This document shows, one piece after another, positions 1 through 64,000 of a stretch of 64,000 bases of DNA; the stretch's first letter is position 1; the number at the start of each line of letters is the position of its first letter. A model generated the notes under the pieces. That model had not been told where the DNA came from. It worked only from the letters and a program-made list of their open reading frames with translations, and did not search any database. The DNA lies in assembly GCF_034479635.1 (NCBI RefSeq), contig NZ_CP140153.1, positions 937,501 through 1,001,500 of the forward strand, in the 5' to 3' direction. The stretch is from Guyparkeria halophila (GTDB lineage: Bacteria > Pseudomonadota > Gammaproteobacteria > Halothiobacillales > Halothiobacillaceae). The position numbers were made by a program, and so were the translations under genes.

Positions 1-483
1 GATGGCGATGCAGCCCGAGCCGGTGCCGATATCGAGCAGGCGTTGCGGTGCGGGATTGCGGGCCAGCAGGCCCTTGAAGTCCTCGCGAATCAGGTCGCCG
101 AATGGCGAACGCGGGATCAGCACGCGCTCGTCGACGTAGTAGGGCTGGCCCAGGAACCAGGCCCGGTTGAGCAGGTAGGCGGTGGGGGTGTGGTCGAGGC
201 AGCGACGACGGATCAACTCGACCACGGTGCTGCGTTCCTCGCTGGTCAGGTGCGCCTGCCACCAGTCATGCCCCAGATCAGGCGGTAGCCGCAGCCCTTC
301 CAGCACCAGCCAGGCGGCCTCGTCCAGGTAGCTGAGGGTCCCGTGACCGAGGAAGACGCCGTGCTCGTCCATGCGACTGGCGGCCCAGCGGACGAAATCG
401 AGGATGGTCTCGAGGTGGTCGTGGTTGCCGAGTGCTTTGGGCGCATCGGACGGGTCGTGGGCGTGGCTCATTCGGTGGCTCAT
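1..483 (-). CDS. prmB: Ribosomal protein L3 N5-glutamine methyltransferase PrmB (5' part, cut by window edge)
   Basis: The reading frame runs leftward from an ATG at 481-483 off the window edge, so only about 161 N-terminal residues are present. It ends in the SAM-binding motif LLDIGTGSGCIAI. The preceding helical domain (TILDFVRWAASRM, TAYLLNRAWFLG, VLIPRSP) is typical of the PrmB/PrmC family. The aromatic-rich stretch GQPYYVDERVLIPRSP fits PrmB, which methylates a glutamine of ribosomal protein L3, but the NPPY catalytic motif lies outside the window, so PrmC cannot be fully excluded. A second in-frame ATG lies four codons downstream. The gene is divergent from psd. Confidence 0.85.
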   Translation of the reverse strand, partial: MSHRMSHAHDPSDAPKALGNHDHLETILDFVRWAASRMDEHGVFLGHGTLSYLDEAAWLVLEGLRLPPDLGHDWWQAHLTSEERSTVVELIRRRCLDHTPTAYLLNRAWFLGQPYYVDERVLIPRSPFGDLIREDFKGLLARNPAPQRLLDIGTGSGCIAI

Positions 484-596
484 CGGGAAGGCGTGTGGAA
501 GGGCGTATGGTGCAATCGCTGCTCTGGCACAATAGTACCTTCACAGCGACCGATGCCGGGAGAGCCCGGCCCTTATTCAGGCCAACACGAGGTAAC

Positions 597-1511
597 ATGA
601 CAAGCCCAAACAATACCGTGAAATGGCAGTCGCGCCTGTGGGCGCGCATCCAGTACGTCCTGCCGCACCACCTGATCTCCGGGCTGGTGTTCCGGGTGAC
701 GCGTTGGCGCGCGCCCTGGACGGCGTGGCTGATCCGGCGCTTCGTCAAGGCCTTCGGGGTAAACCTTGGCGAGGCGGCCCAGACCGATCCGGCCGACTAC
801 CCGACGTTCAACGCCTTCTTTACCCGGTCGCTGGCCGAGGGGGTGCGACCTATCGACGGCGCGGACGGCACCTGGATCAGCCCGGTCGACGGGGGGATCA
901 GTCAGATCGGTCACATCCAGTCGGGCAACATCTTCCAGGCGAAGGGCCGAGCCTACACGGCCACCGAACTGCTCGGCGGTGACGAGTCGCTGGCCGAGCC
1001 GTTCAAGGACGGCTCGTTCGCGACGCTTTACCTCTCGCCCTCGGACTATCACCGCATCCACATGCCGGTGACCGGCACCCTGCGCGAGATGATCCACGTG
1101 CCGGGGCGCCTGTTCTCGGTCTCGACCGGCACGGTTGCCGAAGTGCCGCGGCTGTTCGCCCGCAACGAACGGCTGGTCTGCCTGTTCGACACCGCCGACG
1201 GGCCGATGGCGATGGTGCTGGTCGGGGCGATCAACGTCTCGGCGATCGAGACCGTCTGGGCCGGGTTGGTCACGCCCACTCCGCAGCGCCAGATGGGTCG
1301 GTGGACGTATGGCGGTGACACCGGTCTGTCGATCCGTCTCGAGCGCGGTGCCGAGATGGGGCGCTTCAACATGGGCTCGACGGTGATCCTGCTGGCGCCC
1401 AAGGGCGTCGAGTTGGACACGGCCTGGCAGGCTGAGGTGCCGATCAAGCTGGGGCAGCGGTTGCAGGCGGCCGGTTCCGGTGACGAGGGCGAGGCGAAGG
1501 CCGAAAGCTAG
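597..1511 (+). CDS. psd: Phosphatidylserine decarboxylase proenzyme
   Basis: This 304-residue protein makes phosphatidylethanolamine from phosphatidylserine at the inner membrane. The GST self-cleavage site appears in NMGSTVILL; Ser261 would become the pyruvoyl group of the alpha chain. Upstream landmarks are SPVDGGISQIG and LSPSDYHRIHMPVTG, which contains the catalytic His. Length is close to the E. coli enzyme (322 residues). The ATG at 597 was chosen over longer in-frame starts because a GAGG ribosome site lies just before it and the protein then begins at the expected position. In Pseudomonas, psd also lies beside the fimW/fimX pair found downstream here. Confidence 0.95.
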   Translation: MTSPNNTVKWQSRLWARIQYVLPHHLISGLVFRVTRWRAPWTAWLIRRFVKAFGVNLGEAAQTDPADYPTFNAFFTRSLAEGVRPIDGADGTWISPVDGGISQIGHIQSGNIFQAKGRAYTATELLGGDESLAEPFKDGSFATLYLSPSDYHRIHMPVTGTLREMIHVPGRLFSVSTGTVAEVPRLFARNERLVCLFDTADGPMAMVLVGAINVSAIETVWAGLVTPTPQRQMGRWTYGGDTGLSIRLERGAEMGRFNMGSTVILLAPKGVELDTAWQAEVPIKLGQRLQAAGSGDEGEAKAES

Positions 1512-1586
1512 GTTTTCATTCGGTTCGCTCTGACGTGTCTGGCCTCGATTGATTTGGCAACGGCTTTAAGCGTGGTGCCGCGGATC

Positions 1587-1616
1587 GCTGGATTCCCGCG
1601 AAGGCGGGAAACCAGC
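1587..1616. repeat. REP-like hairpin between psd and epmA
   Basis: A near-perfect inverted repeat (GCTGG-A-TTCCCGC, loop GAAG, GCGGGAA-A-CCAGC) lies in the gap between the convergent psd and epmA genes. It resembles the short repeats of the type ctggattcccgc-N-gcggga common in beta- and gammaproteobacteria. No T-tract follows, so a role as transcript end or mRNA protection is only inferred. Confidence 0.5.
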
Positions 1617-1663
1617 AATCGAAGCCGCCGGGGCGGATGCAACCGGCGCGGTCGTCGCTGCCT

Positions 1664-2653
1664 TTAGACCCGTCGCGCCGAGAACGGCAGCACGGCGTCG
1701 ATATCCTCGGCCCCCGTCAGCCACATCAGCAACCGGTCCACGCCCATGGCCACGCCGCTGCACTCGGGCAGGCCGTGGGCCAGGGCCGCGAGGAAGCGTT
1801 GCTGGCTGGGTGAGGGGCCGTGGGCGTCGGTCACGCCCAGGCGGCGGGCCTGCTCGTCAGGGTCGACGAGCTCGTGGTAGCCATTGGCCAGTTCCAGCCC
1901 GCCGCCGTAGACCTCGAACCGTGCCGCCGTGCGGATCTCCCGACCCTCGAAGCTTGAGGTCTGGAGGCGTGCCATCGCCGCCTGGCTGGCCGGGTAGCCC
2001 GTTACCACCGTCAGCGACGACGGGTCGAGCCGCGGTTCGATTGCCAGGCTCATCAGCAAGTCCAGCCAGTCGTCGCGGGCCATGTCGGCCGGGTCGGCAA
2101 CATCGATGCCGTTATGCCCGGCTGCCTGAGCCAGGGTGTCGGTGTCGGCGTGGTAGGGGTCGAGGGCGCAGTGTTGGTGGAAGAGCGCGCCGTAATCGTG
2201 ACGTTCGACCGCTGCCGGTGACAGCCCAAGGGCCGCTCTGGCCGTCTGGATCAGGGAGAGCGTGGTGTCGATGGCCGTCTCCAGCGTGGCGCCGTTGTCG
2301 TACCACTCGAGCATGGTGAACTCGGGGTTGTGCCGCCGTCCGGCTTCAAAGGCGCGGAAGACCGGGCCGAGGTAATAGGCGCCGGGCAGATCGGGATAGG
2401 CGCAGAGCAGGCGTTTCATTGCCAGCTCGGGCGAGCTGTGCAGGGAGCCTGCCGGGATGCCGTCGGGGAGGGTCGCCCGGAACAGGGCGATATTCGGCTC
2501 GAAATCGGGGCTGTCGATCAGGACCGGGGCGTCGATTTCCAGCCAGTCGCGTGCGTCCAGTGTCTCGCGCAGCCGGCGTTTGAGCCGGGCGCGCTGGCGG
2601 AGCGTGTCCGCACTGGCGCCGGGGCGCCAAGTCTCCTGCTCCGGCTCGGTCAC
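1664..2653 (-). CDS. epmA: Elongation factor P--(R)-beta-lysine ligase EpmA (PoxA/GenX)
   Basis: This class II lysyl-tRNA-synthetase-like enzyme (329 residues; E. coli EpmA has 325) attaches (R)-beta-lysine to EF-P. It lacks the anticodon-binding domain of LysRS. Class II motif 2 is seen in GPVFRAFEAGRRHNPEFTMLEWY, motif 3 in CSGVAMGVDRLLMWLTG, and the substrate pocket in HSSPELAMKRLL. A GTG start at 2653 is chosen because it gives a family-length protein 11 bases after the efp stop; longer frames would run into efp. It is co-transcribed with efp and next to epmB, so substrate and both modifying enzymes cluster together. Confidence 0.93.
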   Translation of the reverse strand: MTEPEQETWRPGASADTLRQRARLKRRLRETLDARDWLEIDAPVLIDSPDFEPNIALFRATLPDGIPAGSLHSSPELAMKRLLCAYPDLPGAYYLGPVFRAFEAGRRHNPEFTMLEWYDNGATLETAIDTTLSLIQTARAALGLSPAAVERHDYGALFHQHCALDPYHADTDTLAQAAGHNGIDVADPADMARDDWLDLLMSLAIEPRLDPSSLTVVTGYPASQAAMARLQTSSFEGREIRTAARFEVYGGGLELANGYHELVDPDEQARRLGVTDAHGPSPSQQRFLAALAHGLPECSGVAMGVDRLLMWLTGAEDIDAVLPFSARRV

Positions 2654-2664
2654 GTCGCGATGGA

Positions 2665-3234
2665 TCAGGTCTTGACGCGCGAGAGGTATTCGCCGGTACG
2701 GGTATCGCAGCGCAGCACCTCGCCTTCCTCGATGAACAGCGGCACCTTGACTACCGCGCCCGTCTCGAGCTTGGCCGGCTTGGTGCCGCCGGTGGCGGTG
2801 TCGCCGCGCAGGCCCGGGTCGGTCTCGACTACCGCGAGCTCGACGTGGTTGGGCGGCAGCACCTGGATCGGCACGCCGTTGAACAGGGTGACCTGGCACA
2901 TGTCCTGTTCCTTGAGCCACTGGGCCGAGTCACCGACGGCCTCCTGGGTCGCCATGATTTGCTCGAAGGACTCGGGGTCCATAAAGTGCCACTCCTCGCC
3001 GTCGGAGAAGAGATACTGCATTTCCTGCTCATGGATGTCGGCCGCCTCGAGCGAGTCGCCCGACTTGAAGGTGCGCTCGATCGTCTTGCCGGTCTTGAGG
3101 TTCTTGAGCTTGGTCCGGTTGAACGCCTGCCCTTTGCCGGGCTTGACGAACTCGTTCTCGACGATATTGGCCGGATCGCCGTCGAGCATGACCTTGAGGC
3201 CGGCGCGGAATTCATTGGTGCTGTAACTAGCCAT
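2665..3234 (-). CDS. efp: Translation elongation factor P
   Basis: This is a full-length EF-P of 189 residues, which relieves ribosome stalling at polyproline motifs. The modification loop reads [11 protein letters not shown], placing the beta-lysylated lysine at position 34 as in E. coli. The three beta-barrel domains are intact, ending in [16 protein letters not shown]. It is transcribed leftward with epmA and divergently from epmB across a gap of about 30 bases. Confidence 0.98.
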
Positions 3235-3266
3235 GGGAACCTGTAAGTCAATCGAAGTCGTTGGAA

Positions 3267-4199
3267 ATGGCCGCGATCATACCCGATAACCCGTCATCGT
3301 CCCAGCCTGCCGCGGCGGCTCGTCAGGATGCCGATTTCGTCGAGCTGACCACGCCGCTGGTCGAGTCGCAGATCGACTCTGGCGACTCGGGCGACCCGAT
3401 CGCGCTCCAGTTTCGAGTCGACCCGCGCGAGGCGCTCGAGGTGCCCGGATTCGATGCCGACCCGGTGGGGGATCTCGCGGCCAATGCGGTGCCCGGCGTG
3501 CTGCACAAGTATCGCGGCCGGGCCCTGCTGGTGCTGACGGGCGCCTGTGCCGTGCATTGTCGCTACTGCTTTCGGCGCCACTTCCCCTACGGCGACCAGC
3601 GGCTCGACGAGCAGGCGCTCGAGCAGGCGCTCGCGTACCTGGCCGCCGACCCGGAAATGACCGAGGTGATCCTCTCCGGCGGCGATCCGCTGGTACTCAG
3701 CTCCCGGCGCCTCGCGGCGGTGGTCGAGCGTCTGGCCGCGTTGCCCCACCTGCGCCGCCTGCGTATCCATAGCCGGATTCCCACGGTCTCGCCCGAGCGG
3801 ATCGACGACTCGTTGTGCCAACTGCTGGCCGCCTTTCCCGGCCAGGTGGTGCTGGTCGCCCACGTCAATCATCCGCGGGAACTGGGCGCCCAAAGTGCCG
3901 AGGCATTCCGGCGGCTGCGCGAGGCGCGCGTCACCCTGCTCAACCAGGCGGTGCTGCTCGAGGGCGTGAACAACGACACCGATGTGCTCACCGAGCTGTC
4001 CGAGTCGCTGTTCGAGCAGGGCGTGTTGCCGTATTACCTGCACCAGCTCGATCCGGTGGCCGGTGCCGCCCACTTTGCGGTCGATGTCGAGGTGGGTCGG
4101 GAACGGATCGAGGCATTGCGTGCCCGCCTGCCCGGCTATCTCGTGCCGCGGTTCGTGGTCGAACAGGCCGGCGAGCCCAGCAAGACGCCGCTTGGCTGA
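3267..4199 (+). CDS. epmB: EF-P beta-lysylation protein EpmB (lysine 2,3-aminomutase)
   Basis: This radical-SAM, PLP-dependent aminomutase converts (S)-alpha-lysine to (R)-beta-lysine for EpmA. The radical-SAM cysteines appear in CAVHCRYC (Cys94, Cys98, Cys101). Other family motifs are LSGGDPL and [15 protein letters not shown]. The protein has 310 residues from the ATG at 3267; a TTG two codons upstream is an alternative. Its short C-terminus, ending soon after [17 protein letters not shown], separates EpmB from the longer free-lysine aminomutases. Confidence 0.95.
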
Positions 4200-4260
4200 G
4201 CGGGGCTGATCGCGCCGCTGGCGCGTCAGGCGTGGATTCGGGCGGTGGCATTGAATACAG

Positions 4261-4266
4261 TATGAT
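4261..4266 (+). promoter_or_regulatory. Candidate -10 element for the fimW-fimX operon
   Basis: TATGAT lies about 73 bases before the fimW start, in the only gap (4200-4338) upstream of the fimW-fimX pair. No convincing -35 hexamer is seen at the right distance, so this is a weak call. Confidence 0.3.
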
Positions 4267-4338
4267 CAGATGCCCGTCGCGATTCGCCAGGGCACAAGGA
4301 AGAAACACCCCGCGCGGGGCGAGATAAGGAGTTCGTCG

Positions 4339-5982
4339 ATGACCGATTCATCTCAGCCTTCCCGGTCAGACGCCGTGGATGACCTGGAGACCCTGCTCGA
4401 GAGGGTCCCTCTCGTTGGCCCGACCGAGGCGGCCAGCCTGCTGGCCGGCTTTCTCGGTCGGACCGACCTCGAGGAGATCAGTGACGAGGCCCTGAGCAAT
4501 CTGATCGCTCGGCTCGAGCCGCAGGTCGATCGCACGGCCAAGAGCTTGCGCCGCAGTCTGAGACAGAGCCCGCTGCCCATTTCGGTGCAGGCACGTGGGC
4601 AACTTTCGGCACTGTTTACCCTGTATCGAGCGGCGCAATCGCTGGCCAACCTGCGGTTGGGCCTGGCACAAACCGGCGAGGTCGATCAGGCGCAGGCGAC
4701 GGCTCATCGGGAGCGGGTGGAGTGGGCCGCCCGGCTGATCCTCGATTGCTATCAGCTTTATGTGGGTGTGCCGCAGCCGCTATACGCGGACTTGCACCAG
4801 TTCGCGCGGGCGGCCTGCCGGGACCTCGAGGCGTCTCAACCCGAGGCCTGGAGCGCGGTGCGCGATGTCTACGTGGCCGTGCTGCTCCTGGGGATGGTCA
4901 ACCCCTATGCGCTGACCGTCGAGGAGATGGCGGTGCTCTATCCCTGTCTGCGCGAAGTGGGAAAAGCGGTGGAAATCACCGCCGACCGGCCGACCGGATC
5001 GGCCCGCTTCGTCGACATGACCGGTCGACTCGCGCCGCACATCGCCATCAGCGGGGGCAGGGCCAACCCGGATGGCGCCGTGTACGTCGGGGTCGATGCC
5101 CTCTATCGGCGCGAGACCATCGAAGGACTCGACGCCGAGTGTCGCGTCGCCCTGCGGGGCTTTTTGCGCCAGCTGCAGTTTTTCCTGACGTCGCGCGAGG
5201 CGCGCCGTCACGATCACCTCGAGCAGAAGCTCGGTGAGCGATCGTTGATCACGATCGGCTTTCACAGCGTGCATCACCGCCTGCTCGATGACATGCTCTA
5301 CAGCCTGCGCGCCTCGCAGCACCTGACCTTTTCGGGGCTGGACTGGGAGGGGCTGGAGCGACCGGTACACGGCCAGGTCAAGGACGGGCCGAGCATCCAT
5401 GATTTCAAGCTCGAGATCGATTCGGGCAGTCGCGACGACGTCGACTGGGAGGCCATGCCGGATGCCGACGGTCGCGCGGCGCCACCGCGCCTCAACGAGC
5501 CGGCAACCTGGGACGTGGTCAACCTCTCCGAGCGCGGGCTGCGGCTGCACTGGCGTCTGGCCGGCAACAGCCGGGCGGCAGTCGACGAGCTGATCCTGAT
5601 CGAGCGCGATCCGGAGGCCGAAGTCGATGGCCTGGCCGGCGTGATCGGGGTAGGCGTCATCCGCTGGGTGCGTCATCTCGATGAAGACAATCGCACGATC
5701 GACATGGGCGTCGAGCGTCTGCCGGGGGACTGGATGGCGTATTTCGCGCACCCGGCCGGGAAGACGCCGAACACCGCTGGAACCTGGCCCGTGCTTGCGC
5801 GCATCGAGGGGGAACGGATCGATCGACTCATCCTGCCGCCGGATCTCGCCGACCGCGGACGTCGCGTGACCGTGATCCGCGAGCAGGGCGCGGACACGCA
5901 CATCAACCTGGAGCGTATCGTGATGGTGGGTTCCCATCTGGTCGTGATGGAGACAAGCCCTGACAAGGGAGGCAATTCGTGA
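4339..5982 (+). CDS. PilZ-domain cyclic-di-GMP-binding protein, FimW-like
   Basis: The protein has 547 residues. A long helical N-terminal region (about 1-370) is followed near residue 390 by a PilZ-like domain with NLSERGLRLHW, matching the D/NxSxxG part of the PilZ signature. The identification as FimW-like comes from architecture plus order: in Pseudomonas aeruginosa, psd, fimW and fimX are neighbours, as here. The likely role is cyclic-di-GMP-dependent control of type IV pili or surface attachment. The ATG at 4339 is preferred because AAGGAG lies just before it; a longer frame starts at 4270. The stop overlaps the GTG start of the next gene by 4 bases, implying translational coupling. Confidence 0.7.
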   Translation: MTDSSQPSRSDAVDDLETLLERVPLVGPTEAASLLAGFLGRTDLEEISDEALSNLIARLEPQVDRTAKSLRRSLRQSPLPISVQARGQLSALFTLYRAAQSLANLRLGLAQTGEVDQAQATAHRERVEWAARLILDCYQLYVGVPQPLYADLHQFARAACRDLEASQPEAWSAVRDVYVAVLLLGMVNPYALTVEEMAVLYPCLREVGKAVEITADRPTGSARFVDMTGRLAPHIAISGGRANPDGAVYVGVDALYRRETIEGLDAECRVALRGFLRQLQFFLTSREARRHDHLEQKLGERSLITIGFHSVHHRLLDDMLYSLRASQHLTFSGLDWEGLERPVHGQVKDGPSIHDFKLEIDSGSRDDVDWEAMPDADGRAAPPRLNEPATWDVVNLSERGLRLHWRLAGNSRAAVDELILIERDPEAEVDGLAGVIGVGVIRWVRHLDEDNRTIDMGVERLPGDWMAYFAHPAGKTPNTAGTWPVLARIEGERIDRLILPPDLADRGRRVTVIREQGADTHINLERIVMVGSHLVVMETSPDKGGNS

Positions 5983-8075
5983 CGCCCGTCGAAACCGTCG
6001 AAAACACGCCGTTTTCCATCCTGCACATCATCGGCTCGGTCAACGACTCGATTTCCCTGCGCGGGGAACTGCGCAATGCCGGTCTGCAGGCATCCGTGCA
6101 CAACGCGGCCGATTTCGATGCCGCGCGCCATGAAATCACCCGTACCCCGATCGACATCATCTACATCGAGTACGGGGCGAATGCCCTCGAGATGCTGACC
6201 GCGCTCCGTGAGCTGGTCGCCCGTGAGCCGGCGCTTGCCGGGGTGCCCGTGGTTGTCTATGACGACGTCGGCGGGGTCGAGGAGATCGAGGCGTTTCTCG
6301 AGGCCGGCGCCTTGTCGGTGATCACGCACGAGTCGCTGGTCGAGCCGCTGCTGACGCGGGCCGTGGCCTTCGCCTTGCTCTACCAGGATCGCGACCGCAA
6401 GGCGGCCCAGCTGTCGAAGTCCGAGCTGCGCTGTCAGAAGCTGATCGACGGCTCGTCCGAGGCGGTCGCCTACCTGCAGGACGGGCTGCACATCTACGCC
6501 AACCAGTCGTACCTCGACCTGATGGGCTTTGCCAGCATCGACGATTTGCGCGAGGAGCCGATTCTCGATCTGGCCGCTGGCGATTCGGCCCAGCGCCTGA
6601 AGGCCTTTCTCAAGACCGAGGACGCCGAGGACACTTTCACCCTCAAGACCAACGGCGGTCACGAGATCGAGGTGCGGATCCACAGTACCTCCGCCTCCTT
6701 CGATGGCGAGCCCTGCCTGCAGATCTTTGCCACCCAGGTGAAGGAGGACGTGGCCGACATCTCCGAGCAACTTGAATACTTCGCCCGCCGCGACCTGCTC
6801 ACCGGGCTCTACAATCGCAACTACCTGTTCGAGCAGATCGAGGCGCGACGTGGCGAGATCGTCAATGGTGACGAGGAGGACACCGGCGCGCTGCTGCTGT
6901 TCGAGATCCTCAACCACGACGAGATCAAGCGCCATATCGGCACCACCGGCATGGACAACCTGCTGACCGAATTCGGCAAGAAGGTCGAGGAGCGGGTCGG
7001 GGGACAAGGGCTGGTGGCCCGCCACGGGGCGTTCTCCTTCCTGATCCTGCTCGGACGGCTCGACCGCCACCGCACCGCCGAGCTGGCCGACACGCTCAAC
7101 GGGCTTGCCCGCGAGTATGTCTATACCCAGGGCACGACCTCGGTGACCGTCTCGACGTCGGCCGGCTACCTGGTGCTCGACGAGAACTCCCCGCCGAATG
7201 CCGCCGAACTGGTCGACCGGGTCGAGCGCGCCTCCAACCGCGCCGCTCAGGAAGGCAAGTACCAGTCGCGCCTTTACGAACCGGATCTCAAGACCGCCAC
7301 GGAACGGGAGCAGGACGAAGCCTGGGCGCGCAAGATCAAGACGGCCCTGCGCGAGAGTCGCTTCTCGCTGGTGTTCCAGCCGATCGTCTCGCTGACCGGG
7401 GATCGAGAGATCAGTCGCTACGAGGTCTTCGTGCGCATGCTCGACGAGGACGGCAGCCTGATCTCGCCGGCCGAATTCCTCTCGCAGGCCGAACGAGGCG
7501 AGCTGATCCAGTCGATCGACCGCTGGGTGGTGCTCTCGGCGGTCAAGCAGATCCACAATGGCGTGAAGAACGGCGAGAAGCCCAAGCTCTACATCCGCAT
7601 CAGTGACGCCTCGCTCCATGACCCCGAGTTCACCAAGTGGCTCGCTCAGCGGCTGCAGATGACCCGTCTGCCGGATACCTTGCTCGCCATCCAGGTATCG
7701 GTCGACAAGGCCGGTCACGCCCTGCGACACCTGGCTGACATGCAGGAGGCCCTGCACCCGCTGGGCGGCGAGTTGATCCTGGACGGGTTCGGCGGTTCCG
7801 GCGACGACGGTTTCCGCATCCTGGATCACCTGCCGGTCTCGACCATCAAGATCGCCCGGCCGCTGTTGGAGAACTTCGCCCAGGAAACCGCCAACCAGGA
7901 ACGGGTCGGCGAGGTGGTGCAACACGCCAAGCAGGAAGACATGGCGGTGATTGTGCCCAACGTCGAGAACGCGGCCAGCCTGCAGGTCCTCTGGCCGATG
8001 GGCGTGGACTTCGTGCAGGGCGATTTCATCCAGGCCCCGCAGGAAAGCCTCGAGTTCGATTTCGCGCAGTTCTGA
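5979..8075 (+). CDS. fimX: FimX-like protein: REC-like, PAS, degenerate GGDEF and EAL domains
   Basis: The protein has 698 residues; P. aeruginosa FimX has 691. The order seen is a receiver-like domain (1-130) whose phosphoacceptor region reads IYIEYG, a PAS domain (about 150-260), GGDEF (about 265-430) and EAL (about 445-690). The GGDEF motif near residue 350 is replaced by RHGAFSF and the EAL motif near residue 480 reads EVF, so neither diguanylate cyclase nor phosphodiesterase activity is expected. This matches FimX, which acts as a high-affinity cyclic-di-GMP receptor in twitching motility. The GTG start follows GGGAGG and overlaps fimW. No pilus genes are in the window, so the process controlled is inferred. 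Confidence 0.82.
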   Translation: MTPVETVENTPFSILHIIGSVNDSISLRGELRNAGLQASVHNAADFDAARHEITRTPIDIIYIEYGANALEMLTALRELVAREPALAGVPVVVYDDVGGVEEIEAFLEAGALSVITHESLVEPLLTRAVAFALLYQDRDRKAAQLSKSELRCQKLIDGSSEAVAYLQDGLHIYANQSYLDLMGFASIDDLREEPILDLAAGDSAQRLKAFLKTEDAEDTFTLKTNGGHEIEVRIHSTSASFDGEPCLQIFATQVKEDVADISEQLEYFARRDLLTGLYNRNYLFEQIEARRGEIVNGDEEDTGALLLFEILNHDEIKRHIGTTGMDNLLTEFGKKVEERVGGQGLVARHGAFSFLILLGRLDRHRTAELADTLNGLAREYVYTQGTTSVTVSTSAGYLVLDENSPPNAAELVDRVERASNRAAQEGKYQSRLYEPDLKTATEREQDEAWARKIKTALRESRFSLVFQPIVSLTGDREISRYEVFVRMLDEDGSLISPAEFLSQAERGELIQSIDRWVVLSAVKQIHNGVKNGEKPKLYIRISDASLHDPEFTKWLAQRLQMTRLPDTLLAIQVSVDKAGHALRHLADMQEALHPLGGELILDGFGGSGDDGFRILDHLPVSTIKIARPLLENFAQETANQERVGEVVQHAKQEDMAVIVPNVENAASLQVLWPMGVDFVQGDFIQAPQESLEFDFAQF

Positions 8076-8178
8076 ACGTCGGCACCGGTCTGCGCTGCAA
8101 AAGGGGCCGTATCCGGGCTACCATTGGCGCCGCCCGGCACGCGTCCGGGTGCTTCATTCACACCCGAGAGCCGACGCC

Positions 8179-8625
8179 GTGACGGACGCCGACCAGCCGC
8201 TTGCCCCGCCCCTGCCGACCACGCTGTCCACCGACCGGATCCTGGTGCAGGGACTCGAGTTCGAGACCATCATCGGCATCCTGCCCGCCGAGCGGGAGAC
8301 GCCGCAGCCGGTGCGCATCGACCTGGTGCTCGAGGTCGACTCTTTCGGGCAGGCGGTGATCAGTGAACACATCGACCAGACGGTCGACTACGCGGCCGTC
8401 TCGCGGCGTGTCACCGAGATCGCCCGCGAGGGCCGTTTCCAGCTGGTCGAGACCATGGCCGAGCGCTGCTGTCAGGCCTTGCTGGCCGAATTCCCGGTCC
8501 GTCGCGTCACGATGCGCGCGATCAAGCCGCACGCCCTGGCCGAGGCGGCGGGCGTGGGCGTGGAGATCACGCGCGACATGGCCAGCGACATGACCCGGGA
8601 GGCGGCGGCCGGGGAGGGCGCATGA
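8179..8625 (+). CDS. folB: Dihydroneopterin aldolase
   Basis: FolB cleaves 7,8-dihydroneopterin in folate synthesis. The core reads LVQGLEFETIIGILPAERE, then DQTVDYAAVSRRV and FQLVETMAERC, with catalytic Glu and Lys regions conserved (MRAIKPHAL). From the GTG at 8179 it has 148 residues, somewhat longer than E. coli FolB (122) because of N- and C-terminal extensions; the exact start is uncertain. The C-terminal ATGA overlap with the next gene suggests an operon. folA and thyA lie at the far end of the window. Confidence 0.9.
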   Translation: MTDADQPLAPPLPTTLSTDRILVQGLEFETIIGILPAERETPQPVRIDLVLEVDSFGQAVISEHIDQTVDYAAVSRRVTEIAREGRFQLVETMAERCCQALLAEFPVRRVTMRAIKPHALAEAAGVGVEITRDMASDMTREAAAGEGA

Positions 8626-9803
8626 GCGCCGGGGCAGGCCAGGAGGGTTTCGAGCTGCCGACACCCAGTGCGGCCGACCAGGCCAAGAGCCTCGAGCTGA
8701 TCGAGCAACTCGTCGAGGGGATGCATGGCGCGCCCATCCCGTTCGCCGATTACATGGCCACCGTCCTCTATCACCCCACGCTGGGGTATTACGGCAGCGG
8801 TCAGGTCGCCTTCGGTGCGGGGGGCGATTTCATCACCGCCCCGGAGCGCTCGCGGTTCTTCACTGCCGGGCTGGCCTACGAGTGGCGCCAGGCACGGTCG
8901 GCCGATCTGGGTGGCGAGCTGCTCGAGATTGGCGCGGGTTCCGGCCGGCTGGCCATCGATCTGCTCGAACGGCTGGCCGCGGACGACGCGTTGCCCGAGC
9001 GCTACACCATCCTCGAGATCTCCCCGGCCTTGGCTGCCCGTCAGGCGGGAAACCTGCGCGAGTCGCTGCCGCCCGCGGTGGTCGAGCGGGTGCGCTGGAT
9101 CGATGCCTGGTCGCAGCTGGACTGGTCGGGCGGGATCGTGGTCGCCAACGAGGTGCTCGATGCCATGCCAGTCGAGCGCTTTCGCTGGTGGCCGGGCAAG
9201 CCGGAAACGGCCGAGCGCCTGTTGGTGGGGTTCGATGGCCAGCGATTCGTCTGGCAGACGCAGCCGGCCGACGCCCCGCTGCAGGCGGCGGTCGAGGCGA
9301 TCACCGCGCGCATCGAGCGGCCGATCGTCACCCCGCGCGAGACGGTGCTGGCGGAATACAGCCCCGATCTTGCCGACTGGCTGGGCGAGATGCGCGCGGC
9401 GCTCGGCGCCGGTGGCGAGACCTGGGTCTACCTGTTCGACTACGGCAGCCATACCGCCGATATCTACCGCGGTGATCGCAACGAGGGCACGCTCAAGTGC
9501 CACTACCGGCATCTGGCCCATGAAGACCCGTTTGTCTATCCGGGGCTGCAGGACATTACCGCCTGGGTGGATTTCCAGGCGGTCGAGCAGGCCGCGCGCG
9601 CGGCCGGGTTCGCCATCGACGGTGAGCGCAGCCAGGCCCAGTGGCTGCTGGGCACCGACGTCCCTCGGCTCGTCGAGCGGGAACTGCAGGCACACGACTC
9701 GCTGACCGATCAGGCCCGCTTGGCGCAAGAATTCCGCGAGCTGGTGATGCCCACCGAGATGGGTGAACGTTTCCGGGTGATGCGGCTTCGCCTTGGTGGT
9801 TGA
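8622..9803 (+). CDS. MidA/NDUFAF7-type class I SAM-dependent methyltransferase
   Basis: This 393-residue protein belongs to the MidA/NDUFAF7 (former DUF185) family. N-terminal PFADYMATVLYHPTLGYY and FGAGGDFITAPE are hallmark segments, and the SAM site reads LLEIGAGSGRLAIDLL. Later motifs are VVANEVLDAMPVERF and YLFDYG. The mitochondrial relative methylates an arginine of complex I; the bacterial target is unknown. It overlaps folB by 4 bases, a pairing that I cannot explain functionally. Confidence 0.88.
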   Translation: MSAGAGQEGFELPTPSAADQAKSLELIEQLVEGMHGAPIPFADYMATVLYHPTLGYYGSGQVAFGAGGDFITAPERSRFFTAGLAYEWRQARSADLGGELLEIGAGSGRLAIDLLERLAADDALPERYTILEISPALAARQAGNLRESLPPAVVERVRWIDAWSQLDWSGGIVVANEVLDAMPVERFRWWPGKPETAERLLVGFDGQRFVWQTQPADAPLQAAVEAITARIERPIVTPRETVLAEYSPDLADWLGEMRAALGAGGETWVYLFDYGSHTADIYRGDRNEGTLKCHYRHLAHEDPFVYPGLQDITAWVDFQAVEQAARAAGFAIDGERSQAQWLLGTDVPRLVERELQAHDSLTDQARLAQEFRELVMPTEMGERFRVMRLRLGG

Positions 9804-9815
9804 GCAGGGTCTTGA

Positions 9816-10595
9816 TCAGGTGGTCGCGGCCGCCTCGAATCGGCGCACCGCACCCGACTCGCCCTGTTCCAACCAGTCGAGGAGTGCCGGCATGACCGCG
9901 CAGGGCGGCTGGCGATCCTCGCTGAGTTCGCCGGGGAAGCGCGCATGGCGCAGGCGACTGTTGACCGCGCCGGGATCGAAGCCGGTGATCCACACGTTGG
10001 GCGTTTCCGCCGCCCATTGCCGGACCATCCGTTCGATCCCCGCGTGCGCGATGTCGTGGGCGCTGCCGTAGGCCTCGGTACCGCGGTCGGTGAAGAACAG
10101 CACCCGCGGGCGGTCCGATTGCTCCAGCAGCGGCCACGCGCTGCGGGTCAGCGCGAACGGGGCGGTCAGGTTCACGTGCAGGCTCTCCTGGAACTTCATC
10201 AGGTCGGCCTGGGCGAGCGGCGCGAGTTCACCGGCGGTGCCCATGGCATGGACCAGCATATCCAGACGGCCGTAGGCCCGCTCGATCCCATCCACGAGCG
10301 TGGCGTAATCCTCCGGCGCGGCGCCCGAGAAATCCACTGGCTGGATCACGGGGGGTTCGCCGCGGGCCTCGGTAGGCACCTCGGGCAGGACCCGCTGATT
10401 GATGTCGTCGGCAAGCCGATCGAGCTGATCGAGCTTGCGACCCAGCAGGATCACGCTCGCCCCACGGGCGGCCAGCGTCTGGGCAGTGGCGGTGCCCAGC
10501 GCACCGGTCGCGCCATTGATCAGCACGACCTGGCCGGCGAACGAGATATCAGTCGACGCATCGCGGGCCATGTCGGAGGAAGGGGAGTCGGTCAT
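9816..10595 (-). CDS. YciK-like short-chain dehydrogenase fold protein lacking the catalytic Tyr/Lys
   Basis: This 259-residue Rossmann protein has the cofactor loop VLINGATGALGTATAQTL and a segment LLGRKLDQLDRLADDI, as in the YciK branch of the SDR family. Where classical members carry YxxxK, the aligned stretch reads HDIAHAGIERM, so both catalytic residues look replaced by His. NAD(P) may still bind, but classical oxidoreductase chemistry is doubtful. It is convergent with the methyltransferase gene, with 12 bases between them. Confidence 0.75.
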   Translation of the reverse strand: MTDSPSSDMARDASTDISFAGQVVLINGATGALGTATAQTLAARGASVILLGRKLDQLDRLADDINQRVLPEVPTEARGEPPVIQPVDFSGAAPEDYATLVDGIERAYGRLDMLVHAMGTAGELAPLAQADLMKFQESLHVNLTAPFALTRSAWPLLEQSDRPRVLFFTDRGTEAYGSAHDIAHAGIERMVRQWAAETPNVWITGFDPGAVNSRLRHARFPGELSEDRQPPCAVMPALLDWLEQGESGAVRRFEAAATT

Positions 10596-10664
10596 CGGGA
10601 ATTCTCGGGGGTGTGAGCCCGTGGTCCTCGAGTCGGAGGAGCGGGGCCGGGTTACTCGGTTGGG

Positions 10665-11540
10665 TTACCAGGAGGCACGCCAGGCAAGCCACCACTGGCG
10701 CACGGGACTGATTTCAACGCGGCCGCCGGTGAGTTGCGCGGGCGTTTCCTGCATCAGGCGCAGATGCTCGCGGTCGATGGCACGCAGGATGCGGAACAGG
10801 CGTGGCGGTCGGCCGGTCACCGGCCAGGCGTCCAGGCCGGATCGGATCGCCTCGAGTTCGTCGCGGAACAGGTCCTCACGCGCCGTTGGTGCGGGCTCGC
10901 GGTACAGGTCGGCCTCGTCCAGCCCGAAGCGATTGAGGGTGTCCTGTGGCAGGTAGACACGCCCGAGTCGCGCATGGCGGCCCAGTAGCCGCGCCCGGTC
11001 GAGCCGGCCGTGCCAGCGTCCCAGCTGGGCGGCGGCGTCGATCTGCCCGGCGGGCAGGTCGAGCAGCCGCCCGTACAGGGCGAACAGGCTGGCGTAGCGC
11101 GCGTCGAGAAAGGCCTCGAGATCCGTCTCGGCGGCAAAGCCCTCGTACTCGAGCTCGATGCGCGCCGCCCCCAACCGCTCTTCCAGTTGGGCGATCAGTG
11201 GCGAGTCCTCGCGGCGTGCTTCCTCGCCCAGACCGATCGCCTCGAGTCCCGCGGCCAGGGACTGGATCACCGGGTGCTCGGCTCGCCCCTGGGTCATGCC
11301 CAGCAGCGCCTCGCGCCACCAGTCGAGCTTGGCCATGGCCACCTGCGGTTCGCTGACGGTCTCCGGGATCTCGGCCAGCGAGACATCCAGCGCACGCAGG
11401 GCGGTCACCGCCCGCTGCCGGGCGGGCGGCAGCTTGAGGCTGGCCAGCCGGAAGGCACTGCCCACCGGCCGTGCCAGACGTTCGCATTCGGCGGCCGCCA
11501 GCTGGGGCTCGACCGAGGGGCGGGTAGATTCGGCGCTCAT
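10665..11540 (-). CDS. Degenerate squalene/phytoene synthase-like protein
   Basis: The protein has 291 residues from the ATG at 11540; a start 69 bases upstream is possible. The all-helical pattern with LDVSLAEIPETVSEPQVAMAKLDWWREAL, DARYASLFALYGRLL and LGRVYLPQDTLNRFGLDEADLY follows the trans-isoprenyl synthase fold, including the YLPxDxLxxxG segment. The two aspartate-rich metal sites (DxxxD) are not evident. This suggests a non-catalytic relative, perhaps like the NDUFAF6 branch. Substrate and role are unknown. Confidence 0.6.
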   Translation of the reverse strand: MSAESTRPSVEPQLAAAECERLARPVGSAFRLASLKLPPARQRAVTALRALDVSLAEIPETVSEPQVAMAKLDWWREALLGMTQGRAEHPVIQSLAAGLEAIGLGEEARREDSPLIAQLEERLGAARIELEYEGFAAETDLEAFLDARYASLFALYGRLLDLPAGQIDAAAQLGRWHGRLDRARLLGRHARLGRVYLPQDTLNRFGLDEADLYREPAPTAREDLFRDELEAIRSGLDAWPVTGRPPRLFRILRAIDREHLRLMQETPAQLTGGRVEISPVRQWWLAWRASW

Positions 11541-11692
11541 GGGCGGGGATTCTACCAGTTCGGCCGATGGTCGCCGGATGGCCGATCGTGGCGTCGAGTC
11601 AACACTCAAGAATTCCCCGCCGGGACCGATATCCCGGCTAAGGCCGATTGTCTATCCTCTCCGCCGTCATCATGAGCAAGGTATACCGAACG

Positions 11693-12874
11693 ATGAATCA
11701 ACCCAGTCTCCTGCGCCGTCTCAAGTGGTCGTTTGTCGGTATGGGTATCGTGATGGGCGCCATCTTTCCCGTCTTCGCGTCGTTCTTCGTCGAGTTTCGC
11801 GACGGCATGCTGGGCTGGTTCGTGGTCGGCTGTCTGGGCGCGGGACTGACAGTGGGGTTCGTCAACTACGGCCTGGCCCACCTGATCCTGTTGCGCCGCA
11901 TGGGGTCGCTGGCGCGGATTGCCGCCGCCGTGCGCGACGGCAATCTCACCCAGAAATGCACCATCGTCAGCCACGACTCGCTCGGCGAGATCGTGACCAG
12001 CGTCAACGGCATGATCGACCAGCTGCACGCCCAGATGGGCGATCTCAATCGCAGCAGCGATTCGTTGTCGGCGGCCGCCGGTAGCCTCGACGAAAGCGTC
12101 TCCAGCGTGATGACGGCACAGGGGCGGGTTCAGGCGCAGCGTGAGCGCACCCTGGGCGAGGCCCGCGAGGTGGCCGACGGCGGTGGGCGGCTGGTCGGGG
12201 CCATCCTCGAGGCCGGTCACCAGGCCGGTGAAATGCAGTCGCGCGCCGAGCAGACGCGCGGCCAGGTGGGCGAGAGCGTCGCCTCGATCACCCGTTCGCA
12301 GGAACGTGTCGAGGAAACCGCCGCGCTGATCACCTCGCTGGTGGCCGCCCGAGACCGCATTGCCGGCATGACCGCGACCATCGATGCGGTCGCCGAACAG
12401 ACCAACCTGTTGGCACTGAACGCGGCGATCGAGTCGGCCCGTGCCGGCGAGCACGGTCGCGGCTTTGCCGTGGTTGCCGACGAGGTGCGCAAGCTCGCCG
12501 GCCGTAGCGGCGAGGCCGCCCGGGATATCGGTCTGGTGATGGAATCACTGGGGCGCGACGTGACCGCCGCCGATGACAAGATGCAGGAAGCCAGTCGGTA
12601 TTCCGCGGATGCCGAGCGCTCCTTGCGGACCGCTTCCGGCGGGCTGTCCGAAATGCTTGATTCGGTGGCCGATACGGTCAAGCTCACCGAGGAGGCCGCC
12701 GGCCACGGGGAGCGTCACCAGACGGCAATCGAGCAGCTCACCGCGGATCTGAATTCACTGATCGAGGTGGTCGAGCGCAACGCCGAGACCATGCAGTCGG
12801 CGAATGATGCCGTCGATTCGGTCAACCGCGAGGCCGATCGGCTGGCTGGTCAGGTGGCGCGCTTCCGGCTTTGA
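11693..12874 (+). CDS. Methyl-accepting chemotaxis protein without a periplasmic sensor domain
   Basis: Two membrane helices lie near the N-terminus (about residues 10-65) with only a very short loop between them. A HAMP-like segment follows ([22 protein letters not shown]), then a full signalling domain. The conserved hairpin tip reads [19 protein letters not shown], followed by [13 protein letters not shown]. The lack of a ligand-binding domain suggests it senses a membrane or cytoplasmic signal. The ATG at 11693 has AAGG about 11 bases upstream; ATG 11672 is an alternative. Confidence 0.9.
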
Positions 12875-12892
12875 CCGGCGGGACCGCTGGCG

Positions 12893-13474
12893 TCAACCGC
12901 GGCCGGTAATCACGCGCCAGGCAATCCGGATTGCCGCGGTTGCCTTGGCGATCGGCGAGCGGGCCGTCTCGGTCTGAAACCAGAGCGACGGGTCGACCTG
13001 CCGTTCGCGCAGGATCTGCTCGACCCGCACGATCGTCAGTCGATAGCGCCAGCCGGCCAACCAGGGTTTTCCCAGGGGAGCCGCGCCCTGCAGCACGCCA
13101 CGAATCCGTCCGGCGAAGCGCTCGTTGAAGCGCCGGAAGGCGAAATCGACCCGTTGCTCCTGCCAGTGGGCCTCGGTCACCCCCAGTTGCGCCAGTTCGT
13201 CGGCGGGTAGTCGCATCGCATGACCGGCCTGCCGGTCGGCCGCGGCGTCCAGCCAGCCATCGACCAGCAGCACGGCCGTGATCAGCCCGTCGATGCGGGC
13301 CTGGTCGGTGGAGGACAGGCGATCGAACCAGGGCGGGCGGAAGGCGGCGAGGCGATCGCGGTAGAAGGCGATCAGATCGCCCATGTCCTCGGGGGTCGTG
13401 ACCGGGGTGAGTGGCGCATTGCGCAGACGGGCGTCCACCGACCAGGCGAGCAGGGAGGTGACGCGCGGAATCAT
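12893..13474 (-). CDS. Small hypothetical protein distantly like squalene/phytoene synthases
   Basis: The protein has 193 residues. MRLPADELAQLGVTEAHW resembles the LPxDxLxxxGV stretch of squalene/phytoene synthases, and GWRYRLTIVRVEQILRE resembles their C-terminal helix. The metal-binding aspartate motifs are absent and the length is about two thirds of the family. It overlaps the HAD phosphatase gene by 4 bases and so ends the mtaD-ubiG-phosphatase operon. Function is unknown; the similarity is a reading of sequence pattern, not a proven homology. Confidence 0.55.
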   Translation of the reverse strand: MIPRVTSLLAWSVDARLRNAPLTPVTTPEDMGDLIAFYRDRLAAFRPPWFDRLSSTDQARIDGLITAVLLVDGWLDAAADRQAGHAMRLPADELAQLGVTEAHWQEQRVDFAFRRFNERFAGRIRGVLQGAAPLGKPWLAGWRYRLTIVRVEQILRERQVDPSLWFQTETARSPIAKATAAIRIAWRVITGRG

Positions 13475-14169
13475 TTGGCATCCACCGCGTCGGGATTCGC
13501 CGCGTGGAGATCCGATCCAGGGAGCAGGCCGGCGATCTCCTCGGGGTGATCGATCACCAGCGTGGCGCCCCATGCCTCGATCGGCCGTTCGCCGTCGAGA
13601 TAGCCCCAGCGTCCGGCGATGGTCGGCATGTCGGCGGCGTTGCCGGCGATGATGTCGCGTTCATGATCGCCGATGTACCAGATCGTCGATGGGGGCAGCC
13701 GCAGTTTGCCGGCCGCGAACAGCAGCGGGTCTGGGTGGGGTTTGGCCCGTTCGAGTTCGTCGCCGCAGACCACGACCGCCGGCTCGAGCTTCAGCGCCTC
13801 GAGCAGCCGATGGGTCAGCCCGCCCGGCTTGTTGGTCACCACGCCCCAGGGCATGGCGCGTTGCTCGAGCGAGTCGACCAGCGCTTCCAGGCCCGGGAAC
13901 AGGCAGGTGTGCACGGCCAGGTCCGCCGCGTAGAGGGCCAGGAACCGATCACGCAGCTGGTCGTAGGTGTCGTGATCCGGGCCGATGCCCAACCCGATCC
14001 CCAGCAGACCGCGCGCCCCGTTGGAGACGTTGGGCCGGATCTCGGCGAACGGCATGGGCGCGAGTCCGTGCTCGGCGCGCAACTGGTTGAGCGCGGCGGC
14101 CATGTCGGGTGCCGTGTCGAGCAGGGTGCCGTCGAGGTCGAACAGGATCGCTTGCGGGGCGGGCAGCAT
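13471..14169 (-). CDS. HAD phosphatase (Gph phosphoglycolate phosphatase or MupP-like MurNAc-6-P phosphatase)
   Basis: The protein has 232 residues. HAD motif I is FDLDGTLLDTAPD, motif II VVTNKPGG, the lysine motif region ERAKPHPDPLLFAAGKL, and motif IV YIGDHERDI. It follows ubiG with the stop and start codons sharing one base. The ubiG-HAD arrangement is that of Pseudomonas mupP, which encodes a MurNAc-6-phosphate phosphatase for cell-wall recycling. A carboxysome autotroph also needs phosphoglycolate phosphatase for Rubisco oxygenation. Both remain possible, so I give no symbol. Confidence 0.85.
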   Translation of the reverse strand: MLPAPQAILFDLDGTLLDTAPDMAAALNQLRAEHGLAPMPFAEIRPNVSNGARGLLGIGLGIGPDHDTYDQLRDRFLALYAADLAVHTCLFPGLEALVDSLEQRAMPWGVVTNKPGGLTHRLLEALKLEPAVVVCGDELERAKPHPDPLLFAAGKLRLPPSTIWYIGDHERDIIAGNAADMPTIAGRWGYLDGERPIEAWGATLVIDHPEEIAGLLPGSDLHAANPDAVDAK

Positions 14170-14897
14170 CAGGAGTCCTTCTGGAAGGCCATCAGGTAAT
14201 TGACGTCGAGATCGCGGTCGTGGAGCGAGAACTCGCGGGTCAGCGGGTTGTAGACGATCCCGGTCGAGGCGATCGGCTTGAGCCCGGCAGCGCGCCCCAT
14301 CCGCGCCAGTTCGCCTGGACGGATGAACTGACGGTGGTCGTGCGTGCCGCGCGGCACCATGTTGAGCAGGTATTCCGCGGCGACGATGCCCAGCAGCCAC
14401 GACTTGGCGTTGCGGTTGAGCGTCGACAGAAACACGTGGCCACCGGGGCGGACGGCCTCGGCGAGCGATTCGATGATGCGCGCGGGTTGCTCGACGTGCT
14501 CGAGCATCTCCATGCAGGTGACCACGTCGTATTCGCCGGCATGCTCGGGGGCAAAGCGGGTGACGTCGGCGACGCGGTAGTCGATGTCCAGATACGACGG
14601 GGCGTGGTCGCGGGCCACGGCGATGACGTCCTCAGCCAGGTCCAGCGCGGTCACCGTCGCCCCGCTGCGCGCGAGGGCCTCGGCAAGTATCCCTCCACCG
14701 CAGCCGACGTCGAGCACCCGGCTGTCACCGGCATCGCTATGGGTCTCGACGAAGGCCATGCGCAGCGGGTTGATCGCGTGCAGCGAGGCGAAGGGCCCAT
14801 CGTGATCCCACCACTGCTCGGCCAGCCGGTTGAAGTGGGCCAGCTCGTCGGGCGAGGCGCTCGAAGGGGTGTCAGCGCGGTCGATGGTCGAGGTCAT
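14169..14897 (-). CDS. ubiG: Ubiquinone biosynthesis O-methyltransferase
   Basis: UbiG carries out both O-methylations in ubiquinone synthesis at the membrane surface. The protein has 242 residues from the ATG at 14897. Motifs are HFNRLAEQWWDHDGPFASLH, the SAM site VLDVGCGGGILAEALA, and CMEMLEHVEQPARII. The membrane-contact stretch NRNAKSWLLGIVAAEYLLNMVPRGTHD is well conserved. It lies between mtaD and the HAD phosphatase in one leftward operon. Confidence 0.96.
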   Translation of the reverse strand: MTSTIDRADTPSSASPDELAHFNRLAEQWWDHDGPFASLHAINPLRMAFVETHSDAGDSRVLDVGCGGGILAEALARSGATVTALDLAEDVIAVARDHAPSYLDIDYRVADVTRFAPEHAGEYDVVTCMEMLEHVEQPARIIESLAEAVRPGGHVFLSTLNRNAKSWLLGIVAAEYLLNMVPRGTHDHRQFIRPGELARMGRAAGLKPIASTGIVYNPLTREFSLHDRDLDVNYLMAFQKDS

Positions 14898-14926
14898 AGC
14901 GGGGTCCGCCAATGGGTAACGTTGCG

Positions 14927-16273
14927 TCAGCCGGCGGGCTTGGCCCATCGGATCGGTTCGCGCCAGGTATTGGCTTGGTCGATGATCGCCCGGGAGTCGA
15001 GCTGGCGCAACCGGCCGCCCCGCAGCAGCGCGTGGCCGTCGACCCAGACGTCGCTGACCTGCCGCCGCGAGGCGCTGTAGACCAGGGTGGATACCGGGTC
15101 GAAGACCGGCTGGGTCTCCGGCTCGTCGAGATTCACCGCCACGAGATCGGCGCGCTTGCCCGGCTCGATCGAGCCGATGCGCTCATCCAGACCGAAGGCG
15201 CGTGCCCCGCCCAGCGTGGCCATGTGCAGGGCCTGGTGGGCGCTGACCGCCGCGGCGTCATTGGCGATGGGTTTCGCGATCAGTGCGGCGGTGCGCATCT
15301 CGTCGAACATGTCGAGATCGTTGTTGCTGGCCGCCCCGTCGGTGCCCAGCCCGACATTCACGCCGGCCTCGAGCAGTTTCGCCACCGGGCAGAATCCGGA
15401 GGCGAGCTTGAGGTTGGACTGCGGCGAATGCAGCACGTGGCTGCCGGTGACCGCGAGCCGGTCGATCTCCGCGTCGGTCAGTTGCGTCATGTGCACGGCG
15501 ATCAGGCGCTCGTTGACGAGCCCCAGCCGGTCGAGGCGCGCCAGCGGCCGTTCGCCGTTCGCCGCGACGGCCGCTTCGACCTCGTGGGCGGTCTCGTGGA
15601 CGTGCATGTGCACCGGCAGGTCGAGCTGGTCGCTCATGGTGCGCACCCGCTCGAGCGCGGCATCGCCGACGGTGTAGGGGGCGTGCGGGGCGAGCGTGAA
15701 CTCGATGCGCGAATGACGGCGCCAGTCGTTGACCAGCTCGACGCCCTTGGCCAGCGCCTCCTCGGCATTCGCCGACCAGCGGTTGGGGGCATCGATTACC
15801 ACGATGCCGAACACCCCGCGCAGGCCCGCGGCCTGCACCGCCTCGATTGCCGCCTCGGGGAAGAAGTACATGTCCGAGAGCGTCGTGGTGCCGCCGCGGA
15901 TCATTTCCAACGCGGCGAGCATCGTGCCGTCGTGGACGAAGTCGTGGCCCAGCATCTGACCCTCGACCGGCCAGATGTGCTCCTCGAGCCAGGTCATCAG
16001 CGGCAGGTCGTCGGCCAGGCCGCGCATAAGGCTCATCGCCGCGTGGGTGTGGCCATTGACCAGTCCGGGGATCAGCGCATGGGTGGGCAGGTCGATCCAT
16101 TCGACCGGATGATCGCTGGCCTGCCGGCGGTGTTGGGCCTGCTCGCGGGTGAGGATCGCCTCGATGCGTCCATCGGCGACCCAGACGGCGTGGTCTTCCA
16201 GCACCTCGTCGCGCGGCGCGACGGGGATCAGCCAGCGGGGGGCGAGGATCTGGGTCGAGTGGTCGGTTGCCAT
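14927..16273 (-). CDS. mtaD: 5-methylthioadenosine/S-adenosylhomocysteine deaminase, TRZ/ATZ family
   Basis: This amidohydrolase has 448 residues. Metal ligands are seen in LVNGHTHAAMSLMRG and further His/Asp motifs in HMHVHETAHEV and GLGTDGAASNNDLDMF. The family deaminates MTA, SAH or related adenosines, feeding purine and methyl recycling. The gene precedes ubiG, an order shared with Pseudomonas, where SAH made by methyltransferases could be the link. The ATG at 16273 opens directly with a normal N-terminus. Confidence 0.9.
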   Translation of the reverse strand: MATDHSTQILAPRWLIPVAPRDEVLEDHAVWVADGRIEAILTREQAQHRRQASDHPVEWIDLPTHALIPGLVNGHTHAAMSLMRGLADDLPLMTWLEEHIWPVEGQMLGHDFVHDGTMLAALEMIRGGTTTLSDMYFFPEAAIEAVQAAGLRGVFGIVVIDAPNRWSANAEEALAKGVELVNDWRRHSRIEFTLAPHAPYTVGDAALERVRTMSDQLDLPVHMHVHETAHEVEAAVAANGERPLARLDRLGLVNERLIAVHMTQLTDAEIDRLAVTGSHVLHSPQSNLKLASGFCPVAKLLEAGVNVGLGTDGAASNNDLDMFDEMRTAALIAKPIANDAAAVSAHQALHMATLGGARAFGLDERIGSIEPGKRADLVAVNLDEPETQPVFDPVSTLVYSASRRQVSDVWVDGHALLRGGRLRQLDSRAIIDQANTWREPIRWAKPAG

Positions 16274-16355
16274 GACGGGAATCTACGTGCCGTTGAGGGT
16301 GAATAAAGGGGTGTTCGGTGGCGTCAAAGCCTAGCATGCGGCGACGTGGCCGCCT

Positions 16356-16386
16356 TTGTCGCAATCGATTCGATTCATGGTATGCT
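16356..16386 (+). promoter_or_regulatory. Candidate promoter upstream of argD (extended -10)
   Basis: TGG-TATGCT at 16378-16386 forms an extended -10, with a weak -35 TTGTCG at 16356-16361 at a long 19-base spacing. It lies in the 565-base gap between mtaD and argD, ahead of the palindrome and repeat A described separately. Confidence 0.4.
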
Positions 16387-16418
16387 CAGCGACTTGCCCC
16401 TCCGAACTTTTGAGTTGA

Positions 16419-16435
16419 TCGATCAGACTGATCGA
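16419..16435. promoter_or_regulatory. Perfect 8+1+8 palindrome upstream of argD, possible operator
   Basis: TCGATCAG-A-CTGATCGA is a perfect palindrome that begins about 33 bases after the candidate -10. It does not match the AT-rich ARG box of ArgR. It could be a repressor site or form a hairpin in the leader; no T-tract follows. Confidence 0.4.
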
Positions 16436-16462
16436 TTCGACCGATCGCATCGTTGTTCGTTG

Positions 16463-16730
16463 GGGAAGCTCTGCACGAATGCCATATCGCTCTGCGCGCC
16501 TTGCGCCGGGCAGATGCAAGGCGACCGTCCGCCGCGGAAGGGTGGTTCCCTTTCCAAGGACGGCAACGCCGCAGATGTCCGGCGCAAGGCGCGCCCTGCG
16601 GGGCTTGGCGAGTCGCCCGTGCCCCGCGTTGCGACGTCTTGACGTGACCACCGGCACGCCGGCGACATCGCGCCTTGATCACGAACGACTCGCCAAGCCA
16701 GAGTGGCATGGCATTCGTGCAGAGCTTCCC
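16463..16730. repeat. MITE-like intergenic element, copy A (268 bp)
   Basis: The ends form an inverted repeat starting GGGAAGCTCTGCACGAATGC on each strand. Inside is the core CAGATGCAAGGCG ... GCAACGCCGCAGATG that is shared with copies B and C. A second internal hairpin (GGCTTGGCGAGTCG and its complement) flanks a loop of about 70 bases. No transposase is encoded. It lies between mtaD and argD, with its right end 108 bases before the argD start. Confidence 0.8.
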
Positions 16731-16838
16731 TGGGGCTCAAAAACGCAATGGATTCAATGCGCTCGTCGTTCCGGGGAGCGCTTTTTTGGTTTTGTGTCGC
16801 CCGGAAATCCCGGGCGAAATCGGTTTTCGAGGAACGCT

Positions 16839-18017
16839 GTGAGCGACTTTCTGCTGCCCACCTACAATCGTCAGCCCGTCCGCTTCGTCCGTGGCGAAGG
16901 CCCGTACCTCTGGGACGAGGCGGGTGTGCAATACCTCGACGCGGTGAGCGGCATCGCGGTGACCGGTCTGGGGCACGCCCACCCGGACATCGCCGAGGCC
17001 CATTGCGACCAGGCCAAAACCCTGATCCACACCTCCAACCTTTACGGCATTCCGTGGCAGGAGCGCCTGGGCGAGCGGCTGGCGGCACTCTCGGGTATGG
17101 AGAAGGTCTTCTTCGGCAACTCCGGCTCGGAGGCAAACGAGGCGGCAATCAAGCTAGCCCGTCTGCATGGTCGTCGCCGCGAGATCGATAGCCCGAAGAT
17201 CGTGGTCATGGAGCACAGCTTTCACGGCCGCACGATGGCCGCGCTGGCTGCCACCGGCAACGCCGCCATTCAGAAGGGCTTCGAGCCGCTCCTGGATGGC
17301 TTCGTGCGCGTTCCCTACGGCGATATCGCCGCCCTCGAGCAGGTGGCGAACGACTCGCAAATTGTCGCCGTGCTGCTTGAACCGGTGCAGGGCGAGGGCG
17401 GTGTCCGCCCGGCACCCACCGGCTATCTGGCCGCGGTGCGCGCCCTGTGCGACCAGCAAGACTGGCTGATGATGGTCGACGAGGTGCAGACCGGCGTCGC
17501 ACGCACCGGTCGCTGGTTCGGCTTCCAGCACGAGGCCGAGGTGCTGCCCGACGTGATGAGTCTGGCCAAGGGGCTGGGCAACGGCGTGCCGATTGGCGCC
17601 TGCCTTACCGCCGGTCGCGCCACCGACCTGTTCGGACCGGGCAGTCACGGTTCGACATTCGGTGGCAACCCGCTGGTCTGCCGCGCGGCGGCGACCGTGC
17701 TCGAGGTGATCGAGCGCGACGGCCTGGTCATGCGGGCCGAGAAGCTGGGCCAGTCCATCGCTGATCGGATCCGCGACGGGCTGGCCGGTCTCGATGGCTT
17801 TCGCGAGGTGCGCGGTCGCGGCTTGATGATCGGCATCGAACTCGACCGTCCGGCGGGAGAACTGGTCGGTCGGGCACTGGAGCAGGGGCTGCTGATCAAT
17901 GTCACCGCCGGCTCGGTGGTGCGTCTGCTGCCGCCGCTGATCCTGAGTGAATCGCAGGCCGACCTGATCGCCGATCGGGTGATCGGCGTCATCCGCGACT
18001 GGTACGCGGCCAACTGA
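16839..18017 (+). CDS. argD: Acetylornithine aminotransferase
   Basis: This PLP-dependent class III aminotransferase (392 residues) converts N-acetylglutamate semialdehyde to N-acetylornithine. Motifs are [35 protein letters not shown] and [14 protein letters not shown], with the PLP lysine in [14 protein letters not shown]. The GTG at 16839 has GAGGA just upstream and gives a normal N-terminus ([20 protein letters not shown]). Longer in-frame starts reach back into repeat A and are not credible. argF follows after 65 bases that contain a GC hairpin. Confidence 0.95.
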
Positions 18018-18032
18018 GTTTTCGGGGCCTGT

Positions 18033-18050
18033 CCCGGGCTTCAGCCCGGG
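18033..18050. repeat. GC-rich hairpin between argD and argF
   Basis: CCCGGGCT-TC-AGCCCGGG can form an 8-bp stem between the two arginine genes. There is no T-run, so it is more likely a processing or stability hairpin than a full terminator. Confidence 0.4.
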
Positions 18051-18082
18051 CGCGTCCCTCAACCGACAGAATCGATATCGTT

Positions 18083-19003
18083 ATGTCCACACGTCACTTC
18101 CTGAGTCTGTTCGATCTCACCGCGGACGAGTACCGCGCCCTGTTCGAACGCGCGGGCCAGCTGCAGGCCGCCCGCGAGCGCGGCGAGCGCCCCAACACGC
18201 TTGAGCGACGCGTGCTGGGCATGATCTTCGAGAAGGCTTCGACTCGCACCCGACTGTCGTTCGAGTCGGGCATGGCGCAGCTGGGCGGCTCGGCGATCTT
18301 CCTTTCGCCGCGGGATACCCAGCTGGGCCGGGGTGAGCCGGTCGAGGACTCGGCTCGCGTGATGTCGCGCATGGTCGACGCGATCATGATCCGCGCCAAC
18401 GATCACGGCATGGTCGAGACCTTCGCCGCCAACAGCCGCGTGCCGGTGATCAACGCGCTCACCGACCGCAGTCACCCCTGCCAGTTGCTCGCCGACATCT
18501 ACACCTACGAACGCCACCGCGGCTCGATTGCCGGCAAGCGCGTCGCCTGGGTGGGGGATGGCTTCAACATGTGCCATTCCTACATCAATGCCGCGCGCAC
18601 CTTCGACTTCGAGCTGGCGATCGCGGCCCCGCGCGGCTACGAGCCGGACCCGGACGTGGTCGCAGCGGCCAAGGATCGCGTCGAGCTGGTCGCCACGGCG
18701 GCCGAGGCGGTCGAGAACGCGGACCTCGTGGTCACCGATGTCTGGGCCTCGATGGGCCAGGAAGAGGAACGCCAGCGCCGGCTGCGCGACTTCCACGACT
18801 ATCAGATCAACGACGAGCTGATGGCCCGCGCCAAGGGCGATGCGCTGTTCATGCACTGCCTGCCGGCCCACCGCGGCGAGGAAGTCACCGCCGGGGTCAT
18901 CGACGGGGCGCAGAGCGTGGTCTGGGACGAGGCCGAGGCGCGCATGTATACCCAGCAGGCACTGGTCGAATTCCTCATGCTGGGAGCATTTCCGCGCAGC
19001 TGA
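18083..19003 (+). CDS. argF: Ornithine carbamoyltransferase
   Basis: This 306-residue enzyme makes citrulline from ornithine and carbamoyl phosphate. The carbamoyl-phosphate site STRTR occurs in [15 protein letters not shown], followed by the HPCQ motif ([14 protein letters not shown]). The ornithine site is seen in [10 protein letters not shown] and the catalytic Cys in [12 protein letters not shown]. It lies downstream of argD and upstream of argA, with a diguanylate cyclase gene in between. Confidence 0.98.
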
Positions 19004-19054
19004 CCGTCGTCTGCCAACGGTCATCCGCCTGTCCGTCATCGACGAGGGATTGTC

Positions 19055-19957
19055 ATGAGTTTGCCTGCGGAACTGATGCCGGCGGTCTTGGATGCGCTGC
19101 CGGACCCGTTGTTCATCCTTTCGGCATCGGGCCGTTATCTGGCGGTCTACGGTGGGAGTGATCCGGGTTACTACCACGACGGGCGGTCGCTGGTCGGTCA
19201 ATACATCAGCGACGTGATGCCGGCCGATAAGGCCAGCCAGGTGCTGGACCAGATCCAGCGATCGCTCGAGGAGAACCGGCTGCTCAAGGTGGAGTATCCG
19301 CTCGCCGCTACCGAGGTGAAGGGCCTGGAATCGGCCGATGGCCCTGCCGAGATGCTCTGGTTCGAGGGCCATATTCAGCCGCTGGCCGAGCCGGTCGACG
19401 GGGAACGCGCCGTGGTCTGGGTGGCGCGCAACATCACCCCGCGCCGGGAACTCGAGGAGCAGCTCCGGCTCGCCAGCGTGATCGATCCGCTCACCCGCCT
19501 CTTCAACCGGCGCAAGCTCCTCGAGGTGCTGGCCGAACGTTTCGCGGCCCACCGGCGTTACGACGAGGCCTGCGCGGTGGTGATGATCGACGTCGATCAC
19601 TTCAAGCAGGTCAACGACCGCTACGGCCACTCCGTCGGCGATGAGGCGCTGCTCGCCGTGTCGAACATCGGTCGGGGAATGCTGCGCGAAAACGACCTGC
19701 TGGCACGCTTTGGCGGCGAGGAATTCGTGTTGGTGCTGCCGCAGACCGACCTTGAACACGCCCGCCAGGTGGCCGAGCGATTCCGCCGGGCGGTGATCGA
19801 ACACTTGTCCATGCATTACCCGGACATCCCACCGGTGACGGTCAGCCTGGGGGTGGCGGCGATGCGCGAGGAGGATGTGAGCCACGAGGGTGCCCTCAAT
19901 CGGGCCGACGAGGCCCTTTACGAGGCCAAGCGGCGGGGCCGCAACCGCGTCGTCTGA
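19055..19957 (+). CDS. PAS-GGDEF diguanylate cyclase
   Basis: The protein has 300 residues, with an N-terminal PAS domain (about 8-135; DALPDPLFILSASGRYLAVYG) and a GGDEF domain (about 145-300). The active site reads GGEEF and is preceded by REND, the inhibitory I-site RxxD at the standard distance, so an active, product-inhibited cyclase is expected. No membrane segment is seen. Its position between argF and argA is unusual and no functional link to arginine is evident. Confidence 0.93.
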   Translation: MSLPAELMPAVLDALPDPLFILSASGRYLAVYGGSDPGYYHDGRSLVGQYISDVMPADKASQVLDQIQRSLEENRLLKVEYPLAATEVKGLESADGPAEMLWFEGHIQPLAEPVDGERAVVWVARNITPRRELEEQLRLASVIDPLTRLFNRRKLLEVLAERFAAHRRYDEACAVVMIDVDHFKQVNDRYGHSVGDEALLAVSNIGRGMLRENDLLARFGGEEFVLVLPQTDLEHARQVAERFRRAVIEHLSMHYPDIPPVTVSLGVAAMREEDVSHEGALNRADEALYEAKRRGRNRVV

Positions 19958-20035
19958 CCCGTCCTTCGTGAAACCGGCTCCTGTCACCGCCCGTCTGCGT
20001 TATCCTCGGCCCCAAGCCATGCATGGAGCGCCACC

Positions 20036-21382
20036 GTGAACGACCCATCGACACCAGCCCCGCACACCACCTGCCAGCCCAGCGGCGAGGCCCGGGTACT
20101 TGTGCAGGGGTTGCGTGATGCCGTGCCCTACATCCGCGAGCACGAGGACCACGTCTTCGTGCTCGCTTTCGGGGGCGAGGCGCTCGACGAGCCGGCAAGC
20201 TTCGAGCGCCTGATCCGCGACATCGTGCTGATCGCCGATCTCGGGGTGCGCCTGGTGCTGGTGCCCGGCGCGCGTCCGCAGATCAACCGGCGCTTCCAGG
20301 CGGCCGGGTTCGAGGAGCGCTTCCACCAGGGGCTTCGGGTTACCGAGCCGGCCATGATCGACCCGCTGACCGAGGCGGTCGGTGCAGTGCAGTTCGACGT
20401 GATTTCCTGGCTGTCGGCACGCCTGAGCCTGGCCTCGGGCTCGGGGCTGGCCCAGCGGGTGCTGACCGGCAACTTCGTCACCGCGCGCCCCATGGGCGTG
20501 ATCGACGGCGTGGATCTGGGCCATACCGGCGCGGTGCGGCGGGTGGACGTCGATGGCGTGCGCGATGCGCTCGGTGATGGTTCGATCGTGGTCCAGTCGA
20601 ATATCGGCTATTCGCCCACCGGCGAGCTGTTCAACCTGCGCGCCGAGGACGTTGCCGAGAGCATGGCGGTGGCCCTAGGCGCCGACAAGCTGATCTTTCT
20701 CACCGACCCGCTCGACGATCTGCCCACCGCCATGAGTCTCTCGGAGGTCGAGGGATTGTTGGAACGCCAGGGCGACAATCTGTCGACCGAGTTCCAGTTG
20801 CACCTGCACAGCGCCGTGCGGGCCTGCTCGAAGGGCGTGGATCGCATTCACCTGGTCGATCGCGAGGTCGACGGGGCGCTGCTGGTCGAGCTCTACACCC
20901 GTGACGGCTGCGGCACGCTGATCACCAGCGAGCCCTACGAGCGTATCCGCGCGGCGACCCTCGACGATATCGGCGGGATTCTCGCCCTGATCGAGCCGAT
21001 GGAGCAGGCCGGCGTGCTGGTGCGCCGCTCACGCGAACAGCTGGAGCTGGAGACCGACCGCTTCGTGGTGATTGACCGCGATGGCGACATCATCGCCTGC
21101 GCCGCACTCTATCCCTTTCCCGAGGACGGCACCGCCGAACTGGCCGCCCTGGTGGTGCACCCGGCCTACCAGGGCGGCGGCCGGGCGGCGCGCCTGCTCG
21201 GGTTCATGGAAAGTCGGGCGCGCTCGCTGGGACTGAAATCCTTGTTCCTGCTCTCGACCCAGACCATGGCCTTCTTCCGCGAGAAGGGTTTCGCCGATGA
21301 AAGCCTGGAGCGGCTGCCCGCCGAGCGGCGCGCCTTCTACAACCTCAAGCGCAATTCGCGGATCTTCCGCAAGTGGTTATAG
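20036..21382 (+). CDS. argA: Amino-acid N-acetyltransferase (N-acetylglutamate synthase)
   Basis: The protein has 448 residues, as in classical ArgA. An amino-acid-kinase-like domain (about 1-290; VLVPGARPQINRRFQ) carries the arginine feedback site, and a C-terminal GNAT domain follows (about 300-448; AALVVHPAYQGGGRAARLLGFME). It acetylates glutamate as the first step of arginine synthesis. A GTG start is used. The last bases overlap the start of rsmJ by 10 bases. Confidence 0.95.
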   Translation: MNDPSTPAPHTTCQPSGEARVLVQGLRDAVPYIREHEDHVFVLAFGGEALDEPASFERLIRDIVLIADLGVRLVLVPGARPQINRRFQAAGFEERFHQGLRVTEPAMIDPLTEAVGAVQFDVISWLSARLSLASGSGLAQRVLTGNFVTARPMGVIDGVDLGHTGAVRRVDVDGVRDALGDGSIVVQSNIGYSPTGELFNLRAEDVAESMAVALGADKLIFLTDPLDDLPTAMSLSEVEGLLERQGDNLSTEFQLHLHSAVRACSKGVDRIHLVDREVDGALLVELYTRDGCGTLITSEPYERIRAATLDDIGGILALIEPMEQAGVLVRRSREQLELETDRFVVIDRDGDIIACAALYPFPEDGTAELAALVVHPAYQGGGRAARLLGFMESRARSLGLKSLFLLSTQTMAFFREKGFADESLERLPAERRAFYNLKRNSRIFRKWL

Positions 21383-22185
21383 GACAACTGGCTCTAGCTC
21401 CGCTGCCGGTGGTTGCCTGTCGTCCTGAGGGGGGCAGCTCGGCCGCCGTGCGCCTGCAGGCGTTTGCCGAGGAGTGGGGGCTGGACTGGGTCGATGCGGC
21501 CGGTGACGAGCCGGCCCGCTTCACCCTGGCGCTAGAGAACGGCCGCATTGGTCTCGTTCCGCCACTGGATCGACCGGACTTGGGTACGCACCCGCTGGTA
21601 ATCGATTTCGCCGCCGACCCGCGGTTTGCCCGCCCTCTGGCGCGCAAGGATGCCCTGGCACGGGCGACTGGCTGGAAGGCGGGGTATCGCCCGCCGGTGG
21701 TCGATCTCACCACCGGCTTGGGTCGTGATGCCTGGGCGCTGGCCAGCGGCGGTTGCGAGGTGACCGCCGTCGAGCGCCATCCGGTGGTCTGGCTGCTGCT
21801 GACCGATGCCCTCGAGCGGGCGACGGCCCAGCCGGCATTGGCGGCGGTCGCTGCACGGATCCATCCCGTCTTCGGTGACGTGCTGGGGGAGCATCCCCCG
21901 GCGCTCGCCGGTGACCGGAACACGGTCTGGCACCTCGACCCGATGTTCCCCGAACGCAAGAAATCCGCGCTGGTGAAAAGGCCCATGCGCATCTTTCATC
22001 AATTGGTCGGTGAGGACCCGGACGCCGAGGCCCTGTTTGCCTGGGCGCGCCGTCAGCCGGGCGCCCGCTGGGTGGTCAAGCGCCCGCCGGGTGCCCCCAC
22101 CATCGATGCGAGTGCGCCGGACATCGAATACCGTTCCGGACGACTGCGCTTCGACTGCTATCTCGCAGCTTCGCCCAATTCGTAA
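21373..22185 (+). CDS. rsmJ: 16S rRNA (guanine1516-N2)-methyltransferase
   Basis: The protein has 270 residues. The SAM motif is VVDLTTGLGRDAWALASGG, followed by VTAVERHPVVWLLLTDALERA and the DPMFP catalytic loop (HLDPMFPERKKSALVKRPMRIF). These are diagnostic of RsmJ (YhiQ), which modifies G1516 of 16S rRNA. It overlaps argA and probably relies on coupled translation. The start at 21373 could be slightly late or early because the N-terminus is weakly conserved. Confidence 0.93.
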   Translation: MVIGQLALAPLPVVACRPEGGSSAAVRLQAFAEEWGLDWVDAAGDEPARFTLALENGRIGLVPPLDRPDLGTHPLVIDFAADPRFARPLARKDALARATGWKAGYRPPVVDLTTGLGRDAWALASGGCEVTAVERHPVVWLLLTDALERATAQPALAAVAARIHPVFGDVLGEHPPALAGDRNTVWHLDPMFPERKKSALVKRPMRIFHQLVGEDPDAEALFAWARRQPGARWVVKRPPGAPTIDASAPDIEYRSGRLRFDCYLAASPNS

Positions 22186-22224
22186 TCGCCCACCCCATCG
22201 ACCCGGGCAGTGATCGGCTCCGAC

Positions 22225-22668
22225 TCAGTCGCCGACGGCCTGTTCTTTCATCTTCCTACGGTAGCGGCGGGCGAGGTCGCGCTTTTCCTCGTCGCCGAGC
22301 ACCTTCCCGGCTTGCTGGAACACCTGGTGCTCTTCCTCGTCCAGGTGATGGGTTACCAACTCCTGCAGTTTCCGTGCATGGCCCAGCCACGCCGTGGCAC
22401 TCGGGTCGGTGGATTCGAGCGTCTTGATCAGCTCGTCGATCTCGTGGTGTTCGGCGATGCTGTGGCGGGCCTGCTCCTGAGTCAGGTCCGCCTCCATCAG
22501 CGGGGTGTAGAAGTAGCGCTCTTCGGCGACCTCGTGGTGCACCAGGGCGTTTCGTGTGAGCCGCAGCAAATCACGCCGCGTCTGGGTGTTCCCTTCGGTT
22601 TCCACCAGTCGGGCGAGCAGGTCGCGCTGGGTGTCGTGGTCCTCGCGTAGGGCTTCGAATATCTCCAC
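22225..22668 (-). CDS. Hemerythrin HHE domain protein
   Basis: The protein has 147 residues and one four-helix hemerythrin domain. Likely iron ligands lie in LREDHDTQRDLL, VHHEVAEERYFYTPL, SIAEHHEIDEL and LVTHHLDEEEHQVFQQ. It may bind O2 or NO, or act in iron or redox stress. The GTG at 22668 is preferred because AGGAAAG precedes it; longer upstream frames have no family similarity. It is convergent with rsmJ. Confidence 0.88.
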   Translation of the reverse strand: MEIFEALREDHDTQRDLLARLVETEGNTQTRRDLLRLTRNALVHHEVAEERYFYTPLMEADLTQEQARHSIAEHHEIDELIKTLESTDPSATAWLGHARKLQELVTHHLDEEEHQVFQQAGKVLGDEEKRDLARRYRRKMKEQAVGD

Positions 22669-22915
22669 GGGATCTTTCCTCTTTCTCGAGTGGGGGAAGG
22701 CAGAGGCGCCGTAGGCAAGCGGACGGTTGTCGGTCGGTCTGGGTAGGTGCCGAATTTCGACCGCGCCATTTACCCGTCGGCGACGAGCATAGTCTCTCCC
22801 TCCGGTATCGCAACGTGGGGGCATTGAGAGCGGTGGGCACGGCTCGCCGCTGCCATGCAGATGGGCGCCTACTCGTCTAACGTCGATACCCGTTGCAAAG
22901 AGAGAGCAAACCATC

Positions 22916-23728
22916 ATGCAGCTGTGCCCGGGTTTTTGTGCAGGAGGAATCCGCGCTTGTCCTGACCGTAGGCTGGGTTGGTTGATTAGGGCGTCCGTCG
23001 TTTTCTTCACGATCGTGTTGCTAGCCGGCTGCGATCTCCCCCGTGACATTGAGGGGACGCAGGACCACGTGCGGAACGGGTTGCTGCGCGTGGGCGTCAT
23101 TGATGGCGCGTCTCCATGGGCAACGTGGAGTGGCGGGGAACCGCAGGGTGTGGAAACTCAGCTGGTTCGTGAGCTGGCGAAGCGGATGGGTGCGAATATC
23201 CGGTGGGTGTCCGGGTCGGACACCGAGCTGTTTGGCGCACTTGCGGCATTCGAACTCGACGTGGTGATCGGTGGTATCGAACGCTCCTCGCCGTGGGGAA
23301 AGAAGGTCGCGTTGACTCGTCCTTACCATGTCACACGGATCATGCTGGGCTGGCCCCCGGACCAGCCGGCAAGTGAGGATCTCGACAAGCGACGGGTCGC
23401 TGTGAAGCAGAACAGCTCGGTGGCAAGGCGGTTGGCTGAACGTGGTGCGGTGACCGTCGCGTTGGAAGAGGGGCGGGATGCGCGCTTGCCGGTGGCGGCG
23501 GCAGAATCGCAGATATTGGCATGGGGGCTGCGGCCCAGCCCACCCGTGCTTGAGACCCGCAAGCAGGTGTTCGCTGTGCCGGCTGGTGAAAACGGTTGGT
23601 TGCAAACCGTGCAACGGTTCTTATTCGAAAAGAGAGCCGATGTGCCGGCGATGATTCGCTCGGAATGGTCCGATCCGGCTTCGAATGTATCCAGCCACGT
23701 GAGGTCGAAGGAGGTGGCCGTCAGATGA
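22916..23728 (+). CDS. Family 3-type solute-binding lipoprotein
   Basis: The 270-residue precursor has an N-terminal hydrophobic segment ending in LLAGC, a lipoprotein signal with Cys near residue 39. The mature part follows the bacterial family 3 solute-binding fold (LRVGVIDGASPWATW, FGALAAFELDVVIGGIERS, KKVALTRPYHVTRIML). No ABC permease or ATPase lies nearby. Instead the stop overlaps the start of a CDF transporter by 4 bases. It may therefore be a metal- or ligand-sensing partner rather than an ABC transporter component; this is inference. Confidence 0.75.
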   Translation: MQLCPGFCAGGIRACPDRRLGWLIRASVVFFTIVLLAGCDLPRDIEGTQDHVRNGLLRVGVIDGASPWATWSGGEPQGVETQLVRELAKRMGANIRWVSGSDTELFGALAAFELDVVIGGIERSSPWGKKVALTRPYHVTRIMLGWPPDQPASEDLDKRRVAVKQNSSVARRLAERGAVTVALEEGRDARLPVAAAESQILAWGLRPSPPVLETRKQVFAVPAGENGWLQTVQRFLFEKRADVPAMIRSEWSDPASNVSSHVRSKEVAVR

Positions 23729-24663
23729 AGGTACTCACCGCTCCGGTCGAGATCCCCGACCATCTCGACAAGGACCTCCGCCGAGCCTACGTGCTGGAGG
23801 GCATTACGGTGGTTTACGGTTTGACCGTGGTCACAGTGATGTACTTGGTGATGGGCTCGAGCCAGGCGATGAAAGCAGCCTGGCTGGAGGACCTGATAAG
23901 TCTCATACCGCCCATCGTGGTGCTTGTCGGGCTCCATATGCGGACACGCCGCCCCAGCGACAGGTTTCCCTACGGCTTTCACCGTGTTCTGGCGATCTCG
24001 TTCCAGGTCGCTGCGCTCGCTTTGAGCGTGGTGGGGCTCTATGTCGTTTACGATGCCGCGACGAGTCTTTTGGCCGTCGAGCATCCCACTATTGGAACCC
24101 TTGAGATTTTCGGCCACCCGGTTTGGCTTGGGTGGTTGATGTTGCCGGCGCTTCTTTATAGCGCGCTTCCGGCCAGCATCCTTGGCCGTCTGAAGCTTGG
24201 CCCGGCGAGGGCATTGCATAACAAGGCGATGGTCGCTGATGCGGCCATGAACAAGGCGGACTGGATGACTTCGGCAGCCGCGGGGGTCGGTATTCTAGGG
24301 ATCGGGTTCGGATTCTGGTGGGCGGATAGCGTCGCGGCGTTGGTGATCGGTCTGGATGTGCTCATGGACGGGGTGAAGCATCTGCGTACGAGTGTGTTCG
24401 ACTTGATGGATCGTCGTCCGAACACAGTGGACGGCGATCCGGCTGACCTGCCTCGGCAGATTCAGGATCGGCTCGCCGACTTGCCCTGGGTTCGGCGGGT
24501 AGACGTGCGAATGCGCGAAGCGGGTCAGATATTCTTCGGCGAGGCCTATGTCGAGCCCGTGGACGACGACCGTCCCATCGAACGCACGGCCGAAGCGATC
24601 GAATGTGCTAGGTCGGTTGATTGGCGAATGCATGATCTCACTGTGCAGTTGGTGCGGTCTTGA
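23725..24663 (+). CDS. Cation diffusion facilitator family transporter
   Basis: The protein has 312 residues and several membrane helices (first at about 25-45), then a C-terminal soluble ferredoxin-like domain (LPWVRRVDVRMREAGQIFFGEAYVEP). The helix-5 region reads MVADAAMNKADWMTSAAAGVG, where the usual HxxxD metal site has Asn in place of His, and helix 2 reads AWLEDLISLIPP with one acidic residue shifted. Altered metal choice or a divergent subfamily is likely. Translation is coupled to the upstream lipoprotein (ATGA overlap). Confidence 0.85.
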   Translation: MKVLTAPVEIPDHLDKDLRRAYVLEGITVVYGLTVVTVMYLVMGSSQAMKAAWLEDLISLIPPIVVLVGLHMRTRRPSDRFPYGFHRVLAISFQVAALALSVVGLYVVYDAATSLLAVEHPTIGTLEIFGHPVWLGWLMLPALLYSALPASILGRLKLGPARALHNKAMVADAAMNKADWMTSAAAGVGILGIGFGFWWADSVAALVIGLDVLMDGVKHLRTSVFDLMDRRPNTVDGDPADLPRQIQDRLADLPWVRRVDVRMREAGQIFFGEAYVEPVDDDRPIERTAEAIECARSVDWRMHDLTVQLVRS

Positions 24664-24748
24664 TCGTTCCAGATCAGTGAGGGGCGCTCTGTCTCAGTGT
24701 GCTTCTTCGGGGCGAGCGTAACGAGCGGACTACGTCGGAGGTGACGCC

Positions 24749-25003
24749 ATGACCAAGAATCACGGCAACAGCATCAAGGACGACGATCGGTACGAGGCCC
24801 TGCGGGACGAAGGCATGAGCAAGGAAAAAGCGGCGCGGATTGCCAACGCCGATGACACGGAGGCGGCTCGAAAGGGCGGCGAGAGCGAGCGCTACGAGGA
24901 CTGGACCAAGGAGGAACTGTACGAAAAGGCCAAGGAGGTCGGTATCGGCGACCGCTCCCGAATGGACAAGCGCGAGTTGATCCGCGCGCTGCGCGAGCAT
25001 TAG
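24749..25003 (+). CDS. Small Rho_N/SAP-like protein
   Basis: This is an 84-residue, highly charged soluble protein. The N-terminal half (SKEKAARIANAD) resembles small stress-type proteins annotated as DUF7218-like. The C-terminal half (WTKEELYEKAKEVGIGDRSRMDKRELIRALR) fits a Rho_N/SAP helix-extension-helix domain that may bind nucleic acid. A GGAGG ribosome site precedes the ATG. Function is unknown. Confidence 0.75.
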   Translation: MTKNHGNSIKDDDRYEALRDEGMSKEKAARIANADDTEAARKGGESERYEDWTKEELYEKAKEVGIGDRSRMDKRELIRALREH

Positions 25004-25129
25004 GAATACGGCTGGTCAACGCTGCGCTGCGAGGAAGTGAACGGCGAGTCTAGGCGTCTGGTGAGGCCGTCCGCGTGACGCACCGCGGCCACTAAATGCC
25101 TGGCCGATCCCATGCGGGCAAGGCCTTCA

Positions 25130-27169
25130 TCAGGCCTCGGTGCCCGCGGCCGGGCTGTCGACGTTCAGCGAGAGGTGCTCTTCGGGGATGCGATCCGCGC
25201 CCCAGGTGCGGTGCACCATGTCGATCACCCGATCGAGCGAGTCCTGCGGCACCGAGGCAAGTTCGCCATGCTCCAGCGGATCGTAGTGGAAGATGTACAG
25301 GCGTGAGGCGAATTCCTCGAAGGGCAGGGAGGATTCGCCGAAGCGTTCCCCGCAGCCGGCGGTACTCACCTCGACGCCATCCCCCCAGTTCTGGCCGCTG
25401 TCGTTGTTGGGGTTGTAGAAGTACACCCGCATCACGTCCTTGGGATCGAGTGTCACCCGCAGCAGGGTGATCGCGTGCCAGCCGATGAAGCGCGCCGCGC
25501 TGTCGGTCGCCGCGATGCCGATCGGCTGCGGGTGGATCAACGGCTGGTTACCGTTGTAATACGGGTGATAGCTCGCGTAGAAGTGCCGCAGGAAATCCTC
25601 CAGCGCCTCGAGCTTGCCGGTGGCGACATCCACGTTGATGCGAAAGCCGCGCCCGGACCACCAACCGTGGAATTCCGGATTGATCCAGCGGTGCGGGTCG
25701 CCCTCGCGGCCGATGCAGCGGCGTCCCATCTCGGCGTAGATGCGGTCCAGATGCGGCACCACCAGCAATGACACGGGATCGAGGTCGATCGGCAGTGTCG
25801 TCGCGACACCGCTGAGCGAGGCCATCGAGGAGATCGGTTGGCCCTCGAAGTGGATGATGATCTCGTCGTCGCGCGCCGCCCAGGCCACCATCTGCAGCAT
25901 GTAGTCGGGGTCGTTGTACGCCCACATCGACAGGGCGCGGGCCGACTGGCAGGTGGGGTTGTTGCCCTGGCCCACGCCGAGCGGTTGGCCCAGCATGCAG
26001 AGCACGCCCTCCAGCAGGCGGGTGCGCGGCGGGACGTTCTCGCCGAAGGCAATCGCCAGCCGCTCGCGAGACCAGGCCGACAACGGCAGGCTCAGTTGTC
26101 GCCAAAGGGCCGGGGCCACCGGCGGCTGATAGAGGATGCCCCGTTCGAGCATCAGGGCCAGTCCGTAGATGGCCTGCGCCGTCTCGGGGAACACCGACTG
26201 GTCGATCAGTGCGTGCACCAGCTCGCTGTAGCAGAGCAGGCAGTCCCGACCGGTCGACGACAGCCCCATGGCCTCCGACAGCAGATGGTCGCCATGCTCG
26301 GTCAGGTGACGAAGCAGCGCCGCGTGGTAGGGCGAGACCAGGCCGGTGTCGTGCATGGCGCGCGCAAAGCCGGTCGCCTCGTTCTGTCGTGCCACGGCAT
26401 CCATGCTTTCCAGTCGTTCCTGGTAGACCGGCACGCCGGGATCTTCTCGGCAGGCCTGGGTCGGACCGAACAGGCTGCTGACCAGCCGGTCGGCACCCTG
26501 GCCGCTGCTGCCCAGATCGATGTCCGGGCTGCCCTGGCAGATGGCGATCTGGGTGATCATCTGCTTGACCGGCTCGGTCTGGATCGGCCGTTGCTGCAGG
26601 ATCCGCCAGATCTCGTCGATCAGCTGATCGACGATGTGCTCGTAACCGATCCGCTCGGCCAGGTGGCCGAGCAGGGCGCGTGACAACTGGGCAAGGCGCC
26701 CCTGGGTCTCGCGCTCGGCCTCGCTGGGCGGCATGAACAGTCGTTGCAGGTTGATCGCCAGCACCTGGGTCAGGTGATGGTGGGCATTTTCGGCCGAGAG
26801 CCGCGGGTGAAGGTAGGCCCCCCGCGCGACCGCGAGCATGCGCAGGTCGCTCAGGGCCTCGATCACGACGGTATCCGCGTCCGCGCTACTCAGCGAGTGG
26901 GCCGACAGCGACGGGATCAGGGTCTCGGGATAGGCCCAGTCCGAGCCGTTGAAGGTGCCGGCGGTCTCGATCGCCTGGGCGCGCGCCTCGATGGCGGCCG
27001 GGCCCCCGTCCTGCAGCAGGACCCGCTTGGCCCCGTCCAGCACCCGGCGCAGCCGGGTGGGCTTGGAGAAGTCGGGCGCGGAATCGAGGGCCTCGATCGC
27101 CTCGTCGAGTCGTTGCAGGAGTCCGGGCAGCAGGGCCCCGGGCGCTTGTTCGTCGACTTCGCTGCTCAC
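25130..27169 (-). CDS. Large uncharacterised protein with a papain-like Gln/Cys/His/Asn set
   Basis: The protein has 679 residues from the GTG at 27169 and no signal peptide. Residues 1-390 are mostly helical and unrecognised. The C-terminal part has QGNNPTCQSARALSMW (Gln401, Cys407), FIGWHAITLL (His565) and VYFYNPNNDSGQNWGDG (Asn586). The Gln-x5-Cys spacing equals Gln19/Cys25 of papain, and His and Asn follow in the papain order. A cysteine hydrolase, amidase or transglutaminase-like activity is inferred. The Shine-Dalgarno GAGG lies inside the terminal repeat of element B. An ATP-grasp gene lies just upstream on the same strand. Confidence 0.6.
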   Translation of the reverse strand: MSSEVDEQAPGALLPGLLQRLDEAIEALDSAPDFSKPTRLRRVLDGAKRVLLQDGGPAAIEARAQAIETAGTFNGSDWAYPETLIPSLSAHSLSSADADTVVIEALSDLRMLAVARGAYLHPRLSAENAHHHLTQVLAINLQRLFMPPSEAERETQGRLAQLSRALLGHLAERIGYEHIVDQLIDEIWRILQQRPIQTEPVKQMITQIAICQGSPDIDLGSSGQGADRLVSSLFGPTQACREDPGVPVYQERLESMDAVARQNEATGFARAMHDTGLVSPYHAALLRHLTEHGDHLLSEAMGLSSTGRDCLLCYSELVHALIDQSVFPETAQAIYGLALMLERGILYQPPVAPALWRQLSLPLSAWSRERLAIAFGENVPPRTRLLEGVLCMLGQPLGVGQGNNPTCQSARALSMWAYNDPDYMLQMVAWAARDDEIIIHFEGQPISSMASLSGVATTLPIDLDPVSLLVVPHLDRIYAEMGRRCIGREGDPHRWINPEFHGWWSGRGFRINVDVATGKLEALEDFLRHFYASYHPYYNGNQPLIHPQPIGIAATDSAARFIGWHAITLLRVTLDPKDVMRVYFYNPNNDSGQNWGDGVEVSTAGCGERFGESSLPFEEFASRLYIFHYDPLEHGELASVPQDSLDRVIDMVHRTWGADRIPEEHLSLNVDSPAAGTEA

Positions 27170-27171
27170 CT

Positions 27172-27439
27172 GGGAACCTCTGCTCGAATCGATGGTGTCT
27201 CTGGCTCGCGGGTTTGTTCGCAATCAAGGCGCCGGCTCGAAGACGGGCTCATGGCCCGTCGAGAGACGGCAACGCCGAGTGTGGGCAAACCCGCGAGCCC
27301 CGTCCGGGCGGGCCGCCAAGGGACCATCTGCGGCGTTGCGGCGCTTGCGAATGGCGACGGCCATTCACTGCGCACCGCGCCTTGCATCTGGACCCTTGGT
27401 GGTCCCGCAGAGACACTATCGAGTCGTGCAGAGGTTCCC
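27172..27439. repeat. MITE-like intergenic element, copy B (268 bp)
   Basis: It is the same length as copy A and in the opposite orientation. Both ends begin GGGAACCTCTGC on their own strand and continue through ATCGATGGTGTCTCTG-like sequence. The core CAGATGCAAGGCGCGG is on the minus strand. An inner hairpin (GGCTCGCGGGTTTG and its complement) encloses a loop of about 70 bases. It separates the ATP-grasp gene from the papain-like gene, and its left end supplies the ribosome-binding GAGG of the latter, 2 bases from the GTG context. Confidence 0.8.
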
Positions 27440-27472
27440 TCGGGCTCCTCGTGCCCGGGGTATGGCGCGGGA

Positions 27473-28696
27473 TTATACATAGAAGTCCAGATCCTCCTGG
27501 CGCTTGAGCAGATCGCGCATGGTGTGCGGATCGTCGCCGAAGAAGTAGATCAGCCCCCAGTGGGTACCGAACGCCGTGCGCTTGGTGACGGTTTCCTCCA
27601 CCGGCGGGGTCAGCTCATGCGACTCGAAGTAGGGGTGATCCTCGGTCTCGGCCGGCATTTCCAGGTGGCTGACCACGCGACGACGCGGGTAGACGCCGAA
27701 GCACCCGGCCACGCCCTTGGCATCGACGACTTCCTTGGGGAAGAACGCGGTGATCTCCTCCTCGGTGGTCTTGGGGTCGAAGGACAGGATCAGGCCCTGG
27801 TAGGCATTGAAGCCGTAGGCGCGCTCGAGCAGCTCGAACACCTTGAAGCCCGGCGGGCGATAGGCCACCTCACCGAAGTACATCTCGCCGTCGTTGGTGA
27901 CGAAGTATTCCGGGTGAATGAAGCCGAACTCGATGTCGAAGGTCTTGATCAGCTTTTCGATCTGGGCGGTGATCTGCTCACGGTATTTCTCCAGCTCGGG
28001 GGTGGCCGGCACGAAGACCGAGTAGCCCAGCGTCACGTACTCCGAGATGTTGAGAAAGCGGATCTTGCCGTTGTGAATCCAGGCCTCGACCGCGAATTCC
28101 CAGCCATCGAGGTGGGATTCCATCAGCACCGGGAATTCCTCGTCCGGGATGGTATCCACCTCGTCGGGCGTGCGGATCACGCGGTGACCCAGGCAACCGG
28201 CCTTGTCGAAGGCCTTGAGATGGATCGGGTCGTTGGGATCGCCGTCGAGCTTGAGCAGGGTCTGGTTGACCCGCTTGAGAAAGCGCACCACGTCCTCCTT
28301 GTCGTGGGCCTCCTCGAAGATGCCCACGCGGATGCCGCCCAGCTGGGCGCGACGCTTCATCAGTGCCTTGTCGCGCAGCAGCATCGACTGGCCGAAGAGC
28401 TTGGGCTGGTCGAGCAGCACCGAGTTGATCGCCCCGGCCCACTCGACCGTCTCCTCGTAAAGCGGGATGGCGACGTCCACGCCCTTTTCCTGCAGGGTGT
28501 GCGCGATCTCCAGGGAGCGATCGTTCAGCCGCTCGAAGTTCCACGGGATATAGGGAATGTTGTGCTGTTCGCAGTATTCCTCGGCCCAGTCGGGGGCGAC
28601 CACGACGTAGCGACGATCGAATGTTTCCGCGGCCTCGACGGCGTTGAGCGACCAGCCCAGCAGCGCGACAAAACCTTTTTCGGGATTCTTCTCCAT
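27473..28696 (-). CDS. ATP-grasp domain protein (putative carboxylate-amine ligase)
   Basis: The protein has 407 residues. An N-terminal domain (VALLGWSLNAVEAAETFDRRYVVVAP) is followed by ATP-grasp features: a lysine-rich strand (FLKRVNQTLLKLDG), GWEFAVEAWIHNGKI, and metal-binding GFIHPEYFVTNDGEMYFGEVAYRPPG, which holds the paired Glu ligands. ATP-grasp ligases join a carboxylate to an amine or thiol through an acyl phosphate. The substrate is unknown. AGAGG precedes the ATG at 28696. The papain-like gene follows on the same strand after element B, suggesting a shared pathway. Confidence 0.75.
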   Translation of the reverse strand: MEKNPEKGFVALLGWSLNAVEAAETFDRRYVVVAPDWAEEYCEQHNIPYIPWNFERLNDRSLEIAHTLQEKGVDVAIPLYEETVEWAGAINSVLLDQPKLFGQSMLLRDKALMKRRAQLGGIRVGIFEEAHDKEDVVRFLKRVNQTLLKLDGDPNDPIHLKAFDKAGCLGHRVIRTPDEVDTIPDEEFPVLMESHLDGWEFAVEAWIHNGKIRFLNISEYVTLGYSVFVPATPELEKYREQITAQIEKLIKTFDIEFGFIHPEYFVTNDGEMYFGEVAYRPPGFKVFELLERAYGFNAYQGLILSFDPKTTEEEITAFFPKEVVDAKGVAGCFGVYPRRRVVSHLEMPAETEDHPYFESHELTPPVEETVTKRTAFGTHWGLIYFFGDDPHTMRDLLKRQEDLDFYV

Positions 28697-28958
28697 GGGG
28701 TACCTCTGATTCGGGCGAAATGGAATGTTGAGCCGAAACGGGCTTACCGGCACGTCCGTGGTGCCGCGCCAATCGGGAAGTTGTGGACAGAGCCTAGTTG
28801 ACGAGAGGCGATTGTGTGGCCGCGACGCCGACGGGATGATTTGACCGACGACTGGCTGGACCGGTCGAAGAGAGGCTCGGCCCGCGGTTACCGGGTCGCT
28901 CGGGGGATTTCAGTCTAGCCTTGGGAACTGAACCCGACAGACTGTACTGGGAGACCTG

Positions 28959-29453
28959 ATGAGCCGACTGATGCGATTTGTGCCCACGCTTGCTTGTCTT
29001 GCCGCGACCGCTTTTGCGGCGCCTTCAATCGCATGGGCAGCCAACTACTGGGACAAGCTCGAGTGGCAGGTCCGCCCGCTGGTGCTGGTGGAGGGCGGCT
29101 CGTCGGCGGATAACTGGACCGATCGACTGCTGAACGATCGCTGTGCACTGGCCGAGCGTCGCATTCACTGGCTCGTGATCGAGGAGGACGGTGCGGTGTG
29201 GCGCCGATTCGACGGGGGCGAGGCGGCTGACTTCGAGTCGACACGGCTGGATGAGGGGGCCGCGGCCAGCGTGCGCGACCGGGTGGGTTGGTCGAGTGGC
29301 GATGACACGCGCCTGTTGCTGTTCGGGCTGGACGGGCAACGCAAGTACAGCGGTCGGCCCGATGCGCTGGAGACGATCTGGGCCCTGATCGATCGCATGC
29401 CGATGCGGCGCAACGAGCTGGCCCGCGAGCCGGATGATTGTGCAAGTCCTTGA
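28959..29453 (+). CDS. Secreted DUF4174 protein
   Basis: The 164-residue precursor has a signal peptide (about 1-27, ending SIAWA). The mature part follows DUF4174: WQVRPLVLVEGG, DRCALAERRIHWLVIEEDG, RLLLFGLDGQRKYSGR and the hallmark end IDRMPMRRNE. The fold is thought to be thioredoxin-like, but no CxxC is present. It is divergent from the ATP-grasp gene across a 262-base gap. Confidence 0.82.
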   Translation: MSRLMRFVPTLACLAATAFAAPSIAWAANYWDKLEWQVRPLVLVEGGSSADNWTDRLLNDRCALAERRIHWLVIEEDGAVWRRFDGGEAADFESTRLDEGAAASVRDRVGWSSGDDTRLLLFGLDGQRKYSGRPDALETIWALIDRMPMRRNELAREPDDCASP

Positions 29454-29599
29454 GCGCATCCGGCGCGCGCTTCATATCGGCGTACCGGTCCGAGATCAGA
29501 AAATTCGATTCCCCGGATATTGATTTCGTCGAGATCCCGGGTAAGGATGTCAGGTGAGGCTAATCGTTTGCCGGCTTGGTTTCTTGCCGGCCCCATCGA

Positions 29600-29794
29600 G
29601 GGAAACGCTGCACGATTCGATGACGTCTCTGCGGGACCTCCAAGGGTCCAGATGCAAGGCGCGGTCCGCCGTGAAGGGCCGTCGCCCTTCACGAGGGCAG
29701 CAACGCTGCGGATGGGCCCTTGGAGGCGCGCCCGGACGGGGCTTGCGGGTTTGCCCGCAAGCCAGAGATGTCATCGAATCGTGCAGGGTTTCCC
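29600..29794. repeat. MITE-like intergenic element, copy C (195 bp, shortened loop)
   Basis: The terminal inverted repeats are about 31 bp with two mismatches (GGGAAACGCTGCACGATTCG left; GGGAAACCCTGCACGATTCG on the opposite strand at the right). The core CAGATGCAAGGCGCGG is followed by GCAACGCTGCGGATG. It lacks most of the 70-base loop of copies A and B. It fills most of the 356-base gap between the DUF4174 and DsrE-like genes and ends one base before the AAGGAGG ribosome site of the DsrE-like gene. Confidence 0.85.
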
Positions 29795-29809
29795 TAAGGA
29801 GGAATCCCC

Positions 29810-30322
29810 ATGATCCGTCGAGTATCCCGTGCCCTGCAGGTGTTGAGCCTGGCCATGGCCGCCTTGATCATCGCCCCCACCGTTGCCGCCGAGAATCTGC
29901 ACAACCGCGCCGCCATCGATGGGCTGGAAAACGTCAAGGCCGTCTACGACGTGCGCAAGTCCAACCCGAACGCGCTGGACATGTATCTCAAGGCCATCAT
30001 CACCAATGTCGAGAACCTGGAGAAGGAAGGCGTGCAGGCCGAGCTGGTGATGGTGTTCATCTCCCATTCGGTGAAGTTCATCAACACCGCCCCGACGCTG
30101 GAGACCGAGGCCGATTACGGCGAGGCGCTGGCGAGCATCGCCCAGAGCGTCGAAACCCTGCAGGAACTGGGCGTGCGCATGGAGGCCTGCAATGGCGCCA
30201 CGCGGGCATTCAATGTCGATAACGACACCCTGCTGCCGGGCATCGAGCCGGTGCGCTCGGGCTTCATCTCGCTGATGGGCTACCAGAACAACGGTTACGC
30301 CCTGATCCCGGTGTACGATTGA
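29810..30322 (+). CDS. Secreted DsrE-like protein (1)
   Basis: The 170-residue precursor has a signal peptide (about 1-27, ending PTVAA). The mature part has the DsrE/DsrF-like alpha/beta pattern (VKAVYDVRKSNPNALDMYLKAIITN, ELVMVFISHSVKF), with a Cys in VRMEACNGAT. Such small periplasmic DsrE proteins are common in sulfur oxidisers, but their sulfur-carrier role is unproven. AAGGAGG directly follows repeat C. A terminator follows 30 bases after the stop. Confidence 0.8.
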   Translation: MIRRVSRALQVLSLAMAALIIAPTVAAENLHNRAAIDGLENVKAVYDVRKSNPNALDMYLKAIITNVENLEKEGVQAELVMVFISHSVKFINTAPTLETEADYGEALASIAQSVETLQELGVRMEACNGATRAFNVDNDTLLPGIEPVRSGFISLMGYQNNGYALIPVYD

Positions 30323-30352
30323 ATGGGAACGGCTTTGCTGCAATACAACACG

Positions 30353-30375
30353 ACCCGCCGAGAGGGCGGGTTTTT
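30353..30375 (+). terminator. Rho-independent terminator after DsrE-like gene 1
   Basis: ACCCGCC-GAGA-GGGCGGGT followed by TTTT forms a strong GC stem with a T-tract, 31 bases after the stop codon. Confidence 0.85.
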
Positions 30376-30402
30376 CGATGGTAACGACGTGGAAGGAAAA
30401 CG

Positions 30403-31344
30403 ATGACCGACGGCAAACCGACGATCGGCCTGGCGCTGGGCAGCGGCGCGGCCCGCGGCTGGGCGCACATCGGTGTGATCCAGGCGTTGGAAGATGCCGG
30501 TATTCGCCCCGCGATGGTGGCAGGCTGTTCCTTTGGCGCCTTGGTCGGTGCCGGTTACGCCGGTGAATCCATGGACAAGCTCGAGGCCTGGGCGCGCGGT
30601 ATCCGCTCCTGGGATGTGATGCGGCTGCTGGATGTCCGTCTGGGCGGCGGCCTGATCGAGGGAGACGACCTGATGCGCTCGCTGGCCAAACAGGTCGAGC
30701 CGGTCGACATCGAGCAGCTGCGCGTGCCATTCGCTGCCGTGGCGACCGACCTCGAAGCCGGTCGCGAGGTGTGGTTGCGCGAGGGCGGCCTGATCGATGC
30801 CGTCCACGCCTCGATTGCCGTGCCCGGGCTGATGTCGCCGGTGCGCAACCAGGGCCGCTGGCTGGTCGATGGCGGCCTGACCGACCCGGTGCCGGTCTCG
30901 TTGTGTCGGGCGCTGGGCGCCGATGTGGTGATTGCCGTGAATCTCAACAGCGATCTTGTCGGTCGGCACATACGCGATATCCGCGGCGCGGCGCGGCATG
31001 ACACCGACAACGAGAGCGGCCTGCGCAAGTGGGTCGACGGGCTGGATGAGCGTCTTCTCGATGGCCGGATCGGCAAGTGGCTTGAAGAGCGGGACAAGGA
31101 CGAGCCCACGCCCGGCATGCTCGACGTGATGGCCGGCGCGATCAACATCATGCAGGACCGCATCACCCGCAGCCGCATGGCGGGCGACCCACCCGAACTG
31201 ATGATCTCGCCGAAGCTTTCGCACATCGGTCTGCTTGAGTTCGAGCGTGCCAGTGAAACCATCGAGGTGGGCCGGGCCGCCGCCGAGCGGGCCTTGCAGG
31301 ATAGCCCGCTATTGCCCGAGTTGAGAGGGGAATCGAGTCGGTAG
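30403..31344 (+). CDS. Patatin-like phospholipase, RssA type
   Basis: The protein has 313 residues. The oxyanion loop is GLALGSGAARGWAHIG, the nucleophile elbow GxSxG reads GCSFG (Ser near residue 46), and the catalytic Asp lies in LVDGGLTDPVPVS. All patatin dyad elements are present, so a serine acyl hydrolase acting on lipids or thioesters is likely. No signal peptide is seen. GGAAGGA precedes the ATG. Confidence 0.9.
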   Translation: MTDGKPTIGLALGSGAARGWAHIGVIQALEDAGIRPAMVAGCSFGALVGAGYAGESMDKLEAWARGIRSWDVMRLLDVRLGGGLIEGDDLMRSLAKQVEPVDIEQLRVPFAAVATDLEAGREVWLREGGLIDAVHASIAVPGLMSPVRNQGRWLVDGGLTDPVPVSLCRALGADVVIAVNLNSDLVGRHIRDIRGAARHDTDNESGLRKWVDGLDERLLDGRIGKWLEERDKDEPTPGMLDVMAGAINIMQDRITRSRMAGDPPELMISPKLSHIGLLEFERASETIEVGRAAAERALQDSPLLPELRGESSR

Positions 31345-31403
31345 TTCGCGGCTCGACGCGCTCAGGTCATGATTACGTCTATCTGACGTGTGCCCTGTCT
31401 CGA

Positions 31404-31967
31404 TTACCAGACTAGATCGTCCGGCACCTCGAACCCGGCATAGGCGGGATCGCGGATCTCGCCGCCGCTGGGCAGGGCCAGCAGATAGGCCGGGTCGCGC
31501 TGGGCAATCTTGTCGGCCGTGGCCGCCGAGACGATGTAGTAGCGCTTGTCCCACGTCGCCAGGCGCAGCTTGCGCGTTGCCAGCCCGCGGCGCAGGCGGG
31601 CGTTGACCGGCAGGCTCAGTATCCGGCCCTGATCGACGAAGTAGAACGGCTCGCCGTGGCTGGCGAGCTTCTCGGCATGGTCGAGGATCAGCTGGCGGAT
31701 CTCGGCGCGTTGGGCGCGGCGCTGTTCGTCCTCGCGCTGGCGGGCGCCGGCCTCGCGGGCCTGCTGGCGCTCGCGCTCGAGCTTCTCGGCGGCCGCCTTC
31801 TTGGCCGCCTCGATCTCCTTCGGCGGCTTGGTGTTGGCCTCCTTGTCGTGCCGGTTGACCCGGCCCCAGGCCGACTTCTGCTTGGGCTGCTTGCCGCCGC
31901 CCTTCTTGCCACCCTTCTGGGCGAGGCCGGACTGCAGCAGCTGATCCTGAAGAGATCCCTTGCTCAT
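31404..31967 (-). CDS. DUF2058 (YaiL-like) protein
   Basis: The protein has 187 residues. A lysine/glycine-rich N-terminus (SLQDQLLQSGLAQ) is followed by a charged coiled coil (about 45-95) and a compact C-terminal domain (FYFVDQGRILSLPVNARLRRGLATRKLRL). This is the DUF2058 pattern, proposed to act in ribosome- or nucleoprotein-associated processes. The function is not established. Confidence 0.9.
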   Translation of the reverse strand: MSKGSLQDQLLQSGLAQKGGKKGGGKQPKQKSAWGRVNRHDKEANTKPPKEIEAAKKAAAEKLERERQQAREAGARQREDEQRRAQRAEIRQLILDHAEKLASHGEPFYFVDQGRILSLPVNARLRRGLATRKLRLATWDKRYYIVSAATADKIAQRDPAYLLALPSGGEIRDPAYAGFEVPDDLVW

Positions 31968-32019
31968 GGTTTGACGCGATGCCGATTGCTGTGACGGGAC
32001 GGCAGTCTATCAGTTCGGG

Positions 32020-33903
32020 TCAGACGTCTGGACGGACCATCGGGTCCGCCCGTTCGGACAGGCATTCCAGCGGCGGCAGCTGAGCGGTCTTCTTGTGCTG
32101 GTAGCGATGCATGCGGTGGACGATGTCGACCAGGATGCGCACGGCGCGCTCGATGTAGGGCCCCTTGTTGAGCATGACGCACTCGGCGCGCTCGGCCATC
32201 GCGGCATCGGTGAGCTCGGGGCGCGAGATGGTGCCCTTCTTCGCCAGGGTCTCCAGTACCTGGGTCGCCCAGATCACCGGCACGTGGGCCGCCTCGGTCA
32301 GCATCAGCAGGGTCTCCTGGGCCTCGATCATCTCCTCGGGACCCAGTTCCACGGCCAGATCGCCGCGGGCGATCATGATGCCCAGCAGCCGATGGTCGAG
32401 GGCGGCCAGCATGATACCGGGCAGGTTGGCCACGGCCCGGCGGGTCTCGATCTTGGCGACGATCGGCATGTCCTCGGCGCCGCGCGCGTCGAGTTCGGCC
32501 ATCAGCGCGCGCATGTCGTCGCCGGATTCCACGAACGAGAAGCCCACCATGTCGGCATGCTTGACCACGAAGTCGAGGTCCTCGAGATCCTTGTCGCTCA
32601 ACGCGGGCAGGTCGAGCGGGGTGTCGGGGAAGTTGAGCCCCTTGTCGGGCTTGATGGTTTTGCCCTGGGGGCCGGCGTGCTCGATGTTAAGCAGCGCGCC
32701 GTCGTTATCGACTGCCAGCACGCGGGCGCCGATCTTGCCGTCGTCGATCCAGACCGAGTCGCCCGCGGCCAGCCGGTCGAACACCCGCGGTTCGGCGCAG
32801 GGCACGCGCGCCGGTTCGAGCACATTGCCCGCCGGGTCGAGGCGTGCCGGTTCGCCCGGGATGGGGGCGGCGGAAAGCCGCAGCCGGTCGCCCTCGAACA
32901 CGCGGATCTTCGCCGGGCGGGTATCGAAGCCGCGGGCGAGGAATTGCTCGCCGGTGCCCCGATCGTGGAACGCCGTGGTCTGGTCAATGTGCGCCGGGCC
33001 GTCGAGTGCGGCGTGAAAAAAGCGGGCCGTGCCGGTGGCCGCGACGCGCATGCGGCGCTCGCGACCCAGGGTGTCGACGAAATACAGCTCCTGGTGGTCG
33101 TGCAACCGGTCGATGACCGCCGTGTCCAGCGCCAGGTGCCAGTTGCGCTTGCGGCCCTTGCCCACCGGCTCGGAGCGCAAAAAGCCGTCGCTGATCTCGA
33201 TCACCGGCGCCCGCGTGCCTTCCCAGTCGATCTCGAGCGCCTTGTGCCGGCGGCGGACCTCGCCGGTACGCACCTTGTGGCCGGCCAGGTCCATGAACAG
33301 CCGGCAGGCGCGGCCGGTGCGGTGGCGGGCGGCGTCGAGGTTGCCGACCATCCGGCTCCATTCGCGCGGCGTGTCGTGGGCGCAGTTGATGCGCGCGCAG
33401 GTCATGCCCGCCCGCATCAGCCCCTCGAGGAGATCGGCGTCGTCCGCGGCGTCCGTGGGTAGCGTCACCATGATGCGCACGCCGTGCGGGGCCTCGGCGC
33501 CGAACAGCTGCTCGGTGTTGCGGTCCAGGATGCGCTGGCCGGCCAGGAAGTCCGCCGGTGGCTTTTTATCTGCCGCCACCTTCCGGCCGCAGGCGCGGCT
33601 CAGCAGGTCGATGATGCTGTCCAGCGTCGCCAGCACGTGGGCCTCGCTGCGACCCAGCGAGGACAGGCCATGCGCGGCCAGCACCGGCTGGAGCTCGCGC
33701 AGGTCCTCGGAGCGCAGCGCGAGGTAGCAGGCGAGATTCCAGCTGCTCGGCCCGGCACGGTCGGCATCGCCCAGCTCCTGCTCCAGCCGGCGCGTCGCCC
33801 GCTCCTGCACCCGCTCGCGCAGGGCGGTGACTTCCCCGAGGAGCCATTCGATGGAATCTGTGGCGGCGCAGTCGCGGTTGTCGGTCGTCGCGGCGGTATT
33901 CAT
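32020..33903 (-). CDS. Pyruvate-kinase-like protein with N-terminal helical extension and no C-terminal domain
   Basis: The protein has 627 residues. Residues 1-130 are a helical extension not found in PykA/PykF. A TIM barrel with inserted B domain follows: ARINCAHD, LAGHKVRTGEV, FSFVESGDDMRAL, IVAKIETRRAVANLP, IARGDLAVELGPEEM and WATQVLETL. The stretch after this reads PELTDAAMAERAECVMLNKGP, where typical enzymes have a VMLSGETA-like ending. The allosteric C-terminal domain is missing. Catalytic Lys and metal Glu/Asp positions look kept, so activity is plausible with different regulation. Confidence 0.82.
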   Translation of the reverse strand: MNTAATTDNRDCAATDSIEWLLGEVTALRERVQERATRRLEQELGDADRAGPSSWNLACYLALRSEDLRELQPVLAAHGLSSLGRSEAHVLATLDSIIDLLSRACGRKVAADKKPPADFLAGQRILDRNTEQLFGAEAPHGVRIMVTLPTDAADDADLLEGLMRAGMTCARINCAHDTPREWSRMVGNLDAARHRTGRACRLFMDLAGHKVRTGEVRRRHKALEIDWEGTRAPVIEISDGFLRSEPVGKGRKRNWHLALDTAVIDRLHDHQELYFVDTLGRERRMRVAATGTARFFHAALDGPAHIDQTTAFHDRGTGEQFLARGFDTRPAKIRVFEGDRLRLSAAPIPGEPARLDPAGNVLEPARVPCAEPRVFDRLAAGDSVWIDDGKIGARVLAVDNDGALLNIEHAGPQGKTIKPDKGLNFPDTPLDLPALSDKDLEDLDFVVKHADMVGFSFVESGDDMRALMAELDARGAEDMPIVAKIETRRAVANLPGIMLAALDHRLLGIMIARGDLAVELGPEEMIEAQETLLMLTEAAHVPVIWATQVLETLAKKGTISRPELTDAAMAERAECVMLNKGPYIERAVRILVDIVHRMHRYQHKKTAQLPPLECLSERADPMVRPDV

Positions 33904-33949
33904 GGGGCGGTCCCTCCAGGGCGCAGTCCCTACAGTCAGGACCTCTTGG

Positions 33950-33975
33950 ATACCACCGCCATGTGACGGCGGTAT
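33950..33975. repeat. Imperfect hairpin in the gap between the pyruvate-kinase-like and helicase genes
   Basis: ATACCACCGCC-ATGT-GACGGCGGTAT can form an imperfect stem with one mismatch and one G-T pair. It lies between divergent genes and has no T-tract, so its role is unclear. Confidence 0.35.
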
Positions 33976-34007
33976 GGCAGCTGCCCAGGCGGGCTGCGAG
34001 AAAACCG

Positions 34008-34034
34008 TTGGCCCTTTCGCAAACGTGCTAGGAT
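34008..34034 (+). promoter_or_regulatory. Candidate promoter for the DEAD-box helicase gene
   Basis: TTGGCC and TAGGAT are separated by 15 bases, within the 326-base gap 33904-34229. Transcription from here would give a leader of roughly 190 bases, consistent with the long regulated leaders often seen for cold-inducible RNA helicases. The hexamers are imperfect. Confidence 0.35.
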
Positions 34035-34229
34035 GCGCGCACTCGGTCTGACCAGTCCTGCCGATTGACGTCCTGAGGGCCTGCCCTCAACCCCTGCGTT
34101 TTCCTTGCCGACTGGCGTGCGTTCCCTCCCCGGGAGCGTGTGACGGGAAACGCCACGCCATTCGAGACGCCATTTTTGTCATGGCCTCCATGCGTTGAGC
34201 GTTCTCGTCCCCCAAGGAAAACTGTTTCT

Positions 34230-35597
34230 ATGTTGTTTTCAGAACTGGGCCTCCGCCCGGAACTCCAGCGCGCCATCGAAGAGCGCGGCTACACCACCCC
34301 GACCCCGATCCAGGCCAAGGCCATCCCGACCGTTCTCTCCGGCGGTGACCTGCTCGCTGCGGCCCAGACCGGTACCGGCAAGACCGCCGGCTTTACCTTG
34401 CCTTTGCTCGAGCGCCTGATGGAAACCCACCCGGAAGGTGGCCACAAGGGTGGCAAGCGTCCGATTCGCGCGCTGATCCTCACCCCGACGCGCGAGCTGG
34501 CCGCCCAGGTCGAGCAGAGCGTGCTCGATTACGGCCACCACCTGCCGTTGAAATCGATGGTCATGTTCGGCGGTGTGGGCATCAACCCGCAGATCGACAA
34601 GCTCAAGAAGGGCGTCGACATCCTGGTCGCCACGCCGGGCCGCCTGCTCGACCACCAGAACCAGCGCACCGTGGACCTCTCGCAGGTCGAGATCCTGGTG
34701 CTGGACGAAGCCGACCGCATGCTCGACATGGGCTTCATCCACGACATCAAGAAGATCCTCAAGATCGTGCCGGAGCAGCGCCAGAACCTGCTGTTCTCGG
34801 CCACCTTCTCCGACGAGATCCGCACCCTGGCCGGCAAGCTGCTGGACAACCCGGCGGAAATTTCCGTCACGCCGCGCAACACCACCGTCGAGGCGGTCAG
34901 CCAGTCGGTCTACGAAGTCGATCGTGACAAGAAGCGCGAACTGCTCGCCGAGCTGTTGATCGACCAGGACTGGCAGCAGGTGCTGGTGTTCACCCGCACC
35001 AAGCACGGCGCCAACCGCCTGGCCGAGTACCTCTCCAAGCGTGACATCCCGGCGATGGCCATCCACGGCAACAAGAGCCAGACGGCGCGCACCAAGGCGC
35101 TCGAATCGTTCAAGAACGGCAGCATCCGCGTCCTGGTGGCCACCGACATCGCCGCCCGCGGCATCGACATCGCCCAGTTGCCCTACGTGGTCAACTTCGA
35201 GTTGCCGAACGTCGCCGAGGACTACGTCCACCGCATCGGCCGCACCGGTCGGGCGGGCGAGTCCGGCGAGGCGATCTCGCTGGTCTGCATCGACGAATTC
35301 AAGCTGCTGGCCGGCATCGAGCGACTGACCAAGCAGAAGTTCACCCGCCACGTCGTGCCCGGATTCGAGCCGGACCCGAACGCCAAGCCCGAACCGATCC
35401 CGAACGGTCGCAACAACGCCGGCGGCGGTCGCCGTAGTGGCGGTGGTCGTCCCGGTGGCGGTGGCGGTCGCGGTGGGCCCGGCGGTGGCCAGGGACGCGG
35501 CCAGGGACGTGGCCCCGGTGGCGGCGGCCGTGGCCCGGGCGGTCGTCCGGGTGGCCGTGGTGGTCGCGGCGGTGGTGGCCGTAGCGGCAACCGTTAA
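34230..35597 (+). CDS. DEAD-box ATP-dependent RNA helicase, RhlE type
   Basis: The protein has 455 residues. All motifs are present: Q motif ([12 protein letters not shown]), [30 protein letters not shown] and [11 protein letters not shown] Gly/Arg-rich tail follows from about residue 395 (RGG-like repeats) and probably adds RNA affinity. It acts in RNA unwinding, ribosome assembly or mRNA decay. The ATG at 34230 is preceded by AAGGAAA; an upstream in-frame start at 34140 lies in the leader and is less likely. A strong terminator follows. Confidence 0.95.
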
Positions 35598-35647
35598 TCC
35601 GCGTTTCCAGTCCTCGGCCAAGGTCGAGGAACGTTGATGTACCAAAG

Positions 35648-35676
35648 CGCCCGGCTGATCAGCCGGGCGTTTTTTT
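35648..35676 (+). terminator. Rho-independent terminator after the helicase gene
   Basis: The perfect stem CGCCCGGCTGATCAGCCGGGCG is followed by seven T. It is nearly identical to the terminator-like stem at 36833-36858, part of a tandem duplication. Confidence 0.95.
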
Positions 35677-35725
35677 GTGCTCGTGTCCGTTTGGATAGCC
35701 GCTTATCGAATAACAGGCAAAGTAA

Positions 35726-35755
35726 TTGGTATTGCCGCTCGGGTCGGCTACCGTC
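35726..35755 (+). promoter_or_regulatory. Candidate promoter of DsrE-like gene 2, conserved in its paralogue
   Basis: TTGGTA and TACCGT are separated by 17 bases, and the 15-base block GGGTCGGCTACCGTC is repeated at the same distance (46 bases) before the start of the paralogue at 36991. Conservation between the two leaders, amid diverged sequence, supports function. Confidence 0.5.
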
Positions 35756-35800
35756 GAAAGGGAATAAACAACAATCCCTCAGGGATTCGAGGAGGAAGGA

Positions 35801-36280
35801 ATGATCAAGCGCGCCTTGCTGTTTGCCTGCCTGCTGCCGGCCATGGCCATTGCTACCGCCACGGCCAGCGATAATCGCCCCTGGGGCACGGCCGAGCTGA
35901 CCGAGAAGGATTACCAGCCCGACAAGGTCGTCTACGACGTGGCGGCCAAGGATGCCGAGGCGCTCAACAGCATCATCGGCCGGGTCAGTCACCTGAACAA
36001 CGAGTACGCCGGCGACGTGTTCGACGCGCATATCGTGGTGGTGTTGCACGGCGACGAGATCCCGCTGTTCACCACGGAGAAGTACGAGGAGAACAGGGAG
36101 TTGATGGAGCGCGCCCAGTCGCTGACCGTCGCCGGTAACATCGAATACCGCATGTGCGCGGCCGCCGCGGCATTGCATGACGTTGAACCCGAGGACGTGC
36201 ACGGGTTCGTCAACGTGGTGCCCATGGCCGATGCCGAGATCATCGAGTTGCAGCACGAAGGCTATGCCTACATGAAGTAA
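35801..36280 (+). CDS. Secreted DsrE-like protein (2)
   Basis: The 159-residue precursor has a signal peptide ending near ATATA (about residue 20). The mature part carries DNRPWG, KVVYDVAAKDAEALNSIIGRV, IVVVLHGDEIPLF and a Cys in IEYRMCAAAAAL, ending VVPMADAEIIELQHEGYAYMK. It is a close paralogue of the gene at 36991, with the same leader, so the pair arose by tandem duplication. A role in periplasmic sulfur handling is only a family-level guess. AGGAGGAAGGA precedes the ATG. Confidence 0.8.
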   Translation: MIKRALLFACLLPAMAIATATASDNRPWGTAELTEKDYQPDKVVYDVAAKDAEALNSIIGRVSHLNNEYAGDVFDAHIVVVLHGDEIPLFTTEKYEENRELMERAQSLTVAGNIEYRMCAAAAALHDVEPEDVHGFVNVVPMADAEIIELQHEGYAYMK

Positions 36281-36475
36281 CGGGCAGCTTTCGGGTCGCG
36301 CGGCGAGGCTCGATCCGAGGATTCGCCCCGGGTGATGCGTGCGTCTGATGCGCCACCCGTGGGCCTCGCACACGCCGCGATCGGTTATCGTATCCACCTC
36401 AGAATCGAGACGGCCGGCCTTGCACGAGCTGGCCGCCGACTAACGAGGCCGAGCCGCCGGCGGGGAGGGACAACC

Positions 36476-36727
36476 ATGTGGTACGTGCTGGACCGGGATG
36501 ACGAGATCGTCGCCGTTCACGAAGACGAGCCGTCGGCGATCGGTGGCGCTCGCTCGATCGTCGATCGCATGGTGGAACAAGGCGAGTTTCGTGCTTGTGT
36601 GTTCGTGGTGACCAAGGCCCACTACGACGCGGCCTTCCGTCAGGGCGAATCCCCGCGTCGCTGGCATGACTACAAGACGGGCGGAGCGCGGCTGATCCGG
36701 CCATCAGTGACGTCGGTTTGTCGGTGA
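36476..36727 (+). CDS. Small hypothetical protein
   Basis: The protein has 83 residues, opening MWYVLDRDDEIVAVHEDEPSA and containing VFVVTKAHYDAAF. GGGAGGGA lies just before the ATG, which supports a real gene. No domain is recognised. It sits between the two DsrE-like paralogues, and the 10-bp tandem repeat begins 14 bases after its stop. Confidence 0.6.
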   Translation: MWYVLDRDDEIVAVHEDEPSAIGGARSIVDRMVEQGEFRACVFVVTKAHYDAAFRQGESPRRWHDYKTGGARLIRPSVTSVCR

Positions 36728-36740
36728 CGGTGTGTCCGGG

Positions 36741-36780
36741 TTTGCCCGTGTTTGCCCGTGTTTGCCCGTGTTTGCCCGGG
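36741..36780. repeat. Four tandem copies of a 10-bp repeat
   Basis: TTTGCCCGTG occurs three times in direct succession, followed by a fourth copy with the last bases changed (TTTGCCCGGG). It follows the small gene at 36476. Such a simple repeat may vary in number by slippage. Confidence 0.85.
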
Positions 36781-36832
36781 TTCCGATTCCGTTTACGCTG
36801 TCTTGAAAGGTATTTCCCCCATTCCGAACAAG

Positions 36833-36858
36833 CGCCCGGCTGATTAGCCGGGCGTTTT
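36833..36858 (+). terminator. Rho-independent terminator upstream of DsrE-like gene 3
   Basis: The stem CGCCCGGCTGATTAGCCGGGCG is followed by TTTT. It differs by one base from the stem after the helicase gene, so it appears to have been duplicated together with the DsrE leader. Confidence 0.85.
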
Positions 36859-36914
36859 GCGTTTGGCGAACGCGCTTGGTTGTGAACGCCTTTTCGACTA
36901 CTAGGCAACGTACA

Positions 36915-36945
36915 TTGGTGCCGATCCCCGGGGTCGGCTACCGTC
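36915..36945 (+). promoter_or_regulatory. Candidate promoter of DsrE-like gene 3
   Basis: TTGGTG and TACCGT are separated by 18 bases. The block GGGTCGGCTACCGTC matches that before DsrE-like gene 2, at the same 46-base distance from the start codon. Confidence 0.5.
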
Positions 36946-36990
36946 AAAGCGGGGAATGCAACCGTCCCGCGGGTGTTCAAGGAGAAAACG

Positions 36991-37458
36991 ATGATCCATC
37001 GAGCCTTGCTGTTTGTCTGCCTGCTGCCCATCGTGGCGATGGCCAGCGACAACCGCCCCTGGGGTGCGGCCGAGCTGATCGATAAGAGCTACCAGCCCGA
37101 AAAGGTCGTCTACAACGGGGCGGCGAGGGATGCCGAGGCGTTCGACCGCATCCTCGATCGGGTCAGTTACCTCAACAACGAATACGACGGTGACGTGTTC
37201 GACGCGCATATCGTGGTTATCCTGCACGGCCCGGAAATTCCGTTGTTCACCGCCGAGAAGTACGACGAGAACAGGGATCTGATGGAACGGGCACAGTCGT
37301 TGACCGTCGCCGGCAATATCGAGTACCGCCTCTGTGCGGTCGCGGCCGCGCTGCGTGACGTCAAACCCGAGGACGTGCACGGGTTCGTCAAGGTGGTGCC
37401 CATGGCCGACGCCGAGATCATCGAGTTGCAGCACAAGGGTTACGCCTACATGAAATGA
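36991..37458 (+). CDS. Secreted DsrE-like protein (3)
   Basis: The 155-residue precursor has a short signal peptide ending near VAMA. It closely matches the product of the gene at 35801: DNRPWGAAEL, RVSYLNNEYDGDVFDAHIVV, IPLFTAEKYDENR, IEYRLCAVAAAL, VVPMADAEIIELQ. The single Cys is kept. The ATG at 36991 has AAGGAG just upstream; an in-frame start six codons earlier is less likely. Two secreted copies plus gene 29810 suggest dosage or specialised binding of a periplasmic sulfur compound, which is unproven. Confidence 0.8.
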   Translation: MIHRALLFVCLLPIVAMASDNRPWGAAELIDKSYQPEKVVYNGAARDAEAFDRILDRVSYLNNEYDGDVFDAHIVVILHGPEIPLFTAEKYDENRDLMERAQSLTVAGNIEYRLCAVAAALRDVKPEDVHGFVKVVPMADAEIIELQHKGYAYMK

Positions 37459-37572
37459 TCGTCGGGCCCTCGAGCGCCCCGGTCGGTTGGCGTAGTACCC
37501 CGTCGTTTCCCTCCCCGCCCGATCCGGCCCGCTGTGACTTCCGTGTGCCGGTAGATGCCACCGTCTCGGCCA

Positions 37573-37592
37573 AGTGATACTATAGTGACACT
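37573..37592. promoter_or_regulatory. Palindromic operator/promoter of the toxin-antitoxin pair
   Basis: AGTG-AT-ACTATAGT-GA-CACT is an imperfect palindrome that contains the -10-like TATAGT. It lies about 30 bases before the antitoxin start, a typical site for autorepression by a Phd-type antitoxin and its toxin complex. No clear -35 is seen. Confidence 0.55.
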
Positions 37593-37620
37593 CTGTTGAA
37601 CGGCCCGGGGAGGTATTCCG

Positions 37621-37878
37621 ATGAAGGTCGAGCTCGTGACGAACCTGAAGCGACAGGCCACGCGTATCCTGGCCGACCTGCACGAGTCCCGGGAACCGGT
37701 TTTGATCACCGAGCATGGTCGTCCGTCGGCGTACCTGGTGGATGTGCAGGACTACGACTTCATGCAGCGACGGCTGGCACTGCTTGAAGGACTGGCCCGA
37801 GGAGAGCGGGCGGCCCTTGAAGGACGGGTTGTCCGCCAGGAACAGGCCAAGGAGCGGCTGGGGAAGTGGTTGACGTAG
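37621..37878 (+). CDS. Phd/YefM-family antitoxin
   Basis: The protein has 85 residues. The N-terminal DNA-binding part reads LVTNLKRQATRILADLHESREPVLITEHGRPSAYLVDVQDY, characteristic of Phd/YefM. The C-terminal tail, rich in Arg and Glu, would wrap the toxin. GGGGAGG precedes the ATG. It overlaps the toxin gene by 13 bases. Confidence 0.9.
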   Translation: MKVELVTNLKRQATRILADLHESREPVLITEHGRPSAYLVDVQDYDFMQRRLALLEGLARGERAALEGRVVRQEQAKERLGKWLT

Positions 37879-38177
37879 TCTGGACCGAACCGGCCCTGAA
37901 TCAACTTGACGCAATCGCCGAATACATCGCCCTCGATAATCCACACGCCGCATCTCGCCTGGTTCGGCAGGTATTCGATGCGGTCGAAAGGCTTGAGTCG
38001 TTCCCGGAGTCGGGGCGACACCCGCCGGAATTGCCCGATTCCGTGTACCGCGAGGTCGTGCTTTCCCCGTGCCGGATCTTCTATCGTGTCGAGCAGGCGC
38101 GTGTTCTCATCCTGCATGTGATGAGGCAGGAACGAGACCTCCGGGCCTACCTGCTTGCCCAGGATGATCGTTCGTAG
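37866..38177 (+). CDS. RelE/ParE-family toxin
   Basis: The protein has 103 residues with a GTG start inside the antitoxin gene. VVWTEPALNQLDAIAEYIALDNPHAASRLVRQVFDAVERLESFPESGRHPPEL is the ParE/RelE signature, followed by the strand end VYREVVLSPCRIFYRVEQARVLILHVMRQERDL. ParE-type toxins poison gyrase, whereas RelE cleaves mRNA; the sequence fits ParE better. The two genes are coupled by overlap, and the first extra cbbQ 3' copy starts 41 bases downstream. Confidence 0.88.
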   Translation: MVDVVWTEPALNQLDAIAEYIALDNPHAASRLVRQVFDAVERLESFPESGRHPPELPDSVYREVVLSPCRIFYRVEQARVLILHVMRQERDLRAYLLAQDDRS

Positions 38178-38218
38178 CCGCGACGCCCCGGTGGTCGATG
38201 CTCGGGTCAGACAGCAAA

Positions 38219-38244
38219 ACGCCCAGCCGATTGGCTGGGCGTTT
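38219..38244. terminator. Bidirectional terminator, copy 1 of the cbbQ-end repeat
   Basis: ACGCCCAGCC-GATT-GGCTGGGCGT is flanked by A- and T-rich ends. The same stem occurs at 38971 and after the true cbbQ at 42477. Here it would serve the toxin gene. Confidence 0.8.
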
Positions 38245-38267
38245 CTCGTTCGGGCGGGCGTTTCTCC

Positions 38268-38358
38268 TTACGAGAAGAACGCGCTGACCGCGGAGTCGAG
38301 GGTGTCGCGCATGTCCGGGTCGTCGGTGATCGGGCGGATCAGGGTCATGGAGCAGGCA
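38268..38358 (-). pseudogene. cbbQ 3'-end fragment, copy 1 (about 30 codons)
   Basis: The minus strand reads [20 protein letters not shown] and continues to the CbbQ C-terminus with the stop at 38268. It matches the true cbbQ C-terminus with one substitution (I for V). Similarity starts upstream at about 38212, including the terminator, and stops abruptly at 38358. No start or Walker motifs are present. The remaining gap to 38582 holds nothing recognisable. Confidence 0.85.
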
Positions 38359-38582
38359 GGGGTATCGGGGTCGGACCTGGGCAACATATTGATTCCGAAC
38401 AGGGAGGTTGCTCCAGTGTGGCCTTGATCGGCCTTAAAGGTGCCTTTTTCGGGGGGAATCAGCCCTGTAAATCGGGCCAAGCGTTGGCTGAGTGAGAGTT
38501 AGCTGGGGAAGTGCCTTGCTGACAAGCTCGTCAGTCGGACTCGTGCCGCGAGGTCGCTCGGAATCCGCGGTATGCTTCCAGC

Positions 38583-38936
38583 ATGCTTCGCTGTCTCTAC
38601 AACGCACTGACCATTGTCGCGCTGCTGTATATCGCCCTGATGGTCGTGCTGGCGGTCCCATCGTTCTTTGACCCGCAATTCGAGATCCGGAACGAGTCGG
38701 CCGAGCCGGTTTCTGTGATCGCCGAGTGGCGTGACCAGGAGAAGGCATTTCCGGATATCGCAGCGGCCTCGACGGTCGAGTTCAGCGTGGAGGACGAAGC
38801 GGGGATGGTGTTCCGTGTGCGCTATGCGGATGGCAGGCAGGTCGAGTCCGAGCCGATCTACTTCTCACGGGGACTGACGGTGATTGCGACGATCACCGAG
38901 GAGGGTGTCGAGGTGCGCTATGACCATGACATCTAG
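38583..38936 (+). CDS. Hypothetical membrane-anchored protein
   Basis: The protein has 117 residues. One N-terminal membrane helix (about 8-28; IVALLYIALMVVLAVPSFF) is followed by a soluble beta-rich part (FEIRNESAEPVSVIAEWRD, VFRVRYADGRQ). No family is recognised. It lies between two direct repeats of the cbbQ end, so it looks like captured cargo. Confidence 0.55.
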   Translation: MLRCLYNALTIVALLYIALMVVLAVPSFFDPQFEIRNESAEPVSVIAEWRDQEKAFPDIAAASTVEFSVEDEAGMVFRVRYADGRQVESEPIYFSRGLTVIATITEEGVEVRYDHDI

Positions 38937-38970
38937 GGATGTGGCATAGCGATATCGGGCATAAAGCAAA

Positions 38971-38995
38971 ACGCCCAGCCGATTGGCTGGGCGTT
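38971..38995. terminator. Bidirectional terminator, copy 2 of the cbbQ-end repeat
   Basis: ACGCCCAGCC-GATT-GGCTGGGCGT is the same stem as copy 1 and nearly the same as that after the real cbbQ. It follows the hypothetical gene at 38583 by about 35 bases. Confidence 0.8.
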
Positions 38996-39020
38996 TGTCG
39001 TTCCGGCGGACGTTTCCTCG

Positions 39021-39212
39021 TTACGAGAAGAACGCGCTGACGGCCGAGTCGAGGGTGCCGCGCATGTCCGGGTCGTCGGTGATCGGACGGACCAGGGTCA
39101 TGGAGCAGGCGGCGCGCGGGTCGACGCCCTTGGCGATCAGGCTGCCGGCGTAGACCAGCAGGCGGGTGGAGACGCCCTCGTCGAGGCCGTGGCCCTTGCG
39201 GTTGGCGAACTC
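39021..39212 (-). pseudogene. cbbQ 3'-end fragment, copy 2 (about 63 codons)
   Basis: The minus strand reads [20 protein letters not shown] and continues to the CbbQ C-terminus with the stop at 39021. Over the last 57 residues 52 match the true CbbQ (5 substitutions), while many codons differ silently. It therefore looks like the remains of a separate cbbQ paralogue that was once under selection, not a recent copy. The 5' two thirds are gone. The rest of the gap to 39356 shows no gene. Confidence 0.8.
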
Positions 39213-39356
39213 CCCCGGGCGTCTTGCGCAGTAGCCTCGTCAAGATTTCAGGTGGGTCTTGATACACTCCCGGCGCTGTCACCATTTTTCCTTGGTGCGG
39301 CATATGAGCCGAGTTCCAGGACGGAACGACGGATTACTGCTTTCAAGGAGTGATAC

Positions 39357-39644
39357 ATGAAGTGCCCCCACTGCGACGGGTCGTTCAGTCTGTTTTCCAG
39401 AGAGATGAACCGGTTTGGAAGGGAGGCGAAACGCTGCCCTTACTGCCAAGGTTCGGTGCGTCTGTTCGTGAGTCTCAAGGTGGCCGCGCTTCTGTTTGTT
39501 CCTGCCGTCGCGCTGGCCATCGTCCTGGAACCCGTCATGGCGGGTTTCGGTATTGGTGGCTCGGTCACGACCGGGATGGTGTGCGGGTTGCTCGCTTGGC
39601 TCTCGCTGAGGCTCAAACCGGCACCGCTTCGAACCGATGGGTGA
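39357..39644 (+). CDS. Small zinc-ribbon membrane protein
   Basis: The protein has 95 residues. Two CxxC pairs (CPHC and CPYC) form a probable zinc ribbon in residues 3-32, followed by two membrane helices (about 40-60 and 65-85). Function is unknown. It overlaps the start of the flavin monooxygenase gene by 8 bases, suggesting co-expression. Confidence 0.6.
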   Translation: MKCPHCDGSFSLFSREMNRFGREAKRCPYCQGSVRLFVSLKVAALLFVPAVALAIVLEPVMAGFGIGGSVTTGMVCGLLAWLSLRLKPAPLRTDG

Positions 39645-40752
39645 CCCGCATGGGCCCTCGGGGCGGGCAATAAAAGCACCTCGAATACTCGTGGTCGGTG
39701 CTGGCGCCAGTGGTCTCGCGTTCGCGCTGGAGTGTGCGAGTCGGGGCACGCACGTCCGAGTGATCGAACGACGCTCTTGCAGGTCGTCGATCCAGAAGGC
39801 AACGGGTGTGGCAGCCGGTGTCTGGAGGCGGCTGTCGAAGTTTGGGGTGTCACCAACATCCGTATCCGCTGCGATCCCGATGAGGAACTTCGCCTTCCAC
39901 GACGATGGGAGGTTGGTCGCCAACGTTCCGGTACCGGAAATCGACGGCGAGCCACCGGCTCACCTCTATCCGCAGGGCGAGCTTGAACGGTATCTGGAAG
40001 AGGCCCTGTCCTCGCGGGGAGTGGAAGTCGAATACGACACGGCGTTCATTTCCTACGAAGCGAGCGGAACGTCGGTGCGGGTCGGGATTCGGGATGAGGG
40101 CCAAGAAGTCGAACGTACGGAGGAGTTCGACTGGGTGGTGGGTGCCGATGGTGCGCACAGTGCAGTGCGCCAGGCGGCCGGGATGCCGTTCGTCGGTCGG
40201 GACTACCCGGAAACCTGGTCCGTCGCCGAGATCTCCACAAGGAAGTGGCCCTCCGACGCGCAGGCGCAGCTCTTCCTTCGATCGGACGGCGTCGGACTGT
40301 TCCTGTCCCAGCCGACCAGCGGCGTGGTTCAGGGCATTCTCAACGCTCCGAACGTGTCGAAGGCGCTTCACGCTCATTTCCCGGATGCGGAGCTCCGCTA
40401 CGAGCGCGATTTTCGTGTGACGCTCAGGCGTGTCCGATCGCCGAGAACGGGCCGAGTGTGGCTGATCGGCGATGCGGCACATGTGCAGTCGCCGGTGGGA
40501 GGTCAGGGTCTCAATCTCGCCATCTGGGACGGAATCACCCTGGCTGAGGGGTTGCTGGCCGGCGACCTGACCGTTGAACGAGTGCTGGCGAGGCGCGCCC
40601 GGACCGTGCTCCTCTTTACCGACTTCGACTATCGAATGTTGGCGACGAAGAGCCGGCTGGTTCGCTCCGTCAGAAACCGGTACTGGGCATATGCCGCGAA
40701 ACACCCGGCACTGGCCCGGTGGTTCTTCAAGCTCATATCCGGCGGCTGGTGA
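39637..40752 (+). CDS. FAD-dependent monooxygenase, PHBH/UbiH fold
   Basis: The protein has 371 residues. FAD motifs are ILVVGAGASGLAFALECA, VVGADGAHSAVRQAAG (DG motif) and LIGDAAHVQSPVGGQGLNLAIWDG (GD motif). All three are intact, so an aromatic or quinone-like substrate hydroxylase is likely. The substrate is unknown, but it is not near ubiquinone genes. It lies in the accessory stretch between cbbQ-end repeats and has a C-terminal helical tail instead of a thioredoxin-like domain. Confidence 0.85.
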   Translation: MGDPHGPSGRAIKAPRILVVGAGASGLAFALECASRGTHVRVIERRSCRSSIQKATGVAAGVWRRLSKFGVSPTSVSAAIPMRNFAFHDDGRLVANVPVPEIDGEPPAHLYPQGELERYLEEALSSRGVEVEYDTAFISYEASGTSVRVGIRDEGQEVERTEEFDWVVGADGAHSAVRQAAGMPFVGRDYPETWSVAEISTRKWPSDAQAQLFLRSDGVGLFLSQPTSGVVQGILNAPNVSKALHAHFPDAELRYERDFRVTLRRVRSPRTGRVWLIGDAAHVQSPVGGQGLNLAIWDGITLAEGLLAGDLTVERVLARRARTVLLFTDFDYRMLATKSRLVRSVRNRYWAYAAKHPALARWFFKLISGGW

Positions 40753-40827
40753 TCAGGGCATTGAAGCCGCCGGTGGGGAGAAGTGGGCATGACGGTATGT
40801 CCGATCGGTTCATGTGATAACGGGTGA

Positions 40828-41295
40828 ATGATGCGAAAGATGATCCAGATACTGCTGAGCGTCGTGGGGGCTGCTGCCGGAATCGTGAGTATGGTGTCCC
40901 TCTACTTCTGGCTGGTGTTTGCCAATGGCGTGGTTACGGGAGATGGTGGCATGGTGTCGTTCACGCAGACTGTCGCGCCTCACATGTACGAAAGTCTTTC
41001 GTCTAGTCAGAAGCTTCTTATCCATGCGCGCGACTATTTCATCGTCATCGGTGGGGCAATCGGATGGTTGTCCTTCTTCGCGCTGTTCGCCATGACGGCG
41101 AGGCCCTGGAATCGCCTGCCACGGGTAGTCATAGGCGGGTGTGTCGTGGGAGTGGTTGCCGCAGCCGTCACGGCCATGCCGATTCATGCCATGAGTATGG
41201 TCTTCGCAATGCCTCCCGTGCTGGCAGTCAGCGCATTGCTTCTTCGAGCATATCTGGCAGTACCAGATGCCGAACGTGGGAGAATTCTGTTGTGA
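40828..41295 (+). CDS. Hypothetical membrane protein
   Basis: The protein has 155 residues and about four membrane helices (roughly 7-30, 70-92, 98-120 and 122-142), including YFIVIGGAIGWLSFFALFAM. It is not recognised. Base composition looks lower in GC than the flanking core genes, in keeping with an acquired segment. Confidence 0.5.
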   Translation: MMRKMIQILLSVVGAAAGIVSMVSLYFWLVFANGVVTGDGGMVSFTQTVAPHMYESLSSSQKLLIHARDYFIVIGGAIGWLSFFALFAMTARPWNRLPRVVIGGCVVGVVAAAVTAMPIHAMSMVFAMPPVLAVSALLLRAYLAVPDAERGRILL

Positions 41296-41534
41296 TCGTT
41301 TGACGGGCATGGGTTCCGAACCGATAGGCGCTTGAACACGGCTTGATTGGAGCCTGGGAATACATTCTTCAGGTGAAATTCCGATCGCAAACCGCCCAGG
41401 GGCGGTTTGCCCAGAGTAGGGACGGACCACCCAACTCGGGTGGTATTTGTTTCAGGATTTACGCCAGCGACAAGGAATCAGTCACTCGGTTGAGGCCGGA
41501 TTGCCTCGATCGTCACAACCGTCAGGAGGACGAG

Positions 41535-41891
41535 ATGAAGAAGAGACGTATTGCGCTTACCGCCGTATCGCTGGCGTTCATTGCCGGCTGCGCCACGACG
41601 AGTTTCGAGCCGCCGAATTGGGTTTATGAGGCCTGGTCGAAGGATGGGGTGTCGGAAACGCAGGTGAAGGCCGAGATGCGTGATTGCGGCTACGACGACG
41701 TCAGCTGGGCCAATGACCTGTCGAAAGAGGAAGCCGCGCGAGCAGAGGCCTGCATGAAGGCGAAGGGTTTCGAACTGGACCTTTCCACCTATCGCCCGCA
41801 TAACTGCTACGGCAACGCGCCGTATTTCTGCAAGCGGCTCTGGGGCGGGCAGGCGCCGCAGGTCGTGGAGGTGAAGCCCTCCGCCGAGTGA
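41535..41891 (+). CDS. Small putative lipoprotein
   Basis: The 118-residue precursor has a signal with lipobox IAGC at about residues 16-19. The mature part is Cys-containing (MRDCGYDDVSWA, ACMKAKGFELDL, NCYGNAPYFCKRLWGG), which suggests disulfides. The ATG at 41535 is preceded by AGGAGG; the longer in-frame extension upstream has no signal and is rejected. No known family is recognised. Confidence 0.65.
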   Translation: MKKRRIALTAVSLAFIAGCATTSFEPPNWVYEAWSKDGVSETQVKAEMRDCGYDDVSWANDLSKEEAARAEACMKAKGFELDLSTYRPHNCYGNAPYFCKRLWGGQAPQVVEVKPSAE

Positions 41892-42026
41892 TCACCGATG
41901 CGACAAAGGGTTGCGATTGCGTTGATCGCTTACCCTTCGTTAATCCGTCTGTCTCTCGTCAGCAGTCAAACGCCAAGACGCAAGAAGCGTATGTCTTTCA
42001 TTCATGTCACAGGGAGTGACTGATCA

Positions 42027-42368
42027 ATGGCTTTTTTTTCTACACTTCGGCGGACCTATCGCACGTCCCTGCTGTCGTCGCTTGTCACTCTTCCGTTTTT
42101 CGTCATCCTTTTGTTAAAGGCGATCGCCCCGTATTCGCCAGCGGGTGTTGCGGGCTGGCTGATCATCGTTCTTGGCATCATCGGTTTTGAGGTGATGACA
42201 ATGGCAATGATGCTTTGGGTGAAGGACACGCCACCCCGTGAAGCCACTCCACGCTGGACACTGATCGCCAAGATCATTGGTTGGGCGGTCCCAGGGGTCA
42301 TCATCGTGACAATTGGGCTGATGAACTTGCTGGATTACCTGAAAGGCACGGTTTTCGTCCAAGGCTAA
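42027..42368 (+). CDS. Hypothetical membrane protein
   Basis: The protein has 113 residues and three predicted helices (about 15-33, 40-65 and 80-103). The ribosome site AGGGAGTGA lies before the ATG. It is not recognised. It is the last gene before the terminator shared with the true cbbQ end, and AT-rich stretches near its start contrast with neighbours. Confidence 0.5.
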   Translation: MAFFSTLRRTYRTSLLSSLVTLPFFVILLLKAIAPYSPAGVAGWLIIVLGIIGFEVMTMAMMLWVKDTPPREATPRWTLIAKIIGWAVPGVIIVTIGLMNLLDYLKGTVFVQG

Positions 42369-42476
42369 GAGCTGAGGGGGACCAGCTGTGTGATCGAGGT
42401 TGTCGCGATGGCGGCGTGCCTAGTAAATGCCAGCCCCTTTACCGAGAATTGGCGAGAATTGGGGGCTCAAAGCAAA

Positions 42477-42502
42477 ACGCCCAGCCAAATGGCTGGGCGT
42501 TT
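42477..42502. terminator. Bidirectional terminator at the end of the carboxysome/DAB operon
   Basis: ACGCCCAGCC-AAAT-GGCTGGGCGT is flanked by A4 on one side and T3 on the other. On the minus strand it lies about 20 bases after the cbbQ stop and would end the long cluster. Two further copies of this stem lie at 38219 and 38971. Confidence 0.85.
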
Positions 42503-42525
42503 GTCCTTCCGGCGGGCGTTTCTCC

Positions 42526-43371
42526 TTACGAGAAGAACGCGCTGACCGCGGAGTCGAGGGTGTCGCGCATGTCCGGGTCGTCGGTGATCGGACGGACCAG
42601 GGTCATGGAGCAGGCATCGCGCGGGTCGACCCCCTTGTGGATCAGCTGGCCTGCGTAGACGAGCAGACGGGTCGAGATGCCTTCGTCGAGGCCGTGGCCC
42701 TTGAGGTTGCGCGCGCGCTGGGCGATCTCGACCAGCTTGCCGGCGGTGTCGCGATCGACGCCGGTCTCGTGGGCGAGGATCTCGGTCTCGGTCTCCGGGT
42801 CCGGGTAGTCGAAGTCGAGCGCGCCGAAACGCTGCTTGGTCGACTGCTTCAGATCCTTCATCAGGTTCTGGTAGCCCGGGTTGTAGGAGATGACGATCTG
42901 GAAGTCGGGGTGGGCCTCGACCAGCTCGCCCTTCTTCTCCAGCGGCAGGACGCGACGGTGGTCGGTCAGCGGGTGGATAACGACCGTGGTGTCCTGGCGT
43001 GCCTCGACGATCTCGTCGAGGTAGCAGATCGCGCCCATGCGGGCGGCCGTGGTCAGCGGGCCGTCCTGCCAGCGGGTGCCGTCCTTGTCCAGCAGGTAGC
43101 GGCCGACCAGGTCGGAGGCGGTCATGTCCTCGTTACAGGCCACGCTGATCAGCGGGCGCTGCAGTTTCCAGGCCATGTACTCGACGAATCGGGTCTTGCC
43201 CGAGCCGGTCGGGCCCTTGAGCATCATCGGCATGCGGGCCTTGTAGGCGGCCTCGTAGAGGTTGGCCTCGTCGTGGACCGTGCGGTAGTAGGGCTCGGTC
43301 TGGATGCGGTATTCGTCGGCGTTCGCGTTGCTGTCGCTATTGCCGTTCTGGGGTGTCTGATCAAACAGCAT
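42526..43371 (-). CDS. cbbQ: Rubisco activase AAA+ ATPase CbbQ
   Basis: The 281-residue MoxR-type AAA+ ATPase works with CbbO to remove inhibitors from Rubisco. Walker A is GPTGSGKT (53-60) and Walker B ICYLDE (115-120). The sensor region is [11 protein letters not shown] and the C-terminus [15 protein letters not shown]. It is the last gene of the leftward cluster and is separated from cbbO by the dab genes. Its 3' end and terminator recur twice downstream. Confidence 0.95.
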
Positions 43372-43431
43372 GTTGCACTCTCGGATTCTGTATTGGAAGT
43401 CGGGTCGACGTGGCTCGCTAGCCTATCGCGA

Positions 43432-43758
43432 TCAGCCCTTGAACTTAACCAGTCGGCTGACCTGGATGTCGGAAACAAAGACCACGCCGCTGTGCTTGTC
43501 GAAAAACGGGGCGAAGCCTTCGAGCAGCGGCTCGACCAGTTCTTCCGGAACGGCGGCGATGATCATGATCAGCACCTCGTCCTCGTTGAACATCAGGTGG
43601 CCTTCGTGGAAGCCCTGGCTGCCCTTGCCCGACAGGTTGCCGACGATGGTGTAGCCCTTGACGTCAGCGCGGTCGAGGATATCGGTGGCGAATTCCTGGT
43701 GCTCGCCCTCGATGATGATCTCGAGCTTCTTCAGCGGGTTGAGTTTGAGATTGCTCAT
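43432..43758 (-). CDS. PII-like protein of the carboxysome/DAB cluster (CPII type)
   Basis: The protein has 108 residues with a PII-like ferredoxin fold (LKKLEIIIEGEHQEFATDILDRADVKGYTIVGNLSGKGSQGFHEG). The T-loop and C-terminus differ from GlnB, as in carboxysome-associated PII proteins that sense adenine nucleotides and bicarbonate. It follows dabA with ATGA overlap and likely regulates the pump. The sensed ligand is inferred from relatives. Confidence 0.85.
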   Translation of the reverse strand: MSNLKLNPLKKLEIIIEGEHQEFATDILDRADVKGYTIVGNLSGKGSQGFHEGHLMFNEDEVLIMIIAAVPEELVEPLLEGFAPFFDKHSGVVFVSDIQVSRLVKFKG

Positions 43759-46700
43759 GCAGGGCTCTCCTCTGCGTCAATGGATTCCAGTTGCTTGGCC
43801 CGCTGGGGTGCCGGTCCCAGGTCGTGCCAGTCGCCGCGATCGAAGAAGTGCAGGTGGCCGGTCTCGGGGTCGGCGACCACCACGTTGATCCAGCCGTTGA
43901 CGATCAGGCTCAGTGCCTTGGGCACCCGGCCGGCGGCGGCCAGCACGTGCGGCACCGGCGCCTCGACGATCACCAGCAGTCGAAGGGGCTCATGGTACGG
44001 GCGGCCATCCTTGAGAACCGTCTGCGAGGGCAGGCCGGTGCGGATGTCGGACAGGTTGCCGCTCATCACGCCGAAGCGCCCGGCAACGTTGTGATAGGCC
44101 TTGGAGCCACTGCCGAAGCCCTCGTTGTCGACGGCGGAGAAGTAGTGCTCGAGGTTGATCCATTCGCCGATGATCAACGGGCCGGAGAGGATGGTATCCA
44201 GCAGGCGGCCCCTGGAGTCGAGCTTGTAGTCGTAAGACAGCAGGAAGCTGCGCCCGTCGAGGTTCATGTCCTCGGTCAGGTGCCGGCCGCCGACGACCAC
44301 CGCCGCGTTGCGCGCCAGGCCCCACTCGGGGCGTACCTGGGTCCAGTCGCTGGTGTTGCGCTGGATGTGGCGGTACGCCGTGGTGGTGTCGAGGTTCGGA
44401 TCGACGCCATCCTCCAGCGTCGGCAGACGTTCGGCGGCGCACAGCCGGCTGGCCGCGCGCAGGCCGTTGCGCAGGCGCTCCATGTAGACCAGGTGGCTGG
44501 TCGGCAGCAGGTCGAGGTCGTGCAGCACGATCTCGTCCGAGGTGGTGTTGTGCTGAGCCGGGACGAACCAGGTGTCATCCGGGATGTGGATGCCCTGTTC
44601 GGCCAGGCGACGACGCACATCCGACTTGTTGGCCATCTGCGCGAGCACGCGCGCGGAGACCAGGCCGTGGCCGCCACCGCAGGCCCCGCAGTCCAGCGCG
44701 GACTCGTAGGGGTTGTTGTCCGACTGGCTGGCGTGGCCGGCGAGGATGACGAAACGGGAGAAGGTTTCCTTCATCCCCATCATCCGCAGCGCCTGGCCGA
44801 CGAAGTAGACCTGCTCGTCGGTGGAAAAGCCGATCTTGCCCAGTCGCTCCATCTGCATGGAGACAAACGACGGGTTGATGCGGTACTCGTCGCGCAGCGT
44901 CTCGATGAACTCGGCCTCGGCGGCGGGGCTCAAGGCGAACTGGCGGGCGAACTCCGAGCTGCCCTCCTTGTTGCCCATCGCGATCTCGCGCAGCTCGCGG
45001 ATCATCGCGTCGGTGATCGCGTCGCGGTCGATGCCGAGCTGCTGGCCGATGGCGCGCACGATCGTCACCCGCTGCAACGAGCGGACGATCGAATCGCCCT
45101 GCTCGCGCGAGAGCTTGTCGATCAACAGGCGGGTCGAGGCGTCCTTGGGCTCGATGCGGTTGCGCCAGCGGTCGTAGACGCGCGGCGCGACGGTCTTGCC
45201 GATCATGTCGAAGCCGAACAGCAGGCCAATGGCCTCGACGGTGAAGTAGGGAGAGAGCACCGAGCTCTTCACGTCGTGCAGCACGTGGCTGGCCGAGGAG
45301 TAGAAATCGGTCTCGATCTGCGTCGCGCCGGTGGGCACTTCCAGCACCACGTTCTTGGGCGTGATCTGCACCGGGCAGAGATCCAGCTCGGTACCCTTGC
45401 CCAGGCCGATGAAGCTGACCGGCACGCCGAAGAAGCCGGCGATGCCGAAGGTCTGGTAGTCGCCGACGTGCTCGAGCTGGCGGCGGATGCGCTCGGAACG
45501 CACGTCGATGCAGAACAGCGCCTGGGCAAACGGGCGCTTTTCGCGCTTGGCCGGCGGCAGCAGCTTGATCTCGTTGAGGACCGACTTGCGGTAGACCGCC
45601 TCCATGGCGCGCAGCCACATCATGCCCTCGCCATCCTCGAACTCGTCGAGCAGGGTGAGCAGGGTGTCGACCTGGTCGGCGTCCAGCGCCTTGAGTGCCT
45701 CGGTCTGCCCGGCGGCCTCAGCCAGCGAGAGCAGGCGGTCGGCCTGGCGGCGCGCCTCGGCGAACCGCTCGGCCTGCAGGTACTCGGGCAGGAGGCGGTT
45801 GATGCGGCCGGGGTGCTTGTGCGCCAGGGCGTCGTCGACGCGGTGGGCCCACTCCGGCTGGACGGTGCCGCCGTGGTAGGCCTGGCGCAGGTAGCACTCG
45901 GCGGTGTGCTGCTCGAGATACGCGGACAGCTCGGGGAAGGTGGCAGGCAGGCGCTTGCGACGGGCATGTTCCCGGATCAGCGCCAGCCCCAGCACCAGCC
46001 GGATGGCCAAAAAGTCGATCAGGTCGGCGGGGTAGGTCTGCGACCAGTGGTAGCGGTTGGCCGACGAGCGCCAGCGGATGAAGCCGGCCCAGCCGTGCAG
46101 GCGGGTCAGCTCGCGGGTGATCAGCCCGTCCCAGTGGGCCTCCTCGATACCCAGCTCACCCAGCACGTAGGCGATCACGCCCTCGGCGGACGTGTCCTGC
46201 GCGAGGATCTTCTTGATGTGCAGGCCGCGCAGGAACAGGCGCAGGTTGCGCTTGGCCAGCGCACTCCAGGCGGTGAAAAAGCCGTGTTCGCGGCCCGGCA
46301 TCTGCAGGGTCGACTGGCCTTCGTCAAAGAAGTCCAGGCAGCTCTTGATCACCAGCTCGTCGAGGGTGGTGCCAATCTCGGTACCGAACAAGAGGTCGAT
46401 GGACTCGTACAACGGGCGCTCGGGCGGGAACTGCCTGGCAAGGCCTTCCTGCAGGGCGTCGATGTCGGCGGTTACCTCGGCGCAGGAGGTCTCGCCGTCC
46501 ATGGTGCACTTGATGTCCTCGGCATCCGCCAGGTCCAGCCGCACGCCAACCGTCTCCGGCGTCCGGCACAGCAGGGTCTGCAGCAGGCCGTGGAGATCGA
46601 GTTCACCGATGGCATCGCGCTCGGCCAAAAAGCGCCGGATGTCGTCACCTAAGGTGGCGTCGTCGACCTTGCCCTCGGCGTGGTAGCGCTGGTAGTCGGT

Positions 46701-46895
46701 CCGCGGCAGGAACCCCCGGCCGTGGAACAACTGCTCGCCCTGGCGCACGCCCTGCTCGAAGGGCAGGTGCTCGAGGCCATGCAGCGGGTTGTGATGGATG
46801 AAGGTCCGCATCGGCCAGAAGAACGGGATGGGTTCGGCGGCCATGTGAACCATGGAGCGGATTTTCAGGCGATGGCCCAGCGTCAGTCGGCTCAT
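43755..46895 (-). CDS. dabA: DAB inorganic carbon pump subunit DabA
   Basis: The protein has 1046 residues (DUF2309). DabA is a zinc protein with beta-carbonic-anhydrase-like sites that hydrates CO2 in a one-way reaction coupled to DabB. CIDVRSERI gives Cys462 and Asp464; GHASQSDNNPYESALDCGACGGG gives His721 and Cys736. The Cys-x-Asp and His-x14-Cys spacings match the zinc site of the Halothiobacillus protein. It is transcribed after dabB and a small membrane gene, 4 bases apart, as in the carboxysome-linked DAB operon of H. neapolitanus. Confidence 0.95.
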   Translation of the reverse strand: MSRLTLGHRLKIRSMVHMAAEPIPFFWPMRTFIHHNPLHGLEHLPFEQGVRQGEQLFHGRGFLPRTDYQRYHAEGKVDDATLGDDIRRFLAERDAIGELDLHGLLQTLLCRTPETVGVRLDLADAEDIKCTMDGETSCAEVTADIDALQEGLARQFPPERPLYESIDLLFGTEIGTTLDELVIKSCLDFFDEGQSTLQMPGREHGFFTAWSALAKRNLRLFLRGLHIKKILAQDTSAEGVIAYVLGELGIEEAHWDGLITRELTRLHGWAGFIRWRSSANRYHWSQTYPADLIDFLAIRLVLGLALIREHARRKRLPATFPELSAYLEQHTAECYLRQAYHGGTVQPEWAHRVDDALAHKHPGRINRLLPEYLQAERFAEARRQADRLLSLAEAAGQTEALKALDADQVDTLLTLLDEFEDGEGMMWLRAMEAVYRKSVLNEIKLLPPAKREKRPFAQALFCIDVRSERIRRQLEHVGDYQTFGIAGFFGVPVSFIGLGKGTELDLCPVQITPKNVVLEVPTGATQIETDFYSSASHVLHDVKSSVLSPYFTVEAIGLLFGFDMIGKTVAPRVYDRWRNRIEPKDASTRLLIDKLSREQGDSIVRSLQRVTIVRAIGQQLGIDRDAITDAMIRELREIAMGNKEGSSEFARQFALSPAAEAEFIETLRDEYRINPSFVSMQMERLGKIGFSTDEQVYFVGQALRMMGMKETFSRFVILAGHASQSDNNPYESALDCGACGGGHGLVSARVLAQMANKSDVRRRLAEQGIHIPDDTWFVPAQHNTTSDEIVLHDLDLLPTSHLVYMERLRNGLRAASRLCAAERLPTLEDGVDPNLDTTTAYRHIQRNTSDWTQVRPEWGLARNAAVVVGGRHLTEDMNLDGRSFLLSYDYKLDSRGRLLDTILSGPLIIGEWINLEHYFSAVDNEGFGSGSKAYHNVAGRFGVMSGNLSDIRTGLPSQTVLKDGRPYHEPLRLLVIVEAPVPHVLAAAGRVPKALSLIVNGWINVVVADPETGHLHFFDRGDWHDLGPAPQRAKQLESIDAEESPA

Positions 46896-46899
46896 GGCG

Positions 46900-47646
46900 T
46901 CAGACTCCTGTCCAGATCAGGTTCAACACGACCGCGGCGACGATAACGCCCGCGAAGGCCCACGCCTGGGGAGCGGGCAGGTCGACGAGGCTCTTGCCGC
47001 TACGCGGACCGAAGACCGTATCCCGTAGCAGGCGGGTGCCGGCCCAGCTCCAAAAGAGCCAGGTCAGCAGGGCGATGATCACGGGTGCCGGGTCGCTGTC
47101 GAGCAGCAGGTCGAGCATGACGAAAAAGCCCGGCGAGATCGGCAGCGCCATCGCGGCGAGCAGCACCACCGTGATCAGGCCGGCCAGTCGGGGGATGTCC
47201 CGTGCCATGCCGGTGACCAGGCCGGAGTAGGCCGCGCCCAGGCGGCGTTCCAGCAGCGTCGTGATCGCCACCAGCAGGGCCGGTGCGACGGCAAATCCGA
47301 GCACGAAGGCATGCAGGTCGATCGCCCGCGCGCCGTCGGCCGCCATCACCCAGGTCAACGCGAAGGCCGAGGTGGCGAGCATGGCCGCCCACTGGCCCAG
47401 CTCGCGCACGGTGAGCAGGCGCCAGGCGTAGAAGGCGGCGGTGATCAGGCCCCACCAGAGGAACGCACTCCCAGTCAGCGGCACGCCGGCGGCCAGCACC
47501 AGCAGCACGCCAATCTGCGGCCAGACGAGGATCAGCGCCACGCGGATGACGGGGTTGTTGAACCGCCCAAGCAGCCAGTTGAAGACCATGCTCAGGGGGA
47601 ACAGGGGCAGGAAGAACCCTGCCAGCAACAGCAACAGCGTGTTCAT
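46900..47646 (-). CDS. Membrane protein between dabB and dabA
   Basis: The protein has 248 residues and about seven membrane helices. The C-terminal part (GLVTGMARDIPRLAGLITVVLLAAMALPISPGFFVMLDLLL ... TRLLRDTVFGP) looks like the last helices of complex I antiporter-type subunits, with the SPGF turn in place of LPGF. It could be a partner of DabB, or a proton-path subunit specific to this DAB type. The gaps to dabB and dabA are 1 and 4 bases, indicating strict co-expression. Confidence 0.75.
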   Translation of the reverse strand: MNTLLLLLAGFFLPLFPLSMVFNWLLGRFNNPVIRVALILVWPQIGVLLVLAAGVPLTGSAFLWWGLITAAFYAWRLLTVRELGQWAAMLATSAFALTWVMAADGARAIDLHAFVLGFAVAPALLVAITTLLERRLGAAYSGLVTGMARDIPRLAGLITVVLLAAMALPISPGFFVMLDLLLDSDPAPVIIALLTWLFWSWAGTRLLRDTVFGPRSGKSLVDLPAPQAWAFAGVIVAAVVLNLIWTGV

Positions 47647-47647
47647 G

Positions 47648-49330
47648 TCAGCGCCACCTCATCCAGACATTGATGCGCTTGGAACCCTCGAGCAGGGCCT
47701 GGCTCAGCCGCTCGTACAGGTCGGCAATGTACAGCTCGCGCGAGATCAGCGAGTAGAGCGTCAGCCGCAGCTCGGAGAAGCGATTGCCGAACAGCGACTC
47801 CTCGCGACTGGCGAGATAGCTGCCGATCCAGCCAACCAGTACGACCAGCCCCAGCAGCAGCACCAGGCCGTCGAAGGTGACCGCGTCGAGGCCAGCGGCG
47901 TGGTAGAGGGCCTCGCGGAAGGCCTCATCCGGGTACAGGAAGGTCTCGAACGTGTGACCGATGATGCTGTAGCCGATGACGATCAGGGCGAACGAGAGCA
48001 GGATCATCAGCATCATGCGCACCGGGTTGGTTGCATCCAGCCGATGGGTGGCGAACAGCACCTGCACGCCGGTGATCCAGCCGAAGAACAGGAGCACGAT
48101 CGCGCCCTGTTTCTGGAAGAAGTCCGGCGAGACCGCCCAGTGCGCCAGCAAGAGGATGACCAGCGGAACGACGAGCGTCACCACGCCGATGGCGAGCCAT
48201 GGTAGCCGCGTCGGCTTGCCGGTCTTACGGTCGACCAGGAAGGTGTAGAGCGGGTTCTGCGGGACGTCGTCGTGGCGGCGCGCATCCCCGATCAGGTCAC
48301 CCGAGCTCAGGAACATGGTCGCCTTGAACATGCCGTGGGCGATCAGGTGGAACACGGCCAGCGAGAACGCACCGACGCCCGTTTCCATGATCATGAAGCC
48401 CATCTGGCCCATGGTGGAGTAGCCCAGCGATTTTTTGATGTCGTTCTGCGTGAGCATCAGCACCGAGCCGATCACGGCGGTAAGCAGGCCGACCACGAAC
48501 AGCAGGTGCAGCACCCCGTCTGCATTGACGAAGGCCGGGGCAAACCGGTTGATGATGATGCCGCCGGCATTGACGATGCCCGCGTGCATCAGCGCCGAGA
48601 CCGGCGTCGGGCCGTCCATGGTGTAGGGAAGCCAGGTGTGCAGCGGGAATTGGGCGGACTTGGCGAAGGCCGAGACGGCGATCAGCCCGGCCGCGATGAT
48701 GGCCGCCGGCATGCCGAATACCTCGGTGTCCGGGGCGGCCATCAGCCGGTCGAACAAGGTCGGGAAGTCCAGCGCCCCGTAGGCCTGAAACAGGATGACG
48801 GCCGCGAGGACCATCGGCAGATCGCCGATACGGTAGGTCAGGAAGGTCCAGAAGGCATAGCGCTCGCCCGGCCGCGACTCGGTGTTCTGGGCGAGCAGAA
48901 AGTACATCATCACGCTGACCAGGTGCCAGGCGATCAGCAGGGTGATGAGATCACCGGCCGTGACGAACAGCAGGATAGAGGCCGTCATCAGGTCGAGCAG
49001 CATGAAGAAGCGCGCGTAGCCCGGCTCCTCGGCCATGTAACGCACCGAGTAGATATGCACGATCAGGCTGAAGCCGGACACGACCAGCGCCATGGTGGCG
49101 CTCAGGGGGTCAAGGTAGACGCTGCCCCAGTTGCCGCCGATGCCCATCCAGCTCGGGCCCTGGTCGCTCGTGATGAAGACCACGATCTGCCAGAGGGCGA
49201 CGAGGAAGGTGATCACCCCCATGCCCACGCTCAACTGGGCGACCCGCCTGCCGAGCCGGCCAGCCAGCAGGTGCACCAGCAGGGCGGAGAGCACCGGCAA
49301 TAACGGGATCAACCATTGCAGTTTGATCAT
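47648..49330 (-). CDS. dabB: DAB inorganic carbon pump subunit DabB (NuoL/Mrp-like)
   Basis: The protein has 560 residues with many membrane helices and the antiporter-type core (QFPLHTWLPYTMDGPTPVSALMHAGIVNAGGIIINRF, KKSLGYSTMGQMGFMIMETGVGAFSLAVFHLIAHGMFKATMFLSSG), typical of NuoL-type cation channels. The Lys, Glu and His of the proton path are visible. It energises DabA through a cation gradient. It is first in the dab segment, after a 121-base gap from cbbO without a clear promoter. Confidence 0.95.
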   Translation of the reverse strand: MIKLQWLIPLLPVLSALLVHLLAGRLGRRVAQLSVGMGVITFLVALWQIVVFITSDQGPSWMGIGGNWGSVYLDPLSATMALVVSGFSLIVHIYSVRYMAEEPGYARFFMLLDLMTASILLFVTAGDLITLLIAWHLVSVMMYFLLAQNTESRPGERYAFWTFLTYRIGDLPMVLAAVILFQAYGALDFPTLFDRLMAAPDTEVFGMPAAIIAAGLIAVSAFAKSAQFPLHTWLPYTMDGPTPVSALMHAGIVNAGGIIINRFAPAFVNADGVLHLLFVVGLLTAVIGSVLMLTQNDIKKSLGYSTMGQMGFMIMETGVGAFSLAVFHLIAHGMFKATMFLSSGDLIGDARRHDDVPQNPLYTFLVDRKTGKPTRLPWLAIGVVTLVVPLVILLLAHWAVSPDFFQKQGAIVLLFFGWITGVQVLFATHRLDATNPVRMMLMILLSFALIVIGYSIIGHTFETFLYPDEAFREALYHAAGLDAVTFDGLVLLLGLVVLVGWIGSYLASREESLFGNRFSELRLTLYSLISRELYIADLYERLSQALLEGSKRINVWMRWR

Positions 49331-49451
49331 GTCCTTACTCCATCTTTCACTGGCCGGTGCCAGCTCGCTGCAAAAATATCGGGTTGTCGTTCGTTGACCG
49401 CCTTCGCGACGGCCCGGGGCCGGGTGGGGCGGTGATCGCCGCCCCGGTGAA

Positions 49452-51803
49452 TCAGCGGGTCATCGACAGGTACAGCGCCGGCAGCTTTTCGGGCAGGCGC
49501 GAGACGTGGTCGAGCACCATGAAGTTCCGGGGACCGAACACGCGCGATACATACTCGTCGGCGTGCGGGTCGAGGGTCACGCAGAAGGTCTCCACGCCCT
49601 GGCGGTGCAGTTCCTCGACGGCCTTCTTGGTGTCGTGGCGCAGGTACTGCGGATCGCGCACGTCGTTGTCCGAGGGTTCGCCGTCGGAAAGCATCAGCAC
49701 AAGCTTGCGCTGGCTGGGCCGCCGGCTCATCACCGAACCGGCGTGGCGCAGGGCGGCGCCCATGCGCGTGGACAGTTGACCGGTCATGCCGGCCAGACGC
49801 GCCTTGGCCTTGTCGCCGTAGGGTTCGCCAAAGTCCTTGAAGCGGTAGTACTCGACGTCGTGGCGGCCATTGGAATCAAAGCCGTGGATGGCGAACGGAT
49901 CGCCCACCCGGTGGATGGCATCGGCCAGCAGGGCGGCGGCCTCGCGGGCCAGGTCCAGGACGGTGGTCTCGTCCTCACCGCGGCCGATGAGGTCGTTGGT
50001 CGACTCGGACAGGTCGATCAACAGCATCACCGACAGGTCGCGGACCTGCAGGCGGGTACGGATGTTGATGCGTGGGTCCGGCGTCTGGCCCATGCGGATG
50101 TCGATCATCGCGCTGATCGCGGCGTTGATGTCGATCTGATCGCCGTCCTCGACCTTCTTCTCGCGTACCACGCCCTGCGGCTGGATGCCCTCGATCAGGT
50201 ATTTCAGGCGACGGACCAGCGGCTTGTGGCGGTCGAGGATCGCGTCGATGGCCTCGGGGTCGCCGTCGACCGGGCGCTTCTCGTTGATAGTGGTCCAGAA
50301 CGGGCGCTCGAGCTGGGTCATGTAGTCCCACTCGTGGTAATGCACCGGCGAGAGCGTGCGGTCCTCGGCGAAGATATCGGAGTACTTGCGACCGTGGTTG
50401 TCGTAGAGTTCGGTGCCCAGAACCCAGACCTCGTCGGCGTCCTCGGCGGAGATGTACTCGACGTCGAGCGAGTTGAGCATCTCCAGCAGGGAGACGTAAC
50501 GACGCTTGTCGTCGACGCTGCCTTCGCGCTGGATCTCCATCGCCGACTCGGGCTTTTCGAACAGAAAGCGGTTGTCGTCGCGGTAGGGGATGCTGGGCAC
50601 GTCCTGGCTGGGACTGAATTGCAGGCCCATTTGCTCGGCTCGATTGGCCAGTGCCAGACCGGCCGCGCGAACCCGCTCGTAGCCCTCGAGGTCCTCCTGA
50701 ATCGTCATCAGGGACTCGCGGGCCTGGGCGATCAGCGGATGGTCGTCGGCATAGTTCGGGTCGAGCAGGGCGAGTGCCAGCCGATCGAGCAGCGGGCCGA
50801 CGCGCTCGGCATCGGTTTCCTCGTGGCGGTTGACCGCGATGCGCGCGATGCGCGTCCACAGCGGGGCCAGTCCGGGGAAGTCCTTGCCGGCCAGCATCTC
50901 GACGCGCGCGTCCTCCATCAGACCGATGAAGGTCTGCTGGAGCTTGGAGGCGTCTTCCGACTCGGCATCGAAGTCCGAGTAGATCATGTGCGCGGCGGCG
51001 TGGGCGGCCGAGGCACGGTAGAGATTGACGCCGTCGACCGACGAGTCGTCGCGATCGACGTAGTCGTCGAAGGCGTCGGGGAGATTGATGAACGGCCCCT
51101 CGATGAACGGCCGATAGCCCTCGCGGCTCTCGAAGTCGCCGGAGGTAGGACGCAGCAGGAAGTTGCGCGCCCACAGCGCACGCAGGTACATCACCAGCCG
51201 GCGCTGCACGTCGACGAACAGTGTGCCGCGACGTTCCTTTTGCAGCACGGCCTCGGCATCGGGGCTGGCGAGGCTGAAGTAGGCATCCAGCGCGTCGAAG
51301 TCACTGCGGTGGGCATTGATGCCCCAGGTGGCCCACCGTCGCAGACCGCCCAGCGTGAGCACCTCGAGCAGGTGGTCGAGTTGCGTGAGCATCGGGCGCA
51401 GGGCACGCGGCGCCTGCGCCAGGATGTAGTTGACAAGCGACAGGTACTGCTGGAACAGCGACGCCTCGCCCAGCCGGCTCGCCGCCACCGGCGCGGTGGA
51501 GAACAGCAGGACGAGTACCGCGGCACTGGTCTTGGAGAACATCTTGATCGCCATCGAGAGCAACTCGAAGGCGGTGTCGGTGCCGAGCTCCCGCGCCACC
51601 TGGGGCGTGCTCTCGATATAGGCAAGCACCAGCTCCTCGCCGCGCCCCAGCGATTGCAGGCTGATCGCGCCCTCGAGGTAGGCCTCGAGCGCACGCGGCG
51701 AGAAGACCCGCGAGGCGTCCACCCAGTGGATCTCGAGGATTTCGCGCGCGGATTCGCCCAGTTCGGCCAGGCGCTCCTGGTCTTCTAGCCGTGCACTCGT
51801 CAT
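49452..51803 (-). CDS. cbbO: Rubisco activase adaptor CbbO (VWA domain)
   Basis: The protein has 783 residues. A long helical N-terminal region is followed by a C-terminal von Willebrand A domain (about 590-783). The MIDAS motif is DLSES in VMLLIDLSESTNDLIG, with later Thr (TGQLSTRMGAALRHA) and Asp (LMLSDGEPSDNDVRD) elements. CbbO links the CbbQ hexamer to Rubisco through the MIDAS site. Here cbbO and cbbQ are separated by the dab and PII genes. Confidence 0.93.
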   Translation of the reverse strand: MTSARLEDQERLAELGESAREILEIHWVDASRVFSPRALEAYLEGAISLQSLGRGEELVLAYIESTPQVARELGTDTAFELLSMAIKMFSKTSAAVLVLLFSTAPVAASRLGEASLFQQYLSLVNYILAQAPRALRPMLTQLDHLLEVLTLGGLRRWATWGINAHRSDFDALDAYFSLASPDAEAVLQKERRGTLFVDVQRRLVMYLRALWARNFLLRPTSGDFESREGYRPFIEGPFINLPDAFDDYVDRDDSSVDGVNLYRASAAHAAAHMIYSDFDAESEDASKLQQTFIGLMEDARVEMLAGKDFPGLAPLWTRIARIAVNRHEETDAERVGPLLDRLALALLDPNYADDHPLIAQARESLMTIQEDLEGYERVRAAGLALANRAEQMGLQFSPSQDVPSIPYRDDNRFLFEKPESAMEIQREGSVDDKRRYVSLLEMLNSLDVEYISAEDADEVWVLGTELYDNHGRKYSDIFAEDRTLSPVHYHEWDYMTQLERPFWTTINEKRPVDGDPEAIDAILDRHKPLVRRLKYLIEGIQPQGVVREKKVEDGDQIDINAAISAMIDIRMGQTPDPRINIRTRLQVRDLSVMLLIDLSESTNDLIGRGEDETTVLDLAREAAALLADAIHRVGDPFAIHGFDSNGRHDVEYYRFKDFGEPYGDKAKARLAGMTGQLSTRMGAALRHAGSVMSRRPSQRKLVLMLSDGEPSDNDVRDPQYLRHDTKKAVEELHRQGVETFCVTLDPHADEYVSRVFGPRNFMVLDHVSRLPEKLPALYLSMTR

Positions 51804-51883
51804 GACGTCGATCGTGGCTCTGCTGGTGACAAGGAAGAAAGTTGGCCGGCGCTAGGCCGGCCTGAACGCGGGATCAGGCGGGA

Positions 51884-52261
51884 TCAGTCCGGCCAGACGC
51901 GGCGCGGGTGCAGCGGTTGATCGCCCAGGCCTGGCGCCTTGTTCGGCTTGCTGGCCGGCTTGCGGGTGGTCGAGGACTTGGTGGTGCTCGACTTGGCGGC
52001 CGGCTTCTTGGCGGCCGTTTTCGTTGCCGGTGCCTTGCTGGCGGGCGTGGAGCGCTTGGCCGGGGCCTTGCGGGCAGTCGATGTCGCCGGCTTGCTCGCG
52101 GTGTTGCTGGCCGCCGTCGTCTTGCTTGCCGTGCTGCTGGTCGCGGCCGGCTTGGATTCAGTCTTGGCGGTCTCGGTCGGCTTGGCCTGGGACGTCGCCT
52201 GGGACGTCGCTTGGGACTCCGACTTCACGCTGGCGCTCAGCTTGTCTTCCAACTTGCTCAT
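51884..52261 (-). CDS. mcdB: Low-complexity McdB-type carboxysome positioning protein
   Basis: The protein has 125 residues. Nearly all are Ser, Thr, Ala, Lys and Pro (histone-H1-like repeats such as KAPAKRSTPASKAPATKT), so it is disordered and strongly basic. The C-terminus ends RRVWPD, giving the single conserved terminal Trp seen in alpha-McdB proteins. It overlaps the parA-type mcdA gene by 4 bases, as in carboxysome clusters. Family membership rests on context and the Trp, since low-complexity sequence aligns poorly. Confidence 0.75.
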   Translation of the reverse strand: MSKLEDKLSASVKSESQATSQATSQAKPTETAKTESKPAATSSTASKTTAASNTASKPATSTARKAPAKRSTPASKAPATKTAAKKPAAKSSTTKSSTTRKPASKPNKAPGLGDQPLHPRRVWPD

Positions 52262-52896
52262 GGTGACGTTACCTCGTCGATGATGTTCTCGATTTCGTCC
52301 ACCGCCGCACGACCACGGCCGCCAAGCTGGTAGACGCTTACTCCTTCCACGACCGCCGTTCGATAGGCGGCCCGACGGCGCACGGCCGCCGGGAGGACGG
52401 GCAAACCAAGCCCCGCAACCGCATTCTGCATGGCACGGGTCATGGCGCTACGCGGTTCGGTCTGGTTGAGCAACAGAGCCGCGGAAAGGGATTGGTTGCC
52501 GTTCTCTCGCGCCTGGTTCACCGCCTTGACGGTGTCGGCGCTCGCCCAGAGATCGAGCGGCGAGGGGAGAACGGGAATCAGGACCTGGTGGCTGTGAAGC
52601 AGCAGCTCGATGGTCACGTTCATGTCGAGCGACGGCGGGCAGTCGACGATCACGAAGTCGCAATGCTCGCGTGCCGCGGCGAGGTTGGCGTGGGCATCGT
52701 CATGGTCGTCGAACAGGCGGGGCAGACCGGACTTGGCCTCACCCCAGCCCGACCAATGCCGCAGGGCACCCTGGGGGTCGGCGTCGATCAGTCCCACTTC
52801 CGCGCGCCGGGCGAGCCCGGAGGCCAGGTTGATCGACAGCGTGGTCTTGCCACAGCCGCCCTTGAGGTTGGCCAGTGCGATGACGTGTGCGGCCAT
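52258..52896 (-). CDS. mcdA: ParA-type ATPase McdA for carboxysome positioning
   Basis: The protein has 212 residues. The deviant Walker A is KGGCGKTT (VIALANLKGGCGKTTLSINLASG), then DADPQGALRHW and Walker B FVIVDCPPSLDMN. It binds nucleoid DNA and ATP and spaces carboxysomes through McdB. It lies directly downstream of acRAF and overlaps mcdB. Confidence 0.92.
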   Translation of the reverse strand: MAAHVIALANLKGGCGKTTLSINLASGLARRAEVGLIDADPQGALRHWSGWGEAKSGLPRLFDDHDDAHANLAAAREHCDFVIVDCPPSLDMNVTIELLLHSHQVLIPVLPSPLDLWASADTVKAVNQARENGNQSLSAALLLNQTEPRSAMTRAMQNAVAGLGLPVLPAAVRRRAAYRTAVVEGVSVYQLGGRGRAAVDEIENIIDEVTSP

Positions 52897-52931
52897 GGTG
52901 TCACCCTCCTTGATGGGGTCAGCCTGCCTGA

Positions 52932-53210
52932 TTAACCCGCCTGGGTCTTCTCGGCCAGTTCGGTCGCCTGCTTGGCGAAGCGCACCTCGAGATCGCCGAG
53001 CGTCTCCTCGAGAGGGGAGACGTTGACGCTGACCTGGGTGCGGTCGAATTGCAGGCTGGGGTGATAGCCCATCTCCTCGGATACCTCGGCAAGGCGGTCG
53101 AGGAAATCACGTGTTTGCGAATAGTCCTCGAACTCGAACTTGCGGATCAGCATGGGGGGGCGCTTCTGGGTCTGCCAGCCGTCCACCTGGATGTCGGTCG
53201 TCTCAACCAT
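52932..53210 (-). CDS. Alpha-carboxysome Rubisco assembly factor acRAF (pterin dehydratase-like)
   Basis: The protein has 92 residues with a pterin-4a-carbinolamine dehydratase fold (WQTQKRPPMLIRKFEFEDYSQTRDFLDRLAEVSEEMGYHPSLQFDRTQVSV). Canonical dehydratase His-His-rich catalytic residues are not kept, as expected for acRAF, which chaperones Rubisco large-subunit assembly. The ATG at 53210 is used; the longer in-frame extension overlaps the bacterioferritin-like gene. Confidence 0.9.
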   Translation of the reverse strand: MVETTDIQVDGWQTQKRPPMLIRKFEFEDYSQTRDFLDRLAEVSEEMGYHPSLQFDRTQVSVNVSPLEETLGDLEVRFAKQATELAEKTQAG

Positions 53211-53238
53211 GTGCGTTCTCCCTGAGAACTCGTGTTGC

Positions 53239-53655
53239 CTAACCGCCGAGCTGACGGACGTGGCCCAGCTCTTCGTTGAAGAGGCGGGCGAAGAGGGCGC
53301 CGGTCTCGTCCGGCTGGAATCGCCGGAACCAGTTGGCGGCATCCTCGTAGAACCGCACGGTCTCCCATTCCTTGGCCCGACTGAGGGCCAGAAGTTCCTC
53401 CGGGTCTCGACCGGGTCGAACCGGGGCGAGGGAGAGCGCCGGCGGGGCGAACCCCAACCACAGCATCTGCCGGGTGACGAGGTCGGCATGCCCCATCTCC
53501 TCGTCCGACAGGCCGTACAGTTGTTCGGCCAGCGTCTGCTGGCCCCAGAGCGATGCCAACGTGGCACGGGTGGCATGCTGCTGGGCGGATTCCATTTCCA
53601 GTTCCAGGGCTCGTCCCAGTAGCCCGATCACACGCGCATTTGATCGCATGACCAC
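53239..53655 (-). CDS. Bacterioferritin-like protein of the carboxysome operon
   Basis: The protein has about 138 residues with a four-helix ferritin-like fold. Iron-ligand candidates lie in ALELEMESAQQHATRA, LYGLSDEEMGHADLVTRQML, WETVRFYEDAANWF and RLFNEELGHVRQL. The GTG at 53655 has GAGGAG six bases upstream; an ATG two codons later is an alternative. It is a regular companion of alpha-carboxysome genes; its role in the organelle is unknown. Confidence 0.88.
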   Translation of the reverse strand: MVMRSNARVIGLLGRALELEMESAQQHATRATLASLWGQQTLAEQLYGLSDEEMGHADLVTRQMLWLGFAPPALSLAPVRPGRDPEELLALSRAKEWETVRFYEDAANWFRRFQPDETGALFARLFNEELGHVRQLGG

Positions 53656-53688
53656 GGTCAACTCCTCAGTGCAAAGGATCAACCACGT

Positions 53689-54018
53689 TTACGCGTCCAT
53701 CGACGGGACGCACCAGGAGGATTCGCAGTGGGCGGCATCCTCCGGCAGGATCGACTCGACCTCACCATGCACGCGGGCAATGATGTGGGCAGCCACCAGG
53801 CCATCACCGACGCGTTCGCAGGCATCGGCGCCGGCACGGACCGCGGCGTTCACCGCACCGGTCTCGCCGCGCACGAGGACGGTGACGTAACCGCCACCGA
53901 CAAACGAGCGGCCGATCAGCCGCACTTCCGCGGACTTGGTCATCGCGTCCGCTGCCTCGATGGCAGGGACCAGGCCACGCGTTTCGATCATGCCCAGTGC
54001 AATACCGGAATTAGCCAT
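53689..54018 (-). CDS. csoS1B: Carboxysome shell hexamer protein CsoS1B
   Basis: The protein has 109 residues and one BMC domain ([47 protein letters not shown]). It is nearly identical to CsoS1A/C except for the C-terminal tail (ILPEDAAHCESSWCVPSMDA), a feature of CsoS1B. It is the third csoS1 gene in transcription order. Confidence 0.95.
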   Translation of the reverse strand: MANSGIALGMIETRGLVPAIEAADAMTKSAEVRLIGRSFVGGGYVTVLVRGETGAVNAAVRAGADACERVGDGLVAAHIIARVHGEVESILPEDAAHCESSWCVPSMDA

Positions 54019-54050
54019 GTGGTGAACCCTCGGGTCGGTCAATCCAACAA

Positions 54051-54080
54051 GAGCCGTCAGCACTCATGTCTGAACGGCTC
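54051..54080. repeat. Hairpin in the csoS1A-csoS1B gap
   Basis: GAGCCGT (54051-54057) and ACGGCTC (54074-54080) can pair across a 16-base loop in the 139-base gap between csoS1A and csoS1B. It lacks a T-run and may set mRNA stability and relative shell protein amounts. Confidence 0.4.
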
Positions 54081-54157
54081 CTGCAAAAGAATCTGGGTGG
54101 CAGACAGGGCCGTGCCACGGGGACACGACCACAGGAGCCTGCTCAAATCACGCGGAC

Positions 54158-54454
54158 TTAGGCGTCCGGTGCTTTCGGCAGAATGTTCTCTACCTCGGAG
54201 TGGACGCGCGCGATGATGTGCGCAGCGACCAGGCCGTCACCAACGCGCTCACACGCATCGGCGCCAGCGCGAACGGCAGCGTTGACCGCGCCGGTCTCAC
54301 CACGGACCAGAACGGTCACGTAACCACCGCCGACGAACTGACGACCAACCAGGCGAACCTCGGCAGCCTTGGTCATGGCGTCAGCCGCTTCGATTGCCGG
54401 CACCAGGCCGCGCGTTTCAATCATTCCCAGTGCGATACCGGATACATCAGCCAT
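54158..54454 (-). CDS. csoS1A: Carboxysome shell hexamer protein CsoS1A
   Basis: The protein has 98 residues and one BMC domain, starting [19 protein letters not shown] and ending NILPKAPDA. It differs from the csoS1C product only in the last residues. The ATG at 54454 matches the csoS1C start; a start five codons upstream is less likely. Hexamers tile the shell facets and pass bicarbonate and RuBP. Confidence 0.97.
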
Positions 54455-54523
54455 TTGAGTTACTCCCAAGCTGTAGTTGAATCAGTCGGCGACGTCAGGA
54501 CGCCGACATTACGTAAATCCGCC

Positions 54524-54820
54524 TTAGGCTTCCGGGGCTTTCGGCAGGATGTTTTCTACTTCGGAATGGACGCGCGCGATGATGTGCGCAGCAACCAGAC
54601 CGTCACCAACACGCTCACACGCATCAGCGCCAGCGCGAACGGCGGCGTTGACCGCGCCGGTCTCGCCACGGACCAGAACGGTCACGTAGCCACCGCCGAC
54701 GAATTGACGACCAACCAGGCGAACCTCGGCAGCCTTGGTCATGGCGTCAGCCGCCTCGATAGCCGGCACGAGACCGCGCGTTTCAATCATTCCCAGTGCG
54801 ATACCGGATACATCAGCCAT
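54524..54820 (-). CDS. csoS1C: Carboxysome shell hexamer protein CsoS1C
   Basis: The protein has 98 residues and one BMC domain, ending NILPKAPEA. At protein level it is almost the same as CsoS1A, while DNA differences are mainly silent, so the copies are kept alike by selection or gene conversion. It is the first of three csoS1 genes, following csoS4B. Confidence 0.97.
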
Positions 54821-54865
54821 CTTGTCTCTCCTCTCGAACGACTTGTTAAAACGAAAAACCTAGTG

Positions 54866-55114
54866 TCAGCAAGGATCCCAGTGATCGATGATGCCGACAA
54901 TTGTCAGATCCGTCTGGATCGTGGGATCCGGGAGCGCCAACCGGGCGGCAGAACCGCTGACGGTGACGACCCATTTACCCTCTGGTGCCCCGACCGGGTC
55001 GGCCGCGACGTTGAGGCTGCCGGACTGGTCGACCAGCACCCTCAAGGAAACATGTTTCAACCCGGGCACGCGCCGCGTGGCCACAAGGTCGGAACGTACC
55101 TGCATGATCTCCAT
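54866..55114 (-). CDS. csoS4B: Carboxysome shell vertex pentamer CsoS4B
   Basis: The protein has 82 residues (Pfam EutN/CcmL fold: MQVRSDLVATRRVPGLKHVSLRVLVDQ, VTVSGSAARLAL, TDLTIVGIIDHWD). Pentamers cap the twelve icosahedral vertices of the shell. The start lies 1 base after the csoS4A stop. Confidence 0.96.
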   Translation of the reverse strand: MEIMQVRSDLVATRRVPGLKHVSLRVLVDQSGSLNVAADPVGAPEGKWVVTVSGSAARLALPDPTIQTDLTIVGIIDHWDPC

Positions 55115-55115
55115 G

Positions 55116-55367
55116 TCACTCAGCGGACCACTGGTCGATGATCCCGACGATGGTCAGGTCGGACGGGTAGGATTTGCTACCAGCCGCTTCCCGAGCCGCC
55201 GAGGAACCGACGCAGATCACCCAGTCACCCGGGATGCAGCCGATCGCGTCAACGGCCACCTGCGGTGTGCCGCCCGGCTTGTCGGTCACGACCAGGAGCG
55301 GGCGGTGGCCCAGCTCGCCGATCCGGTTGGTCGAGACCAAGGTCTTTTCGACCCGCATGATCTTCAT
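55116..55367 (-). CDS. csoS4A: Carboxysome shell vertex pentamer CsoS4A
   Basis: The protein has 83 residues in the same family as CsoS4B (MRVEKTLVSTNRIGELGHRPLLVV, CVGSSAAREAAG, SDLTIVGIIDQWS). The ATG overlaps the csoSCA stop (ATGA). The csoS4A-csoS4B pair order is the usual one for alpha-carboxysomes. Confidence 0.96.
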   Translation of the reverse strand: MKIMRVEKTLVSTNRIGELGHRPLLVVTDKPGGTPQVAVDAIGCIPGDWVICVGSSAAREAAGSKSYPSDLTIVGIIDQWSAE

Positions 55368-56947
55368 GCCTGAGAAACCTCTTCAATTTCGCTGCCCGAC
55401 GGGCGGTCCTGTACGGTCAGCTGGAAATACAGCATGTCCTGTTCATCCAGCTCCGAGTGACGCTCGCGGATCGCGTGGCAGACCCGCTGTGCACGGGCCA
55501 CGGCCCGTTCGCGCCCACCCGGAACACGACCGTCGTAACGGAAGTGGATGGCAATCGGGATGGGGAGTCCGTGGCTCACGTTGAGCTTGCGGAAAATCTT
55601 GATCCCGACGTCCAGGTCGTTCGTGTTCTCTTCTACCGTGTGGAGGTGCGCGAAATACGCCAGATTGCGCATCTGCACCTCCTCGAAGCCATCGCCGACG
55701 CTGATGTAGCGCTCGGCATGGCCGATGATCTCGGCCGGGTACCGCCCCTGGTAACGCTCCGTCACGTAATCGATCTGTGACAGGTTGTTGATCAGCAGGT
55801 TGGCTACGAACCGCCGCATGCCGTCATGCGGTTCGCCCCCGGTCGTGCGCCCCCAGTCATCGGTTTCGTTGACCGAGCGGATGGCATCGTAAATGGCCAG
55901 ATGGGCCGCATCGCGCTCCAGGTTCAACGTCTCCTGGTACAGGTAGGCGTTGTCGATGTAACGGTGCACGCTGACATCGCCGTTGGCGTCGGGGACATGG
56001 ACGCGAATCGCGTCTGTGTCCGTGTCGACACCCACCAGCAGGATGTCCGTGCTGGCACCACAGCAGTAGGCATTCTCCACTGCCTGGCGGAAGGCCTGCA
56101 GCCGATCCAGTGCGGCCTCGGCTGCCTTGCGCTCGTCGCTGCCATGCGCGGCGCAGCCTTCATGGTGAGGGTCCGAGGAGCTGCCGTGATAAACCGCGAT
56201 CTTGAGATAGCGGCTACCCTCGTCAGCCCGATTCGGTACGCCCTCGCGAAACCGGCGGAGTTCGACCTCGCTCCAGAGCCGAAGATCCTCTTCGACGTCG
56301 AACAGTGCGCCGGCATACGCCTTGCGATAAGTGAACGACCAGGGCGGGAGCCGAAAAATAAACGGCATCAAGCCCTTCAACCGTCCGTCCGAGCAGGGAC
56401 TGATGTCGACTGCGTGAAAGCCGCAGTCGAGGAAGAAGCTGCTCGTGGACAGTGCGTCGTCCTTTTGGTCTTCCAGTTTGCGCCCGAACTGCTTGGTAGC
56501 AGCGTTGAGCGCCTCAAAGGTGGCGCTTGCGAAGAGCCCCTTCAGGTCCGGGCCCTCGATCCAGCTGTCGTTGACCAGGGCCTCATTGAAGCCATGGCCA
56601 AGCCGATCTTGGGCCATTTCCTGAATGCGGTCGCCCAGCTGCCCGTCACGGGGCAGGGCGGCCACCTCCTTGAGAAACGGGACGATACGATCGAACCGCT
56701 CCTTGACGGAGTCTTCGCAATACGCCAGTTGTCGGTTGGCCTCGTGGTTGGTGAGCGGGTGATGACAACGGCGTTCCGGCAGCGAAGGGCAGGCCGGGTG
56801 CGCGACCGGCTGAGGTGTGCCCAACGGGCTGCGAAGCCCACTGGATGCACCCAGACCGAACGGCGCCCGACGCTGACCCAGTCGGGGCGCACCCTGACTG
56901 CTGCGACGAAACGGCTGTTGTGTCATGTGCCCGTTCATTCCTGCCAC
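55364..56947 (-). CDS. csoSCA: Carboxysomal carbonic anhydrase CsoSCA
   Basis: The protein has 527 residues from a GTG at 56947; ATG at 56938 or 56926 are alternatives. It converts bicarbonate to CO2 inside the shell. Zinc ligands are seen in FFLDCGFHAVDISPCSDG (Cys) and AVYHGSSSDPHHEGC (His and Cys, 11 apart as in the Halothiobacillus enzyme). The disordered N-terminus (RRAPFGLG-like) binds Rubisco in relatives. GINK-like LLVGVDTDTDAIRVH is also kept. It is followed with overlap by csoS4A. Confidence 0.96.
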   Translation of the reverse strand: MAGMNGHMTQQPFRRSSQGAPRLGQRRAPFGLGASSGLRSPLGTPQPVAHPACPSLPERRCHHPLTNHEANRQLAYCEDSVKERFDRIVPFLKEVAALPRDGQLGDRIQEMAQDRLGHGFNEALVNDSWIEGPDLKGLFASATFEALNAATKQFGRKLEDQKDDALSTSSFFLDCGFHAVDISPCSDGRLKGLMPFIFRLPPWSFTYRKAYAGALFDVEEDLRLWSEVELRRFREGVPNRADEGSRYLKIAVYHGSSSDPHHEGCAAHGSDERKAAEAALDRLQAFRQAVENAYCCGASTDILLVGVDTDTDAIRVHVPDANGDVSVHRYIDNAYLYQETLNLERDAAHLAIYDAIRSVNETDDWGRTTGGEPHDGMRRFVANLLINNLSQIDYVTERYQGRYPAEIIGHAERYISVGDGFEEVQMRNLAYFAHLHTVEENTNDLDVGIKIFRKLNVSHGLPIPIAIHFRYDGRVPGGRERAVARAQRVCHAIRERHSELDEQDMLYFQLTVQDRPSGSEIEEVSQA

Positions 56948-59728
56948 TTAGCCCCGAGCACCACCGGAGTAGGTGATCGTCGAGCCGTTCATGTCACTAC
57001 CGCTGCTGCCGGTGATCTTGGATGCCGGAACATCCGGACGCGGCACTTCACGGTTGACCCAGGCATTGCGTACGGCACCACGAGTCTGACCACGCAGGGA
57101 CGGGTTGCGGCCCTGAGCCCACTGGCCCTCGGTACCGGTCACCGAACCGTTGCGAGACCAGTCATCGCCAGAGATGCGGCAACGTTCACCACCTTCTCCA
57201 GTGACACGCTCACGGACCTGTGCCTCGGGGGCACACTGCAGCGCGGCGTCGGCCGGAGCGGCAGCCGGGATCTCCGGTTGCGGCTCGGCGGCTTCCACCG
57301 GCTGCGCCGGCGCATTCTGAGTCGGTGCCGGTTGAGCCGGGGCGGGTGCGGGCGCCGGGGCCGCTGCCTGCGGGGCAGGCGTCGGCGTCGGCATGATCGA
57401 ACCCATCCGCGGATGTGCGGCGCTCGGCTCAGGGTGACGGAACTCCGGCGTGCCGGTGATCAGTCCCATTGCCATGTTGCCTGGACCCGTGATGCGGCCA
57501 CTACCCTGGTCAAACGAACTGCCCGTGACGCGACCGCGAGCGGCGCGTGCCGGCGGGTTCACGCTGAAGTCCTCGGGGGCCGTGATCGGCTCCTGGGGTT
57601 GAGCGTAAGCCGCCTGAGGCGCGTACCGAGCACTCGGTTGAGTCCGCGCGGCCAGCGGATAGCTGGTCGGTGCGGCACAACCGGTGTGCATCGCGTTGGC
57701 GTAGGGCGTGCCGCTGACGTAGTGGTCGTAGCCGTACTCGTTGCCGGTGACGTGATCGGTCCGATCCATCGGCGTGCCGCCAACGGTCTGGCCTTCACAG
57801 GTCATCGACGTCTCGACCTTCTCAGCGTGGGGTGCGGGCGAACCCGAGCAGTAGGCACCATAGTGTTCAGTGCCGTAATACTCGGTACCGGTGACGGGCA
57901 TGCACCCCCCTTGCTCGTCACCGGACATCTTTGGGTGATGGTCGACGCGCTGACCGGTCAGTCCACGACCCGCGAGGGTGTGCATGGACTGAACCTTGTC
58001 GACGCCGCCACCGCAAAGACGCGGTTCGCCGTACTGAGAGCCCGTGACACGGGAGCAGGAGCCCGGCTCGTTACCCGTCACACGCTCGCTACGGTCCACG
58101 AGATTGCCCGTGATCCGCTCGCCGTGGCGTGACTGGTCGACGCCGACCTTCTGGTGGCCCGGCTCGGGACGCGTGTCGCAGAACGACTCGTACTGCTCGA
58201 AGCTCAGGTACTGCGTACCGGAGACATTGCGGCAGGTGCCCGGCTCGTCACCCGTGACGTGGCTGGAACGACCAATGGCGGTGCCCGATACGGCGCGACC
58301 GGTGTAGGTATGCGTTTCCGCCACCTTTTTCGGCGCCCCGTTGATGGTCATCCGCGCTACGCCGGAGTCCGCGTACTCGGACCCGGTGATCGACCGGCTT
58401 GCGCCAGTTTCCCCACCGGTGGCCCGGGCCGGACGGAACTCGTCGCTACCGGTCACACGCATCTGCTTCTCGGTCCGACCTTCCACCACCTTGTTGGCGT
58501 GGGTTGGGCGGGCCTTGGTGCCGCAGAACGATTGCAGGTCCTCGCTGCTCAGGTACTCGGTGCCGGTCACGGACTCGCAAGTCCCGCGCTCGTCACCGGT
58601 GACCTGGGCGGCTCGACCTACCGCGGTGCCGCTGACGCCATGACCGCGGGCGGTCGTGGTCGAGCGAACCTTCGGCGCGTTCGGCTGCGGGCGGGTGGAG
58701 CAGAACGATTCGTACTGCTCGGAACCGATGTACTCGGTGCCGGAAATCACCCGGCAGCTGCCGGACTCGTTACCAGAGACGCGGTTGCTGCGCTCCACCT
58801 GGGTGCCCTTTACCTCACGGCCGGAAATCGTGTGACCGGTTTCCACCTTTTTTGGCGTGGACGCCTCGCTGGTGGTCTCGGTCTTGCGACGTCCGGTAGG
58901 ACGGCAGGACGGGGCGCTGCCCCGGCCGTAGTGGCACAGCATCTCGCGATGACGCATCGACGCCTCGCGACCGCTGGCACTGGTATCCAGATAACCCGGA
59001 ACCTGGTAACCCACACGTCCCGGACCGCCCTGCGAGGCCGGCTTGGCCGGCAACGCACGCTTGCCCTTGTTTGCCATCGCCTCGCGGCGAGCTTGGCAAA
59101 TCTGGCGCACGCGGTTGGCCTGCGGGCCAAGGCGGGCCGGACGCTTTTTGGCGACCGTGCAGAGTGACTCGAACGAAGCCTCGTGCTCGGAGTCGGCCTG
59201 GGTGTCGTTGCTAGCCGGTGCCGGCTTCGACTGCGAGCGAACCTCGTCAGCGAAGGGCATCTGCTTGCGACCCGGACCGCCCTGGGAGGCGGGCTTCGGC
59301 GGGAGTGCACTCTTGCCGTATTTCGCCATTGCCTGGCGACGTGAACGGCAGACGGACCGCACCAGGTCCGCCTCGGAACCGTACTGACCCGGATCGGACT
59401 CGGCGAGCGAGCACATCTGGTCGACGGATTCGTCGGTGGACGCGGATGCGTGGGATTGTGAGGCGGCAGCGCCGTTGCTGCCGGAATCCCGCGATGCCGC
59501 GGGGTTCTGGCGAGCGGCCGACGCGGCCGTTTTCCAGGTCGAGGTGCTGGCGTTCTTGCCGTGTGCAGACAACTGCGCACGACGGGCGCGGGCCAGATCC
59601 TTGCCGGTCAGACCGGCGAGGCTGCCCCCTGCCGAAGAGGACGACGTGTCACCACGCCGAGCCGCTTCCTGTCGGGCGCGAGCTGCTGCACGATTTCTGG
59701 CTGCATTGTTTCCAGATTGTACAGGCAT
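56948..59728 (-). CDS. csoS2: Carboxysome scaffold protein CsoS2
   Basis: The protein has 926 residues and is disordered, with repeats. N-terminal Rubisco-binding repeats (GKDLARARRAQLSAHGKNA, RQICQARREAMANKGKRALP and relatives) extend to about 280. Seven middle repeats with VSGxExGxCxxVTGTEY blocks and paired Cys run from about 292 to 690. A C-terminal shell-anchoring part follows (FSVNPPARAARGRVTGSSFD). Two A/G-AAA-AAG sites fit -1 ribosomal frameshifting, which in H. neapolitanus yields a short CsoS2A form. It is long for the family (H. neapolitanus has about 870). Confidence 0.96.
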   Translation of the reverse strand: MPVQSGNNAARNRAAARARQEAARRGDTSSSSAGGSLAGLTGKDLARARRAQLSAHGKNASTSTWKTAASAARQNPAASRDSGSNGAAASQSHASASTDESVDQMCSLAESDPGQYGSEADLVRSVCRSRRQAMAKYGKSALPPKPASQGGPGRKQMPFADEVRSQSKPAPASNDTQADSEHEASFESLCTVAKKRPARLGPQANRVRQICQARREAMANKGKRALPAKPASQGGPGRVGYQVPGYLDTSASGREASMRHREMLCHYGRGSAPSCRPTGRRKTETTSEASTPKKVETGHTISGREVKGTQVERSNRVSGNESGSCRVISGTEYIGSEQYESFCSTRPQPNAPKVRSTTTARGHGVSGTAVGRAAQVTGDERGTCESVTGTEYLSSEDLQSFCGTKARPTHANKVVEGRTEKQMRVTGSDEFRPARATGGETGASRSITGSEYADSGVARMTINGAPKKVAETHTYTGRAVSGTAIGRSSHVTGDEPGTCRNVSGTQYLSFEQYESFCDTRPEPGHQKVGVDQSRHGERITGNLVDRSERVTGNEPGSCSRVTGSQYGEPRLCGGGVDKVQSMHTLAGRGLTGQRVDHHPKMSGDEQGGCMPVTGTEYYGTEHYGAYCSGSPAPHAEKVETSMTCEGQTVGGTPMDRTDHVTGNEYGYDHYVSGTPYANAMHTGCAAPTSYPLAARTQPSARYAPQAAYAQPQEPITAPEDFSVNPPARAARGRVTGSSFDQGSGRITGPGNMAMGLITGTPEFRHPEPSAAHPRMGSIMPTPTPAPQAAAPAPAPAPAQPAPTQNAPAQPVEAAEPQPEIPAAAPADAALQCAPEAQVRERVTGEGGERCRISGDDWSRNGSVTGTEGQWAQGRNPSLRGQTRGAVRNAWVNREVPRPDVPASKITGSSGSDMNGSTITYSGGARG
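58325..58331 (-). promoter_or_regulatory. Candidate -1 frameshift site in csoS2 (second, G AAA AAG)
   Basis: In frame the codons are CCG AAA AAG GTG (Pro466, Lys467, Lys468). A -1 slip leads through 25 codons to TGA at 58250-58248, giving a short form of about 493 residues that keeps the N-terminal part and three middle repeats. Confidence 0.5.
58847..58853 (-). promoter_or_regulatory. Candidate -1 frameshift site in csoS2 (first, A AAA AAG)
   Basis: In frame the codons are CCA AAA AAG GTG (Pro292 to Lys294). A AAA AAG is the heptamer used in E. coli dnaX. A -1 slip leads through ten codons to TGA at 58817-58815, giving a form of about 304 residues made almost only of the N-terminal domain. 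Confidence 0.45.
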
Positions 59729-59761
59729 GCCTGTTGTACCTCGTGTTGATGGTTAAGCTGC

Positions 59762-59779
59762 CTGCCCGAAGGCGGGCAG
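59762..59779 (-). promoter_or_regulatory. Hairpin between cbbS and csoS2
   Basis: CTGCCCG-AAGG-CGGGCAG forms a strong stem in the 63-base cbbS-csoS2 gap, with no T-tract. It may stabilise the cbbLS message or reduce read-through, so that Rubisco is made in excess of scaffold and shell. Confidence 0.6.
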
Positions 59780-59791
59780 CCGCATCGCTTA

Positions 59792-60124
59792 TCAGCCAGC
59801 GCGGTAAACCACGAAGGCCAGACCCTGGCTCTGGGTGAAGTTGTCATACGCAACCAGGCGAACGTGGTGGCCCGGGTACTTGCGATGGCACTCTTCGATC
59901 TCGGCCAGCACGTTCTCGACGTTGTCTTCACCGAAGAACGGCAGCTTCCACATGTACCAGTAGTGGTTCATCATGTTTTCCGGCTCGACGTGCTCGACGC
60001 TCGGGGCCCAGCCCTGGGCGAGTGCGTACTCGATCTGAGTGCGGATCTGGTCCGGGGTCATCGGCGGCAGGTAGGAGAAAGTCTCGAACTTGACCGTCGT
60101 CTTGTAGTCCTGCATTTGGTTCAT
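59792..60124 (-). CDS. cbbS: Rubisco small subunit
   Basis: The protein has 110 residues and a form IA small-subunit pattern ([72 protein letters not shown]). It follows cbbL by 43 bases and completes the L8S8 enzyme packed in the carboxysome. Confidence 0.98.
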
Positions 60125-60167
60125 GGTTTCTTACCTATGAGTCAGATTCTGGTTAAGAAGGCCTGGA

Positions 60168-61589
60168 TTAGCGGTTCTGGTTGTCGAGCTTGTCGACGGT
60201 ATCGAACTCGAACTTGATCTCTTTCCAGGTTTCCATGGCGATCTTCAGCTCAGGGCTGTGCTGTGCGGCCTGAGTCAGGATCTCCTTGCCTTCGCGCTCT
60301 ACGTCACGACCCTGGTTGCGGGCCTCGACACAGGCTTCCAGAGCGACACGGTTGGCAGCGGCGCCAGCGGCGTTGCCCCACGGGTGACCCAAGGTGCCAC
60401 CGCCGAACTGCAGGACGGAGTCGTCGCCAAAGATATTGACGAGTGCCGGCATGTGCCAGACGTGGATACCACCGGATGCGACGGCGAAGACGCCCGGCAT
60501 GGAGCCCCAATCCTGATCGAAGAAGATGCCGCGCGAGCGGTCTTCCGGGATGAAGGATTCACGCAGCAGGTCGATCCAGCCGAGGGTGGAAGCGCGGTCG
60601 CCTTCCAGCTTGCCCACGACGGTACCGGTGTGCAGGTGGTCACCGCCGGACAGACGCAGGATCTTGGTCAGTACGCGGAAGTGGATGCCGTGAGTCGGGC
60701 TACGGTCGATTACTGCGTGCATCGCGCGGTGGATGTGCAGCAGGACGCCGTTTTCCTGACACCACTTGGCCAGACCGGTGTTCGCGGTGAAGCCGCCGGT
60801 GATGTAGTCGTGCATGATGATCGGTGCGCCAATCTCCTTGGCGAACTCGGCACGCTTGTACATCTCTTCCGGGGTCGGCGCGGTGACGTTCAGGTAGTGA
60901 CCCTTGCGCTCGCCGGTCTGGTTCTCGGCCGTCTGGGTGGCTTCCTGGACGAACAGGAAACGGTCACGCCAGCGCATGAACGGCTGGGAGTTGATGTTCT
61001 CGTCGTCCTTGGTGAAGTCGAGACCACCACGGAGGCACTCGTAGACTGCACGGCCGTAGTTCTTGGCCGACAGGCCCAGCTTCGGCTTGATGGTGCAGCC
61101 CAGCATCGGACGGCCGTACTTGGACAGCTTGTCGCGCTCGACCTGGATACCGTGCGGGGGACCACCACAAGTCTTGATGTAGGCGATCGGGAAGCGAACG
61201 TCTTCCAGGCGCAGGCCACGGATGGCCTTGAAGCCGAACACGTTGCCGACCAGCGAGGTGAACACGTTGACGACAGAGCCTTCCTCGAACAGGTCGATCG
61301 GGTACGCGATGAACGCGTAGAAGGCGGAGTCGTCACCGGGCACGTCCTCGATGCGGTACGCGCGACCCTTGTAGAAGTCCATGTCGGTCAGCAGGTCGGT
61401 CCACACCGTGGTCCAGGTACCGGTGGAGGACTCGGCTGCGACGGCAGCGGCTGCCTCTTCGCGATCGATACCCGGCTGCGGGGTGATCTTGAAGCACGCC
61501 AGCAGGTCGGTGTCGAGCGGCGTGTACTCCGGCATCCAATAGGTTTCGCGGTAATCTTTTACGCCCGCGCTGTAACTTTTATTCGCCAT
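60168..61589 (-). CDS. cbbL: Rubisco large subunit, form IA
   Basis: The protein has 473 residues. Active-site stretches are [11 protein letters not shown] (carbamylated Lys, Asp and Glu), [13 protein letters not shown], the loop-6 [10 protein letters not shown] and the His motif [12 protein letters not shown]. The short N-terminus starting [17 protein letters not shown] is that of carboxysomal form IA. GGAGG lies just before the ATG at 61589. It is first in the leftward cluster and divergent from cbbR. Confidence 0.99.
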
Positions 61590-61668
61590 AGCGATCCTCC
61601 GGAAGGGTAAGGTTGGCATTGGGTTAGGGATCGACCTGGGGGAAGGCCCCTCTTTCGTCTCGGCCGAT

Positions 61669-61696
61669 ACTATACGTCCACCGACCATCAAAGCAA
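61669..61696 (-). promoter_or_regulatory. Sigma-70-type promoter of cbbL
   Basis: On the minus strand TTGCTT (61696-61691) and TATAGT (61674-61669) are 16 bases apart. Initiation would give a leader of roughly 75 bases before cbbL. The CbbR-type repeats begin directly upstream of the -35. Confidence 0.7.
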
Positions 61697-61736
61697 TTCA
61701 AAATAAGTGATGTTCACCATAAAGAAAGCCTTATGG
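61697..61736. promoter_or_regulatory. Probable CbbR operator repeats between cbbL and cbbR
   Basis: Two direct repeats TTCA-NN-ATAA (61697-61706, 61713-61722) and the inverted pair CCATAA/TTATGG (61717-61722, 61731-61736) lie between the cbbL -35 and the cbbR start. This layout fits LysR-type binding, with a recognition site near cbbR and an activation site next to the cbbL promoter. Confidence 0.6.
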
Positions 61737-61744
61737 ATTAGCCG

Positions 61745-62662
61745 ATGATTCGATTCACATTGCACCAGCTCCGCGTCTTCAGCGCCGCGGCCGAGCTCCT
61801 CAACTACACCAAGGCAGCCGAGAAGCTGCATCTTACCCAACCCGCGGTGTCGATGCAGATTCGTCAACTGGAAGACAATGTCGACCTGCCACTGTTCGAG
61901 CAGACCGGTCGGCAACTGTACCTCACCGACGCCGGAAGGGAACTATACGGTTATGCCCAGCGCATCCTCGAGGTAATCACCGAGGCCGAGGAGGTGCTCG
62001 AGGGCATGAAGGGGGTGCACCGTGGCCACCTGCGGGTCAGCGTCGCGAGTACGGCCAACTACTTCGTCGCGCGCTTGCTGGCCGACTTTTCCAAGCGCTA
62101 CCCGGGGGTCTCGATCAGCCTGGACGTGACCAACCGGCAGAGCCTGCTTCGGCAACTGGCACACAACGAGACCGACATCGTGATCATGGGCGAGCCACCC
62201 ATCGATGCCGATCTGCATTCCGAGGCGTTTCTGGAAAACCCGCTGGTAGCGATCGCCGCCGCGGATCATCCCCTGGCGGGACGAAAGTCGATTGCACTCG
62301 AGGAGCTGGCGCAACACCGCTTCGTGCAGCGCGAATCTGCCTCGGGGACGCGGGCGGCGATCGAGCGGTTCTTCGAGGAACACGGCCTGGCGGTCAAGCC
62401 GGGGCTGGAAATGCGCTCGAACGAGGCGATCAAACAGGCGATCGAGGCCGGCCTGGGGGTGGGGATCGTCTCGCAACACACCCTGGAGCTGGAACTGGAG
62501 ACCGGCCGGCTGGTGATCCTGGACGTCGACGGCCTGCCGATCATCCGGCACTGGTACATGGTCCAGCGCCGGGGCAAGCGAGACACCCCCGTGATGCGCA
62601 GCTTCCACGATCACGTGCTCGAGCAGGCCGAGCGGCAGGTGCGTCTTCCAAAGACGAAGTGA
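61745..62662 (+). CDS. cbbR: LysR-family transcriptional regulator of CO2 fixation CbbR
   Basis: The protein has 305 residues. The N-terminal helix-turn-helix reads FTLHQLRVFSAAAELLNYTKAAEKLHLTQPAVSMQIRQLEDN, followed by an effector domain (VSVASTANYFVARLLADF). The length and the divergent position next to cbbL are those of CbbR, which activates cbb/cso genes in response to metabolites such as RuBP or NADPH. The start lies about 84 bases from the cbbL promoter. Confidence 0.93.
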   Translation: MIRFTLHQLRVFSAAAELLNYTKAAEKLHLTQPAVSMQIRQLEDNVDLPLFEQTGRQLYLTDAGRELYGYAQRILEVITEAEEVLEGMKGVHRGHLRVSVASTANYFVARLLADFSKRYPGVSISLDVTNRQSLLRQLAHNETDIVIMGEPPIDADLHSEAFLENPLVAIAAADHPLAGRKSIALEELAQHRFVQRESASGTRAAIERFFEEHGLAVKPGLEMRSNEAIKQAIEAGLGVGIVSQHTLELELETGRLVILDVDGLPIIRHWYMVQRRGKRDTPVMRSFHDHVLEQAERQVRLPKTK

Positions 62663-62664
62663 TC

Positions 62665-63123
62665 TCAGCGTTGCTGGCGCTCTTCCTCGCGCACCAAAGG
62701 TGCCCAAAACTCGCGCAGCGCGCCGATCGGCACCGGCTCGCGTGCATTAAGAAACGGCTCGGCGGTGGTGGCCAGCACGGGGTGGCGCTCGGTCATCTGC
62801 TGCATCCAGTGGATGTCGCGGTAGGAGAGGTAGTCGCGGCTGAAATGCGCCGGCAGGGCAACCCACTTGGCGATGGTTGCTGCCGGCGCGAGTGCCAGCC
62901 AGACGGCCATGGCGATCAGTGGCACGCCCACCCAGGGGTGCCCGTATTGCGCCGTGTCCGCCAGCAGGGACCATTGCAGCATGAAGAATGCGCCGGTCAG
63001 GGCGATCACGCTGGCATAGATCCAGCGATGGTTGAGAGCAATGTCGTAGACGTCGACCAGGCGGGCAATCAGCTCCGGCTGGTAGTCGAATTCGTCGCGC
63101 AGATCGAGTGACGGCTGGGTCAT
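62665..63123 (-). CDS. Hypothetical membrane protein downstream of cbbR
   Basis: The protein has 152 residues from the ATG at 63123. Two membrane helices are predicted (about 35-57 and 63-85; WIYASVIALTGAFFMLQW and VPLIAMAVWLALAPAA). The C-terminal soluble part contains YLSYRDIHWMQQMTERHPVLATTAEPFL. It is convergent with cbbR, 2 bases apart, and does not match a family I know. Confidence 0.65.
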   Translation of the reverse strand: MTQPSLDLRDEFDYQPELIARLVDVYDIALNHRWIYASVIALTGAFFMLQWSLLADTAQYGHPWVGVPLIAMAVWLALAPAATIAKWVALPAHFSRDYLSYRDIHWMQQMTERHPVLATTAEPFLNAREPVPIGALREFWAPLVREEERQQR

Positions 63124-63238
63124 CACGGACTCCGGGTTGCATGTTCCGGCGGGGTGGGCATTCGCCACCCCGCAGAATTCGGGAATCCCTTCACCGGATG
63201 ATAGTTGATGTTGTGGGTCGGGTCAGACTGCCCGAGGT

Positions 63239-63742
63239 TCAGCTCGGGACGCGGTCGAACACCAGGTACTGGTAGGCGTAGGGGTTCTTCTCGTCCGGCT
63301 CGTGGCGCGTGGCCTCGGTCAGTTCCCACTCGTCGGGGACGTACACCGGGAAATGGGCATCACCGGCGACCTCCACTTCCACCAGCGTCAGGTACATGCG
63401 GTCGGCACGAGGCAGGTACTGGTAATAGATGTTCGCCCCGCCCATCACCATCGCCTCCTCGCTCTCGTCGAGGTGCGCCTCGGCCTCGGCCAGGGCGGCA
63501 TTGAGCGAATGCACCACGATCACGCCCTCGGCGGTAAAGCCTTCGTCGCGGGTGACCACGATGTTGGTCCGTCCGGGAAGCGGCTTGCCGATCGACTCAA
63601 AGGTCTTGCGGCCCATGATCAGGGGCTTGCCCATGGTCAGCTGCTTGAAATGCTTGAGATCGGCCGGCAGCCGCCAGGGGAGCTGGTTGTTGCGACCGAT
63701 GACCTGGTTGCGGGCCATCGCGGCGATGAGACTGACGCGCAT
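63239..63742 (-). CDS. folA: Dihydrofolate reductase
   Basis: The protein has 167 residues. Motifs are SLIAAMARNQVIGRNNQLPWRLPADLKHFKQLTMGKPLIMGRKTFES, with the catalytic acidic residue as Asp after RLPA, and VMGGANIYYQYLPRADRMYLT. It regenerates tetrahydrofolate after thymidylate synthesis; thyA lies 110 bases upstream on the same strand, a common pairing. Confidence 0.97.
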   Translation of the reverse strand: MRVSLIAAMARNQVIGRNNQLPWRLPADLKHFKQLTMGKPLIMGRKTFESIGKPLPGRTNIVVTRDEGFTAEGVIVVHSLNAALAEAEAHLDESEEAMVMGGANIYYQYLPRADRMYLTLVEVEVAGDAHFPVYVPDEWELTEATRHEPDEKNPYAYQYLVFDRVPS

Positions 63743-63852
63743 GGGGATTCCTGCCTAGCGGCATGATGATTGGCAATGGGTTAACCGATCAGTCTAGCCC
63801 AACCGTTTGGATCGGTCACCTGATTTTGCCTGCCTCGGCCAGCGCATTCGAG

Positions 63853-64000
63853 CTAGACCGCTACCTTGGCCTTGATGTGCGGGTGGGGATCGTAGTCGAC
63901 CAGCTCGAAGTCCTCGAAGACGAAGTCGTCGATCGTGCGCCGTTCCGGGTTGATGCGCATCGTCGGCAGCGGGCGTGGCTCGCGACCGAGTTGCTCGCGC
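63853..64000 (-). CDS. thyA: Thymidylate synthase, C-terminal end (cut by window edge)
   Basis: Only the last 48 residues are in the window. [27 protein letters not shown] followed by TAG is the characteristic ThyA C-terminus (FxFEDFxxxxYDPHPxIKAxVAV). The rest lies beyond the right edge. It precedes folA in transcription. Confidence 0.95.

Follow-up and report, generated by a model that had tools for sequence, protein, structure and literature searches.

A truncated cbbQ end from another Guyparkeria lineage in the rhlE-cbbQ interval of Guyparkeria halophila, probably displaced by DNA insertion

The rhlE-cbbQ interval of the window

The window, a stretch of 64,000 nucleotides of Guyparkeria halophila DNA, belongs to a genome of 2.45 Mb that was assembled as one contig (completeness 100, contamination 0.01). 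This genome is referred to below as G000, and its relatives by further G numbers. In the window an rhlE-type DEAD-box helicase gene (34140-35597, plus strand; Pfam DEAD and Helicase_C) and the 3′ end of cbbQ face each other. The resident cbbQ with its terminator occupies 42463-43371 on the minus strand (gene 42526-43371). It matches Pfam AAA_5 and CbbQ_C, gives no match above cut-off against NCBIfam, and is of the type called clade A in the tree described below. We call it carboxysome-linked because of a gene for the carboxysome shell protein CsoS1 further upstream, at 54157-54454.

On the helicase side, the rhlE terminator is followed by a gene for a DsrE-like protein (35645-36280 with the terminator, gene 35801-36280, plus strand; Pfam DsrE). 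Over 411 nt this gene is 90.5% identical to its counterpart in G001 and 91.0% to that in G003. Comparison of the window with itself revealed a second rhlE-type terminator (match at 36830-36858), again followed by a DsrE-like gene (36830-37458, gene 36991-37458, plus strand), which is 95.4% identical to the G007 allele, 91.0% to the G002 allele and 83.9% to the first gene. The presence of two DsrE allele groups in one interval is a sign that sequences have been stacked on the rhlE side, too. Pfam matches identified the next two genes as a Phd/YefM antitoxin gene and a ParE toxin gene (37621-38177, plus strand).

Convergent with this pair lies the first of two truncated copies of the cbbQ end. 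Copy 1 (38205-38358, minus strand) consists of the cbbQ terminator and the last 90 nt of cbbQ, and is of the type of its own lineage: its coding part (38268-38357) is identical to the resident gene at 88 of 90 positions, as the sequence-only reading of this DNA had noticed. The corresponding values are 83-86/90 for the residents of G001, G002, G005, G006, G007 and G010, and 79/90 for that of G003.

Copy 2 (38957-39204, minus strand) comprises the cbbQ terminator, with its hairpin at 38969-38996, and the last 60 codons of cbbQ with the TAA stop codon (39021-39203), all of the type called clade B below. There is no ATG ahead of the first residues, ACSM, and the list of open reading frames holds no entry of at least 60 amino acids in this frame. 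Copy 2 and its terminator (38957-39204) match the resident end (42463-42709) with 89.5% identity over 248 columns (E 9e-90). The DNA match stops at 39204, eight bases short of the limit at 39212 that had been given to the copy before. Only a part of the CbbQ_C domain is covered, and the fragment corresponds neither to a toxin tip nor to an immunity module of the cdi or rhs type. Convergent with copy 2 is ORF38583 (38583-38936, plus strand), which encodes a small protein without a Pfam match.

The segment that separates copy 2 from the resident gene (39205-42462) was read as inserted cargo. It contains ORFs for a cysteine-rich protein (39357-39644) and a FAD-binding, monooxygenase-type protein (39637-40752; Pfam FAD_binding_3), as well as three small ORFs (40828-41295, 41535-41891 and 42027-42368). 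Outside G000 this cargo has only two partial matches in the genus, in G007 and G010, and no donor with the cargo next to cbbQ was found there.

An Rfam scan of the window gave no match. The exact pattern of the cbbQ terminator is present in five of the 11 genus genomes and absent from the other six, and all eight places where it occurs are ends of this cbbQ or of its fragments. A dispersed terminator element was rejected as a candidate because the exact hairpin is confined to these places.

Gene-end fragments across the genus

The interval was compared in 10 of the 11 genus genomes, G004 (64% complete, no cbbQ match) being left out. In all 10 the rhlE-type helicase gene, on the left, converges with a cbbQ end at a spacing of 834 to 12,162 bp. 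The contents between them vary, although some families (DUF2141, DsrE) recur. Seven cbbQ 3′-end fragments were found in five of the 10 genomes: two each in G000 and G008, and one each in G006, G007 and G009. Matches to the terminator alone, 27-39 nt long, were excluded from this count; G001, for instance, has a bare terminator remnant of 38 nt. All seven fragments have the orientation of the resident gene. Their 5′ limits lie 184 nt (copy 2), 91 nt (copy 1), 165 nt (G006), 171 and 102 nt (G008), 55 nt (G009) and 229 nt (G007) before the gene end; the G007 fragment has a coding match of 107 nt and a decayed 3′ part. Fragments of the rhlE 3′ end occur in two of the 10 genomes, G002 and G007. Additional candidates in G007 (start of contig C22) and G010 (end of contig C241) were discarded as resident ends split by contig breaks, with identical overlaps of 141 and 87 nt, respectively.

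In G008 the right flank of the interval is a different cbbQ, which belongs to a cbbL-S-Q cluster, and the carboxysomal cbbQ is represented by fragments alone. This genome (L041 5321-18255; 87% complete) has two carboxysomal-type fragments, but a carboxysomal cbbQ itself was not found in it, which may reflect replacement of an operon.

A protein search detected no cbbQ 3′-end fragments elsewhere in the 11 genus genomes; having missed the decayed fragment of G009, it may have overlooked others. Control stretches of the same genome, 240 kb in all, gave nine self-matches. Two of these, in L092, are one dispersed-repeat pair, one in L089 lies inside an ORF, three more (L092, L098) are inverted matches of a sequence to itself, and L094 has the remaining three, at 70-73% identity. 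No gene-end fragment was recognised among the six outside the L094 group.

Elsewhere in the window there is a dispersed repeat of about 194 bp (29597-29790, 27280-27442 and 16463-16733). It is bounded by inverted repeats of about 35 bp and looks MITE-like. With the query included and 40 of 55 candidates scored, it has at least 49 matches in the genome, at least 27 of them over 90 bp. As for the interval itself, toxin-antitoxin type genes recur in it: besides the Phd/ParE pair of the window, BrnT-like proteins, with scores below the Pfam cut-off, are encoded in G003 (L036 6725-7015) and G010 (L045 8148-8414).

ORF38583 turned out to be informative about the former context of copy 2. Among 56 other genomes searched, homologues were found in G005 and G008 only (three of 57 genomes in all), with 68-71% identity to ORF38583. 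In all three genomes the ORF faces a cbbQ 3′ end and lies inside the rhlE-cbbQ interval. The G008 homologue sits between the two cbbQ fragments. The G005 homologue is directed towards the intact cbbQ; a match of 638 columns at 81.7% identity runs across the ORF, the terminator and the cbbQ end. Since the order cbbQ-terminator-ORF38583 is intact in G005, copy 2 and ORF38583 represent the old order, severed from the gene: a truncated 3′ copy, downstream of the gene and in the same orientation, with its former neighbour still attached. The terminator left behind is probably still used by the convergent ORF38583, and this use may be the reason why it persists.

The repeats span the 3′ end of a gene and its terminator, with cargo between them. 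A gene 3′ end with its terminator is a known kind of integration target, and the repeats could be taken for attachment-site duplications left by an island that brings its own integrase and inserts at the 3′ end of cbbQ. Against such an island, no integrase, transposase or recombinase family was found among 29 selected interval proteins (nine from the window and 20 from relatives, a selection of the ORFs of nine genomes, with none from G005). The seven fragments, with 5′ limits ranging from 55 to 229 nt, do not have the fixed-length common core that attachment sites would share, and the interval contains duplicated rhlE ends as well. We consider this explanation improbable.

Affiliation of copy 2

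The 183 nt of the coding part of copy 2 were compared with the corresponding ends of the resident cbbQ genes. The closest is that of G010, with 180 identical positions, followed by G005 and G006 (173 each), G002 and G007 (168 each), G001 (167), the resident of its own genome (165) and G003 (163). Identity was 160/180 to G009 and 155/180 to G008. Three form II-type cbbQ genes matched at 125/179, 129/180 and 132/179 positions.

The tree of cbbQ 3′ sequences grouped copy 2 with G005, G006, G010 and the G006 fragment (support 88/90), and the resident gene with G001, G002, G003 and G007 (84/82); the signal consists of 183 nt and the support is moderate. When the decayed G006 fragment was omitted, support for copy 2 in the former group fell to 64/90. 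After this first tree we named clade A (G001, G002, G003, G007 and the own resident) and clade B (G005, G006, G010). Copy 2 has clade B states at codons 11, 21 and 31. G008 and G009 have I, Q and A at these codons, which makes V11 and S/N21 appear to be derived states of clade B.

The gyrB tree separates the same two clades. It unites G005, G006 and G010 with support 98/98 and G000, G001, G002 and G007 with 99/99, and G003 joins the latter group (86/88); gyrB of G000 and G010 are 88.3% identical. The rpoB tree did not resolve. The resident cbbQ thus agrees with the gyrB tree and copy 2 does not. Copy 2 is an allele of the same locus, that is, an orthologous cbbQ end, from another Guyparkeria lineage, clade B; it is unlike the allele now present and has its source among the relatives.

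An old tandem duplicate of the own cbbQ end that diverged later would have the same locus, orientation and terminator, as copy 2 has. However, a pairing of the fragment with the resident gene was rejected by the AU test (p 0.0066), the derived clade B states are shared by copy 2, and G010, G005 and G006 are all nearer to it than the resident is. We give little credence to such a duplicate. The same test disposes of a recent duplicate of the resident, a possibility that the sequence-only reading had set against its own. Grouping of copy 2 with clade A was also rejected (p 0.0135).

In the sequence-only reading, copy 2 looked like what is left of a separate cbbQ paralogue, for example one that accompanies form II Rubisco. 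Form II-type paralogues do occur in the genus, in G002, G007 and G008. Rubisco neighbours were inspected for two of them: the cbbQ genes of L035 (G002) and L046 (G008) adjoin Rubisco large-subunit genes whose best NCBIfam match, above cut-off, is NF010002/PRK13475, a model that we take to represent form II Rubisco; L047 was left out. With these two cbbQ genes copy 2 shares 125/179 and 132/179 positions, as opposed to 180/183 with the orthologous resident of G010, and it does not group with them. In the tree of cbbQ 3′ sequences with form II-type genes included, which had been suggested as the check, copy 2 joined G005, G006 and G010 and not the paralogues. An AU test did not reject the split that places copy 2 with the form II types against the rest (p 0.129). 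In the constrained tree, though, copy 2 remained at a distance of 0.017 from G010 and of 0.77-0.83 from the form II types; only the attachment of the long branch had moved, and we therefore regard this p value as an outgroup effect. A second form I-type cbbQ group (G008, G010b, G013) was rejected as partner of copy 2 (p 0.0117), and both the terminator and the neighbour ORF of copy 2 belong to the orthologous locus. A paralogue origin is very improbable.

Other elements of that reading fared better, so that it was partly supported as a whole. The count of five changes to the resident CbbQ over 57 residues holds: five of the last 58 residues (3-60 of the fragment) and six of all 60 are changed. 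The many silent differences that were mentioned are present, in eight additional codons, but they are moderate in extent (dS 0.24, dN 0.068, ratio about 0.29). Between the residents of G000 and G001 the values are dS 0.36 and dN 0.015, with a ratio of about 0.04. Long divergence under selection at the protein level applies to the time between the clades: the constraint seen in copy 2 evidently dates to the divergence of the two Guyparkeria clades, before displacement. It is not visible in the comparison of copy 2 with G010, which comprises as few as three changes, one silent and two replacements, both at positions invariant among all eight residents listed; since displacement copy 2 shows no sign of constraint in this comparison. 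The supposition that a different cbbQ sequence had formerly been present here and had recombined was borne out, the sequence being an allele of another Guyparkeria lineage.

An assembly or binning error that put foreign cbbQ ends here is hardly credible: several relatives are fragmented and the contigs of G007 and G010 break at the cbbQ-end repeat, but the window genome is the single contig described above and the single-contig genome G006 has the same architecture.

Proposed origin and related systems

We consider it likely that copy 2 is an orthologous cbbQ end from the other lineage, displaced at a recombination hotspot. Most likely an insertion of DNA beside cbbQ pushed the old tail aside. 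From the identity of the alleles, their order and orientation, their recurrence in the genus and the intact junction of G005, we infer the following order of events, entry route and type of crossover. The starting chromosome would have had the order cbbQ (B type)-terminator-ORF38583, as G005 still has. The incoming DNA would have carried the cargo (39205-42462), a cbbQ terminator and a clade A cbbQ end. It would have been taken in through homologous recombination within cbbQ or upstream of it, and its other end would have been linked to a point within the old 3′ end of the gene. This would leave a complete cbbQ that has gained a new 3′ end, then the cargo, and finally the old end, stranded beside its old neighbour. 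ORF38583 has no match in G010, the genome nearest to copy 2, and its identity to the two homologues is only 68-71%; copy 2 and ORF38583 need not, therefore, share one recent donor.

Copy 1 may stem from an earlier round of the same kind. Being farthest from cbbQ and yet most similar to the resident, it counts against a simple order of displacement, and calls for either an A-B-A history or a separate event. Its closeness to the present resident suggests the former, with replacement from A to B and then from B to A, though a separate later event may have produced it. In general terms, repeated insertions would be anchored by homology in the flanking gene, each giving it a new 3′ end and stranding the old one. 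The machinery is likely to be RecA recombination of imported DNA, for which an integrase is unnecessary. The DNA might arrive circularised and integrate by a single crossover, or arrive linear and have one of its ends joined illegitimately. Uptake of DNA in the genus is possible as judged from gene content: a ComEC homologue is present in 11 of 11 genus genomes, 10 of them over cut-off. This is weak evidence, since 12 of the 14 control genomes, E. coli included, match too.

A more far-reaching scheme, which we think rather unlikely, would make the interval an integrase-free capture array: each insertion would duplicate a gene end with its terminator, and these duplicates would then serve as homology handles. 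As part of the same scheme, units of cargo, terminator and gene end would be excised, circularised and re-integrated across Guyparkeria species; they would move like the attC cassettes of integrons, but by RecA alone. If the scheme were true, a readable sequence of past donors would be left behind.

Whatever the merits of the capture array, the outline of the displacement proposed here is already known from single-crossover duplications, homology-facilitated illegitimate recombination (HFIR), displaced cdi and rhs ends and minimal mobile elements. Minimal mobile elements of Neisseria carry different cargo between two conserved flanking genes. The rhlE-cbbQ interval resembles them in having conserved flanks with different contents, and no mobility genes among the proteins tested. 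It differs in that the flanks leave truncated copies of their ends, the comparison here being of one genome per species.

In the part of the E. coli study drawn on here (PMC3240628), one-sided insertions at gene ends gave a PCR product of the duplicated anchor end in 56 of 60 clones, the duplicated ends measured 109-950 bp in 14 sequenced clones, and the duplications were ascribed to a single crossover of a shortened circular molecule. As in these single-crossover and HFIR events, the insert in G. halophila lies between an intact gene end and a truncated duplicate; the duplicates are 109-950 bp long there and the coding ends of the seven cbbQ fragments 55 to 229 nt here. Classical HFIR, according to the same study, usually results in deletions rather than duplications (PMC3240628), which counts against the HFIR route here. 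The E. coli events, moreover, are laboratory plasmid events, whereas those at cbbQ are natural and repeated and involve alleles of two clades, with no donor of the cargo found in the genus.

At the cdi loci of Acinetobacter, 'orphan' gene ends are displaced stepwise, as stated in the portion of that report used here (PMC6336857). There, as at cbbQ, incoming DNA anchored in the upstream gene displaces 3′ ends and leaves a string of remnants, and on similarly partial sources the likeness extends to rhs and T6SS loci. The displaced ends of cdi and rhs loci, as far as these sources go, encode toxin tips with immunity; unlike them, the cbbQ ends show no obvious new function, and their cargo is of an unrelated kind.

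What appears to be new is the rhlE-cbbQ site, with alleles of two clades stacked in it. No earlier report of this locus was among the literature matches listed, and in the available text of the Guyparkeria pangenome paper (PMC9032823) cbbQ, genomic island, competence and horizontal gene transfer do not occur. What had been supposed to be a lost Rubisco-activase paralogue documents exchange among lineages within a single genus, on the border of a gene cluster linked to the carboxysome. The stack hints at the order in which DNA was inserted and at the clades that donated it, a trace that clean homologous replacement would not leave. In annotations of this group, small tails of cbbQ or rhlE should not be counted as paralogues.

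One further fragment was seen outside the genus. In G019, a member of another genus, a piece resembling a cbbQ 3′ end (L048 1548-1655) is 54% identical over 35 residues and form II-like by eye. The contig has no other cbbQ match, and other genera of the family may undergo displacement of this kind as well.
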